From positions 128,882-169,940 of the forward strand of contig JACZTG010000001.1 in the NCBI GenBank assembly GCA_022573815.1: a stretch of DNA of 41,059 nucleotides, in the 5' to 3' direction. Each line of letters starts with the position of its first letter. Positions within the stretch are counted from its first letter, which is position 1. Below, one piece after another: positions 1 through 41,059 of the stretch. Under the pieces are notes generated by a model. That model did not search any database. It was given only the letters and a program-made list of their open reading frames with translations, and had not been told where the DNA came from. This DNA is from Candidatus Neomarinimicrobiota bacterium (GTDB taxonomy: Bacteria > Fidelibacterota > SORT01). The position numbers were made by a program, and so were the translations under genes.

Positions 1-1
1 T

Positions 2-1786
2 GAATTCAGTGTGGACGGGGTGCAGATTGGAGCTGCAAGCACAGCGCCTTTTGATTTCGAATGGAATCTCTCTTTTTGGGCTGACGGCAAAACGCACAAC
101 CTCCACGCGAAAGCGACAGACCCCTCGGGAAATGTGGGAACTTCCGATACTATATCAGTTACTATCTCCGAATTAGCCTTAACTCTGATTTTAGATCGCC
201 CTTTTGACAATGAAATTATACGGTACACTAACGAAGTGTCAATCAGCTGGCGAGAATTGACCGGTGCCGTGAGCTATGACCTGGAACTGTCAACTGACGT
301 CAAATTTGTCGCAATCCCTTATTCAGAATCTATAGTTGATATCAGTGTTACAACGTCTGCCTTAACACAGAGAGTTTATTATTGGAGAGTCAGAGGTGTG
401 AATGATATAGGCGAAGAAACTGAATGGTCAGATGCGAGAAACTTTTCAGTTTATGGACCCGAAGCGCCCGATCTGATAAGTCCGGAGAACGGCGCCCTTA
501 TTATCGGAGTCAGCACACCGGCTTTGGCGTGGAACGCTTCCGAGTTTGCAACTCTATATGAGGTCAATACCTCATTAACTACAACCTTTACGTCAATTGA
601 ATTTGAAAAAACTACAGTGGAGACAACGCTGGTCACCACTGCGCTCGCGAACAGCAATTATAGCTGGAGAGTGAGAGCGCAAAATTCGGTGGGGTTTTGG
701 AGTGATTGGAGTTTACCGGGCACATTTATTCAATCTGACGTTACAATATTTGCAAAAACGTTCGGCGAACCGCTGGCTGACGAGGGGACTTCTGTTCATC
801 AGACTGATGACGGAGGTTACATCATAGCAGGTCATATTTTTGTTGGCGGTAACTTAGATGTGAAACTTATTAAGACGGACTCGGAAGGCAATGAAGAGTG
901 GAGCAACAGTTTCGACACCGGCGACACGGACTTCGGTCTTTCATTGGAGCCGACTTCGGACGGCGGTTATATAATTGCGGGATATAGTTTTATATCCGGG
1001 CAAAACCCTTACGATGTGCTGCTGATAAAGACAGATGGCGGCGGCAATGAACTTTGGAAAAAATTATTTGATAGAAGTGTTTTTGATGCGGGTAGGTCGG
1101 TGATACAGACTTCAGACGGTGGCTATCTCATAGCAGGCAGAACCCAAAAAAAGGGAGCCGATGGTAGCGAGGTATGGCTGCTGAAGACCGATGCCAACGG
1201 AATTGAAGAGTGGAACAGGACATATTTGAGTTCTTCATTCGAGAATGGCAATTCTCTGATTGAAACTGCTGACGGCGGCTTTATTATCGCCGGCGAAAGA
1301 TGTTGTTTCCCGAATATAGGATTACTCATAAAGACGGATTTGAATGGGGACGAGGAATGGATTAGGGAATTTCAAGGGATATTAGAGCTTACCTCTATAA
1401 AACCGACTTCAGACGGCGGTTATATAATTGGTGGCTCAAACGGATCTCAACCAATTCTGCTGAAAACCGATGTCGCCGGAACAGAGGAGTGGAGAAGCGC
1501 ATACAGCGGGTTAGGATTGAGTCGCAGCGCCTCAGCTCAACAAACACTCGATGGAGGTTATATTCTTACGGGAAACGCTTTGGCTGAAACCGCTGCTACG
1601 GCTCTCTTGCTGCTAAAGACCGATGCGCTTGGAATAATAGAATGGAATAAGATATATGGAGCGGGAGACGGCGCAGATGGTCGTTCGGTCCAACAGACCT
1701 CCGACGGCGGGTTTATCATCACGGGTAAAGTCAATGAGGATATTTGGCTCATAAAAACAGATTCAGAGGGGAGAACGGTTTTTTAG
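2..1786 (+). CDS. Secreted Ig/FN3/seven-bladed propeller protein (5' truncated by window)
   Basis: The frame is open to the left edge, so the true start lies outside; the first in-window start codon (GTG at 11) falls inside a domain. In order one sees the end of a bacterial Ig-like domain (VDGVQIG ... DPSGNVGTSDT), two fibronectin-III-like modules (about residues 60-145 and 150-240, each with a Y-W-R-V-R strand), then seven repeats of about 45 residues built on the pattern T-x-DGGYIIAG ... LIKTD-x-x-G-x-EEW. Seven such units suggest a complete seven-bladed beta-propeller. No C-terminal sorting domain follows the last blade; the protein ends directly in LIKTDSEGRTVF. This architecture is typical of large secreted or surface proteins of unknown ligand. 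The Ig/FN3/propeller reading is secure; the function is not known. Confidence 0.85.
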   Translation, partial: EFSVDGVQIGAASTAPFDFEWNLSFWADGKTHNLHAKATDPSGNVGTSDTISVTISELALTLILDRPFDNEIIRYTNEVSISWRELTGAVSYDLELSTDVKFVAIPYSESIVDISVTTSALTQRVYYWRVRGVNDIGEETEWSDARNFSVYGPEAPDLISPENGALIIGVSTPALAWNASEFATLYEVNTSLTTTFTSIEFEKTTVETTLVTTALANSNYSWRVRAQNSVGFWSDWSLPGTFIQSDVTIFAKTFGEPLADEGTSVHQTDDGGYIIAGHIFVGGNLDVKLIKTDSEGNEEWSNSFDTGDTDFGLSLEPTSDGGYIIAGYSFISGQNPYDVLLIKTDGGGNELWKKLFDRSVFDAGRSVIQTSDGGYLIAGRTQKKGADGSEVWLLKTDANGIEEWNRTYLSSSFENGNSLIETADGGFIIAGERCCFPNIGLLIKTDLNGDEEWIREFQGILELTSIKPTSDGGYIIGGSNGSQPILLKTDVAGTEEWRSAYSGLGLSRSASAQQTLDGGYILTGNALAETAATALLLLKTDALGIIEWNKIYGAGDGADGRSVQQTSDGGFIITGKVNEDIWLIKTDSEGRTVF

Positions 1787-1924
1787 AGAGCTGTTTGTCC
1801 GGCCGAAAGTAACTGATAATACTTCTAAGCAATTAACATCTTCATTTCATATATTATCACAAGATTTGTATTCACTATTTGTTAATATCGATTTACACAT
1901 TGGGGAGAGGATGATTTCTATAAT

Positions 1925-2293
1925 ATGACTAAACCATTTTTCATAATCGCATCAATCACAGGATTTTTAGGAGTGGCTCTCGGAGCGTTCGGCGCTCACG
2001 CTCTTAAAGAGAGAATTAGCGAGCAGATGCTCCAAACTTTCGAGACGGGAGTAAGGTATCAGATGTATCACGCTTTCGCTCTGTTTATAGTTGCTTGGGC
2101 GCTAACGCAGTGGAAATCCAGTTATCTTAATTACAGCGGATGGTTGTTCATTGCGGGAATAGTGCTGTTTTCCGGCAGCCTGTACCTGCTGGCGTTCACA
2201 GGGCAACGTGGTTGGGGAGCAGTGACTCCTATTGGAGGATTGGCATGGCTGCTTGGCTGGCTATCTCTTGCCTGGGGAGTATATAAAGCCTGA
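1925..2293 (+). CDS. DUF423 (YgdD-like) small inner-membrane protein
   Basis: This 122-residue protein has four predicted membrane helices and the family hallmark near the N terminus: GFLGVALGAFGAHALK followed by FETGVRYQMYHAFAL. The length matches the family (about 120-130). The family is widespread and its biochemical role is unknown. The ATG at 1925 is preceded by a purine-rich GGGGAGAGG at about 16 nt, farther than ideal. The stop lies just 10 nt before the ftsE start, so the two may be co-transcribed, although there is no known functional link. Confidence 0.85.
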   Translation: MTKPFFIIASITGFLGVALGAFGAHALKERISEQMLQTFETGVRYQMYHAFALFIVAWALTQWKSSYLNYSGWLFIAGIVLFSGSLYLLAFTGQRGWGAVTPIGGLAWLLGWLSLAWGVYKA

Positions 2294-2303
2294 AAAACAA
2301 TAT

Positions 2304-2957
2304 ATGATTAGTCTGGCAAATGTTTCCGTAATGTTCTCGGAGAATGTGGGATTAGAGGGGATAACTTTTGACGTCTCGAAAGGTGATTTTGTCTGCATTA
2401 CGGGTCCAACCGGCGCGGGAAAATCGACAATCCTTAAATTGATCTATATGTCCATTGCTCCCACATCAGGAAGAGTGAGTGTTGGAGAATTTGAATCGGG
2501 TACGATTACGCGTCGCCAAATTCCGTATCTCCGCAGAAAAGTTGGAATGATATTTCAGGATTTCCGACTCCTTGAAGACCGGAGTGTTTACGACAATATC
2601 GCGTTTGCGCTTAGGGCTACAGGCCACAAAAGAGCTGATGTGAAAAAACGAACAGCGAGAGTTATAGCAGATGTACAGCTTACACATAGGCGAAACTTTC
2701 TCCCAAAACATCTGTCAGGCGGAGAACAGCAGCGAGTTGCCATCGCTCGCGCTCTTGTTGTGGAACCTTATGTAATACTTGCCGACGAACCGACAGGAAA
2801 TCTTGATCTGGATACATCAGCCGGCATCCTCGAGCTCCTTTTGAAGCTTCAGCGGCAGGGGACAGCAGTTGTTATGGCGACTCATGATTATTCTCTGATT
2901 GAGGGAGAAGATATCCGAATCATAAAAATTGAGGACGGACAGATGGTGGATGAGTAA
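2304..2957 (+). CDS. ftsE: Cell-division ABC transporter ATPase FtsE
   Basis: This is the ATP-binding partner of FtsX, which controls periplasmic cell-wall hydrolysis at the septum. Walker A GPTGAGKST is at residues 34-42. The Q-loop (MIFQDFRLL), the signature LSGGEQQRVAIARAL and Walker B VILADEPTGNLD are all intact. The start is placed at ATG 2304 (MISLANVSV), giving 217 residues, the usual FtsE size. The longer in-frame ATG at 2232 lies inside the upstream DUF423 gene and adds residues with no family similarity. The ribosome site is weak, so coupling to the upstream gene is possible. ftsX follows after 3 nt. Confidence 0.93.
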   Translation: MISLANVSVMFSENVGLEGITFDVSKGDFVCITGPTGAGKSTILKLIYMSIAPTSGRVSVGEFESGTITRRQIPYLRRKVGMIFQDFRLLEDRSVYDNIAFALRATGHKRADVKKRTARVIADVQLTHRRNFLPKHLSGGEQQRVAIARALVVEPYVILADEPTGNLDLDTSAGILELLLKLQRQGTAVVMATHDYSLIEGEDIRIIKIEDGQMVDE

Positions 2958-2960
2958 GAT

Positions 2961-3836
2961 TTGAGCTTCTTATTTTCTATCAGTGAAGGATTCAGAGGGT
3001 TGCGCCGCATAAAAGGCGCCGCTGTTCTGGCTGTTTTAATTCTCTCATTTGCGATAGCAATGGTCGGAACTTCAGCCGTCGTCGGCTGGAACGGGAAGAA
3101 ATTTGTAAAATTCCTCCGTTCACAATTTGATTTAACGATATTCATCAAAATGGAAACGCCTGATGAGGTGATAATACAAATTGCCAAGGATGTGAGAAAA
3201 ATAGAAGGAGTGAGTGACGTCATATACGTTTCCCCTTCGCAGGCGGCAAGAAAATTTGAAAATGAATTCGGAGAATCCGTATTGGATATTTTAGGGACAA
3301 ATCCGTTTCCATCGTCATTTATTGTAAGACTTTCGCCTGAATTCGGCACTGCGGTTGACGCATCGTATATAGCCACAAGAATTGCGGCTCTTAATAATAT
3401 TGAAGAAGTTCATTACAGGAAGAGTCTTCTTGTCTCAGTTGACAGGTATATAAATATACTAATAGGATTAGCATCGGTCATTGGCGGTATCGTTCTAATT
3501 TCAGCAATATTAATTTCTTCTTACACAATAAAACTTACAATTTTCGCCAAACGTGATATTATCTGGACTATGAGACTTGTAGGCGCTACTGACAGCTTCG
3601 TAAGGAGACCATTTTTAGTCGAAGGAATTGTTGAAGGATTAATGGCGGGCGTGGTGGCTGTAGGATTCGTGGAAATCGGATACAGGATAGCCTCAAGAAT
3701 ATTGAGAGAGTATATCCCAATTGAACGAGTGGAAGTAAACAGTGAAATTTACATCGGAATGTTGCTTTTTGGAATGACTCTCGGGTGGTTTAGCAGCAGA
3801 TTGTCTGTCAGTCGATTTTTAAAAGAGAGTATGTAG
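2961..3836 (+). CDS. ftsX: Cell-division permease-like protein FtsX
   Basis: This 291-residue membrane protein has the FtsX layout: a short cytoplasmic N terminus, TM1 at about residues 17-36, an extracytoplasmic domain with the V-x-YVSPSQA-x-x-F pattern (about 40-155), then TM2-TM4 at about 163-190, 222-240 and 264-283. It anchors FtsE in the membrane and passes ATP-driven conformational change to a periplasmic hydrolase activator. The start is TTG, 3 nt after the ftsE stop, which fits translational coupling. It ends 127 nt before hrcA, and the divisome pair probably forms a unit separate from the chaperone operon. Confidence 0.92.
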   Translation: MSFLFSISEGFRGLRRIKGAAVLAVLILSFAIAMVGTSAVVGWNGKKFVKFLRSQFDLTIFIKMETPDEVIIQIAKDVRKIEGVSDVIYVSPSQAARKFENEFGESVLDILGTNPFPSSFIVRLSPEFGTAVDASYIATRIAALNNIEEVHYRKSLLVSVDRYINILIGLASVIGGIVLISAILISSYTIKLTIFAKRDIIWTMRLVGATDSFVRRPFLVEGIVEGLMAGVVAVGFVEIGYRIASRILREYIPIERVEVNSEIYIGMLLFGMTLGWFSSRLSVSRFLKESM

Positions 3837-3869
3837 TTTTGTACGAACTCTTATCAATACTCTAATTTG

Positions 3870-3885
3870 ATAGAGAATGCTCTAT
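3870..3885. repeat. Short inverted repeat between ftsX and hrcA
   Basis: The arms ATAGAG and CTCTAT flank a 4-nt loop. There is no U-tract and no match to the CIRCE arms TTAGCACTC/GAGTGCTAA, so it is neither a clear terminator nor an HrcA operator. It may be a weak transcript hairpin. Confidence 0.3.
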
Positions 3886-3913
3886 TATATTATCAATTCT
3901 TGATTGTTTTAAC

Positions 3914-3942
3914 TTGACTGAAAGCCGTTTTTATCATACTTT
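3914..3942 (+). promoter_or_regulatory. Candidate sigma-70 promoter of hrcA-grpE-dnaJ
   Basis: TTGACT at 3914-3919 and TACTTT at 3937-3942 are separated by 17 nt, 21 nt before the hrcA GTG. The -35 is good and the -10 is poor. An AGGGG ribosome site precedes the GTG. No CIRCE element is visible here, unlike upstream of groES. Confidence 0.4.
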
Positions 3943-3963
3943 TCGAGGTTAATTAGGGGTATT

Positions 3964-5001
3964 GTGACCGAAAATATGAATGATTTAAACAGAAGACAAA
4001 AGAATATACTAAGAGCGATTATTGGAGAATTTATCTCCTCCGCCGCTCCGGTGGGTTCAAAGAACCTGAAAAAGAGCAATAATTTGAAGGTGAGCCCCGC
4101 TACTATTCGTCACATAATGAATGATTTAGAAGAAAGAGGCTATGTTTTTCAGCCGCACACTTCCGCCGGAAGAGTACCTACGGACAAAGCTTATCGCCTC
4201 TATGTCAACGAATTAATCTCAAACGATATTCTCAGTATTGAGCAGCAGGAGGAAGTGGAGGATTCGCTTCGCCCTTATGCGGTAGATGTTGAGTCTCTGC
4301 TCTCAACAGCAAGCTCGCTATTAGGTGAATTCACTTCAGAATTGGGAGTCGTTATTGCGCCGTTGATACTCGATGGTGAGTTGACCGGAATCAATTTATA
4401 CTCCGTTGCAAGTCAGACTGTTCTGGTAGTTTTGCAGCTAAGAGAAGGATTTGCGAAAACAATAGTGTTAGAAATTCAATCGTCTCTACCTTCTGATGTT
4501 TTAGAAATGATTTCCGGTAAGTTGAATGAAAAGCTTGCAGGACTTGAGTTAAGGGAGATTCGCAAAACGATATCTCAAAGATGTCGCGATTTTACGAATG
4601 AAAGTTCAGGCATTGTAAAACTGCTCATTGATTCCGCTGATAGGGTCTTTGACTTCAGTGAGAACGAAAAAATTACCTATAGCGGCTCGGCGAATATGCT
4701 TTCAAAACCTGAATTTTCAGATCCTGCGAAGATGAGAAACCTGATGAAGGTTCTTGAGAATGAGAAGAAATTTATTAAGCAACTCCAGGATACGACCAAT
4801 CAGAATGGTATAAACATAACTATTGGCAAAGAATTGGATGATCCGATAATCTCGGAACTCAGCTTTGTAACCTCGTCATACAAATTTGGGCATCAGATAG
4901 GAATACTTGCGGTGGTAGGACCCACGAGAATGGAATACAAAAAAGCAATTTCAATAGTGAATCATACGGCGAAGACCCTGACAGAATCATTTTCTAAGTA
5001 A
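3964..5001 (+). CDS. hrcA: Heat-shock transcription repressor HrcA
   Basis: HrcA binds CIRCE operators and represses chaperone genes, using GroEL as its folding partner. The N-terminal winged helix reads LNRRQKNILRAIIGEFI ... APVGSKNL ... SPATIRHIMNDLEERGY, followed by the family motif PHTSAGRVPTDKAYRLYV. The C-terminal GAF-like domain ends with IGILAVVGPTRMEY. The length of 345 residues is normal. The start is GTG with AGGGG nearby. The gene leads hrcA-grpE-dnaJ. A likely target operator lies at 40904-40930, upstream of groES in this same window. Confidence 0.95.
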   Translation: MTENMNDLNRRQKNILRAIIGEFISSAAPVGSKNLKKSNNLKVSPATIRHIMNDLEERGYVFQPHTSAGRVPTDKAYRLYVNELISNDILSIEQQEEVEDSLRPYAVDVESLLSTASSLLGEFTSELGVVIAPLILDGELTGINLYSVASQTVLVVLQLREGFAKTIVLEIQSSLPSDVLEMISGKLNEKLAGLELREIRKTISQRCRDFTNESSGIVKLLIDSADRVFDFSENEKITYSGSANMLSKPEFSDPAKMRNLMKVLENEKKFIKQLQDTTNQNGINITIGKELDDPIISELSFVTSSYKFGHQIGILAVVGPTRMEYKKAISIVNHTAKTLTESFSK

Positions 5002-5025
5002 AGGTAGAAGGATATTTGATTATTT

Positions 5026-5568
5026 ATGAATAATGAAATCGAAGTAGAGACTAAAGAGAGCAACGAAATAAAGGTAGCAAAGAAAAAGCCTCGAGCTAAA
5101 AAGCCAACGAAATTACAGCAGGCACTGCTTGATATAGATGAACTTAAAGATAAGGCGCTTAGGCAAGCCGCCGAATATGAGAATTTTAAGAAACGCTCTG
5201 TTCGCGAATCGGATAACGCTATAAATAGGACAAGAGATTATACTATAGCGTCCTTTTTACCACTTCTTGACGATATTGAACGGACACTAAGCTCGGTCAA
5301 AGAACATAAGGGTATAGATTCTTTCGTGGAAGGAATAAAGCTGATTAAAATAAATTTTAATAAGATACTCAGTGAAAAAGGAGTGGTGTCGATAGAATCA
5401 GTGGGTAATCAATTCGATCCCGAATTGCATGAAGCAATGATGGTGGAAAATAATTCTGACTATGAAAATAACATAGTCATTGAAGAATTTGAACGAGGTT
5501 TTAAGCATGGCGACAGAATATTGCGACCCTCAAAAGTTAAGGTAAACAGAATTTCTGATGGCGAATGA
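5026..5568 (+). CDS. grpE: Nucleotide exchange factor GrpE
   Basis: GrpE releases ADP from DnaK and acts as a thermosensor of the Hsp70 cycle. A lysine-rich N terminus (residues 1-30) leads into the long dimerisation helix with [18 protein letters not shown], then DDIERTL and the beta-domain ([14 protein letters not shown] ... [16 protein letters not shown]). The 180 residues are typical. It sits 24 nt after hrcA and its end overlaps dnaJ by 11 nt, indicating coupled translation. dnaK is not in the window. Confidence 0.95.
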
Positions 5569-6685
5569 CTATTATGATACCCTTGGTGTAGATCGTTCAG
5601 CATCCGAGGAAGAGATTAAAAAATCTTATAGAAAGCTCGCAATGAAATATCATCCTGACCGTAACCCGGGAGATAAAACAGCGGAGAGCACTTTTAAAGA
5701 AATCTCACATGCATATTCTGTATTGACAGACAGTCAGAAAAGAGCAAGATATGATCAGTTCGGGGAAGCGGGAACGAGCGGTGGCGGATTTGATCCATTC
5801 ACGGGTGACGCATTCGACCTTTCCGATGCGCTTCGCACTTTCATGGAGCAAGGCTTTGGCGGGAGAGGCGGGTTCGGCTCCGAGCAAAGCAGAAACGAAC
5901 AACGAAGACGCGGTAATAATCTAAAACTTACATTAGAAGTTTCCCTTGAAGAAATACTCGAAGGGGTAAATAGGAAAATAAAAGTTAAGAGATATGAAGC
6001 GTGTAATAGATGTGATGGTGTTGGTGCGGAGAGAGGAAGCGATAGAAAAACCTGCCCTGTCTGTCAGGGTCAAGGTCAGGTAAAGCAAGTCAGCAGATCT
6101 CTTTTCGGGCAATTTATTAATGTTCACGCTTGTCCGAATTGTAGCGGTGAAGGATCTATCATCGACAATTTCTGCAAAGATTGTCATGGTTCGGGAAGAA
6201 AACGGGTTAATAGCGAGGTAAATGTGGATATTCCCGCGGGAGTTACAACAGGAAACTATTTGACCTTAAACGGTGAGGGAAATGCAGGCGAGCGAGGCGG
6301 GCCACCCGGTGATTTAATAGTCGTTATTCAGGAAAAGGAGCATAAATATTTCGTTCGAGAAAACAAAAATTTATTTATCGAAGCAAAGATAACTTTTTCT
6401 GAAGCTGCTTTAGGAACAGAAATCGAGGTGCCCACATTAACAGGAAAGGCAAAATTAAAAATCCCACAGGGCGTACAGTCAGGGCGTTTTTTACGAATGC
6501 GAGGAAAAGGTTTACCCGGATTACGAGGCGGTAGAAAAGGGGATCAGATGGTTCGCATTCAGGTTTGGACCCCATCCAAAATCAGTGATGAACAAAGAAA
6601 ATTGTTGGTTAAGCTGGAAAAAAGTAACGGATCCAAACCACCTGAAATAATTGGCAAAGGGTACTTTGCTAATATATCAGATTAG
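5558..6685 (+). CDS. dnaJ: Chaperone DnaJ (Hsp40)
   Basis: This co-chaperone stimulates DnaK ATPase and delivers clients. The J domain (residues 1-68) carries the HPD motif in [11 protein letters not shown] Gly/Phe-rich linker (about 70-115) follows, then four zinc-finger repeats of the CxxCxGxG type ([32 protein letters not shown]), and the C-terminal substrate domains. At 375 residues it is a complete class I DnaJ. The ATG at 5558 lies inside the grpE 3' end. Confidence 0.96.
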
Positions 6686-6729
6686 TGACGAAATACTATA
6701 TTAAAAAATAAACGCATAAGATTTAAATA

Positions 6730-7185
6730 ATGAATAAATATTTTACACAAAAAGAATCTGTGGCAATCGGTTTTCTTGCTATAGCGTTTCTTGTGGGCGA
6801 AGGTGTAAATTTCTACAGGGAGAAGGCAGCAAAAGAGCGCTTGGAAAAATCTCTCCCATTACTTGTAAGCGAGAACAGAAAATTTCTTGAGACAACTTCC
6901 ATGCTCGAAGCTCAGTTTGAAAAAGAAAATCAAGGAATAGAATTTAACGATAATGGTTCTCTAAAATCGCTCAATATAAACGTTGTCGGACTTGATGCGC
7001 TGACATTACTGCCCGGTGTTGGAAAAGTAATCGCCGGCCGAATGTTAGATAGAAGAATCAGAAAAGGTCCTTTTGAAACCGCAGAAGAATTGCTTGCTAT
7101 CAAAGGTATCGGCCCAAAGAAATTTAAAAATATTCAACCGTATCTGATTATAAATGATTCAACAATGAAGTATAAGAACCAATAA
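6730..7185 (+). CDS. ComEA-like membrane-anchored helix-hairpin-helix DNA-binding protein
   Basis: ComEA is the periplasmic DNA receptor for natural transformation. One N-terminal membrane helix (about residues 9-26) is followed by a charged linker (27-75). Two helix-hairpin-helix motifs come next: LNINVVGLDALTLLPGVG at 81-98 and LLAIKGIGPKKFKNIQPYL at 121-139. The order anchor-linker-HhH2 is exactly that of ComEA. It heads a closely spaced set with pseudopilin-like, PilM-like and PilN-like genes, and the run ends in dprA, which supports a role in DNA uptake. A housekeeping HhH role cannot be excluded. Confidence 0.8.
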   Translation: MNKYFTQKESVAIGFLAIAFLVGEGVNFYREKAAKERLEKSLPLLVSENRKFLETTSMLEAQFEKENQGIEFNDNGSLKSLNINVVGLDALTLLPGVGKVIAGRMLDRRIRKGPFETAEELLAIKGIGPKKFKNIQPYLIINDSTMKYKNQ

Positions 7186-7200
7186 AACTCGGGAGGTAGA

Positions 7201-8157
7201 GTGCTGAAGCTGCATGAAAAAAAGTTATCTAAATATTTTGACATAATAATTGGCGTCATGGTGGTTTTGTTCTTAGCAGTGCTATTTATTCCAAAATATC
7301 TTTGGAGCGAGGAGGATAGACTCAGGGAAGAATGTCGAACTCGGCTGGAAAATATTTATGAGTTAGAAATAGAATTTTTCCGATTAACTAACAGATTTCC
7401 TACTTCACCTGAAGAAGCGTTAATGCTGGTAAACGCTGTGTTGGATTCTGCCAGGGCAGATACAGGGTTCTTCGGTGCTGAGACTCTGATGATAGATACT
7501 TCCGTATATGTCATAGATACTCAGGGAGATATTGTAGCACGTGTAGACACATTATTAACATTACCGGAATCTGTTGATGAATTTAATTGTCCGTTGGCTC
7601 AGGAGCGATATACGATTAATATAGAGGGAAATAGAACTATTTATCTCGCCTGTCCTATTAAAAAGGAATTGGAAATTTTTAAAATCACAATGGTGGAGGC
7701 GGATGATTCACTCCGAAGCCTTTATGCTGAAGTAATTGCGGAAGACAATTACGAGATTCATACACTTGATGCTTTGAGTAAAATACCATCTCATCAGGCG
7801 GAATTAATGCCGGAACTATTTGTTATTGATGATAGGCTCATAAATGATGGAAATCTCGAAATAGTGAATGATATATATGAAAATGATGAAGATGCGTTGG
7901 TTCTGCTGATGATGATTCAAGAACCGGATACCTCGGATGAAGCTAAACGAAAATTTCCTACTACGAATGGAACTATACCCTATTCATTCTCTCTCGGTGA
8001 TCTTAAGGATAATATCGATGGAACAATACTTACTTCGCCAAGACGCTGGCTAAGAGAGGATTATTACGAGCGGCATTTTTTATTTTTTTCGATGGTTGAT
8101 TCTATTCACGGTTTCATCGAAGATGGCGATAGATCGTGGCTTTACGGAGATCAATAA
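7201..8157 (+). CDS. Pseudopilin-like membrane protein of the pilus/competence cluster
   Basis: This 318-residue protein starts at GTG with a strong GGGAGGT ribosome site. It has one N-terminal membrane helix (about residues 16-35) and then a long amphipathic helix (EECRTRLENIYELEIEFF). The pattern FNCPLAQERYTIN ... YLACPIKKE around residues 137-160 is reminiscent of the paired CP motifs at the C terminus of minor pseudopilins. The classical prepilin cleavage motif (G-F-T-L-x-E) is absent, so it is not a typical pilin. The rest (about 165-318) is acidic and unrecognised. The position between comEA-like and pilM-like genes suggests a structural or accessory part of a DNA-uptake pseudopilus. 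That is inference. Confidence 0.55.
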   Translation: MLKLHEKKLSKYFDIIIGVMVVLFLAVLFIPKYLWSEEDRLREECRTRLENIYELEIEFFRLTNRFPTSPEEALMLVNAVLDSARADTGFFGAETLMIDTSVYVIDTQGDIVARVDTLLTLPESVDEFNCPLAQERYTINIEGNRTIYLACPIKKELEIFKITMVEADDSLRSLYAEVIAEDNYEIHTLDALSKIPSHQAELMPELFVIDDRLINDGNLEIVNDIYENDEDALVLLMMIQEPDTSDEAKRKFPTTNGTIPYSFSLGDLKDNIDGTILTSPRRWLREDYYERHFLFFSMVDSIHGFIEDGDRSWLYGDQ

Positions 8158-8178
8158 TCTATTTAGGGGCAGAATAAA

Positions 8179-9159
8179 TTGAGCGCTGATAATAATCAGA
8201 AGTTTCCATGCGTCGGTATCAGTATGGAAGGAAGCATAATTCGTTCAGTAGAATTAGGGGTGGATAATGGCAAGCACAAACTCCTGGCTGTTAACGAGAT
8301 GGAAGCTTCGAGTAATTTATGGGAAGAAATTCGATCTGATTCGGGCAATTCCGAACAATTATTATCATATTTGAACCCTGCAATTGAAGCGTTACCTGAA
8401 AAACCGAAATCTATCGCTATCGCATTAGATTCTAAGTCAGCAGTTATAAAAGTTCATCTTGTTGATACCGGGCTTCCGGAAGAAGAAAAAGACGAATTTA
8501 TTCAGTGGGAGGCGAGAAAACGGTTGGGAGATTCGTATGGTGAATATGCAGTTACAATTTACCCGCTTTTAGAAGAAATCCCCAAATTCAGTAAATACCT
8601 ATCCGTATCTGTAAAAAATGAAACGATTGAGCTATTAGACTCAATTTGTTCCTCTCTGGATATTCCGCTTGAGGTCATTGATGTGGATGTTTTTGCAGGA
8701 ATAAATGCCGTATTATTTCTTAATGAACAGGCTTCATCGGGGAAAACATCAATTTTTAGATATTTGGAAAACGAATATACCGTAACTAATTTAATTGACG
8801 GAGAATTTATAAACAGCTCTCTGTTTCATAAAGAAAAAGATGGTTCGACTTTTATCGTTAACTCGTCCTCAAAAGATAAGGATACGGAAGATATTATCAG
8901 TTCACTTTCATCGGATAATCCTTCAAGTCCATTGAAAATTGTAGATAATATTTATATCTATCAAGGTGCTGCGCAGGGTGCATTATTAAAACCGTTGTTA
9001 GAAAAAGACGGGGATGGCAGGATTATGGAGGTTAATCCTTTTAGTGAAATAGAGCTGGGCGATGGCGTTAATAAAGCAGTGTTTGAAGATAATCCCGCTC
9101 GATTTACAGAAACATTTGGTATGGCGGTTCGGCTGTTGGACAACGAAGAAGGTTCTTAA
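8179..9159 (+). CDS. PilM-like actin-fold type IV pilus assembly protein
   Basis: PilM is a cytoplasmic actin/FtsA-like ATPase fold that binds the N terminus of PilN and couples the inner-membrane pilus platform. The N terminus CVGISMEGSIIRSVELG matches the phosphate-1 region of PilM (usually GIDIG-S-S-x-K-x-VEL). IAIALDSKSAVIKVH and DEFIQWEARKRL follow in the expected order. The 326 residues are near the usual 350. The start is TTG with AGGGGCAG upstream. The next gene, 6 nt downstream, begins with a PilN-like INLL motif, reinforcing the call. The divergence from canonical PilM is notable. Confidence 0.7.
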   Translation: MSADNNQKFPCVGISMEGSIIRSVELGVDNGKHKLLAVNEMEASSNLWEEIRSDSGNSEQLLSYLNPAIEALPEKPKSIAIALDSKSAVIKVHLVDTGLPEEEKDEFIQWEARKRLGDSYGEYAVTIYPLLEEIPKFSKYLSVSVKNETIELLDSICSSLDIPLEVIDVDVFAGINAVLFLNEQASSGKTSIFRYLENEYTVTNLIDGEFINSSLFHKEKDGSTFIVNSSSKDKDTEDIISSLSSDNPSSPLKIVDNIYIYQGAAQGALLKPLLEKDGDGRIMEVNPFSEIELGDGVNKAVFEDNPARFTETFGMAVRLLDNEEGS

Positions 9160-9165
9160 AACGTT

Positions 9166-10230
9166 ATGGTAAAAGTAAATCTTCTAAATAAGCAAGCATC
9201 GGAACCCGAAGAGCCGAATGATCTCTTGAATAATGAGGACACTGCTGTTCCCGATATGTCCAATCCGTCTGAACCGGAGCCTGAAACAAGCGCAAAAAAG
9301 GGCGGAGCTCTAAAATATATTTTGCTCATTTTTATCGCACTTATCGCTACAGGCTCAGCATATTTCCTCTACACAAAAGGGTGGAGTCTTAAAGATATAA
9401 GCTTCAAATCCGATGACTCTCTCATTATTGCGGATGAATCTTCTATGGATGAATCACCCAAAAAGAAAGCTTCGGTACGGAAAAAGAGCAAAGTTAAGAA
9501 AAAACTATCGACTATTAAACCCCGGGACCCGGACGTCAAAAAAGAACAACCTAAATCTAAACCCAAACAGAAGCCTAAATCTCAAAGTAAGAAAAAGGTT
9601 CCAAAATCCGCCAATATAGTAGTAGCAAAGGCGGCAGATGGAAGGAATCTGCTTGAGGTATTAAATTCAATTGTGACCTCTTTGGACGAAGAATCAGGAG
9701 ATTTGAAATTGGCAGTATCGAGCAGCCGAGTAACGCTTGCCATTAATCTAAATTCAAGAGAGGATGCCGCATTGCTGTTAAGAAGAATTCGTCAAAAATG
9801 GCCGCTTAGCAATCTAAGGGCTGTTAGATTTGAGCAAACAAATAACCTGTCGGCATATAATTATGCGACTCAGTTTAATGGATCAGTAAAATCTACCGCA
9901 GTAGCGCCCGCAATGGAAGGTGGAATTCGCACAAAGATGAATCTGGGCGACTTTAAAAAACTTCTGTCCGGCTATCTTACAAAATCAGGACTGACTTCGA
10001 GTAGTTTGGATGCAAAAAAAGGAGTTAAAGGTAAGTCGGGAACTGTTATTCCAATAGTAATAACGGCTGACGGGGCTAATGAATCTATCGTACTTTTCAT
10101 GGAATCTCTTATAAAATCCGATGCATCATATACTGTTTCAAGAGCATCAGTATTGAGCAAAGACGATGCCGTTTCCAAGATGTCTATCTATTTGAGCCTT
10201 AATATCGGATCAGTTAAGGCTCGCTCCTGA
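9166..10230 (+). CDS. PilN/PilO-like single-pass membrane protein with Lys/Pro-rich linker
   Basis: The protein begins MVKVNLLNK, which resembles the PilN cytoplasmic tail that docks on PilM. An acidic stretch and one membrane helix follow (about residues 49-66). Next comes a very basic Lys/Pro/Ser linker (about 99-143), and then one or two alpha-beta domains (about 150-240 and 265-350) that could be PilN/PilO-type ferredoxin-like folds. Canonical PilN lacks such a linker. The gene is 6 nt behind the PilM-like gene and 3 nt ahead of rsmD. I infer a fused or enlarged PilN/PilO equivalent; nothing beyond the N-terminal motif, topology and context proves it. Confidence 0.55.
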   Translation: MVKVNLLNKQASEPEEPNDLLNNEDTAVPDMSNPSEPEPETSAKKGGALKYILLIFIALIATGSAYFLYTKGWSLKDISFKSDDSLIIADESSMDESPKKKASVRKKSKVKKKLSTIKPRDPDVKKEQPKSKPKQKPKSQSKKKVPKSANIVVAKAADGRNLLEVLNSIVTSLDEESGDLKLAVSSSRVTLAINLNSREDAALLLRRIRQKWPLSNLRAVRFEQTNNLSAYNYATQFNGSVKSTAVAPAMEGGIRTKMNLGDFKKLLSGYLTKSGLTSSSLDAKKGVKGKSGTVIPIVITADGANESIVLFMESLIKSDASYTVSRASVLSKDDAVSKMSIYLSLNIGSVKARS

Positions 10231-10233
10231 TTA

Positions 10234-10767
10234 ATGGTAAGAATTATATCCGGTACCCTGCGCGGTAATAAACTTGCTAATTTTACCGGTAACGATGTTC
10301 GTCCCACTTCAGACAGGATTAAGGAATGGATATTCAACGTACTTGGCAATATCGAAGGCTCGAAAGTTCTTGATTTATTCGCGGGAACGGGCAATCTCGG
10401 CATAGAAGCTATCAGTAGAGGAGCGGAATCTGTCACATTTGTTGACAGATCATCTAAATCACTTCAGTTAATAAAGAAAAATGTAACTCTTATGAAATTA
10501 GAAAACAGTGTAGAGATTCAGCGAAAAGATTCTCTGAAATTTATCGGTAAAAAAAATAAAGGCGAGTTTGACCTCATATTTGCCGATCCTCCTTATTCGT
10601 ATTCTGATTCATCACGTTTAACGCTGGGAGTTATAAATATTTTGCCGCAATCCGGTACTTTCGTCTATGAAACGTCTATGAAAGTAAGTAAAAACTTGCC
10701 GATAGAGCCCGGTCGGGTGAAAAAGTTCGGTGAAACAGTAATCAACATTTACAGAGGTGAAAATTGA
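10234..10767 (+). CDS. rsmD: 16S rRNA (guanine-966 N2)-methyltransferase RsmD
   Basis: RsmD methylates G966 of 16S rRNA with S-adenosylmethionine. The N terminus VRIISGTLRG and RPTSDRIKEWIFNVL are family signatures. The SAM-binding loop LDLFAGTGNLGIEAISRGA and the catalytic FADPPYSY (DPPY) are intact. The length of 177 residues is normal. It overlaps coaD by TTGA, a coupling often seen because rsmD-coaD is a conserved gene pair. Confidence 0.92.
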   Translation: MVRIISGTLRGNKLANFTGNDVRPTSDRIKEWIFNVLGNIEGSKVLDLFAGTGNLGIEAISRGAESVTFVDRSSKSLQLIKKNVTLMKLENSVEIQRKDSLKFIGKKNKGEFDLIFADPPYSYSDSSRLTLGVINILPQSGTFVYETSMKVSKNLPIEPGRVKKFGETVINIYRGEN

Positions 10768-11243
10768 AAATCGCAGTATATCCCGGAACATTCGACCCTA
10801 TTACTAACGGACATATCGACATTATTCAAAGAGGGTTGCGTATCTTCGACAAGATTATAGTCACGGTTGCCGTAAATCCGGGAAAGTCACCACTATTCAG
10901 TCTTGAAGAAAGAATAGAAATGATCGAGCAGTCAATTGGAGCGGTAGAAAATGTGGAAGTTGCTCAATTTCACGGTCTGATAGCCGAATACCTTAAAAGT
11001 GTGAACGCTATCGCTATGATTAGGGGTCTGAGAGCTATTTCGGATTTCGAATACGAGTTTCAAATGTCTCTTATGAATCGGAAATTAAACGAGGAAGTAG
11101 AAACAGTATTTCTTATGCCTGCGCAAGAATATATCCACTTGAATTCTACGATAATCAAAGAAGTCGCAAGTTTTAACGGTGATATAAGCGAATACGTACC
11201 GAAAAACGTCGAAGACAAACTGAACGAAAAGTACGGCAGGTAA
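10764..11243 (+). CDS. coaD: Phosphopantetheine adenylyltransferase
   Basis: This enzyme joins ATP and 4'-phosphopantetheine to make dephospho-CoA, the fourth step of CoA synthesis. The nucleotidyltransferase motif GTFDPITNGHIDII is at residues 8-21, with MIRGLRAISDFEYEFQM and the C-terminal STIIKEVASFNGDI also present. The 159 residues are typical. The start is TTG sharing bases with the rsmD stop, preceded by GAGGTG. Confidence 0.95.
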   Translation: MKIAVYPGTFDPITNGHIDIIQRGLRIFDKIIVTVAVNPGKSPLFSLEERIEMIEQSIGAVENVEVAQFHGLIAEYLKSVNAIAMIRGLRAISDFEYEFQMSLMNRKLNEEVETVFLMPAQEYIHLNSTIIKEVASFNGDISEYVPKNVEDKLNEKYGR

Positions 11244-11249
11244 AAGCTG

Positions 11250-12269
11250 TTGAATCCAATTGACCGAATAATTCATAAGGCAACAGCTGTCGGCAGCAGT
11301 TTGGTTTTCCCTGAGGGAGAAGATTTAAGGGTAATCAACGCCGCCGCTGCAATTATAGAATCGAAAATCGCAAGTGTTACGCTGCTTGGAGATGTGGGGA
11401 AAATTCAAATAACAGCATCGGAAAACAATCTCGACTTGAATCGGATTTCGCTGATTGACGCTTCCGCTTCCGAATATGAAAATGAATTCAGTGAGATAGT
11501 AAAAAGTAAACTCAGCGATAAAGATTCGTCTGCCGAATCTATCTCCGAAATTGTCGAAAACCCCGTAAATTTCGGCGCTCTGATGGTATCAACGGGTAAA
11601 GTGGACGGATGCATCGCAGGAGCTGTAAACAGAAGCGGGGACGTTATCAGAGCCGCGCTCAAATTCATAGGCTTGGATGAAAAATCACGTCTGCTTTCCG
11701 GTTCTTTTCTTATGCTCTCTCCCGACGGAAACAAGGCATATACATTCGCCGATTGCGGCGTTATTCCTGACCCTTCCGCAGCTGTGTTGGCAAAGATTGC
11801 AATTGCGTCGGCCAGAAACCATAATAGTTTGACGGGAGAAGAGCCCAGGATAGCGTTTCTTTCTTTCTCCACAAAAGGAAGCGCGAATCACAAGCGGGTT
11901 GAGAAAATGAGAGAGGCTTTACAGGCAGCACAGAAAGAATGCCCGGAATATCTCATGGACGGTGAATTGCAGTTCGATGCGGCATTTGACGCAAAAATCG
12001 GTGGAGAAAAAGCTCCCGAAAGTGATGTAGCGGGACGGGCGAATGTGTTTATTTTCCCCGATCTCGATAGCGGAAATATCGCTTATAAAATAGCTCAGAG
12101 AATGGGCGGCTATGAAGCGCTTGGACCGATTCTTCAGGGTCTAAAATTTCCTATGAATGATTTGTCAAGGGGATGCTCCTCCGAGGATATAGTTAAGGTA
12201 GCCGCTATAACAGCTGTTCAGACAGAAAATGTAAACAGGAAAGAGAATAATATTTATGCCCACGTATGA
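11250..12269 (+). CDS. pta: Phosphate acetyltransferase
   Basis: This enzyme interconverts acetyl-CoA and acetyl phosphate. The 339-residue protein is the short, single-domain PTA type without the N-terminal regulatory domain. Visible motifs are VFPEGEDLRVINAA, the central GALMVSTGKVDGCIAGAV, LSGSFLM, and the C-terminal ANVFIFPDLDSGNIAYK with GPILQGL. The start is TTG, 6 nt after coaD. No acetate kinase gene is in the window. It overlaps the next gene by 14 nt. A phosphate butyryltransferase is the alternative, but these motifs favour Pta. Confidence 0.88.
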   Translation: MNPIDRIIHKATAVGSSLVFPEGEDLRVINAAAAIIESKIASVTLLGDVGKIQITASENNLDLNRISLIDASASEYENEFSEIVKSKLSDKDSSAESISEIVENPVNFGALMVSTGKVDGCIAGAVNRSGDVIRAALKFIGLDEKSRLLSGSFLMLSPDGNKAYTFADCGVIPDPSAAVLAKIAIASARNHNSLTGEEPRIAFLSFSTKGSANHKRVEKMREALQAAQKECPEYLMDGELQFDAAFDAKIGGEKAPESDVAGRANVFIFPDLDSGNIAYKIAQRMGGYEALGPILQGLKFPMNDLSRGCSSEDIVKVAAITAVQTENVNRKENNIYAHV

Positions 12270-12537
12270 TTATCAATGTTCCAATTGCGGATTTCGGTTC
12301 GAAGAATTTCAGAATATTTTTGCTGATCCGATTAAAAAATGCCCGGATTGCAAAAAGAATAAAGTTATCAGAATTATTAGCGGCGGCGCAGGATTAATAT
12401 TTAAGGGATCGGGATTTTATATTACCGATTACAAAAATAAAAAGCCGACTGAAACTAAATCAGCTGAAACTAAATCAACGGATAAAAAACCAAAGAAAAA
12501 AGAGACAGCGAAAAGCAGTGCCGAAAAAAAAGATTAA
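12256..12537 (+). CDS. FmdB-type zinc-ribbon protein
   Basis: The N terminus MPTYDYQCSNCG and CPDC form a four-cysteine zinc ribbon (Cys 8, 11, 29, 32), followed by the family's IRIISGGAGLIFKGSGFYITDY. Residues 60-93 are a Lys/Thr/Ser-rich disordered tail with a near repeat (TETKSAETKSTDKK). Such small proteins are annotated FmdB or putative regulatory proteins, and their role is not established. It is translated from within the pta 3' end. Confidence 0.85.
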   Translation: MPTYDYQCSNCGFRFEEFQNIFADPIKKCPDCKKNKVIRIISGGAGLIFKGSGFYITDYKNKKPTETKSAETKSTDKKPKKKETAKSSAEKKD

Positions 12538-12558
12538 CTATAAATCCAGGAAAAATAT

Positions 12559-13800
12559 ATGGCTTATGACAAACTGAATCTGCCTGATAACGGGGAGAAA
12601 ATAAAGTTTGAAAACGGAAATATAGTCGTACCGGCAAATCCTATAATCCCGTTTATAGAGGGTGATGGAATAGGTCCTGATATTTGGAAGGCGACTAAAA
12701 TAGTTATTGACGCGGCTGTAGAAAAAGCGTACGGTTCCGAGAAAAGTATCGAATGGTTAGAGATCTATGCGGGTGAAAAGGCGAATGATCTATACGGAGA
12801 ATACTTGCCGGATGACACAACAGCCGCAATCAGAGATTTTTTTGTCGCAATAAAAGGTCCTCTTACGACACCTATTGGCGGTGGTTTCCGCAGCCTGAAC
12901 GTGACTTTGAGACAGGTATTAGACCTGTACGCTTGTATCCGACCCGTGAAATATTATAAGGGTGTCCCGAGTCCTGTAAAAAATCCCGAGAAGATGAATA
13001 TTGTTATATTCCGCGAAAATACGGAAGATGTGTATGCAGGAATCGAATGGAGGGAAGGGAGCGACGAGGCGCTGCAGGTGATCGATTATTTGAAAGAAAA
13101 ATTTGGTGTCGAAATCAGGAGAGATTCAGGTATCGGCATAAAACCGATTAGTATAACGGGTACCAAACGTTTGGTTCGCAAAGCGATTCAGTTTGCGGTT
13201 GAGAATGGGAAACGAACTGTGACATTTGTACACAAGGGCAATATAATGAAGTACACTGAAGGAGCGTTTAGAGATTGGGGCTATGAATTGGCGTCGGAAG
13301 AATTCGGGTCTGAAACTATCTCTGAGAAAGATCTATGGGATAATCATAATGGAGAATTACCTGACGGAAAGATACTCATAAACGACAGGATAGCCGACAG
13401 TATGTTTCAACAGATTCTTACCCGCACAGAGGACTATCAGGTCGCCGCTATGCCGAATCTTAACGGTGACTACCTCTCCGATGCTTGTGCCGCTCAAGTC
13501 GGAGGTCTTGGAATGGCTCCGGGAGCAAATATAGGCGACGAGATCGGATTGTTCGAAGCCACGCACGGAACGGCTCCCAAATATGCTGATAAGAATATGG
13601 TTAACCCCGGCTCATTGATTCTTTCGGGAGTTATGATGCTCAAATATCTCGGTTGGTCGGAATCCGCAGCTCTCATCGAATCGGCATTGGAAAAAACCAT
13701 TCAGCAAAAAAGAGTTACTTATGACCTTGAGCGACAGATGGACGGCGCAACCAAATTAGGTACGTCGGAGTTCGCTGAGGCAATAGCGCAAAACCTCTGA
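12559..13800 (+). CDS. icd: NADP-dependent isocitrate dehydrogenase
   Basis: This TCA-cycle enzyme oxidatively decarboxylates isocitrate to 2-oxoglutarate. The substrate loop [13 protein letters not shown] carries the conserved Ser, Asn and Arg, and [12 protein letters not shown] follows. The cofactor segment [17 protein letters not shown] has the Lys-Tyr pair which, from E. coli Icd, marks NADP rather than NAD preference. The 413 residues match the homodimeric bacterial form. The ATG at 12559 has AGGA eight nt upstream. It sits 21 nt after the zinc-ribbon gene. Confidence 0.94.
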
Positions 13801-13812
13801 GTAAAATAAAAA

Positions 13813-14796
13813 TTGTTTGTTGATTACGCCGTATTAAAAGTTAAAGCCGGAAATGGCGGCAACGGGATAATTAGCTTCCGAAGGGAAAAACACGTTCCGA
13901 AAGGCGGACCCGATGGGGGGAACGGCGGTAACGGCGGAAGCATAATCGCTGAGACAGATTCCAATCTTTCAACACTTCAGGACATTAAGTATCGGAAAAG
14001 CTACAAAGGAAAAAGGGGAATGCACGGTTCCGGCGCGAATAAGAGCGGCAAAAGAGGCGACCCGGTGATAATCAAAGTGCCGCCCGGCACCCTGATAAAA
14101 AACGCTGACACAGGGGAGTTAATAGCCGACCTGACCGAACCGGACGAAAGCGTTGTTGTTGCGAAAGGAGGTAGGGGCGGAAAAGGAAATGCTTCTTTTA
14201 AAACGGCAACGTTTCAAAATCCCGATGAATCTGAATTGGGAACCAAAGGAGAAGAAGTCACACTCGAGCTGGAACTTAAATTATTGGCTGACGTGGGAAT
14301 CGTCGGCTATCCGAATGCGGGGAAATCTACACTGCTATCACGCATAAGCTCTGCCAGACCTAAGATTGCCGATTACCCGTTCACTACGCTTGAGCCTAAT
14401 CTCGGTATCGTCCGTATAGAAGACTATAAAAGCTTCCTGGTTGCCGATATACCCGGCTTGATAGAGGGCGCGCACAAAGGGAAGGGACTTGGCGACCGCT
14501 TCCTTAAACATATCGAACGAACAAAAATTATTTTGTATCTGATAGATTTTCTCGAAGAATCTCCCGCTGATACATTTAAAAAGTTAAAGCATGAATTGTC
14601 TTCGTATAAAGTTGACCTGTCGAGTAAGCCTTATCTTGTTTCCTTGAATAAGATAGATGCCCTTGAAGAATCGAAAAGAAAATCAGGCTCGCAAATTGGA
14701 GATAAAGAACCCTTTATGATATCCGCCGTCAGTGGCGAAGGAGTGGATTCATTACTACACGGATTATGGGATGAGCTCAAAAAACTTTCCGATTGA
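13813..14796 (+). CDS. obgE: Obg-family GTPase
   Basis: This ribosome-associated GTPase acts in 50S maturation and stress response. The glycine-rich Obg fold occupies about residues 1-158 (VKAGNGGNGIISFRREK, GGPDGGNGGNGG). The G domain has G1 GYPNAGKST, switch FTTLEPNLG, G3 DIPGLIEGAHKGKGLG and G4 NKID. The C-terminal OCT domain of some Obg proteins is absent, so 327 residues is a minimal but common form. The start is TTG: the N terminus MFVDYAVLKVKAG aligns with other Obg proteins, although the ribosome site is poor. Confidence 0.94.
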   Translation: MFVDYAVLKVKAGNGGNGIISFRREKHVPKGGPDGGNGGNGGSIIAETDSNLSTLQDIKYRKSYKGKRGMHGSGANKSGKRGDPVIIKVPPGTLIKNADTGELIADLTEPDESVVVAKGGRGGKGNASFKTATFQNPDESELGTKGEEVTLELELKLLADVGIVGYPNAGKSTLLSRISSARPKIADYPFTTLEPNLGIVRIEDYKSFLVADIPGLIEGAHKGKGLGDRFLKHIERTKIILYLIDFLEESPADTFKKLKHELSSYKVDLSSKPYLVSLNKIDALEESKRKSGSQIGDKEPFMISAVSGEGVDSLLHGLWDELKKLSD

Positions 14797-15880
14797 AGAC
14801 ATACTTCGGCTCTACAACGCTCCTAATGTGGGTCCGGCAACATTCATATCTTTTGTAGAAGAGTTCGGCTCTCCCGCAGAAGTGTTTCGCCGGTCAGCGG
14901 GTGAACTTTGCGCAATAAAAAGAATCAATACAGATAGAGCTTCGGCGATTCTTTCATCCGACAGCAGCGAATTCATTTCATCTCAATTAGCGTTAATAGA
15001 ACGGACAGGCTGCAAGATGGTTTCCTATTGGGACGATGAATATCCACAGCGGCTGAAAACCATTTTCGACCCGCCGCCCTTTTACTTCATCAGAGGCGAG
15101 TTAATAGACGAAGACGATTACGCGCTTGCGGTTGTGGGCACAAGAGGCGTGACATCCTATGGCAAATTGATGACAGAAAAGCTCGTAACCGAGCTTGCGC
15201 GGGAAGGATTAACGATTGTAAGCGGACTCGCATCGGGAGTTGATTCTATCGCGCACAAAGCGGCTCTTGCCATAGGCGGAAGGAGTATCGGCGTTCTCGG
15301 TTCGGGTTTGGACAGGATATACCCGCAGGAAAACACCGGCTTGGCGAAAAGTCTGTCTGAAAAAGGCGCGCTCATCAGCGAGTTTCCTATGGGCACAGCT
15401 CCCGACAGAGGCAACTTCCCGCAGCGGAATCGGATTATAAGCGGCTTGAGTCTCGGAACTCTGGTGATTGAGGGAGACGTAAAAAGCGGCGCACTCATCA
15501 CGGCATATTACGCTGTGGATCAAAATCGGGAAGTGTTTGCGCTTCCAGGAAATGCGACTTCGAAAATGAGCAGAGGGCCGCATCGGCTCATTCGCACAGG
15601 AGCGAAACTGGTCACTTCCGCGGAAGATATCCTTTCAGAGCTTGATTCAATAGTTGAGAGAGGACGAAAACCGAAACAGACCAAGCTGGTTTTTGATTTC
15701 TCTCCCGATGAGCAAACGATAATGGAAGTTTTGGACAGCGAACCGCTTTATATTGACGAAATCGCTGAACGTTGTTCGATAGCAACATCTCAAGCGCTTG
15801 GAACGCTGTTAGGCTTGGAATTGCGTTCACTCGTACGGCAACTCCCCGGGAAAATGTTTATCAGTCTTGTTCACAATTAA
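14771..15880 (+). CDS. dprA: DNA-processing protein DprA/Smf
   Basis: DprA binds incoming single-stranded DNA and loads RecA during natural transformation. The N-terminal helical domain (about residues 8-70) is followed by the Rossmann-like core: VVGTRG, SGLASGVDSIAHKAAL, GVLGSGLDRIYPQEN, EFPMGTAPDRGNFPQRNRII, then VFALPGN. A winged-helix domain lies at about 305-365. I chose ATG 14771 (MSSKNFPIED), which overlaps obgE by 26 nt. A GTG or TTG further inside obgE would only add residues without similarity. With the comEA-like cluster upstream it supports competence. Confidence 0.92.
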   Translation: MSSKNFPIEDILRLYNAPNVGPATFISFVEEFGSPAEVFRRSAGELCAIKRINTDRASAILSSDSSEFISSQLALIERTGCKMVSYWDDEYPQRLKTIFDPPPFYFIRGELIDEDDYALAVVGTRGVTSYGKLMTEKLVTELAREGLTIVSGLASGVDSIAHKAALAIGGRSIGVLGSGLDRIYPQENTGLAKSLSEKGALISEFPMGTAPDRGNFPQRNRIISGLSLGTLVIEGDVKSGALITAYYAVDQNREVFALPGNATSKMSRGPHRLIRTGAKLVTSAEDILSELDSIVERGRKPKQTKLVFDFSPDEQTIMEVLDSEPLYIDEIAERCSIATSQALGTLLGLELRSLVRQLPGKMFISLVHN

Positions 15881-16099
15881 TTATGCTGCCTGAAAGAAAG
15901 ATGAAATTGATCCGGAACTACGTTCCTCCCAAAGACTGCGTGAGTGCGGGTTAGGGCCACCGCCGTTGGCGGGACTTACGCTTGCCCTGACTGCATGATG
16001 TACAAAAAGTAGTGCATTCCGGATAGAACAAAGCGATCTCGCGCTTTAGAATGCAAGTTACTTGCATCTTTAGCAAGATTTATTAGATTTAATTGCCTT
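15881..16099. other. Intergenic stretch between dprA and tRNA-Ser, with repeat fragments
   Basis: No gene is seen. It contains one reverse copy of a dispersed motif (GAGTGCGGGTTAGGGC, 15942-15957), a REP-like hairpin CCGCC-GTT-GGCGG (15960-15972), and an odd palindrome ATGCAAGT-T-ACTTGCAT (16051-16067). The last overlaps the likely tRNA promoter. Confidence 0.5.
16062..16089 (+). promoter_or_regulatory. Candidate promoter of tRNA-Ser(UGA)
   Basis: TTGCAT (16062-16067), a 16-nt spacer and TAGATT (16084-16089) lie 11 nt before the tRNA. The match is moderate. The -35 is within the right arm of the 17-bp palindrome at 16051-16067. Confidence 0.35.
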
Positions 16100-16182
16100 G
16101 GAGGGCTGGTCAGAATGGTAATGCGGCGGTCTTGAAAACCGCTGGGAGCAATCCCTTAGAGGTTCGAATCCTCTGCCCTCCG
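16100..16182 (+). tRNA. tRNA-Ser (anticodon UGA)
   Basis: This is a class II tRNA. The acceptor arms GGAGGGC (16100-16106) and GCCCTCC (16175-16181) pair fully, with discriminator G16182. The anticodon stem-loop GCGGT-CTTGAAA-ACCGC gives TGA. The long variable arm GGGAGCAATCCC identifies serine. The T arm is GAGG-TTCGAAT-CCTC. CCA is not encoded. Confidence 0.95.
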
Positions 16183-16434
16183 CTGAGAAAAACCCTCAGA
16201 GTGAATGTGTGAGTGTATTACATGCATTTTAGAGGGAGTTTTTCTAACATTTCTACTTACACTTATTGTTCACCTTTTTAGTGCTATTTAGGCGATTTTT
16301 ACGCTGATATGGCACATATACGGCACAAAATTTCAGGGCAAATACGCACTCGCAGATCAATGTAAATTATCTGCCATATCTTCGTAATCACTCTTCAAAA
16401 TATTGTTTGGCGTCAGATGAATTTGGACAAAATT
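16183..16434. other. Intergenic stretch between tRNA-Ser and the ZIP gene, with imperfect inverted repeat
   Basis: No gene is seen. Directly after the tRNA, AGAAAAACCCTC and, about 40 nt on, GAGGGAGTTTTTCT form an imperfect stem ending in a T-run, a plausible tRNA terminator. The remainder has short repeats of the form GGCACA/CGGCAC around 16310-16326. No integrase gene is present. Confidence 0.4.
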
Positions 16435-17685
16435 TCAAGCAGTTACGAAAAGCCCTGTAGCATACATTACTGCCAATCCACTCATAAAGCCGATCACGTT
16501 TCTATAGGTAACAATGGAGTCGACATTACGCCGTATTGACGCTAATCGCATCTGACCGTAAATTAGCAGCACAACCTGAAATATAGCTCCGGCACCTATT
16601 GATAATAGTAGTAACGACCATACACGAGAGAAGGTAAATCCACCGATCCATGTTCCGATTATGGTGGGAGCCCCTGCAACCAATCCTAAAACTAATAGAT
16701 GCCAGAGAGGGAACTTACTTCGGGATAAGGGTGCCACTATGGCAATCCCTTCAGTTATATTATGAATCATGAATCCGAGTACAAGAAAGGCTCCTAATGA
16801 TACCTCTCCCACTGCGTACGCTCCACCAATAGCAAGCCCTTCACCAAGATTATGTATTCCAATACTTAAGGCAATGATATAAGCCAGCGTTAGTACTGAT
16901 TTGGTGTCTAAAGAGGTTGCATTTTCTTTTGATTCCTCATTTTTGCGTGCACGATGCTTAGAAACAGTTTGATCAATAGCTGTAAGAATGAGCATAGTTG
17001 CACTGATTCCAATAATAATAATCCCTGTGCCGTTAAGGACGTCGGCAACTTGCGCACTCAATTCAATCGCTTCAGCAATGGCATCACCGCCAAGGAATAC
17101 AAGAAGTCCAATCGTTAAAGCCAAAAAGAAATCATACCACTTACGGTCAATGCGACGCAGGAAATAAATCCATAATAGGCCAAGATAGACCGGTATAACA
17201 CCAACGTATATGCCGAGCATAGCAAAATTTCCCATCAGCGACCAAGTAACTTTTGGTGTCATCGTCGCTATTTCCACTTCATGTGTAAACGCCATACCCG
17301 TACCCGTGATAAGAACGATTTCATACGGTTCACCCTCAACCCAGGGATAGGGAATATGCACTGTGGCCTTTCCGAGACGTGGAATAGTTGGACTCGGCTT
17401 TATAGTGAATTGATATGATGTCCTGTTGAACCAACCTATCTGCACATGGGCTATAGTAAGCGGTTCAGGACCGCTATTAAAAACTTCAGCGTCAATGCCT
17501 GTATCGCTAAAGATAATTCGTTCGAACGAAAGTTCTTCTAAGGGAGCCGGCACATAGTCACGTAAGCCGGTTCCGTTTATGATAATAAACAAAACCAAGC
17601 CCGCAAGCAGCATTAAGGGCACTAAGCCGCTAAGTACCAATTTCAAAAGTGAGTATTTTCCCGAGGATGCGCTTTCTACACCCAT
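16435..17685 (-). CDS. ZIP-family metal transporter with N-terminal extracytoplasmic domain
   Basis: ZIP proteins import divalent metals such as Zn, Mn or Fe. The transporter half (about residues 150-416) carries both metal-site helices, HNLGEGLAIG and HNITEGIAI. Before it are a signal-anchor helix (about 13-34) and an all-beta domain of about 100 residues (about 45-140) ending in IPYPWVEGEPYEIVL. That domain is unusual for ZIPs such as ZupT but, from memory, occurs in a subgroup in archaea and some bacteria. The ATG has GGAGG about 9 nt upstream. It is the last gene of the minus-strand dtxR-MCO-ZIP unit, 35 nt after the oxidase. The substrate cannot be read from sequence; the regulator type suggests Mn or Fe. 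Confidence 0.88.
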   Translation of the reverse strand: MGVESASSGKYSLLKLVLSGLVPLMLLAGLVLFIIINGTGLRDYVPAPLEELSFERIIFSDTGIDAEVFNSGPEPLTIAHVQIGWFNRTSYQFTIKPSPTIPRLGKATVHIPYPWVEGEPYEIVLITGTGMAFTHEVEIATMTPKVTWSLMGNFAMLGIYVGVIPVYLGLLWIYFLRRIDRKWYDFFLALTIGLLVFLGGDAIAEAIELSAQVADVLNGTGIIIIGISATMLILTAIDQTVSKHRARKNEESKENATSLDTKSVLTLAYIIALSIGIHNLGEGLAIGGAYAVGEVSLGAFLVLGFMIHNITEGIAIVAPLSRSKFPLWHLLVLGLVAGAPTIIGTWIGGFTFSRVWSLLLLSIGAGAIFQVVLLIYGQMRLASIRRNVDSIVTYRNVIGFMSGLAVMYATGLFVTA

Positions 17686-17720
17686 ATTGATTCTACCTCC
17701 ATGACAAAAGATTTAGTTTG

Positions 17721-18740
17721 CTAATTTACGGGTGGAGATGGTTGTACATTAAACCAGCCCATCAAACCTTGTTCCATATGCTCCGAGAAATGGCATTGAA
17801 ACATATAAGTTCCCGGATATTTGTAAGTGAATTCAAATATTGCTCTTTCAGTTATTGCAAGGTCAGTAACATCGGTAAGTTCCTGAGGCTCAAGAGAAGT
17901 TCCGGAAGGAAATAGATCAAACATGTTTGCGTGGATGTGTGGAGCCATCATTTCTTCAAACATGTTCAGTACATACATTCTTACAGGTTTTCCTAAAGTA
18001 AGGGAAACGGGATTGTGAGCATATTGGAAAGCCTTGCCATTCCACGAGTAAAAATCTGCACTCCCATCTCTGTCGGTGTCAAACGCACTCATGACGAATG
18101 CCAGCTCCTGTGCCTCCGGACGGGGCGTACGTGGATCGATTATCATCATACCGTATAATCCATTTAGAAGGTGCTGTGATACCGGATTAGAATGGCAATG
18201 ATATGGGAATACACCATAGGGTTCCGCAATGAATTCATATATAAATTTCTCACCTCCGGGTACGAGTTCGAACACACCGTCCATATCTGCCGGATGTATT
18301 CCATGAAAATGAATTGTATGAGGAAACACTCCATTATTTATAAGGGTTACCCGTAGAGTATCTCCCTCTGTAGCCCGTAAGATCGGTCCAGGTACGGTGC
18401 CGTTAAAAGTCCATGCAGGTATTTTAACCCCGGGAGCCACCTCGTGGATTGAATCCTCAGCAATTACTAATGTATACTCAACAAGACGAGGTTTACCGGG
18501 CGGAATTCGCGCGGGAGGTGGGGTTGGATCATAAACCTCCTCAAGCGGTTTACGGGGCATAGAGGGTCTATTGAATTGAAATCTGGCGCTGCCTAATAAT
18601 GACGAATTGGATTCATTAGTTTGTGCCTTATTTTCATCTTCATACTGCCCTAATATGTAACCACCGCCAAATATTGTGAATATTATCAGTGTTGCTAATA
18701 ATAATTTGTTCGGCCCAATGTGAAGGAATGAATTGTACAA
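17721..18740 (-). CDS. Membrane-anchored multicopper oxidase (two cupredoxin domains)
   Basis: This 339-residue protein has an N-terminal membrane anchor (residues 12-30), a Pro-rich linker and two cupredoxin domains. Copper ligands visible in domain 1 are HFHG at 144-147 and YHCH at 180-183, with H190 and a downstream Met. In domain 2 they are PHIH at 267-270 and QCHFSEHMEQGLMG at 315-328. The arrangement resembles two-domain oxidases or NirK-like proteins that act on metals, phenols or nitrite. From memory it is close to the multicopper oxidases of ammonia-oxidising archaea. The TTG start is fixed by GGAGG just upstream. Co-location with ZIP and DtxR genes suggests metal oxidation coupled to uptake or detoxification (inference). 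Confidence 0.88.
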   Translation of the reverse strand: MYNSFLHIGPNKLLLATLIIFTIFGGGYILGQYEDENKAQTNESNSSLLGSARFQFNRPSMPRKPLEEVYDPTPPPARIPPGKPRLVEYTLVIAEDSIHEVAPGVKIPAWTFNGTVPGPILRATEGDTLRVTLINNGVFPHTIHFHGIHPADMDGVFELVPGGEKFIYEFIAEPYGVFPYHCHSNPVSQHLLNGLYGMMIIDPRTPRPEAQELAFVMSAFDTDRDGSADFYSWNGKAFQYAHNPVSLTLGKPVRMYVLNMFEEMMAPHIHANMFDLFPSGTSLEPQELTDVTDLAITERAIFEFTYKYPGTYMFQCHFSEHMEQGLMGWFNVQPSPPVN

Positions 18741-18757
18741 TTTTACCTCCGAATCCT

Positions 18758-18774
18758 TTTTGGTTATGCCTAAA
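18758..18774 (-). promoter_or_regulatory. Possible metal-regulator operator upstream of the multicopper oxidase
   Basis: On the plus strand TTTTGG-TTATG-CCTAAA is an imperfect inverted repeat with one mismatch per arm pair. It lies 18 nt upstream of the oxidase start, between it and the regulator gene. It loosely resembles DtxR/MntR boxes (TTTAGG ... CCTAAA). The evidence is weak. Confidence 0.25.
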
Positions 18775-18785
18775 TTTAATCATAA

Positions 18786-19448
18786 TTACTCAGTTAACAT
18801 CTCATCTACATAAACTGAATCTGCTATCTTATTTCCTACTATAATTTCAGTATTATCAATTTCAATCGTTATAGGTCCACTGAACGGCTCAACATTGGTG
18901 ACTTTAAGTACGGTATTAGGATAGAGTCCCTTATTTGCCAGATAGATAAGCTTTTTGGAGTCTTCTTCCTCGACCCTTTTAATTAGTAAATCTTCACCCT
19001 TTTTTGCTTGACTAAGCCGTCTAAAGCTATCATTAGATACATAGCCATCCTTCGTCGGAATAGGGGCGCCATGCGGGTCATTTGTCGGATTATTTAATAG
19101 TATATCTATTTTATCTTCAATTTCTTCAGAGAGAATATGTTCCATTTTATCAGCTTCTTCGTGTACTTTTTCCCAAGGAACACCCATAGTATTTTGAAGA
19201 TATAACTCTATTAATCTATGATGCCTGATAATCTCCAATGCGATTTTTTTTCCAGTCGCGGTCAGCGTCACCCCCTTATAAAGTACATGAGTAATTAATT
19301 CAGATTCAGCCAGTTTCTTGAACATACTTGTGACTGTGCCCCGCGTGACTCTCATTTTATCTGCTATAATTGTAGTAGTAGACTTCTGGTTCTCCGAGGT
19401 CACTCTGTAAATTGTGGCCAGATAATCTTCAACTTTGCTCGTTATCAT
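18786..19448 (-). CDS. DtxR/MntR-family metal-dependent transcriptional regulator
   Basis: This is a three-domain repressor of about 220 residues. A winged helix (ADKMRVTRGTVTSMFKKL) is followed by the metal-binding and dimerisation domain (HHRLIELYL, HEEADKMEHILSEEIEDKI, DPHGAPIP), and then a C-terminal FeoA/SH3-like domain (about 150-220). I placed the start at ATG 19448 (MITSKVEDYLATIYRV), where family similarity begins; the ATG 63 nt upstream adds an unrelated stretch. It is the first gene of the metal unit and probably represses it in response to Mn or Fe. A palindrome at 19481-19496 is a candidate autoregulatory site. Confidence 0.9.
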   Translation of the reverse strand: MITSKVEDYLATIYRVTSENQKSTTTIIADKMRVTRGTVTSMFKKLAESELITHVLYKGVTLTATGKKIALEIIRHHRLIELYLQNTMGVPWEKVHEEADKMEHILSEEIEDKIDILLNNPTNDPHGAPIPTKDGYVSNDSFRRLSQAKKGEDLLIKRVEEEDSKKLIYLANKGLYPNTVLKVTNVEPFSGPITIEIDNTEIIVGNKIADSVYVDEMLTE

Positions 19449-19480
19449 TTTGTATCTCTTAATTATATATTTTGAATAAC

Positions 19481-19496
19481 CTAACTTAATAGTTAG
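19481..19496 (-). promoter_or_regulatory. Candidate DtxR-type operator upstream of the regulator gene
   Basis: The inverted repeat CTAACT-TAAT-AGTTAG is preceded by TAAC, so one strand contains GTTAGGTTA, similar to half-sites of DtxR/IdeR boxes (TTAGGTTAG). It lies 33 nt upstream of the regulator ATG in an AT-rich promoter region. Confidence 0.45.
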
Positions 19497-19645
19497 AAAT
19501 ATAAATAACAAGACTTTTATATGACCAAATCTAATATATTAAAAAATGATGATTCAGAGGATAATTATTAGCTATCGAGACAAGGTGTGAAGTGTCTTAT
19601 AAATGTAGGTCATCTGGTCTCAATTGGTCTGGAGTGGTCTGGAGA

Positions 19646-19685
19646 ATGGCCTGCCAGACATATGTCAGGCGGGCAATCAGATGGC
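19646..19685. mobile_element. REP-like palindrome inserted with apparent 5-bp target duplication
   Basis: GCCTGCC (19649-19655) and GGCGGGC (19668-19674) pair around the inner palindrome GACATATGTC. ATGGC precedes (19646-19650) and follows (19681-19685). The homologous unit at 20012-20060 reads ATGGCAGC-TATATG without the extra 35 bp. The comparison is what suggests insertion. Confidence 0.45.
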
Positions 19686-19790
19686 AGCGATATATGTAAG
19701 TGGCTGAGTATCAATAGCAACGACGTTCTTGAAAACCTAAGGAATTACACACACTGCCTCTTCGAGGCACCCCTCTCAAGAGGGGAAAGT

Positions 19791-19895
19791 AAATCCCTCG
19801 CCTGTTAAGGATGTTGCCCCGCCGAAGGCGGGATTGAGTCCCGAAGTAAGCGGGAAATCCCTCGCCTGTTAAGGATGTTGCCCCGCCGAAGGCGG
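19791..19895. repeat. 41-bp direct repeat, two copies with 64-bp period
   Basis: Identical 41-nt units occupy 19791-19831 and 19855-19895. Each starts AAATCCCTCGCCTGTTAAGG and ends with the small hairpin CCCGCC-GAA-GGCGG. A 23-nt spacer with its own GTCCCG ... CGGGA arms separates them. Related ATCCCTCG fragments occur near 21260, 26141 and 26518. Confidence 0.85.
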
Positions 19896-19914
19896 TGGCC
19901 CTCCGCAAGATTAG

Positions 19915-19950
19915 AACCCACTGTAAGTGCTGATAACAGTGGGTTTTATT
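19915..19950 (+). terminator. Hairpin with T-rich tail, terminator-like
   Basis: The perfect 10-bp arms AACCCACTGT (19915-19924) and ACAGTGGGTT (19936-19945) are followed by TTATT. No plus-strand gene ends just before it, so it may belong to the repeat cluster or to a lost gene. Confidence 0.5.
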
Positions 19951-20171
19951 GATTTATGTAATGTGGGTTTTCACAAATTACTAGTACGCTAATTGTTTAC
20001 CATTAGTTCACCATTTGGTCTCCTTTAGTCTGGTTTGGTCTCCATTATGGCAGCTATATGCCAGCCTTTTTTATTCTCTATCCCAGTTGAAGTTTTATTG
20101 ATTCGGATACGTTTGTGTTTAAATTACGTACGATGTGAGATGAAACATAACAACAGAAGGGCGTCCTATTC

Positions 20172-21173
20172 GTGAAAAATATTAAACCGGTAAAATTGGG
20201 TATAATCGGTTGCGGGATAGCAGCCAAAGCGCTCCATTATCCAGCATTAAACACACTACAAGATAAATTCAAGATAACTACTGTCTGTAATCATACGGAA
20301 CAGAAAGCAAGGGAATTCTCGAAAATTGTCGGCGGTGTGCCTTACACCTTAGATTATAAGGAACTTCTTGCAATGGAAGATATAGAAGCCGTGGACATAG
20401 TTCTTCCTATACATCTGAATCGTTTAGTGGTTTCCGATGCTCTGAATGCGGGAAAACATGTAATAGCTGAAAAGCCCATCGCCGGAAATCTCTCTGACGC
20501 CCACGACCTTGTCAAACTCGCGGATAGTTCTAAACAGGTGTCTATGATTGCTGAAAATTACAGGTATAGGAAGGTGTTTCAAAGAACGAAAGAGCTTATA
20601 GAATCGGATGCTGTCGGTGACCTGAATTCCTTCTCTTGGAATATTTATTATAAACTGGATGAGAATAATGAATACGCTCGTACACAATGGAGGATCGATC
20701 ATAAATACGAAGGCGGAGTTATCACTGACGCAGGCGTGCACAACATTGCGGCATTAAGACTACTTTTCGGCGATATCGCTTCAGGTTCCGCTTTGGTTTG
20801 GAACGTAAATTCCGCTGTTGGACGCACAGATTCCATTAAATTAAATTTTAAAACAACCAACGGGATAAACGGGTCGTTTAACATGTCAGCAAGCGTTGAA
20901 GGTTATTCAGAAAACAGACTGCTCATTTTCGGAAACAGAGGAACCATTAGTATTAGGGATGATGACATTGAAGTCATGAATCCTGAAGGAGAATCTTTTA
21001 AAGAATCGATGAATGACGATGGAGGATTCAAAGCGCAATTCGAAAATTTTTATGACGCTGTGCGAAACGGCAGTGAGGTGGTCAGCACATTTAAAGAGGC
21101 TTATAAAGATATTGAAGTTCTTCTGAACGCTTATCTCTCCTCTGAAAGCGGTATTCCCTTCAAAATAGAATAA
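20172..21173 (+). CDS. Gfo/Idh/MocA-family NAD(P)-dependent oxidoreductase
   Basis: The N-terminal Rossmann fold has GIIGCGIAAKALHYPAL (residues 9-25), then the family's EKPIAGN with the catalytic Lys and, in the C-terminal domain, GGVITDAGVHNIAALR with the conserved Asp-x-x-x-His pair. The 333 residues are typical. Members oxidise or reduce sugars, inositol and related alcohols; the substrate cannot be assigned. The start is GTG; AGAAGG lies 14 nt upstream, a little far. The gene stands alone between repeat-bearing gaps. Confidence 0.87.
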   Translation: MKNIKPVKLGIIGCGIAAKALHYPALNTLQDKFKITTVCNHTEQKAREFSKIVGGVPYTLDYKELLAMEDIEAVDIVLPIHLNRLVVSDALNAGKHVIAEKPIAGNLSDAHDLVKLADSSKQVSMIAENYRYRKVFQRTKELIESDAVGDLNSFSWNIYYKLDENNEYARTQWRIDHKYEGGVITDAGVHNIAALRLLFGDIASGSALVWNVNSAVGRTDSIKLNFKTTNGINGSFNMSASVEGYSENRLLIFGNRGTISIRDDDIEVMNPEGESFKESMNDDGGFKAQFENFYDAVRNGSEVVSTFKEAYKDIEVLLNAYLSSESGIPFKIE

Positions 21174-21440
21174 ATTTCCGGAAAAAATTAACTAACAAAC
21201 TTTGACCATTCCATTGAATAACTTTACCAATAAAAAGTATTACTTTAGGTCAGGCAGGGAATCCCTCGCCCTCCGCAGGAGGAGTGCGGGTATGGGCTTG
21301 CCTGCAATCTTCGACACACTCATCTGAACTAGAGTGAGCTGCCACGTCTTAATGCTAATTACCTCAGAGAATTCCCCGGGAACCGCCGAGGATATTTAGT
21401 TTCATAAAGCTTAATCTTAAACGTATTATATGTTAGAGTT
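21174..21440. other. Intergenic region with dispersed repeat fragments
   Basis: No gene is seen. It carries GAATCCCTCGCCCTCCGC (around 21259-21276), CTCCGC-AGGA-GGAG and a reverse copy of the motif GAGTGCGGGTATGGGCTTG (21282-21300), shared with 15942, 26086 and 26542. Confidence 0.5.
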
Positions 21441-21521
21441 ATGGGGATGGTCAATTCTTGTTGCGCTTCCAATTGCAGCCACCGGAAACTATATTTCTAT
21501 GACAATGATAAAGTGAAATAT

Positions 21522-22163
21522 ATGGAAGCTATGATACAATACCCGACCGGAGAAGAGAAAATCAACATCATTTCTCATGCAATCGGATTCATATTAAGCG
21601 TTGTTGCTTCGGTTCTTTTAGTTATACACGCAGTTCTGGATGGTGATGTTTGGCATATAGTCAGTTTTAGCATCTTCGGAGCAAGTTTAATCATATTATA
21701 CGCTGCCTCAACAGTTTACCACAGCACTGAAAAGCCGGAGTTAAGAATAAGAATGAAAATCATTGACCACGCATCTATTTATGTTCTTATTGCAGGTACT
21801 TACACTCCTTTTACATTGGTTACTCTACATGGAACTTTAGGTTGGGTGATCTTCGGCGCTTCTTGGGGATTGGCATTTGCCGGAATAATATTGAAACTTT
21901 TCTTTACGGGGAAATACAATTTGATCTCAACTTTAATGTATCTGTTTATGGGTTGGGTCATTGTCTTCGCCATAAAACCATTAATAAATAATTTACCTTC
22001 AGATGGCTTCCTGTGGGTTCTTGCGGGAGGAATATCTTATACAATCGGCGCGGTTTCGTACAGCATAAAAAAATTAAAATTCAATCACGCCATCTTCCAT
22101 ATGTTTGTTTTAGCAGGTAGTTTTTGCCATTTTATAGCAGTGTACTTTTATGTGTTGCCCTGA
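21522..22163 (+). CDS. Hemolysin III / PAQR-family membrane protein
   Basis: This seven-helix integral membrane protein (TrhA/YqfA group) carries the family metal-site pattern: STVYHS at the end of helix 2, KIIDHASIYVLIAGTYTPF in the middle, and FNHAIFHMFVLAG near the C terminus, supplying the Ser, Asp and His residues of a PAQR zinc site. Members are linked to membrane-lipid homeostasis; cytolytic activity is doubtful for most. I prefer ATG 21522 (MEAMIQYPTGEEK), giving 213 residues, the usual size. The upstream in-frame ATG at 21441 adds 27 Cys-rich residues without family resemblance. Neither start has a strong ribosome site. Confidence 0.88.
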   Translation: MEAMIQYPTGEEKINIISHAIGFILSVVASVLLVIHAVLDGDVWHIVSFSIFGASLIILYAASTVYHSTEKPELRIRMKIIDHASIYVLIAGTYTPFTLVTLHGTLGWVIFGASWGLAFAGIILKLFFTGKYNLISTLMYLFMGWVIVFAIKPLINNLPSDGFLWVLAGGISYTIGAVSYSIKKLKFNHAIFHMFVLAGSFCHFIAVYFYVLP

Positions 22164-22300
22164 GGCTGTTACATTGCCCCCAATTAGCCCAATTGTAAAG
22201 TTCTATTGTTGGTCGACTTTAACAAGGAGGTTGACGTCTTCTTGAAACATAATACGTTTAAGCTGGTAAATTAGTGGTTTGTAAATTAAAATGAAGAATA

Positions 22301-23350
22301 ATGGATAATATAAAAATACTTCTTTCTAATCCCTATATGAAAGCGCTCACCATCGTAGTGGTATCAGTTCTTGCCGCCGCTGTCATTAAATGGATATTCG
22401 GCGGTATCTTACATAACGCCGTCAAACGAACTAAGACCACTTTTGACGATAAGTTGCTTGATTTGCTCAACAAGCCTGTCTTTTACACTGTTCTGTTGAT
22501 TGGTTTTAATATCGCTGTTCACACACTTGAGATTCCCGATAATCTTCGATATGTCCTCGTGGGTTTGATTAAAACCTCCGTGCTTCTGTTATGGACCGGG
22601 TCAGCATTGAAATTCACTACCCTTTTCTTGAAAGAACTCTCCGGAAATCCGGAAAGCTATAAATTCGTTCAGCCGCGTACATTGGTGTTGTTTGACAATC
22701 TCGGCAAGATAGGAATTCTTGCGGGAGCTCTCTACTTCTTCCTGCTCACCTGGGATATCAACATAACTGCCTGGTTAGCGTCAGCGGGCATAGTGGGCAT
22801 AGCGGTCGGTTTTGCAGCGAAGGATAGCCTGGCAAACCTATTCTCCGGAATCTTTATCATGGTGGACGCTCCTTACAAGGTGGGTGATTTCATAAATTTA
22901 GACGGAGGAGAAAGAGGAAGAGTAACCGATATCGGGCTCCGGAGCACTCGCATACTGACGAGAGACGATGTGGAGATCACTATACCCAATTCCGTAATAG
23001 CCGGCTCGAAGATAGTAAATGAAAGCGGAGGCCCGAACGAGAAAGAGCGCATACGAATATCCATAGGAATCGCCTACGGTTCCGACATAGATATTGTGAG
23101 AGAAACCCTTGTCGATATTGCCAAATCGAACGCCAATGTAGAGGATGAACCGGAACCGAGAGTTAGATTCCGGGAGTTCGGGGAATCAGAATTATCGTTC
23201 CAGCTGCTCTTCTGGATAGCGGAACCTGTCCTCCGCGGACGGGTAATTGATGAACTGAACTCAGAGATATACCGGATGTTCAAGAAAAGGGGGATCGAGA
23301 TCCCATTCCCTCAAAGAATCATCCATATGCGTCCGGCGAAGGAAGATTAG
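22301..23350 (+). CDS. MscS-family small-conductance mechanosensitive channel
   Basis: The 349-residue protein has four membrane helices (about residues 14-35, 58-78, 88-110 and 133-155), then the pore helix and MscS core: WLASAGIVGIAVGFAAKDSLANLFSGI ... VGDFINL ... GRVTDIGLRSTRI ... IPNSVI. The C-terminal alpha-beta vestibule ends near residue 345. It releases solutes on hypo-osmotic shock. It is longer than E. coli MscS (286) by extra N-terminal helices, as is common. No operon partner is evident. Confidence 0.92.
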   Translation: MDNIKILLSNPYMKALTIVVVSVLAAAVIKWIFGGILHNAVKRTKTTFDDKLLDLLNKPVFYTVLLIGFNIAVHTLEIPDNLRYVLVGLIKTSVLLLWTGSALKFTTLFLKELSGNPESYKFVQPRTLVLFDNLGKIGILAGALYFFLLTWDINITAWLASAGIVGIAVGFAAKDSLANLFSGIFIMVDAPYKVGDFINLDGGERGRVTDIGLRSTRILTRDDVEITIPNSVIAGSKIVNESGGPNEKERIRISIGIAYGSDIDIVRETLVDIAKSNANVEDEPEPRVRFREFGESELSFQLLFWIAEPVLRGRVIDELNSEIYRMFKKRGIEIPFPQRIIHMRPAKED

Positions 23351-23738
23351 GAAATATTTTTAAATAACAAAATATTCTTATGAACGATATTTCCGAAAAC
23401 CGTTGACCGCTATGGTTAACGGAACTCTTCGCTAATATTAAAATTCTCCTCAATAATGAGGGGTTGCTCAACCGAAATCTGAGATGTGGCGTGTCGGGAG
23501 TCTATTTATCATCTCGAATCCATATTTCATAAATTTTTCAGCCTATCTCTAAATTCTGACAGATACATGGCAATATACCGCCAATATAATTCTGAGAAGT
23601 AAGACGGTAAGATATGAAAAATTGTTGCTTTACCCCATAATAGCTATGAACACAAAGCTTTCCGGAATTAACCAACATATCTGGTACAATATGTGCAATT
23701 TATTAGTAGCGGAAAACTCTTAGTAAGAGGGAAAGGAG
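23351..23738. other. Intergenic region upstream of the first hybrid kinase
   Basis: No gene is seen in this 388-bp stretch. A hairpin CCGTTGACC-GCTAT-GGTTAACGG (23400-23422, one wobble) follows mscS without a T-tract. The kinase ATG is preceded by a purine run GAGGGAAAGGAG. Otherwise nothing is recognisable. Confidence 0.5.
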
Positions 23739-26051
23739 ATGGAAAAGATAAATCCGCAAAAGTTTCGTCTTAAAATTCGCTATATTATTGCTCTGAGTAC
23801 AATAGCAATTTTGATGACATCAGGCCAGATTCTTATCCATAATTCTCTTGTTAAATTATCCAGTGATTCCCGCATAGTTAATATTGCTGGGCGCCAGCGG
23901 ATGTTAAGCCAAAAATTGAGTAAAATTGCTTTGGGAATCGAATCAGCAATTCCCGGCTCTGAACGGGAAGAATTGTTAGGGGATTTGGAGCAATCGTTAT
24001 CTCTCTGGCAGGAATCACATTTCGGGTTGCAATACCAAGGTGGCAAATTAAAAATTCCGAGTGATAACAGTGAGAAAGTTAGGGTATTATTTTCTATAAT
24101 AGAGCCGAATTTCTTGGCTATTCAAGACGCTTCTAACAGTATATTGGAGTTGGGAAAGAGCCGGATTAAAAAACATACTTCTCCGGATTTTTCAGATTTT
24201 GTTGAGACAATAATGAGCAACGAAAAGCAATTTCTCACAGGAATGAACGACATAGTTATGCAGTATGACCTTGAAGCCAAGGCAAAAGTAAACAGATTAA
24301 TGTTGACCGAACATATATTGATGGCGCTAATCCTGAGTTTATTAATCTTTCAGGGATTGTTTGTTTTCAGACCTGCGCAAACAAGAATTAAAAAAACTTT
24401 TGATAAGTTATTCGAGGCTAAAACACTTCTCAAAAGGCACACAGAAGACTTAGAAAGGATAGTCGAGGAACGTACAAAAGAGATTCAGATGTCGGAAGAG
24501 AAATACCGGAATCTCGTAGAGAATTCGATAGACTCTATTTATATACTGCAGAAAGACAAGTACGTATTTGTGAACTCTGTTTGGGAGAAACTTTTCGGCT
24601 ATTCGAATGAGGAAGCTCTTTCTGACAAAATTAATTATATGGATATTGTGGCGCCGGAAAGTAAGGAATATGTTATTGAGCGTTGTAAAGTAAGAGAAGA
24701 AAATGAAATATTCGTAAGTAATTATGAATTCAAAGCGATAACGAAGTCAGGCGAATTATTGGATATCGAAATAAATACGACGCCTATCAAATATAACGGA
24801 AGACCGGCGATACATGGGATAATTAGAGATATAACAGCTGAAAAACGAGAGAAAGCTGAGAGATTGGAACTTCAAATTAAACTCCATCAAGCGCAAAAAA
24901 TGGAGTCGCTTGGAATGTTAGCAGGAGGGGTAGCCCATGACTTGAATAATATCATCGGTCCTATTATGGCATATCCCGACCTGATAAAGATGAATTTGTC
25001 TGACGGTAAACCTGTAGGCAAAGAATTGGACACCATAGCTTCTTCAGCCCAAAGAGCAGCTCACGTCATATCAGACCTGTTGGCTTTGACACGTCGCGGC
25101 AAGTATAAGATGGAACCGATAGACTTGAATGATCTTATCACCGAATATCAAGTATCAGCTGAATATAGTTCAATCGGCACACTATATGCCAAAGTAAAAC
25201 CTAACTTTCAACTTTCAGGAGACAGACTGCTCTTTAAGGGCTCCGAAGCCCATATTCCCAAAGTAATAATGAATCTTGTTAATAATGCTTTTGAGTCTAT
25301 GCCGGAAGGAGGGGTGCTCAGTGTCAAAACCTATCCAATCATTGTAGAAGATGGAGAATTAAGCGATAAGAATATTCCTCAAGGAAGATATAATCTGCTG
25401 ACAATAGAAGATCAAGGTGAGGGTATAGCTAAACAGAATTTATCTAAGATTTTCGATCCCTTTTTTACCACAAAGATGAAATCAGGAAATAACGGTACAG
25501 GATTGGGACTGTCGGTAGTTTACAATGTACTTAAAGATCATGGGGCACATATAGATGTGGAGAGTGAGGTTGGAATCGGAACAAAGTTCTCTATCTATTT
25601 TCCTCGAATCAATGAGACGAAACAAACTACATCAGAGCTAAGCTTAGACAGCAAAAGTAGCGGAAATATATTTGTAGTTGATGACAGGAAAGAACAAAGA
25701 GAGATAGCCTCATTACTGTTATCAAATTTGGGATATAAAGTAGAGAGCGCGGGAAGTGGCCAAGAGGCGATTAAATATCTTAACAATAATGATACAGATT
25801 TAGTGTGGCTTGATATGATACTTGAAGATGATATGGATGGACTTGATACATACAAAGAGATAATTAAAATAAAACCCGGGCAGAAAACCATTATAGTTAG
25901 CGGCTATAGTGAAACCGATAGGGTTAAAGAAGCAGAAAAGCTCGGCGTAAATGGATTTATGCAGAAACCGTATAAATTGGATGATATTAAAAAAATAATA
26001 CAAACGGTATTAAACGGTGATAAACTTGGTTCGGTAAAAAGCTTAGCTTAA
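23739..26051 (+). CDS. Hybrid sensor histidine kinase (PilJ-type sensor, PAS, HisKA, ATPase, receiver)
   Basis: This 770-residue membrane kinase has TM1 at about residues 13-32 and an extracytoplasmic PilJ/NarX-type four-helix sensor starting IVNIAGRQRMLSQKLSK. TM2 is at about 186-206, followed by a coiled coil (to 250), a PAS domain (about 253-370), a DHp H-box GGVAHDLNN with His400, HATPase_c (N box NLVNNAFE, G boxes GEGIAKQN and GTGLGLS), and a receiver (about 640-760) with acceptor Asp692 in WLDMILEDD and Lys in QKPY. The H-box type is that of GHKL kinases with a DLNN motif. The transmitter and receiver are nearly duplicated in the kinase at 33191. No dedicated output regulator is adjacent. 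Confidence 0.93.
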   Translation: MEKINPQKFRLKIRYIIALSTIAILMTSGQILIHNSLVKLSSDSRIVNIAGRQRMLSQKLSKIALGIESAIPGSEREELLGDLEQSLSLWQESHFGLQYQGGKLKIPSDNSEKVRVLFSIIEPNFLAIQDASNSILELGKSRIKKHTSPDFSDFVETIMSNEKQFLTGMNDIVMQYDLEAKAKVNRLMLTEHILMALILSLLIFQGLFVFRPAQTRIKKTFDKLFEAKTLLKRHTEDLERIVEERTKEIQMSEEKYRNLVENSIDSIYILQKDKYVFVNSVWEKLFGYSNEEALSDKINYMDIVAPESKEYVIERCKVREENEIFVSNYEFKAITKSGELLDIEINTTPIKYNGRPAIHGIIRDITAEKREKAERLELQIKLHQAQKMESLGMLAGGVAHDLNNIIGPIMAYPDLIKMNLSDGKPVGKELDTIASSAQRAAHVISDLLALTRRGKYKMEPIDLNDLITEYQVSAEYSSIGTLYAKVKPNFQLSGDRLLFKGSEAHIPKVIMNLVNNAFESMPEGGVLSVKTYPIIVEDGELSDKNIPQGRYNLLTIEDQGEGIAKQNLSKIFDPFFTTKMKSGNNGTGLGLSVVYNVLKDHGAHIDVESEVGIGTKFSIYFPRINETKQTTSELSLDSKSSGNIFVVDDRKEQREIASLLLSNLGYKVESAGSGQEAIKYLNNNDTDLVWLDMILEDDMDGLDTYKEIIKIKPGQKTIIVSGYSETDRVKEAEKLGVNGFMQKPYKLDDIKKIIQTVLNGDKLGSVKSLA

Positions 26052-26215
26052 TTATAGCGTTCCGCTACAACTGACGTCGGGCGAACAAGCCCTATCCCGC
26101 ATTCATAATTCAATCACCCCTTAAAAGGAAGGGGAGCGAAATCCCTCGACAGCTCTGTTAATCCTGCTTACGAGAGGTAGCCCGAGATGGAGATACCTCT
26201 TTATAGTAAATGGCT

Positions 26216-26446
26216 TTACATTGACGATGTATCGTAAACTCTTATGCCCGTAATAAATGGGCAGGTTTTAGCAATATTCTCCGCTTCATCAAGGTTTTCT
26301 GCATTGATTATTGAGTAACCTGTTATTGAATCTAAGCCAAGTGGCAATTCTTTAGTTCCTGATTTTGTGATTTCTCTTCCAGCTCCAAATGGGCTTCCCA
26401 TATCAATAAACTTGTCTCCTACTGAAGCGAACCAATTGCCCCATGC
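26216..26446 (-). pseudogene. YCII-like domain protein remnant, N terminus lost
   Basis: Reading minus, residues AWGNWFASVGDKFIDMGSPF continue into GAGREITKSGTKELP and TGYSIINAENLDEAENIAK, ending RVYDTSS-M. This is the C-terminal two thirds of the small YCII-related family (usually about 100-120 residues). A TAA codon at 26447-26449 directly precedes the first homologous residue, and no N-terminal part is found in other frames upstream. A product could only start at the internal Met (61 residues), without the first strand and helix of the fold. I therefore treat it as a pseudogene. Confidence 0.7.
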
Positions 26447-26610
26447 TTATTTAATTTTAGACTTAAAATAGGCATTCGAAGTCTTAACGCTTGCGGGTAT
26501 TATCATTTATACATAGATCCCTCACCTGATTTTCAGCCGGACAAGCCCTACCCCAATTAAAATTTCGGACAGCCGTCCGGTTGACTACTAATAGAAAGGA
26601 AATTAAATTA

Positions 26611-26718
26611 ATGCCGCTTTATATGGATTTACACGATGTTCCGGGCGCTTCGGAAGAAGATTTGGTCAAAGCTCATCTGGCAGAACTAATAGCCGCACGC
26701 AATATAGCGTTACTGTAA
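26611..26718 (+). pseudogene. DUF4242-like protein, truncated to 35 codons
   Basis: ATG 26611 with AAGGA upstream begins MPLYMDLHDVPGASEEDLVK AHLAEL, the hallmark start of DUF4242 (SCO4226-like, reported nickel-binding) proteins of about 80-90 residues. Similarity ends after about 27 residues, and a stop follows at 26716. The remaining domain is not found downstream. It is either a decayed gene or a remnant left by a deletion. The intact start and ribosome site suggest a recent loss. Confidence 0.65.
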
Positions 26719-27156
26719 CCTCGTAAGTATCCATTGTAACGCGCACTTGAAAGCCGTCGCGTTAGTAATCACATCTAAATACCAAACCGGTTCTAACGAC
26801 TTACCAATCTGATGTTTGGCTCGAATCGGATTAATCATAATTATCATAAAAATAAGTTGATTATGGAGTCATTAATCGTAAATTGTCTATCCCTCGGGGG
26901 AATGGAAAAGTTTGCGCCAGCAAACCTAAAATAGAAAGCTGCTTATGAAGGCGGATAAGATTGAGTCTCACGAAGTTGTAATCGGAAAAAAGCCACCCCG
27001 CAATAAAATAACTTTATTGGAGCGTTCAAACTCCACGCTTCAGCGGCAAGCCTTTTTTGTAGATCAAAATACAGATTTAAGTTTTACTCTGACTAACCTA
27101 AGTATGTCAAGAGAATATCCAGTTGTAACTCACATAATTTAAGCAAGGAGTTCAAT

Positions 27157-29712
27157 ATAAATCTATCTATACAAAAACAGGGAATCATTTATATATCCAT
27201 AGTCTTGTCAGCGGGAATTTTTCTTGTGGATTTAATTATTCCCTTAGGGGTAGCTGCAGGAGTACCCTATATGGCAGTAGTACTTCTTTCACTGTGGCAT
27301 CCGAGTAATAAATATACAATTGGTGTTGCAGTAATCTCCTCGTTATTAACAGTGTTAGGATATTTACTATCGCCTGAAGGTGGTTTATTTTGGATGATTT
27401 TATATAATAGAATTTTGGCACTTTCCGCCATATGGGTAACGGCGATTTTAACAATTAAACGTAAAAAAGTCGAGTTTGAGTTACAAAAGAGCGAGCGAGG
27501 CCTCAAAAGAGTATTGCAGATTGCAAAGTTAGGACACTGGGAGTGGAATATTCTGACAGAGGAAACCGTTTTTAGCGACGAATATCATAAAATATTTAAT
27601 TTAGAGAAGGATAAATCGTACAGCACTGATGAAATTCTAGAATTAATCCATCCTGATGATAAGGCAAGATATTTGGAAATACTGGAAAATTCAATAAAAG
27701 AGAAGAAAGGTCTGACCGCCGACTACCGGATTGTATTAGATAGTAATGAAATAAAACATATCCATTCTGAATGGAAGGTTTACGCAGACTCTGAGAATAA
27801 TCCAATCAAGATGGCGGGGACCGTACAGGATATAACCGAACAAAAAAAAGTGCTTGATGACCTGACTGTCAGTGAATTGAACCTTAATAAAGCGCAGGAA
27901 ATGGCTCATGTGGGTAGTTGGGATTTAGACCTCCGCACAAACAGACTTAATTGGTCAGATGAAGTTTACAGGATATTCGGATTAACACCGCAAGAGTTCG
28001 GCGCTACCTACGAAGCATTTGTAGAAGCAATACATCCCGATGACAGAGAAATGGTGAACGAGGCATATCAGGAAGCAGTAAAAAACAATTCTCCATATGA
28101 AGTTGTTCACCGGGTTTTAAGACCTGATGGAGAAATTCGAATCGTTCGTGAGAGATCAGAGGAAATTTTAGATTCGACCGGGCATGCAATTCGCTCTGTG
28201 GGCACTGTTCATGACATAACCGAAATGGAAGAATCGATCCGGAGAGCAAAAAAAGAAAGAAACCATTTTGATAAACTGCTTGAATCGTTAGGAGAAGTGG
28301 TTTTCATAATGAATTTTGGTAATAGGGTGATAGAAAGGGTCAATTCCGAAATAAAATCTGTTTTCGGCTATGAGAGCTACGAATGTGTTGGACAATCAAC
28401 AAGGATGCTCTGTCAAAATGAAGAAGATTTCATTGAGTTTGGAAATAAGTTACAAGAAGCAATTAAACGGGGTGATGAAGTTGTTCACATAAAGCAAACA
28501 TTTGTGAAGAAAAATGGAGAAACGTTTCCTTCGGAAATTACACTTTCCTTTTTAAAGGAGGCAGGTAAAATAACGCACGTCATTTCTGTTGTTCGAGATG
28601 TTTCCGAGAGTGAACGAGCCGAACGCGCCTTGCGAGAAAGCGAAAAAAGGAATCTCAGGGCTCAGGAAAAAGCTCATTTGGGTCATTGGGATTGGAATGT
28701 TGTTACAAATGAAGCAATAGTGTCAGACGAATTTATAAGGATATGGAATCAAAACAGAGAGGAAAATGATAAACCTTCCTCTCTTGAAGATTTTATGGAA
28801 TCGGTCCACCCTGAGGACAAAGAAACTGTCTTGAATGCGGTAGATATGGCATTAAAAAATATTGAAGAATATGATATTGATTTTCGTGTGGTAATGCCGG
28901 ATAATACAATTAAATGGGTGAACAGCGCGGGGGATGTGACCTTTGATTCCGAAGGCAAACCCGTGCGAATGGTTGGAACCCTTCAGGATATTACCGAGCG
29001 CGTCAAATCTGAATTAGCGTTGAGAGAAGCAAAGGATAAATTGGAGGAAAAAGTAAGAGAAAGAACCTTGGAGCTTGAGAAATCCCATGGGAATTTGAAA
29101 AAATCATTAGAAGAAAAAGAATTGTTACTTAAAGAGATTCATCATCGGGTGAAAAACAATCTTCAGATTATATCAAGTCTTCTGAACCTGCAGGCAAACG
29201 CGATTAAAGATAAAAATATTGTAAAAAATCTTATGGATATGAGAAGCAGGGTTCAGTCTATGTCACTGATTCATGAGAATATATATAGATCAGATGATCT
29301 TTCTAAAGTCGATGTTAATAATTACGTTGCGATGTTAACAGAAAATCTGATACAAACTTATTCGGAAGAAGGGAAATCTATAAAGATACGGAGTAAAGTC
29401 GGGGACATCACATTGGATATTGATAAGGCTATCCCACTCGGGTTGATAATTACAGAGTTAGTCACGAATGCCATGCAGCATGCGTTTATAGAGAAAAAAA
29501 GCGGTATTATCGATATTAACTTGAGCGAATTTAATAATACTCTTGAAATGATAATCAGCGATAACGGCGATGGATTAACCGAAGGCACAGGTATTAATGA
29601 GAAAGGGAATCTCGGTTTTATGTTAGTAAAAACTCTTTCCGATCAACTTGATGCCGACCTTGATGTGAAAGTTAGTAACGGAACCAAGTATACAATGAGT
29701 TTTGCTAAATAA
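27157..29712 (+). CDS. Multi-PAS HisKA_2-type sensor histidine kinase
   Basis: The N-terminal membrane region has about three helices in the first 85 residues, including [17 protein letters not shown] and [17 protein letters not shown]. Four PAS domains follow, at about 115-230, 240-355, 370-480 and 495-625, three of them with PAC-like endings DITE. The HisKA_2 DHp has [17 protein letters not shown], and the ATPase domain has [12 protein letters not shown] and DNGDGL. This kinase class usually feeds response regulators in general-stress or light pathways. Start: the first standard codon is TTG 27205, inside the first membrane helix and without a ribosome site. AAGGAG (27145-27150) stands exactly 6 nt before ATA 27157, giving [11 protein letters not shown] prefer it. 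A DHp/receiver protein follows after 13 nt. Confidence 0.9.
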
Positions 29713-29725
29713 ATACAGAATATAA

Positions 29726-30769
29726 TTGGATAAAAAGTCAAAAATACTAATAATTGAAGATGAAAGAATAATCGCTGAAGATATTAGCTTAACTCTCCAG
29801 ACCCTTGGCTATAATGTTTGCGCAATTGGCTCTACAGGCGAAGAAGCGGTTTCGCTGGCAAAAAATTTAAAGCCTGATTTGATTCTTATGGATATTAGGC
29901 TAAAAGGGAAAATGGACGGTATTCAGGCAGCGGAAAAGATTTTGAGCAGTTCGAGGATACCAATTATCTACGTAACCGCATATGCCGATGAAAAAACTCT
30001 TCAAAGAGCGAAAATTACCGAGCCTTACGGTTATGTTCTGAAACCTATACGGCAAATTGAGCTGCATTCAGCAATCGAAATTGGAATATACAAGCATGAG
30101 ATGGAGGAAAAACTTAAAGAGAGCGAATTGAAAATTGAAAGAGAAAAACTAAATACAATTAAGGAGTTGGGAGGAGCAGTAGCACACGAATTTAATCAAC
30201 CCTTACAATCTCTTATGATATTATCAAAACTCATGTTGACTGAATCAAAAGCAAAGAGAGAGGAAATATCAGTACAACTTTTTAAGGATGTTGAAAGAAT
30301 GTCAGTACTGGTTCAAAGGCTGCTGAACTTACACACAGTAAAGACTAAATCCTACGCCGGAAAAAGTAAAATAATAGATCTCCTTGGCAGCAGTAAATTT
30401 CACATATCCACAAAAAAAAGCGTGCTACTTATAGACGATGAAGAGTCTATTCTCAATTTGCTCTCCAGGATTATAGAAAAAGAGGGTTATGATATTGATA
30501 GAGCCAATAGCGGCAAAAAAGCAATATCATTGTTAAATAAGAATGATTACGGGTTAGTAATTTGTGATATTCAGCTACCCGATTTGTCGGGCGTGGACTT
30601 ATATCAACAATCCCGCAAAATGAACAAAAAAACTCCATTTGTATTCATTTCCGGATATACTGTAGATGAGATAGGAAAATCAGTAATAGATAGTTCTGCA
30701 GGATTTCTTGCTAAGCCATTTAAGGTTAGTGATATTTTGGAAATTCTGAATTCTGTATTCAAAGCGTGA
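29726..30769 (+). CDS. Receiver-DHp-receiver protein lacking an ATPase domain
   Basis: This 347-residue soluble protein has a first receiver (about 5-120) with Asp56 in LILMDIRLKG and Lys in VLKPI, a short coiled coil (122-148), and a DHp-like helical hairpin (149-205) with an H-box AVAHEFNQPLQ, His154. The tail reads TKSYAGKSKIIDL, and a second receiver (about 229-345) has Asp281 in VICDIQLPD and Lys in AKPF. No N, G1, F or G2 boxes are present; only about 20 residues separate the hairpin from the second receiver. It should accept and pass phosphoryl groups without making them, like a phosphotransfer hub. It starts at TTG 13 nt after the HisKA_2 kinase, its probable partner. Confidence 0.85.
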   Translation: MDKKSKILIIEDERIIAEDISLTLQTLGYNVCAIGSTGEEAVSLAKNLKPDLILMDIRLKGKMDGIQAAEKILSSSRIPIIYVTAYADEKTLQRAKITEPYGYVLKPIRQIELHSAIEIGIYKHEMEEKLKESELKIEREKLNTIKELGGAVAHEFNQPLQSLMILSKLMLTESKAKREEISVQLFKDVERMSVLVQRLLNLHTVKTKSYAGKSKIIDLLGSSKFHISTKKSVLLIDDEESILNLLSRIIEKEGYDIDRANSGKKAISLLNKNDYGLVICDIQLPDLSGVDLYQQSRKMNKKTPFVFISGYTVDEIGKSVIDSSAGFLAKPFKVSDILEILNSVFKA

Positions 30770-30868
30770 CTTAGTCGGGGAAAATTATCTCTAATAATGT
30801 TGTTCTGTAACTGTTAGGCTTTTTCGAACGCTTTATCCCGTCTTTGAGGATGCAAGCCATTGCCATTA

Positions 30869-31156
30869 TTATTTAGGTTCGTAAACCTCGAAAAGCCTAA
30901 TGTTTGCCGGCTCATCACTGACTTCTGATATGGCTTGATTCAGACGGGGGCCTATAACGCCGGAAGCGGCTTCAGCGTCTTCTTTTGAATTCCAAAGAAC
31001 GATGATTCCATAATCGCCGACAATGTCATCAGCGAAGAAAACACATTCATTACAACCATTCTGAGCTTTGATAGCAGGAACAAATTCATCCGCGAGATTT
31101 TGAGCTGTTGAACGTGCCCCCGGTTCCAATGTTATTCTAACTAATCTTAAGTACAT
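30869..31156 (-). CDS. Antibiotic-biosynthesis-monooxygenase (ABM) domain protein
   Basis: This small ferredoxin-like-fold protein of about 95 residues has the ABM pattern: LRLVRITLEPG, then NGCNECVFFADD, YGIIVLWNSKEDAEAASG, and a final strand RLFEVYEP. Such dimeric proteins act as cofactor-free monooxygenases or in quinone and heme handling; the substrate is unknown. I chose the ATG at 31156 because GGAGAG lies 7 nt upstream; the ATG five codons earlier overlaps that ribosome site. The gene is convergent with the receiver protein and divergent from the RmlD-like gene. Confidence 0.75.
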   Translation of the reverse strand: MYLRLVRITLEPGARSTAQNLADEFVPAIKAQNGCNECVFFADDIVGDYGIIVLWNSKEDAEAASGVIGPRLNQAISEVSDEPANIRLFEVYEPK

Positions 31157-31486
31157 AAATTTTCTCTCCATAGGTTCTGAGTATTACTTTCATTTAGAAT
31201 ACATATAAATGTTCGAAATTAATTGGTTAAAAGCTTTAAATAATGCAAATTAAATTAAAAATTAAATAATATTGTGTCAACTAACAGGATAATTTTCACC
31301 AACCACCAAATAAGCGCGAAGCCTCAAATCATTCTAATATATAAGTAAATTCTCTTAAAATACCTGTTTGATTAATCGGATTTGAGGCTAAATTGGAGAC
31401 CATAATTTTGTCCATGGACTCAGAGCAAATTTAAACACAATATTACCGACGGAAAATAATTTTAGTTAAATAGCGTATAGAAAATA
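31157..31486. other. AT-rich divergent intergenic region
   Basis: About 330 bp lie between the divergently transcribed ABM and RmlD-like genes. It is strongly AT-rich around 31200-31280 and must hold both promoters, but I could not identify a convincing -35/-10 pair. No repeats of the dispersed families are seen. Confidence 0.4.
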
Positions 31487-32401
31487 TTGGCTAAAAAGAA
31501 AATACTAATTTTAGGTTGTGGCGGAATGCTTGGAGAAGCATTTTACCATACTTTTCGCGATGATTTTGAAATTAAAGCAACGGATATTGACCTGAATGAA
31601 GAATGGTTATCTTTTCTTGATGTGAGGGATTTAGATGCCATTAGGATTATGGCGGAGGATTTTCAGCCTGATTATATTTTTAATCTTGCAGCATTTACTG
31701 ATCTCGAATATTGTGAAAGGAATATTGACGAAACGTATTTGACAAATAGAACAGGGGCTGAAAATTGTGCTCTCATATCAGAAGAATTGGATAGCACTTA
31801 TATTTTCATCTCAACCGCCGGAATCTACGATGGTGGACAGAATACCTATACAGAATCCGATATTCCGGCACCCATCAGTATTTACGGAAAATCAAAGTAC
31901 TTTGCTGAAGTAGCAATCAAAGAAATCTGCTCGACATATTTCATCTTTAGAGCAGGCTGGATGATGGGTGGCGGTCAAAAAGATAAAAAATTCGTCCACA
32001 AGATTATTAAACTGATTTTAGCAGGACAAAAAGAACTACACGTTGTAACCGACCTGAAAGGTTCTCCTACATTTACATACGATTTTGCGCGGAATACCCT
32101 AAAAATGATTGGCACCAAGTTTTATGGTCTATATAATATGACTTGTGAGGGCGGACCAACAAGATATGAAGTTGCCGCTGAGATGCTCATGATTCTCGGG
32201 TTGACTGATAAAATTAAATTAATCGAAGTTGATTCGACGCATTTCAAGGAAGAGTATTTCGCACCGCGTCCCGAATCAGAGGTACTGGAAAATTTAAAGT
32301 TAAGGAACAAAAATATGGATGAAATGAGAAATTGGAAAATTAGTTTGAAAGATTATATTGAGAGCGAATGGTTAGAAATCGTCACCGGCGCTGTGACGTA
32401 A
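31487..32401 (+). CDS. RmlD-like (dTDP-4-dehydrorhamnose reductase family) SDR protein
   Basis: This extended short-chain dehydrogenase of 304 residues has the nucleotide loop ILGCGGMLGEAF, the RmlD landmarks LDVRDLDAI and QPDYIFNLAAFTDLEYCE, the catalytic pair in SIYGKSKYFAE (Tyr, Lys) with STAGIYDG, and the late FRAGWMMGGG and GSPTFTYDFA. True RmlD reduces dTDP-4-keto-rhamnose for surface polysaccharide. No rmlABC genes are nearby, so another nucleotide-sugar role is possible. The start is TTG; no clear ribosome site is seen. Confidence 0.8.
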   Translation: MAKKKILILGCGGMLGEAFYHTFRDDFEIKATDIDLNEEWLSFLDVRDLDAIRIMAEDFQPDYIFNLAAFTDLEYCERNIDETYLTNRTGAENCALISEELDSTYIFISTAGIYDGGQNTYTESDIPAPISIYGKSKYFAEVAIKEICSTYFIFRAGWMMGGGQKDKKFVHKIIKLILAGQKELHVVTDLKGSPTFTYDFARNTLKMIGTKFYGLYNMTCEGGPTRYEVAAEMLMILGLTDKIKLIEVDSTHFKEEYFAPRPESEVLENLKLRNKNMDEMRNWKISLKDYIESEWLEIVTGAVT

Positions 32402-32483
32402 ATATATAATTTCTCGTTTTGGAAAGAAAGATTACTTAAAAAATATCAATATGATTGATTTATTTTTATAGAGAGTGGGAGAA

Positions 32484-33194
32484 TTGAAAATTCTAATTTA
32501 TAGTTGCTTGTATCTCGGATTAAGTGGGCAAGCATTAGGACAAGAAACACTTGTACTGTCATCAGTCAAAGGTTCGATTGATGCCGAAGTATCTATAGCT
32601 GTCATGAAGGAAGCTTATGATATGATAGGAATTAATATCGAGATACGTGAATTTGGTGGCAAGGAGGCTTTACACGCATCAAATTCAGGTATGGTAGATG
32701 GAGAAATTGAGCGAATTGACGGGATTAGCAAGATCTGCCCGAACTTAAGGCAAGTTCAAATACCGATAAATTATTTTAATCTACACGCATTTTCAAAGAT
32801 GAATAATATTGTAATTAACGGGTGGTACGATTTAAAACCATATAAGTTAGGGATTACTGAGGGTATGATAATCACCGGGCAAAACACAATTGGTATGGAT
32901 GTTAAACTGTATAAGAATAATCAAGAATTGTTTGAAATGATATTGGCAGACAGTATTGAGATAGCTGTTATGCCGTTAATGAACGGCAAAATTATACTTA
33001 ATAGGATGGGCATATCTAATATACACGCATTGAACAAAGTAATTGAATCATTATTCCTTTATCATTATTTACATAAAAAACATGAAAATCTTATCCCAAA
33101 ATTGGAAAAAGCGTTAAAAATGATGTTATTTAAAGGAAGAATGCTTCAAATCCGAAAGGAAACGTTTGATAATATTATAAAAAATCAGGACTGA
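32484..33194 (+). CDS. Periplasmic solute-binding-like protein paired with a hybrid kinase
   Basis: A signal peptide (KILIYSCLYLGLSGQALGQ) precedes a family-3-type binding-protein fold of about 215 residues: TLVLSSVKGSIDAEVSIAVM, YDMIGINIEIREFGG, DGEIERIDG, and KPYKLGITEGMIITG. The pattern is that of SBP_bac_3-like proteins often encoded beside sensor kinases rather than ABC permeases, and no permease is present here. I prefer TTG 32484, which puts the signal peptide at the very N terminus; GTG 32475 would add three residues. The stop TGA overlaps the proposed CTG start of the downstream kinase, so the two are probably translationally coupled. The ligand is unknown. Confidence 0.75.
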   Translation: MKILIYSCLYLGLSGQALGQETLVLSSVKGSIDAEVSIAVMKEAYDMIGINIEIREFGGKEALHASNSGMVDGEIERIDGISKICPNLRQVQIPINYFNLHAFSKMNNIVINGWYDLKPYKLGITEGMIITGQNTIGMDVKLYKNNQELFEMILADSIEIAVMPLMNGKIILNRMGISNIHALNKVIESLFLYHYLHKKHENLIPKLEKALKMMLFKGRMLQIRKETFDNIIKNQD

Positions 33195-35488
33195 TCATAG
33201 AAGAAATCACCAGCAGGCGCAGAATTGAAATCAGGTTTATACTAATCCTTTCCGGGGTAACCTTATCGATAATAATTTTTAGCTTTTTACTGACCTACGT
33301 TTTGACTGTTGAAGGTAAGAAAACACAACTGCGGGAGTTAGCTCGTTCTCAGGCGAGACTTATGGAATCCATAGCAAAATACAACGCCTTCTTTTCCGGG
33401 GATACTACAGAGGGATACGGTAGAGCTGCTACTTTAAGCCAGATTAGAGAAAGTCATCGTAAATACACAGGCTTTGGTGAGACCGGCGAATTGGTGTTGG
33501 CAGAGAAAAAAAATAACTTAATCATATTTTTATTATTTGCCAGAAAGGATGCGGCATACAGGATTCCCGATCCTGTGGAATTGAATTCGGGAATAGCTGT
33601 TCCAATGTCCTTGGCGCTTCATGGGAAGTCCGGAATAATTGAGGCATTGGATTATTTGGGTGTGGAAGTATTAGCAGCTTACGAACATCTAAATTTTTTA
33701 GACATGGGATTAGTCGCTAAAATGGATATGTCTGAAATTCAGGCACCTTTTATAACTGCGATTTTATATACTATTCTTGCTTCATTCGGGTTAATTCTCA
33801 TAGGTACTTTTTTAAGTCGGAAGATTGTAAGTCCGCTTATAAAACAAGTTTATAATTTTACATCTGAATTGCAATCACGAGAAGAAGAGCTTATTCGCGC
33901 AAATTTTCTTGCCGAATCTGCTCTTGATATTACTAAGTCAGGTTATTGGCACGTTTCATTTGAGGATTCGGGTTGGTATACATCATCTGATAGGACTATT
34001 GCGATATTTGGCGATTTCCCACGTCCTGATTATCGCTATCATACCAAAGATGATTGGTATGCAAATATGAAGCTCGCCGATGTGAAAGCAGCCGAAATTG
34101 CATGGAATAAGTTTGTTGCTATAAGAGAAGGAGAAAGATCTGAATTTGATGTTACCTTTGCAACTAAACGCCCGGTTGATGGCGAGATAGTCTGGATTCA
34201 TGCTTTGGGGCATGTAATCAAAGATGACAGGGATGAAACGATTGCATTGTTTGGCGTAGTTCAGGATATTACGGAAAAAAGGAAGATTAAAGCAGAGCAG
34301 TATGAACTAAGGGAAAAGCTGGAACGCGCGAAACGAATGGAATCATTGGGATTATTAGCAGGGGGAGTAGCCCACGACCTGAATAATATTATAGGTCCAA
34401 TTATGGCCTATCCGGAACTGATAAAGATGAATTTATCCGAAGGCAAGCCGGTGGATGAAGATCTTGATGCCATAAGTTCCTCAGCACATAGAGCAGCTGA
34501 TGTGGTCTCAGATCTCTTGGCTTTAACCCGTCGCGGTAAGTATAAGATGGAATCGATAGTTTTGAATGATTTTATTAACGATTATCTGAACTCAGCTGAA
34601 TCAAAAACAGCAGAAAAATTATTTCCTCAAGTAAAACTTAATATTCAACTTTCAAAAGACCGATTATTAATTAAAGCTTCGAAAGCCCACATTCCAAAAG
34701 TGATAATGAATCTTGTTAATAATGCATATGAGTCTATGCCTTTGGGAGGAGTCTTAAGTATTACCAGCTCTTCTGTTGACATAAAAAGTGAAAAATTAAG
34801 TGATAAGAGTATTGCGCCAGGAATGTATAATCTGCTCACAATCGAAGATCAGGGGGAGGGAATTGAAGAAGAGAACGTCTCAAAGATATTCGATCCATTT
34901 TTTACCACAAAAATGAGATCAGAAAAAAGCGGCACAGGATTGGGATTGTCTGTAGTATATAATGTACTTAAAGATCATGGCGCGCATATTCACGTGGAGA
35001 GTAAGCTGGGTTTTGGAACAAAATTTTCTATTTATTTTCCAGCGACAAGCGAAGAAATAGAAACATCATCTGAACTTAAGCAAAAGAAACGGAATAGCGG
35101 AAGCATTCTTGTGGTCGATGATAGAAAAGAACAAAGAAATATTGCGGAAAGACTATTAACAACTTTAGGATATGATGTCGTGACTGTAGAGAAAGGTCAG
35201 GATGCGATTGAATATATTAAGAAAAAAGACGTGGATTTAGCTTTACTTGATATGATACTCGAAGATGATATGGATGGACTTGATACATATAAAGAGATTA
35301 TAAAAATAAAACCAGGGCAGAAAACCATAATTGTTAGCGGTTATAGTGAATCCGATAGGGTTAAAGAAGCTGAAGAGCTCGGTGTAAATGGATTTATAAA
35401 AAAGCCGTATACTATGGATGATATAAAAAAAATATTACTAAAAGTGTTAGTTGACGGAGAAATTGATTCGAGTAAAAATCCTGATTAA
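33191..35488 (+). CDS. Hybrid sensor histidine kinase (periplasmic sensor, PAS, HisKA, ATPase, receiver), probable CTG start
   Basis: The frame has no ATG, GTG or TTG between the stop at 33170 and TTG 33302, yet the upstream codons encode a charged tail and a clear membrane helix (IRFILILSGVTLSIIIFSF). CTG 33191 overlaps the preceding TGA as CTGA and gives 765 residues. Architecture: TM1 (about 15-40), periplasmic sensor (about 45-185), TM2 (about 190-212), PAS (about 240-365), DHp GGVAHDLNN with His395, HATPase_c (NLVNNAYE, GTGLGLS), and a receiver with LDMILEDDMDG and KKPY. The C-terminal half is nearly identical to that of the kinase at 23739, while the sensor differs. It is likely the receptor for the binding protein upstream. 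Confidence 0.9.
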   Translation: MIIEEITSRRRIEIRFILILSGVTLSIIIFSFLLTYVLTVEGKKTQLRELARSQARLMESIAKYNAFFSGDTTEGYGRAATLSQIRESHRKYTGFGETGELVLAEKKNNLIIFLLFARKDAAYRIPDPVELNSGIAVPMSLALHGKSGIIEALDYLGVEVLAAYEHLNFLDMGLVAKMDMSEIQAPFITAILYTILASFGLILIGTFLSRKIVSPLIKQVYNFTSELQSREEELIRANFLAESALDITKSGYWHVSFEDSGWYTSSDRTIAIFGDFPRPDYRYHTKDDWYANMKLADVKAAEIAWNKFVAIREGERSEFDVTFATKRPVDGEIVWIHALGHVIKDDRDETIALFGVVQDITEKRKIKAEQYELREKLERAKRMESLGLLAGGVAHDLNNIIGPIMAYPELIKMNLSEGKPVDEDLDAISSSAHRAADVVSDLLALTRRGKYKMESIVLNDFINDYLNSAESKTAEKLFPQVKLNIQLSKDRLLIKASKAHIPKVIMNLVNNAYESMPLGGVLSITSSSVDIKSEKLSDKSIAPGMYNLLTIEDQGEGIEEENVSKIFDPFFTTKMRSEKSGTGLGLSVVYNVLKDHGAHIHVESKLGFGTKFSIYFPATSEEIETSSELKQKKRNSGSILVVDDRKEQRNIAERLLTTLGYDVVTVEKGQDAIEYIKKKDVDLALLDMILEDDMDGLDTYKEIIKIKPGQKTIIVSGYSESDRVKEAEELGVNGFIKKPYTMDDIKKILLKVLVDGEIDSSKNPD

Positions 35489-35701
35489 CGCTTCTTTTCA
35501 TTAAGGAAATTCGCTGCCTTTATTGGAGCAAATATTCGATTATTAATCCTACCTCGTAGGAAGCGAAAAAGCGTGTGAGGCTATTCTTGTAGACCCAATG
35601 CGCGATGTTGCCGGGAGATAGATAATAATCCCTTTTCTTCAAAACAAAAAGTACTGGAAATTGCTCATCCCACTGATTAATCTATAAAAGGGAGAAATAA
35701 T

Positions 35702-36046
35702 TTGATTACTATTATTTTAAACGACCCCCCTTACGGCACTGAAAAATCATATAATGCTCTCAGGTTAGCTATGTCCCTTGCGAAAGCTGGAAACTCGGTG
35801 AGCATATTTATGTTCGCAGATGCTGTATTCTGCGGTATGAAAGATCAGAAAACACCTGATGGATACTATAACATAGAAAAGATGCTGACCTATCTTGTAA
35901 GAAGGAAAAATAAAGTCCATGCCTGTGGCAGCTGTATGGACACAAGAGGGCTGAAAGAAGAATCGCTTGTTGAAGGAGTTAAAAAGAGCACTCTCCCAAC
36001 CGTAGCAAAGTGGGTGGAGGAATCGGAGAAATGCCTGGTTTTCTGA
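35702..36046 (+). CDS. DsrE/TusD-like sulfur-relay family protein
   Basis: The 114-residue protein begins ITIILNDPPYGTEKSYNALRLA, the DsrE-family start, and has FMFADAVFCGMK and a late HACGSCMDTRGL with two cysteines at the position of the family's persulfide-carrying Cys. Such proteins transfer sulfur or sense redox state, usually as oligomers with DsrF/H partners; no partner is seen here. The start is TTG with GGGAG upstream. It stands between the kinase and a SHOCT membrane protein. Confidence 0.8.
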   Translation: MITIILNDPPYGTEKSYNALRLAMSLAKAGNSVSIFMFADAVFCGMKDQKTPDGYYNIEKMLTYLVRRKNKVHACGSCMDTRGLKEESLVEGVKKSTLPTVAKWVEESEKCLVF

Positions 36047-36096
36047 AATAAAGTTATTTCTCTGATTGAAAACTCAGTTTATACGCGGAGTTTATA

Positions 36097-36444
36097 ATGA
36101 ACTGTATGTTTAAAAAGAACCCCATCATCCTGATTCTGCTTATTGTTATAGTTGTAATGGCAGCAGGCGGCTTAACGTCATATAACGAAGTAGATAAATC
36201 TGATAGACATCATGAAGGGGAGTGGAGGGGACCTTGGAGTATGATGGGTACGGGAGGATTCTGGATGTTTCCATTTTTTCCGATTATCATATTAGTCGTG
36301 ATACTTTATTTTGTTTTTGGTAAGAACAGCGCTCATCGGTTTGGGTTCGATAGTGATGACACGCCAATGCAAATATTGAAAAAAAGATACGCTAAGGGCG
36401 AGATAACTAAAGAAGAATATGACGAAATTAAGAAGGACCTTTAA
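36097..36444 (+). CDS. Small membrane protein with C-terminal SHOCT domain
   Basis: The 115-residue protein has two hydrophobic helices (about residues 10-27 and 52-72) separated by a Gly/Trp-rich loop (WRGPWSMMGTGGFWMFPF). A SHOCT domain ends the protein: MQILKKRYAKGEITKEEYDEI. SHOCT occurs at the end of many short bacterial membrane proteins and probably mediates oligomerisation. No specific function is known. The ATG is preceded by GCGGAG. Confidence 0.8.
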   Translation: MNCMFKKNPIILILLIVIVVMAAGGLTSYNEVDKSDRHHEGEWRGPWSMMGTGGFWMFPFFPIIILVVILYFVFGKNSAHRFGFDSDDTPMQILKKRYAKGEITKEEYDEIKKDL

Positions 36445-36636
36445 TTTCAGGTGGACAATAGGCAGCTTTCTCAATCGCAGATAATTACTGCTTAAGTAAT
36501 CTAAAATTATTCGTATTATTTTTTTCTATAATATTAATTCCCATTCATTTTGCAAGATGCATTTAATATATCTACAAGTTATATTTCAAAGATTTTGTCA
36601 TACTACTGATCAATCATAGGTAAGGAGGCGCAAAGA
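36445..36636. other. Leader region of the first M1 peptidase gene (duplicated)
   Basis: From about 36547 the sequence matches the leader of the second peptidase gene from about 38574: CATTTTGC, GATGC, AAGTTATATT and AAAGATTTTGTCA recur in the same order and spacing. The conservation suggests retained control signals. GGAGG precedes the TTG start. Confidence 0.6.
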
Positions 36637-38553
36637 TTGAATATCACTTTTAAACTCAAATTAAGATTTATCGCATTATCAATATTTATTTCGATACTAA
36701 CACTGAGCTGTTTCTCAGGTTCTGCTACCAAGACGGTCACACATTCCGATACACCGCATAAAACAAATGAAAAAATATTTGTAAAAGACGCCCATTCATT
36801 TTCAAAGCCGTGGGAGGCAAATATAGAGCATATTTCACTTGATCTGAATATCGATTTTGAAGAGAAGATCATATCAGGAAAAGCAATTTTATCTATCAAT
36901 AACAAAAAAGCCGTAAACACGCTCCACCTTGATTCCTGGGATTTGAAGATCGAAAAAATCACCCTTGGAAAAGAAGAAAGTCCAACAACTTTTGAAATAG
37001 GTGAATTTGTTAAACTTCACGGATCGCCACTCATAGTTAATATTATGCCGGAAACGAAAACAGTGAATATCTATTACGCTACAAGCCCGAGCGCCGGGGG
37101 ATTAGATTGGGTTGCTCCTATTCAAACCGCAGGCGGAGTTGAACCGTTCATGTATACTGTAGCAGAGCCAATACTTGCACGGAGCTGGATTCCGCTTCAG
37201 GATACGCCCGGAGTTCGATTCAGTTATGACGCTACTATCACTGTACCTCCAAAATTTCTGGCTATAATGAGCGCCACTAATCCGACAGAAAAGAATGCAG
37301 AAGGAGTTTATCATTTCGAAATGCCTCAGAAAATTCCATCCTATCTTGTTGCACTTGGGGTTGGTGATTTGGAATTTCGTTCACTCGGGCCTCGTACAGG
37401 CATTTATGCAGAACCATCGCTCATAGCTAAAGCAGAATATGAGTTTGCCGATACTGAAGCAATGATGACTTCGGCTGAAGAACTGTACGGCCCATATCGT
37501 TGGGGAAGATATGATCTTCTGATTCTTCCTCCGAGCTTTCCATTCGGAGGAATGGAAAACCCTCGACTCACATTTTTAAGTCCATTTTATCTCGTAGGTG
37601 ACAGGTCACTAGTATCGGTCATTGCGCATGAACTGGCTCATTCATGGTCGGGAAACCTTGTGACAAATTCTGATTGGAATGATATATGGCTGAATGAAGG
37701 CTTTACCACCTACTTCGGTGGCAGGATAATGGAAGTAGTATACGGAAAAAGTTACCAGGATATGTTAGATGTGGTAAAAGAAATAGATTTGAGTGCAACG
37801 GTTGATCGAATAGGTCCCGATAACGCTGATACCCGGCTAAAAGTGAATTTTGACGGAAGAGATCCTTCAGGTGTTTTTACGAATATTCCATATTATAAAG
37901 GACATTTCTTTTTAATGGCTATTGAGAATGCTGTTGGCAGAGAGCGTTGGGATGCATTTTTGAAAGATTATTTTACCGTGCATGCCTTTGGCAATATGAC
38001 GACCGAACGATTCCTTAAATATATGGACGAAAATCTGATAATGGGAAATGAGGAGCTTGCGGATATAATCCAGATCGATGATTGGGTTTACGGCGAAGGA
38101 ATACCTACAAATTTTCCTGAATTGCATTCTTCGGAATTCGATATTGTTGACGAAGCAGTCAACAATTGGAAAACCGGTTCTTCAGCATCCGAAATAAGCA
38201 CTGAAGGTTGGACAACCCATCACTGGATATATTTCATTAAACAGCTTCCGAAGAAAATATCAACAGCTCGATTAGACGATCTAAATAAAAATCTAAATTT
38301 AAACAATAATAAGAATCATAGGATATTAAGAATTTGGCTTGCGCTTGCGATGGAAAATCATTATGAACCTTCTTTTGACATGACCGAGAGATTTCTCATG
38401 GAGAAATACGGTTCTACAGGGTTATATCGAGCTTTGGCTAAGACTCCTGAAGGTTTGGAGATGGGAAGAAAAATCTATGAGAAGGCAAAACCGATGTACC
38501 ATCATCTATCTAGAACTAGAGTTGAAGTTATTCTCGGATTGGATGAGAACTAA
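36637..38553 (+). CDS. M1-family metallo-aminopeptidase lipoprotein (copy 1)
   Basis: This 638-residue secreted lipoprotein has a signal peptide ending in lipobox LTLSC (Cys about 26). An N-terminal beta domain leads to the catalytic domain with the exopeptidase motif GGMENP and zinc site HELAH at 331-335 plus Glu354 in WLNEGFTTYF. A C-terminal helical domain resembles that of leukotriene-A4-hydrolase-like M1 enzymes. It removes N-terminal residues from peptides and is presumably membrane-attached in the periplasm or at the surface. It starts at TTG with GGAGG. It is followed 112 nt later by a close paralogue. Confidence 0.92.
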   Translation: MNITFKLKLRFIALSIFISILTLSCFSGSATKTVTHSDTPHKTNEKIFVKDAHSFSKPWEANIEHISLDLNIDFEEKIISGKAILSINNKKAVNTLHLDSWDLKIEKITLGKEESPTTFEIGEFVKLHGSPLIVNIMPETKTVNIYYATSPSAGGLDWVAPIQTAGGVEPFMYTVAEPILARSWIPLQDTPGVRFSYDATITVPPKFLAIMSATNPTEKNAEGVYHFEMPQKIPSYLVALGVGDLEFRSLGPRTGIYAEPSLIAKAEYEFADTEAMMTSAEELYGPYRWGRYDLLILPPSFPFGGMENPRLTFLSPFYLVGDRSLVSVIAHELAHSWSGNLVTNSDWNDIWLNEGFTTYFGGRIMEVVYGKSYQDMLDVVKEIDLSATVDRIGPDNADTRLKVNFDGRDPSGVFTNIPYYKGHFFLMAIENAVGRERWDAFLKDYFTVHAFGNMTTERFLKYMDENLIMGNEELADIIQIDDWVYGEGIPTNFPELHSSEFDIVDEAVNNWKTGSSASEISTEGWTTHHWIYFIKQLPKKISTARLDDLNKNLNLNNNKNHRILRIWLALAMENHYEPSFDMTERFLMEKYGSTGLYRALAKTPEGLEMGRKIYEKAKPMYHHLSRTRVEVILGLDEN

Positions 38554-38665
38554 CGGACAGAGATATTATCACTCATTTTGCCGGATGCTTTTAACAGGTC
38601 TGAAAGTTATATTAGCAAAGATTTTGTCAGAATAAAAATCAATACTAAACAGGAAGGAGTAAAGA

Positions 38666-40588
38666 TTGGGCATCAAAATTAACTTCAATTTGAAATTTAT
38701 TTTATTATCGTTATTTATTTCATTATTAACGATGAGCTGTTTTTCAGGTACTGCTACTAAAACGGATAAACATACAGATATGGCGAGGACAATGAATGAA
38801 AAAATATACGTAAAAGACTCCCACTCAAATTCAAGGCCGTGGGAAGCGAATATAGAGCATATATCCCTTGATTTATCTGTCGATTTTGAGGAAAAGGTCA
38901 TATCAGGGAAAGCGACCCTATCTATCAATAATAAAGAAGCTGTAAATAAACTATATCTTGACGCATGGGGTTTAACGATAGATAGAATCACTCTCGGGGA
39001 AGACGAAAGTCCTGCAACTTATGAATTAGGCGATTTTGTCGAGCTTCACGGTTCAGCGCTGGTAGTTGATATTACGGCAGAAACAAAAACAGTTAATATA
39101 TACTATGCTACAAGCCCGGACGCTCAGGGTTTAGATTGGGTTCCACCCATACAAACAGCAGGCGGTATCGAGCCATTTATGTATACTCAATCACAGGCAA
39201 TTCTTGCGCGAACGTGGATACCTTTACAGGACACTCCCGGCGTTCGATTCAGCTATGATGCTACAATCAAAGTGCCATCAAAGTTTCTGGCAATAATGAG
39301 CGCGGGAAATCCAACCGAAAAAAATGCAGAAGGTGTTTATCATTTTGAGATGCCTCAGAAAATTCCATCCTATCTTATGGCTTTAGGGGTTGGTGATTTG
39401 GAATTTCGTTCGCTCGGACCGCGCACGGGCGTTTACGCCGAACCATCGCTCATAGATAGAGCAGAATATGAATTTGGCGATACTGAGGCTATGATGACAT
39501 CGGCTGAAGAGCTGTACGGGCCGTATCTTTGGGGAAGATATGACCTTTTAGTTCTTCCCCCGAGCTTTCCTTGGGGAGGGATGGAGAATCCACGGCTCAC
39601 GTTTGTATATCCGCTCGTTCTCGTGGGCGACAGATCCTTAGTCTCGCTTATAGCGCATGAACTGGCTCATTCATGGTCGGGAAATCTTGTGACCAACGCA
39701 GATTGGAACGATATCTGGCTGAACGAAGGATTTACCACTTACTTCACCGGCAGGATAATGGAAGTGGTATATGGGAAAAATTACCAGGATATGTTAGACG
39801 TAACATCAGAAATTAGTTTGCGAGAAGAGGTCGAAAGAATGGGTCCTGACAGCGCTGATACGCGGCTAAAGCTGAATATGGATGGAAGAAACCCTGATGA
39901 CGCATTTACGAATATTCCATATTCTAAAGGAAAGTTCTTTCTAAAGACTATTGAGAATGCTGTCGGTAGAGAGCAATGGGATGCGTTTCTGAAAGAATAT
40001 TTTGCGAAGCACGCTTTCGGAAATATGACGACAGAACGATTTCTGAAATATATGGACGAAAATCTGATAATGGGAGATAAAGAGCTGGCGGAAAAAATCC
40101 AGATTGATAATTGGGTTTACGGCAAAGGGATACCGTCAAATTTCCCTGAATTGCATTCAACAGAATTTGATATAGTTGACGATATGGTCAATAATTGGGA
40201 AAACGGTTCTTCAGCATCCGAAATCAGCACTGAAGGATGGACAACCCATCACTGGATATATTTCTTTAAACAGTTGCCGAAGAAAATTTCAACAGAACGG
40301 TTAGATGATCTAAACAATAATCTTAATTTAAACGATATTCAGAATCCTATCGTATTGAGATATTGGCTCGCGCTTGCGGTTGAAAATCTCTATGAACCTT
40401 CTTTTGAAACGACCGAAAAATTTCTCACGGAGATTGGGCATAGAGGCTCTGTTCGGGAAATATTCCGGGCATTGGCTAAGACTCCCGAAGGTTTGGAGAT
40501 GGGAAGAAGAATCTATAAGAATACCAGAGAGAAGTACCATTATATGACTTTCACTGCCATAGATGCTATTCTCGGCTGGGAGGAATAG
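38666..40588 (+). CDS. M1-family metallo-aminopeptidase lipoprotein (copy 2)
   Basis: The tandem paralogue of the preceding gene has 640 residues with the same lipobox (LTMSC), GGMENP, HELAH at 331-335 and WLNEGFTTYF. Most of the catalytic core is identical. Differences concentrate in the N-terminal beta domain, around residues 375-400 (SEISLREEVERMG instead of KEIDLSATVDRIG) and in the last 40 residues. All catalytic residues are intact, so both copies should be active. It starts at TTG with GGAAGGAG. tRNA-Ser follows 47 nt later. Confidence 0.92.
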   Translation: MGIKINFNLKFILLSLFISLLTMSCFSGTATKTDKHTDMARTMNEKIYVKDSHSNSRPWEANIEHISLDLSVDFEEKVISGKATLSINNKEAVNKLYLDAWGLTIDRITLGEDESPATYELGDFVELHGSALVVDITAETKTVNIYYATSPDAQGLDWVPPIQTAGGIEPFMYTQSQAILARTWIPLQDTPGVRFSYDATIKVPSKFLAIMSAGNPTEKNAEGVYHFEMPQKIPSYLMALGVGDLEFRSLGPRTGVYAEPSLIDRAEYEFGDTEAMMTSAEELYGPYLWGRYDLLVLPPSFPWGGMENPRLTFVYPLVLVGDRSLVSLIAHELAHSWSGNLVTNADWNDIWLNEGFTTYFTGRIMEVVYGKNYQDMLDVTSEISLREEVERMGPDSADTRLKLNMDGRNPDDAFTNIPYSKGKFFLKTIENAVGREQWDAFLKEYFAKHAFGNMTTERFLKYMDENLIMGDKELAEKIQIDNWVYGKGIPSNFPELHSTEFDIVDDMVNNWENGSSASEISTEGWTTHHWIYFFKQLPKKISTERLDDLNNNLNLNDIQNPIVLRYWLALAVENLYEPSFETTEKFLTEIGHRGSVREIFRALAKTPEGLEMGRRIYKNTREKYHYMTFTAIDAILGWEE

Positions 40589-40596
40589 TAAACATC

Positions 40597-40626
40597 TTGA
40601 CTGTCGGAATCTAAGCGGAGTATATT
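40597..40626 (+). promoter_or_regulatory. Promoter of tRNA-Ser(GCU)
   Basis: TTGACT (40597-40602), an 18-nt spacer and TATATT (40621-40626) lie 9 nt before the tRNA 5' end. This is the best sigma-70-type match in the window. Confidence 0.6.
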
Positions 40627-40635
40627 AATTCCACT

Positions 40636-40726
40636 GGAGAGGTGGCCGAGCTGGCTTAAGGCACTCGCCTGCTAAGCGAGAGTAGGGGTTAAATCCCTAC
40701 CGAGGGTTCGAATCCCTCCCTCTCCG
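40636..40726 (+). tRNA. tRNA-Ser (anticodon GCU)
   Basis: This is a class II tRNA of 91 nt without encoded CCA. The acceptor arms GGAGAGG and CCTCTCC pair, with discriminator G40726. The anticodon stem-loop CTCGC-CTGCTAA-GCGAG gives GCT. The long variable arm TAGGGGTTAAATCCCTA and T arm GAGGG-TTCGAAT-CCCTC are intact. Confidence 0.96.
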
Positions 40727-40757
40727 CAATTATATTTTAGCATAACCACCCCTTGAT

Positions 40758-40787
40758 CCCCTCCTTTAGAAGGAGGGGAAATTGTTT
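40758..40787 (+). terminator. Strong hairpin after tRNA-Ser, terminator or dispersed palindrome
   Basis: The perfect arms CCCCTCCTT (40758-40766) and AAGGAGGGG (40770-40778) with a 3-nt loop are followed by AAATTGTTTT. Similar CCCCT/AGGGG hairpins occur near 19770 and 26117, so it could belong to the repeat family rather than be a dedicated terminator. Confidence 0.5.
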
Positions 40788-40865
40788 TCCGCCCTGACAT
40801 TCTCCGAATAATTATAGGGCTATATGTCTCATAATTATATATTTATTTAATTTTGAAAAAATCTC

Positions 40866-40893
40866 TTGTTCCTATATTTAATACTTCTATATT
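40866..40893 (+). promoter_or_regulatory. Candidate groES promoter
   Basis: TTGTTC (40866-40871), a 16-nt spacer and TATATT (40888-40893) would start transcription near 40900, just before the CIRCE element. An alternative pair is TTGAAA (40853-40858) with TTTAAT (40877-40882), spacer 18. Confidence 0.45.
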
Positions 40894-40903
40894 AAGAGGC
40901 TGT

Positions 40904-40930
40904 ATAGCACACGAATAGATAGAGTGCTAA
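40904..40930 (+). promoter_or_regulatory. CIRCE operator (HrcA binding site)
   Basis: Arms ATAGCACAC and GAGTGCTAA are separated by exactly 9 nt. The right arm is a perfect match to the CIRCE consensus, and the left arm differs from TTAGCACTC at two positions. It lies 51 nt before groES. HrcA, encoded at 3964-5001, is the expected repressor. Confidence 0.92.
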
Positions 40931-40981
40931 CAAAATAAGAAAAGTAAAAACAATATCTTATGTTATAATGGAGGAACAGAA

Positions 40982-41059
40982 ATGGCGTTAAAAATCAAAC
41001 CTTTATCCGACAGAGTTGTAGTTCAGCCTGATGCGGCAGAGGAGAAGACCAGCGGTGGA
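40982..41059 (+). CDS. groES: Co-chaperonin GroES, N-terminal fragment (cut by window end)
   Basis: The first 26 codons are visible. MALKIKPLSDRVVVQPD is the typical GroES start. GGAGG lies 7 nt before the ATG. It is controlled by the CIRCE element upstream. groEL presumably follows outside the window. Confidence 0.95.
   Translation, partial: MALKIKPLSDRVVVQPDAAEEKTSGG

Follow-up and report, generated by a model that had tools for sequence, protein, structure and literature searches.

The window, a 41,059-nucleotide stretch of DNA analysed as a whole, encodes a protein in which a DHp hairpin bearing a phosphoacceptor histidine lies between two receiver domains, REC1 and REC2, and in which no ATP-binding domain is present (Table 1). 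On sequence grounds, this hairpin is part of a coherent lineage without ATPase domains that is found in at least two phyla. The domains, the intact residues, the missing ATPase, the conserved neighbour, the conserved tail behind the hairpin and membership of the lineage were computed directly. On balance, we favour the view that the protein is a phosphotransfer hub, that is, a single-chain relay in which phosphate would pass from the histidine of a kinase to Asp56, from there to His154 and then to Asp281.

Table 1. Coordinates, in the window, of the REC-DHp-REC gene, its parts and the kinase gene upstream
Feature	Position	Strand	Remarks
HisKA_2 histidine kinase, four PAS_3 stretches	27205..29712	+	HisKA_2 29134-29361, HATPase_c 29410-29703
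REC-DHp-REC protein without ATPase domain	29726..30769	+	347 aa, TTG start
REC1, residues 5-117	29738..30076	+	acceptor Asp56 at 29891-29893; nearest NCBIfam model, PhyR receiver
Signalling helix and DHp hairpin, residues 110-200	30053..30325	+	His154 at 30185-30187; H-box HEFNQPLQ
Conserved tail after hairpin, residues 207-222	30344..30391	+	predicted beta-hairpin; Tyr210 at 30353-30355; motif KIIDL
REC2, residues 233-341	30422..30748	+	acceptor Asp281 at 30566-30568

Pfam matches Response_reg twice in the protein (8.9e-48 for the protein, best stretch 233-341). The middle part gives a HisKA match at residues 151-202 (PF00512; 7.6e-6) with 26.3 bits, slightly below the cut-off of 26.9. The assignment is therefore marginal from this protein alone; among 40 ATPase-less relatives, however, 39 have a HisKA match (E<=0.01; best 2e-12). 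In addition, the H-E-x-x-[NQT]-P pattern of HisKA hairpins is found as HEFNQP at 154-159, within a predicted hairpin (110-170/175-200). The first-pass annotation had read an H-box, AVAHEFNQPLQ, with His154, and the receiver acceptors Asp56 and Asp281; all are indeed intact where it placed them. An AlphaFold model of the full protein, built from a 22-row alignment (mean pLDDT 86.9), gives the order REC, helical hairpin, beta-hairpin (207-210, 214-217), REC, with about 30 residues between the helical hairpin and REC2. Foldseek searches with the full model match mostly receivers (PleD, EutV) and give little information on the middle part, while the hairpin module alone matches DHp domains weakly (best E 0.16, prob 0.97). 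In an NCBIfam scan, REC1 resembles the PhyR receiver and the best stretches of REC2 include the C-terminal receiver of CckA, both below the whole-protein cut-offs of these models. REC1 is linked to the hairpin through a helix, as in the Rec-controlled kinases of the LvrB type. PADLOC matches to SduA and PDC-M60B are confined to the receiver stretches and were given no weight; scans for promoters and terminators rose at most modestly over shuffled background.

With Pfam, the protein matches no HATPase family at E values up to 1. When the entire genome is searched for HATPase_c, 20 places are returned. None is within the gene, the closest being in the upstream HisKA_2 kinase, and no stand-alone HATPase gene adjoins. 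In the confident AlphaFold model, a 16-residue tail is all that follows the hairpin, and the degenerate ATPase-like domain of the Spo0B/ChpT/PhyT type is absent. Together, these results reveal no hidden or split ATPase domain in the gene and uphold the earlier claim that the protein has no kinase domain. The stretch singled out for this check, residues 150-235, takes in the hairpin itself as well as the conserved tail. The protein has neither the HATPase_c of a histidine kinase or hybrid histidine kinase nor the autophosphorylating CA domain of LvrB-type kinases. With its conserved histidine and no recognisable HATPase, it is a 'HisKA, no HATPase' protein.

Proteins of this class, which is widespread and has received little study, were noted in Archaeoglobus in 2005 (PMC1183210) and account for 1,556 of the 42,417 HisKA proteins in SMART, or 3.66% (PMC3591291). 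Some carry REC, PAS or GAF domains (PMC5847659, PMC1183210, PMC3591291). For the archaeal 'non-enzymatic HK-like proteins', phosphotransfer or phosphatase roles have been suggested, and most archaeal proteins that resemble kinases but have no kinase domain are wrongly annotated as kinases (PMC5847659). The premise of the first-pass annotation that DHp hairpins come with HATPase_c is refuted by the cases documented in these three papers and by the lineage described below. Entries such as AF_1472, termed 'possible incomplete histidine kinase' in P2CS, likewise have a HisKA with the conserved histidine and no ATPase domain, but the reports on them cover sensor-HisKA or REC-PAS/GAF-HisKA proteins and describe no tyrosine tail, no REC-DHp-REC hub and no HisKA_2 pairing. 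In open-licence PMC text, we found no tested member of the class, and no paper on REC-DHp-REC proteins without an ATPase or on the tail signature. Whereas the class is already known, what appears to be new here, within that search, is an ATPase-less lineage with a signature of its own, a predicted beta-hairpin behind the DHp with a near-invariant tyrosine.

The same genome encodes two further ATPase-less DHp-REC proteins, GAF-DHp-REC (L174) and PAS-GAF-DHp-REC (L175). Elsewhere in the phylum, GAF-DHp, REC-DHp, PAS-DHp and bare DHp proteins occur, whose chains end just past the hairpin. None of the 40 ATPase-less relatives matches HATPase_c at 0.01. The phylum holding the record titled Pelobacter sp. 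UBA5610 has 52 full-length matches in 23 of 59 sampled genomes, among the matches listed. The class is much rarer around a Spirochaetes record (2 of 80 genomes) and a Pseudomonadales record (2 of 120), where any match at 1e-14 in the sampled genomes was counted. In the Pelobacter-type phylum, the REC-DHp-REC order has an output, the diguanylate cyclase domain GGDEF (L208:964-2721, L211:598-2514); the REC2 acceptor is Asn in the first of these proteins and Asp in the second. Many members of the lineage, such as the GAF-DHp and PAS-DHp proteins, have no REC, and a three-site relay within a single chain can therefore not be what the class as a whole does. A plasmid search with the module returned, for one query, kinases or unannotated stretches without the tail and, for the other, no match.

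Several features of the relatives may be recorded here. An ATPase-less GAF-DHp gene adjoins or overlaps the gene of a complete PAS-HisKA-HATPase kinase at L148, L150, L153, L156, L157, L158, L162 and L170, and this is a recurrent two-gene pair in several families of the phylum. One ATPase-less DHp protein (L140:4041-5042) has hydrophobic N-terminal segments and an H-box in which Glu is replaced by His (HHFSQPL). In the REC-DHp relatives of the A5 alignment, the distance from the receiver lysine to the phosphoacceptor histidine frequently equals a multiple of seven (42, 63, 77), which agrees with the preference for heptads described for Rec-controlled kinases; it is 48 in the window protein and its orthologues.

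Among 69 ATPase-less rows, a set in which some sequences were entered twice, His154 and Pro159 are kept in all 69 and Glu155 in 68, which argues that the acceptor histidine is under selection without a kinase in cis. Tyr210 of the tail is present in 68 of these rows, the other having Phe, and in 61 rows of a 62-row alignment. The tail motif Y-x3-6-[IML]x[DNEKS][ILTM] occurs in 57 of 62 ATPase-less relatives against 1 of 47 ATPase-bearing ones, a separation that is optimistic, the motif having been drawn up on the same data; the one protein that departs from this has a further HisKA stretch and a HATPase behind it. A model of hairpin and tail from 62 sequences (mean pLDDT 94.9) shows the tail as an ordered beta-hairpin. 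A quick tree of 70 hairpin columns, excluding the tail, in which the ATPase-bearing rows were the best matches to the ATPase-less model, has 3 changes of label between ATPase-less and ATPase-bearing compared with 34.6 when shuffled, and a tree with a single ATPase-less clade is not rejected (p-AU 0.83). We tentatively suggest that a DHp with a tyrosine beta-hairpin in place of the ATPase domain may form a distinct family of histidine phosphotransfer domains, unnamed in Pfam and NCBIfam, which is combined with GAF, PAS, REC and GGDEF across phyla and of which REC-DHp-REC would be the single-chain relay form, fed by HisKA_2 kinases. A sequence signature that separates ATPase-less proteins from true kinases would allow annotations to be corrected.

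The stop codon of the upstream kinase (29712) and the start of the REC-DHp-REC gene (29726) are 13 nt apart, as the first-pass annotation had stated. In its genome, no HisKA_2 match other than this kinase (9e-27 for HisKA_2 in Pfam) exceeds the Pfam cut-off. Of the 244 genomes examined in the phylum, only two others yielded a full-length relative with the REC-DHp-REC order; both are of the same family, and the identity is 57%. Each has a multi-PAS HisKA_2 kinase immediately upstream and on the same strand, at a distance of 17 nt in one and 19 nt in the other. Thus, the kinase adjoins the gene in each of the three genera with the protein, and the proposed pairing, as well as the order that a survey of genomes was to look for, recurs in the family. 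Neither gene was found in the two remaining genomes of the family, which are 66-69% complete. The orthologues have the same length as the window protein, with an ATG start at the place equivalent to its TTG. The fate of His154 and of the two aspartates in close homologues had been named as decisive; all three residues are kept in both full-length orthologues. For receivers like REC1 (45% identity or more), 8 of 12 loci, the two orthologues among them, show a HisKA_2 H-box motif on the same strand no more than 3.5 kb away. For receivers like REC2, orthologues set aside, the figure is 0 of 71; the sample is small and partly related. By this count, REC1 is the kind of receiver encoded beside HisKA_2 kinases. 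The HisKA_2 kinase is probably the phosphate donor for the REC-DHp-REC protein.

In G001, one of the two other genomes with an orthologue, a frameshift splits the HisKA_2 kinase into two frames inside its HisKA_2 domain (L136:3398-3420), be it a real mutation or an assembly error. In family f13 of the phylum, a HisKA_2 kinase is followed by a complete REC-HisKA-HATPase-REC hybrid (L240:1-3018, domains read from the sequence), which indicates that the same slot can hold an ATPase-bearing form.

In the relay that we favour, the upstream kinase would autophosphorylate and hand its phosphate to Asp56 of REC1. The ATPase-less hairpin, dimeric as other DHp domains, would receive it on His154. From there it would go either to Asp281 of REC2, within one chain or between the two chains of the dimer, or to the receiver of another protein. 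The path may also run in reverse, as a drain. Since REC2 has no output domain, it would signal by binding a partner or by passing the phosphate on. We infer these phosphotransfer steps and their direction, as well as the dimerisation and the role of the tail.

Such a relay has a counterpart in Sphingomonas, where Pak kinases phosphorylate SdrG and PhyT, a histidine kinase-derived shuttle between receivers, carries the phosphate to PhyR, as PhyT H341A does not; this Pak > SdrG > PhyT > PhyR relay was demonstrated in vitro and in vivo (PMC5898713). The likeness lies in the kinase-derived shuttle, in the single-domain receiver as first acceptor and in the involvement of a PhyR-type receiver. However, PhyT is a separate, membrane-anchored protein, whereas the window protein has both receivers and the hairpin in one chain. 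When set beside the Spo0B/ChpT/PhyT type, it has the histidine and a predicted DHp and no ATPase domain; ChpT retains an ATPase-like fold, of which the window protein keeps no remnant. In CckA, too, a C-terminal receiver comes after the DHp, and it is similar in sequence to REC2; this CckA receiver swaps phosphate with DHp domains and counts as an intermediary receiver (PMC9981736). The window protein differs from CckA by its lack of an ATPase domain and its extra N-terminal receiver. Rec-controlled kinases (LvrB and the L240 hybrid) share the succession of REC, signalling helix and DHp and likewise stand downstream of another kinase, but they also have a working ATPase domain past the DHp.

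Against the relay stand the Asn at the REC2 acceptor position of the L208 protein, the weak Foldseek matches to DHp domains and the +4 position of the H-box, which is Gln or Asn in 59 of 62 relatives and leaves a phosphatase-type role. The compact phosphorelay put forward by the first-pass annotation is plausible from the domains, the conserved residues and the kinase pairing. Its wording that the protein 'could only relay phosphate' is too strong, because a phosphatase, a sink, a substrate phosphorylated in trans within a split kinase, or an allosteric partner might be built in the same way.

Phosphatase activity depends mainly on acidic and Asn/Thr residues near the acceptor histidine. In the window protein the +4 residue is Gln158, outside the HE/DxxN/T motif, and it is the acceptor histidine itself that is invariant, though this activity mainly needs its neighbours. 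It is rather unlikely, in our opinion, that the DHp is a phosphatase or phosphate sink, in which phosphorylated REC1 would alter the coiled coil so that the hairpin strips REC2 or foreign receivers, even though HisKA hairpins can dephosphorylate receivers and 'HisKA, no HATPase' proteins have been suggested to act in this way (PMC5847659). The HE/DxxN/T motif is present in 711 of the 1,556 ATPase-less HisKA proteins (PMC3591291), Asn occupies +4 in 25 of the 62 relatives, and control of a DHp by a REC through a helix is known for LvrB (PMC13269768).

We regard as unlikely a split kinase in which the ATPase domain of a different histidine kinase would phosphorylate His154 in trans, the protein being a substrate with two receivers. 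The HisKA and HATPase domains of EnvZ do function on separate chains, CheA3/CheA4 is a natural split kinase (PMC3591291), and GAF-DHp relatives adjoin complete kinases in the eight loci listed above. However, the conserved neighbour here is a HisKA_2 kinase with a histidine of its own and a DHp of a different family, and no stand-alone HATPase gene lies beside the REC-DHp-REC gene.

That the hairpin merely dimerises, alone or with a kinase, with REC1 and REC2 as phosphorylation-controlled switches and His154 idle, is quite improbable. REC phosphorylation does reshape the coiled coil in Rec-controlled histidine kinases (PMC13269768), and the spacing from Asp to His, which is 98 in each of the three orthologues, is one heptad shorter than the 105 given by the published D56 and H161 of LvrB; but dimerisation alone does not need an H-box whose His and Glu are invariant or nearly so in 62-69 divergent relatives. 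Finally, a decayed hybrid kinase, a relic of recent ATPase loss or truncation for which the L240 hybrid could be a model, is very improbable in view of the same-length orthologues in three genera, the conserved tail and the grouping of the hairpin with the ATPase-less lineage in the tree. With its fixed kinase neighbour, the REC-DHp-REC protein offers a tractable case for asking if members of the class pass phosphate on, remove it or do neither.

The surroundings of the locus have features of their own. Two similar hybrid kinases (HisKA-HATPase-REC) stand on either side of it, at 23739-26051 and 33302-35488 of the window. Directly upstream of the second, positions 32475-33194 encode a 239-aa protein with no Pfam match, which could be a sensor partner of the periplasmic binding type. 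Farther on, tandem peptidases of the M1 family with leukotriene A4 hydrolase-like C-terminal domains are encoded at 36637-38553 and 38666-40588.
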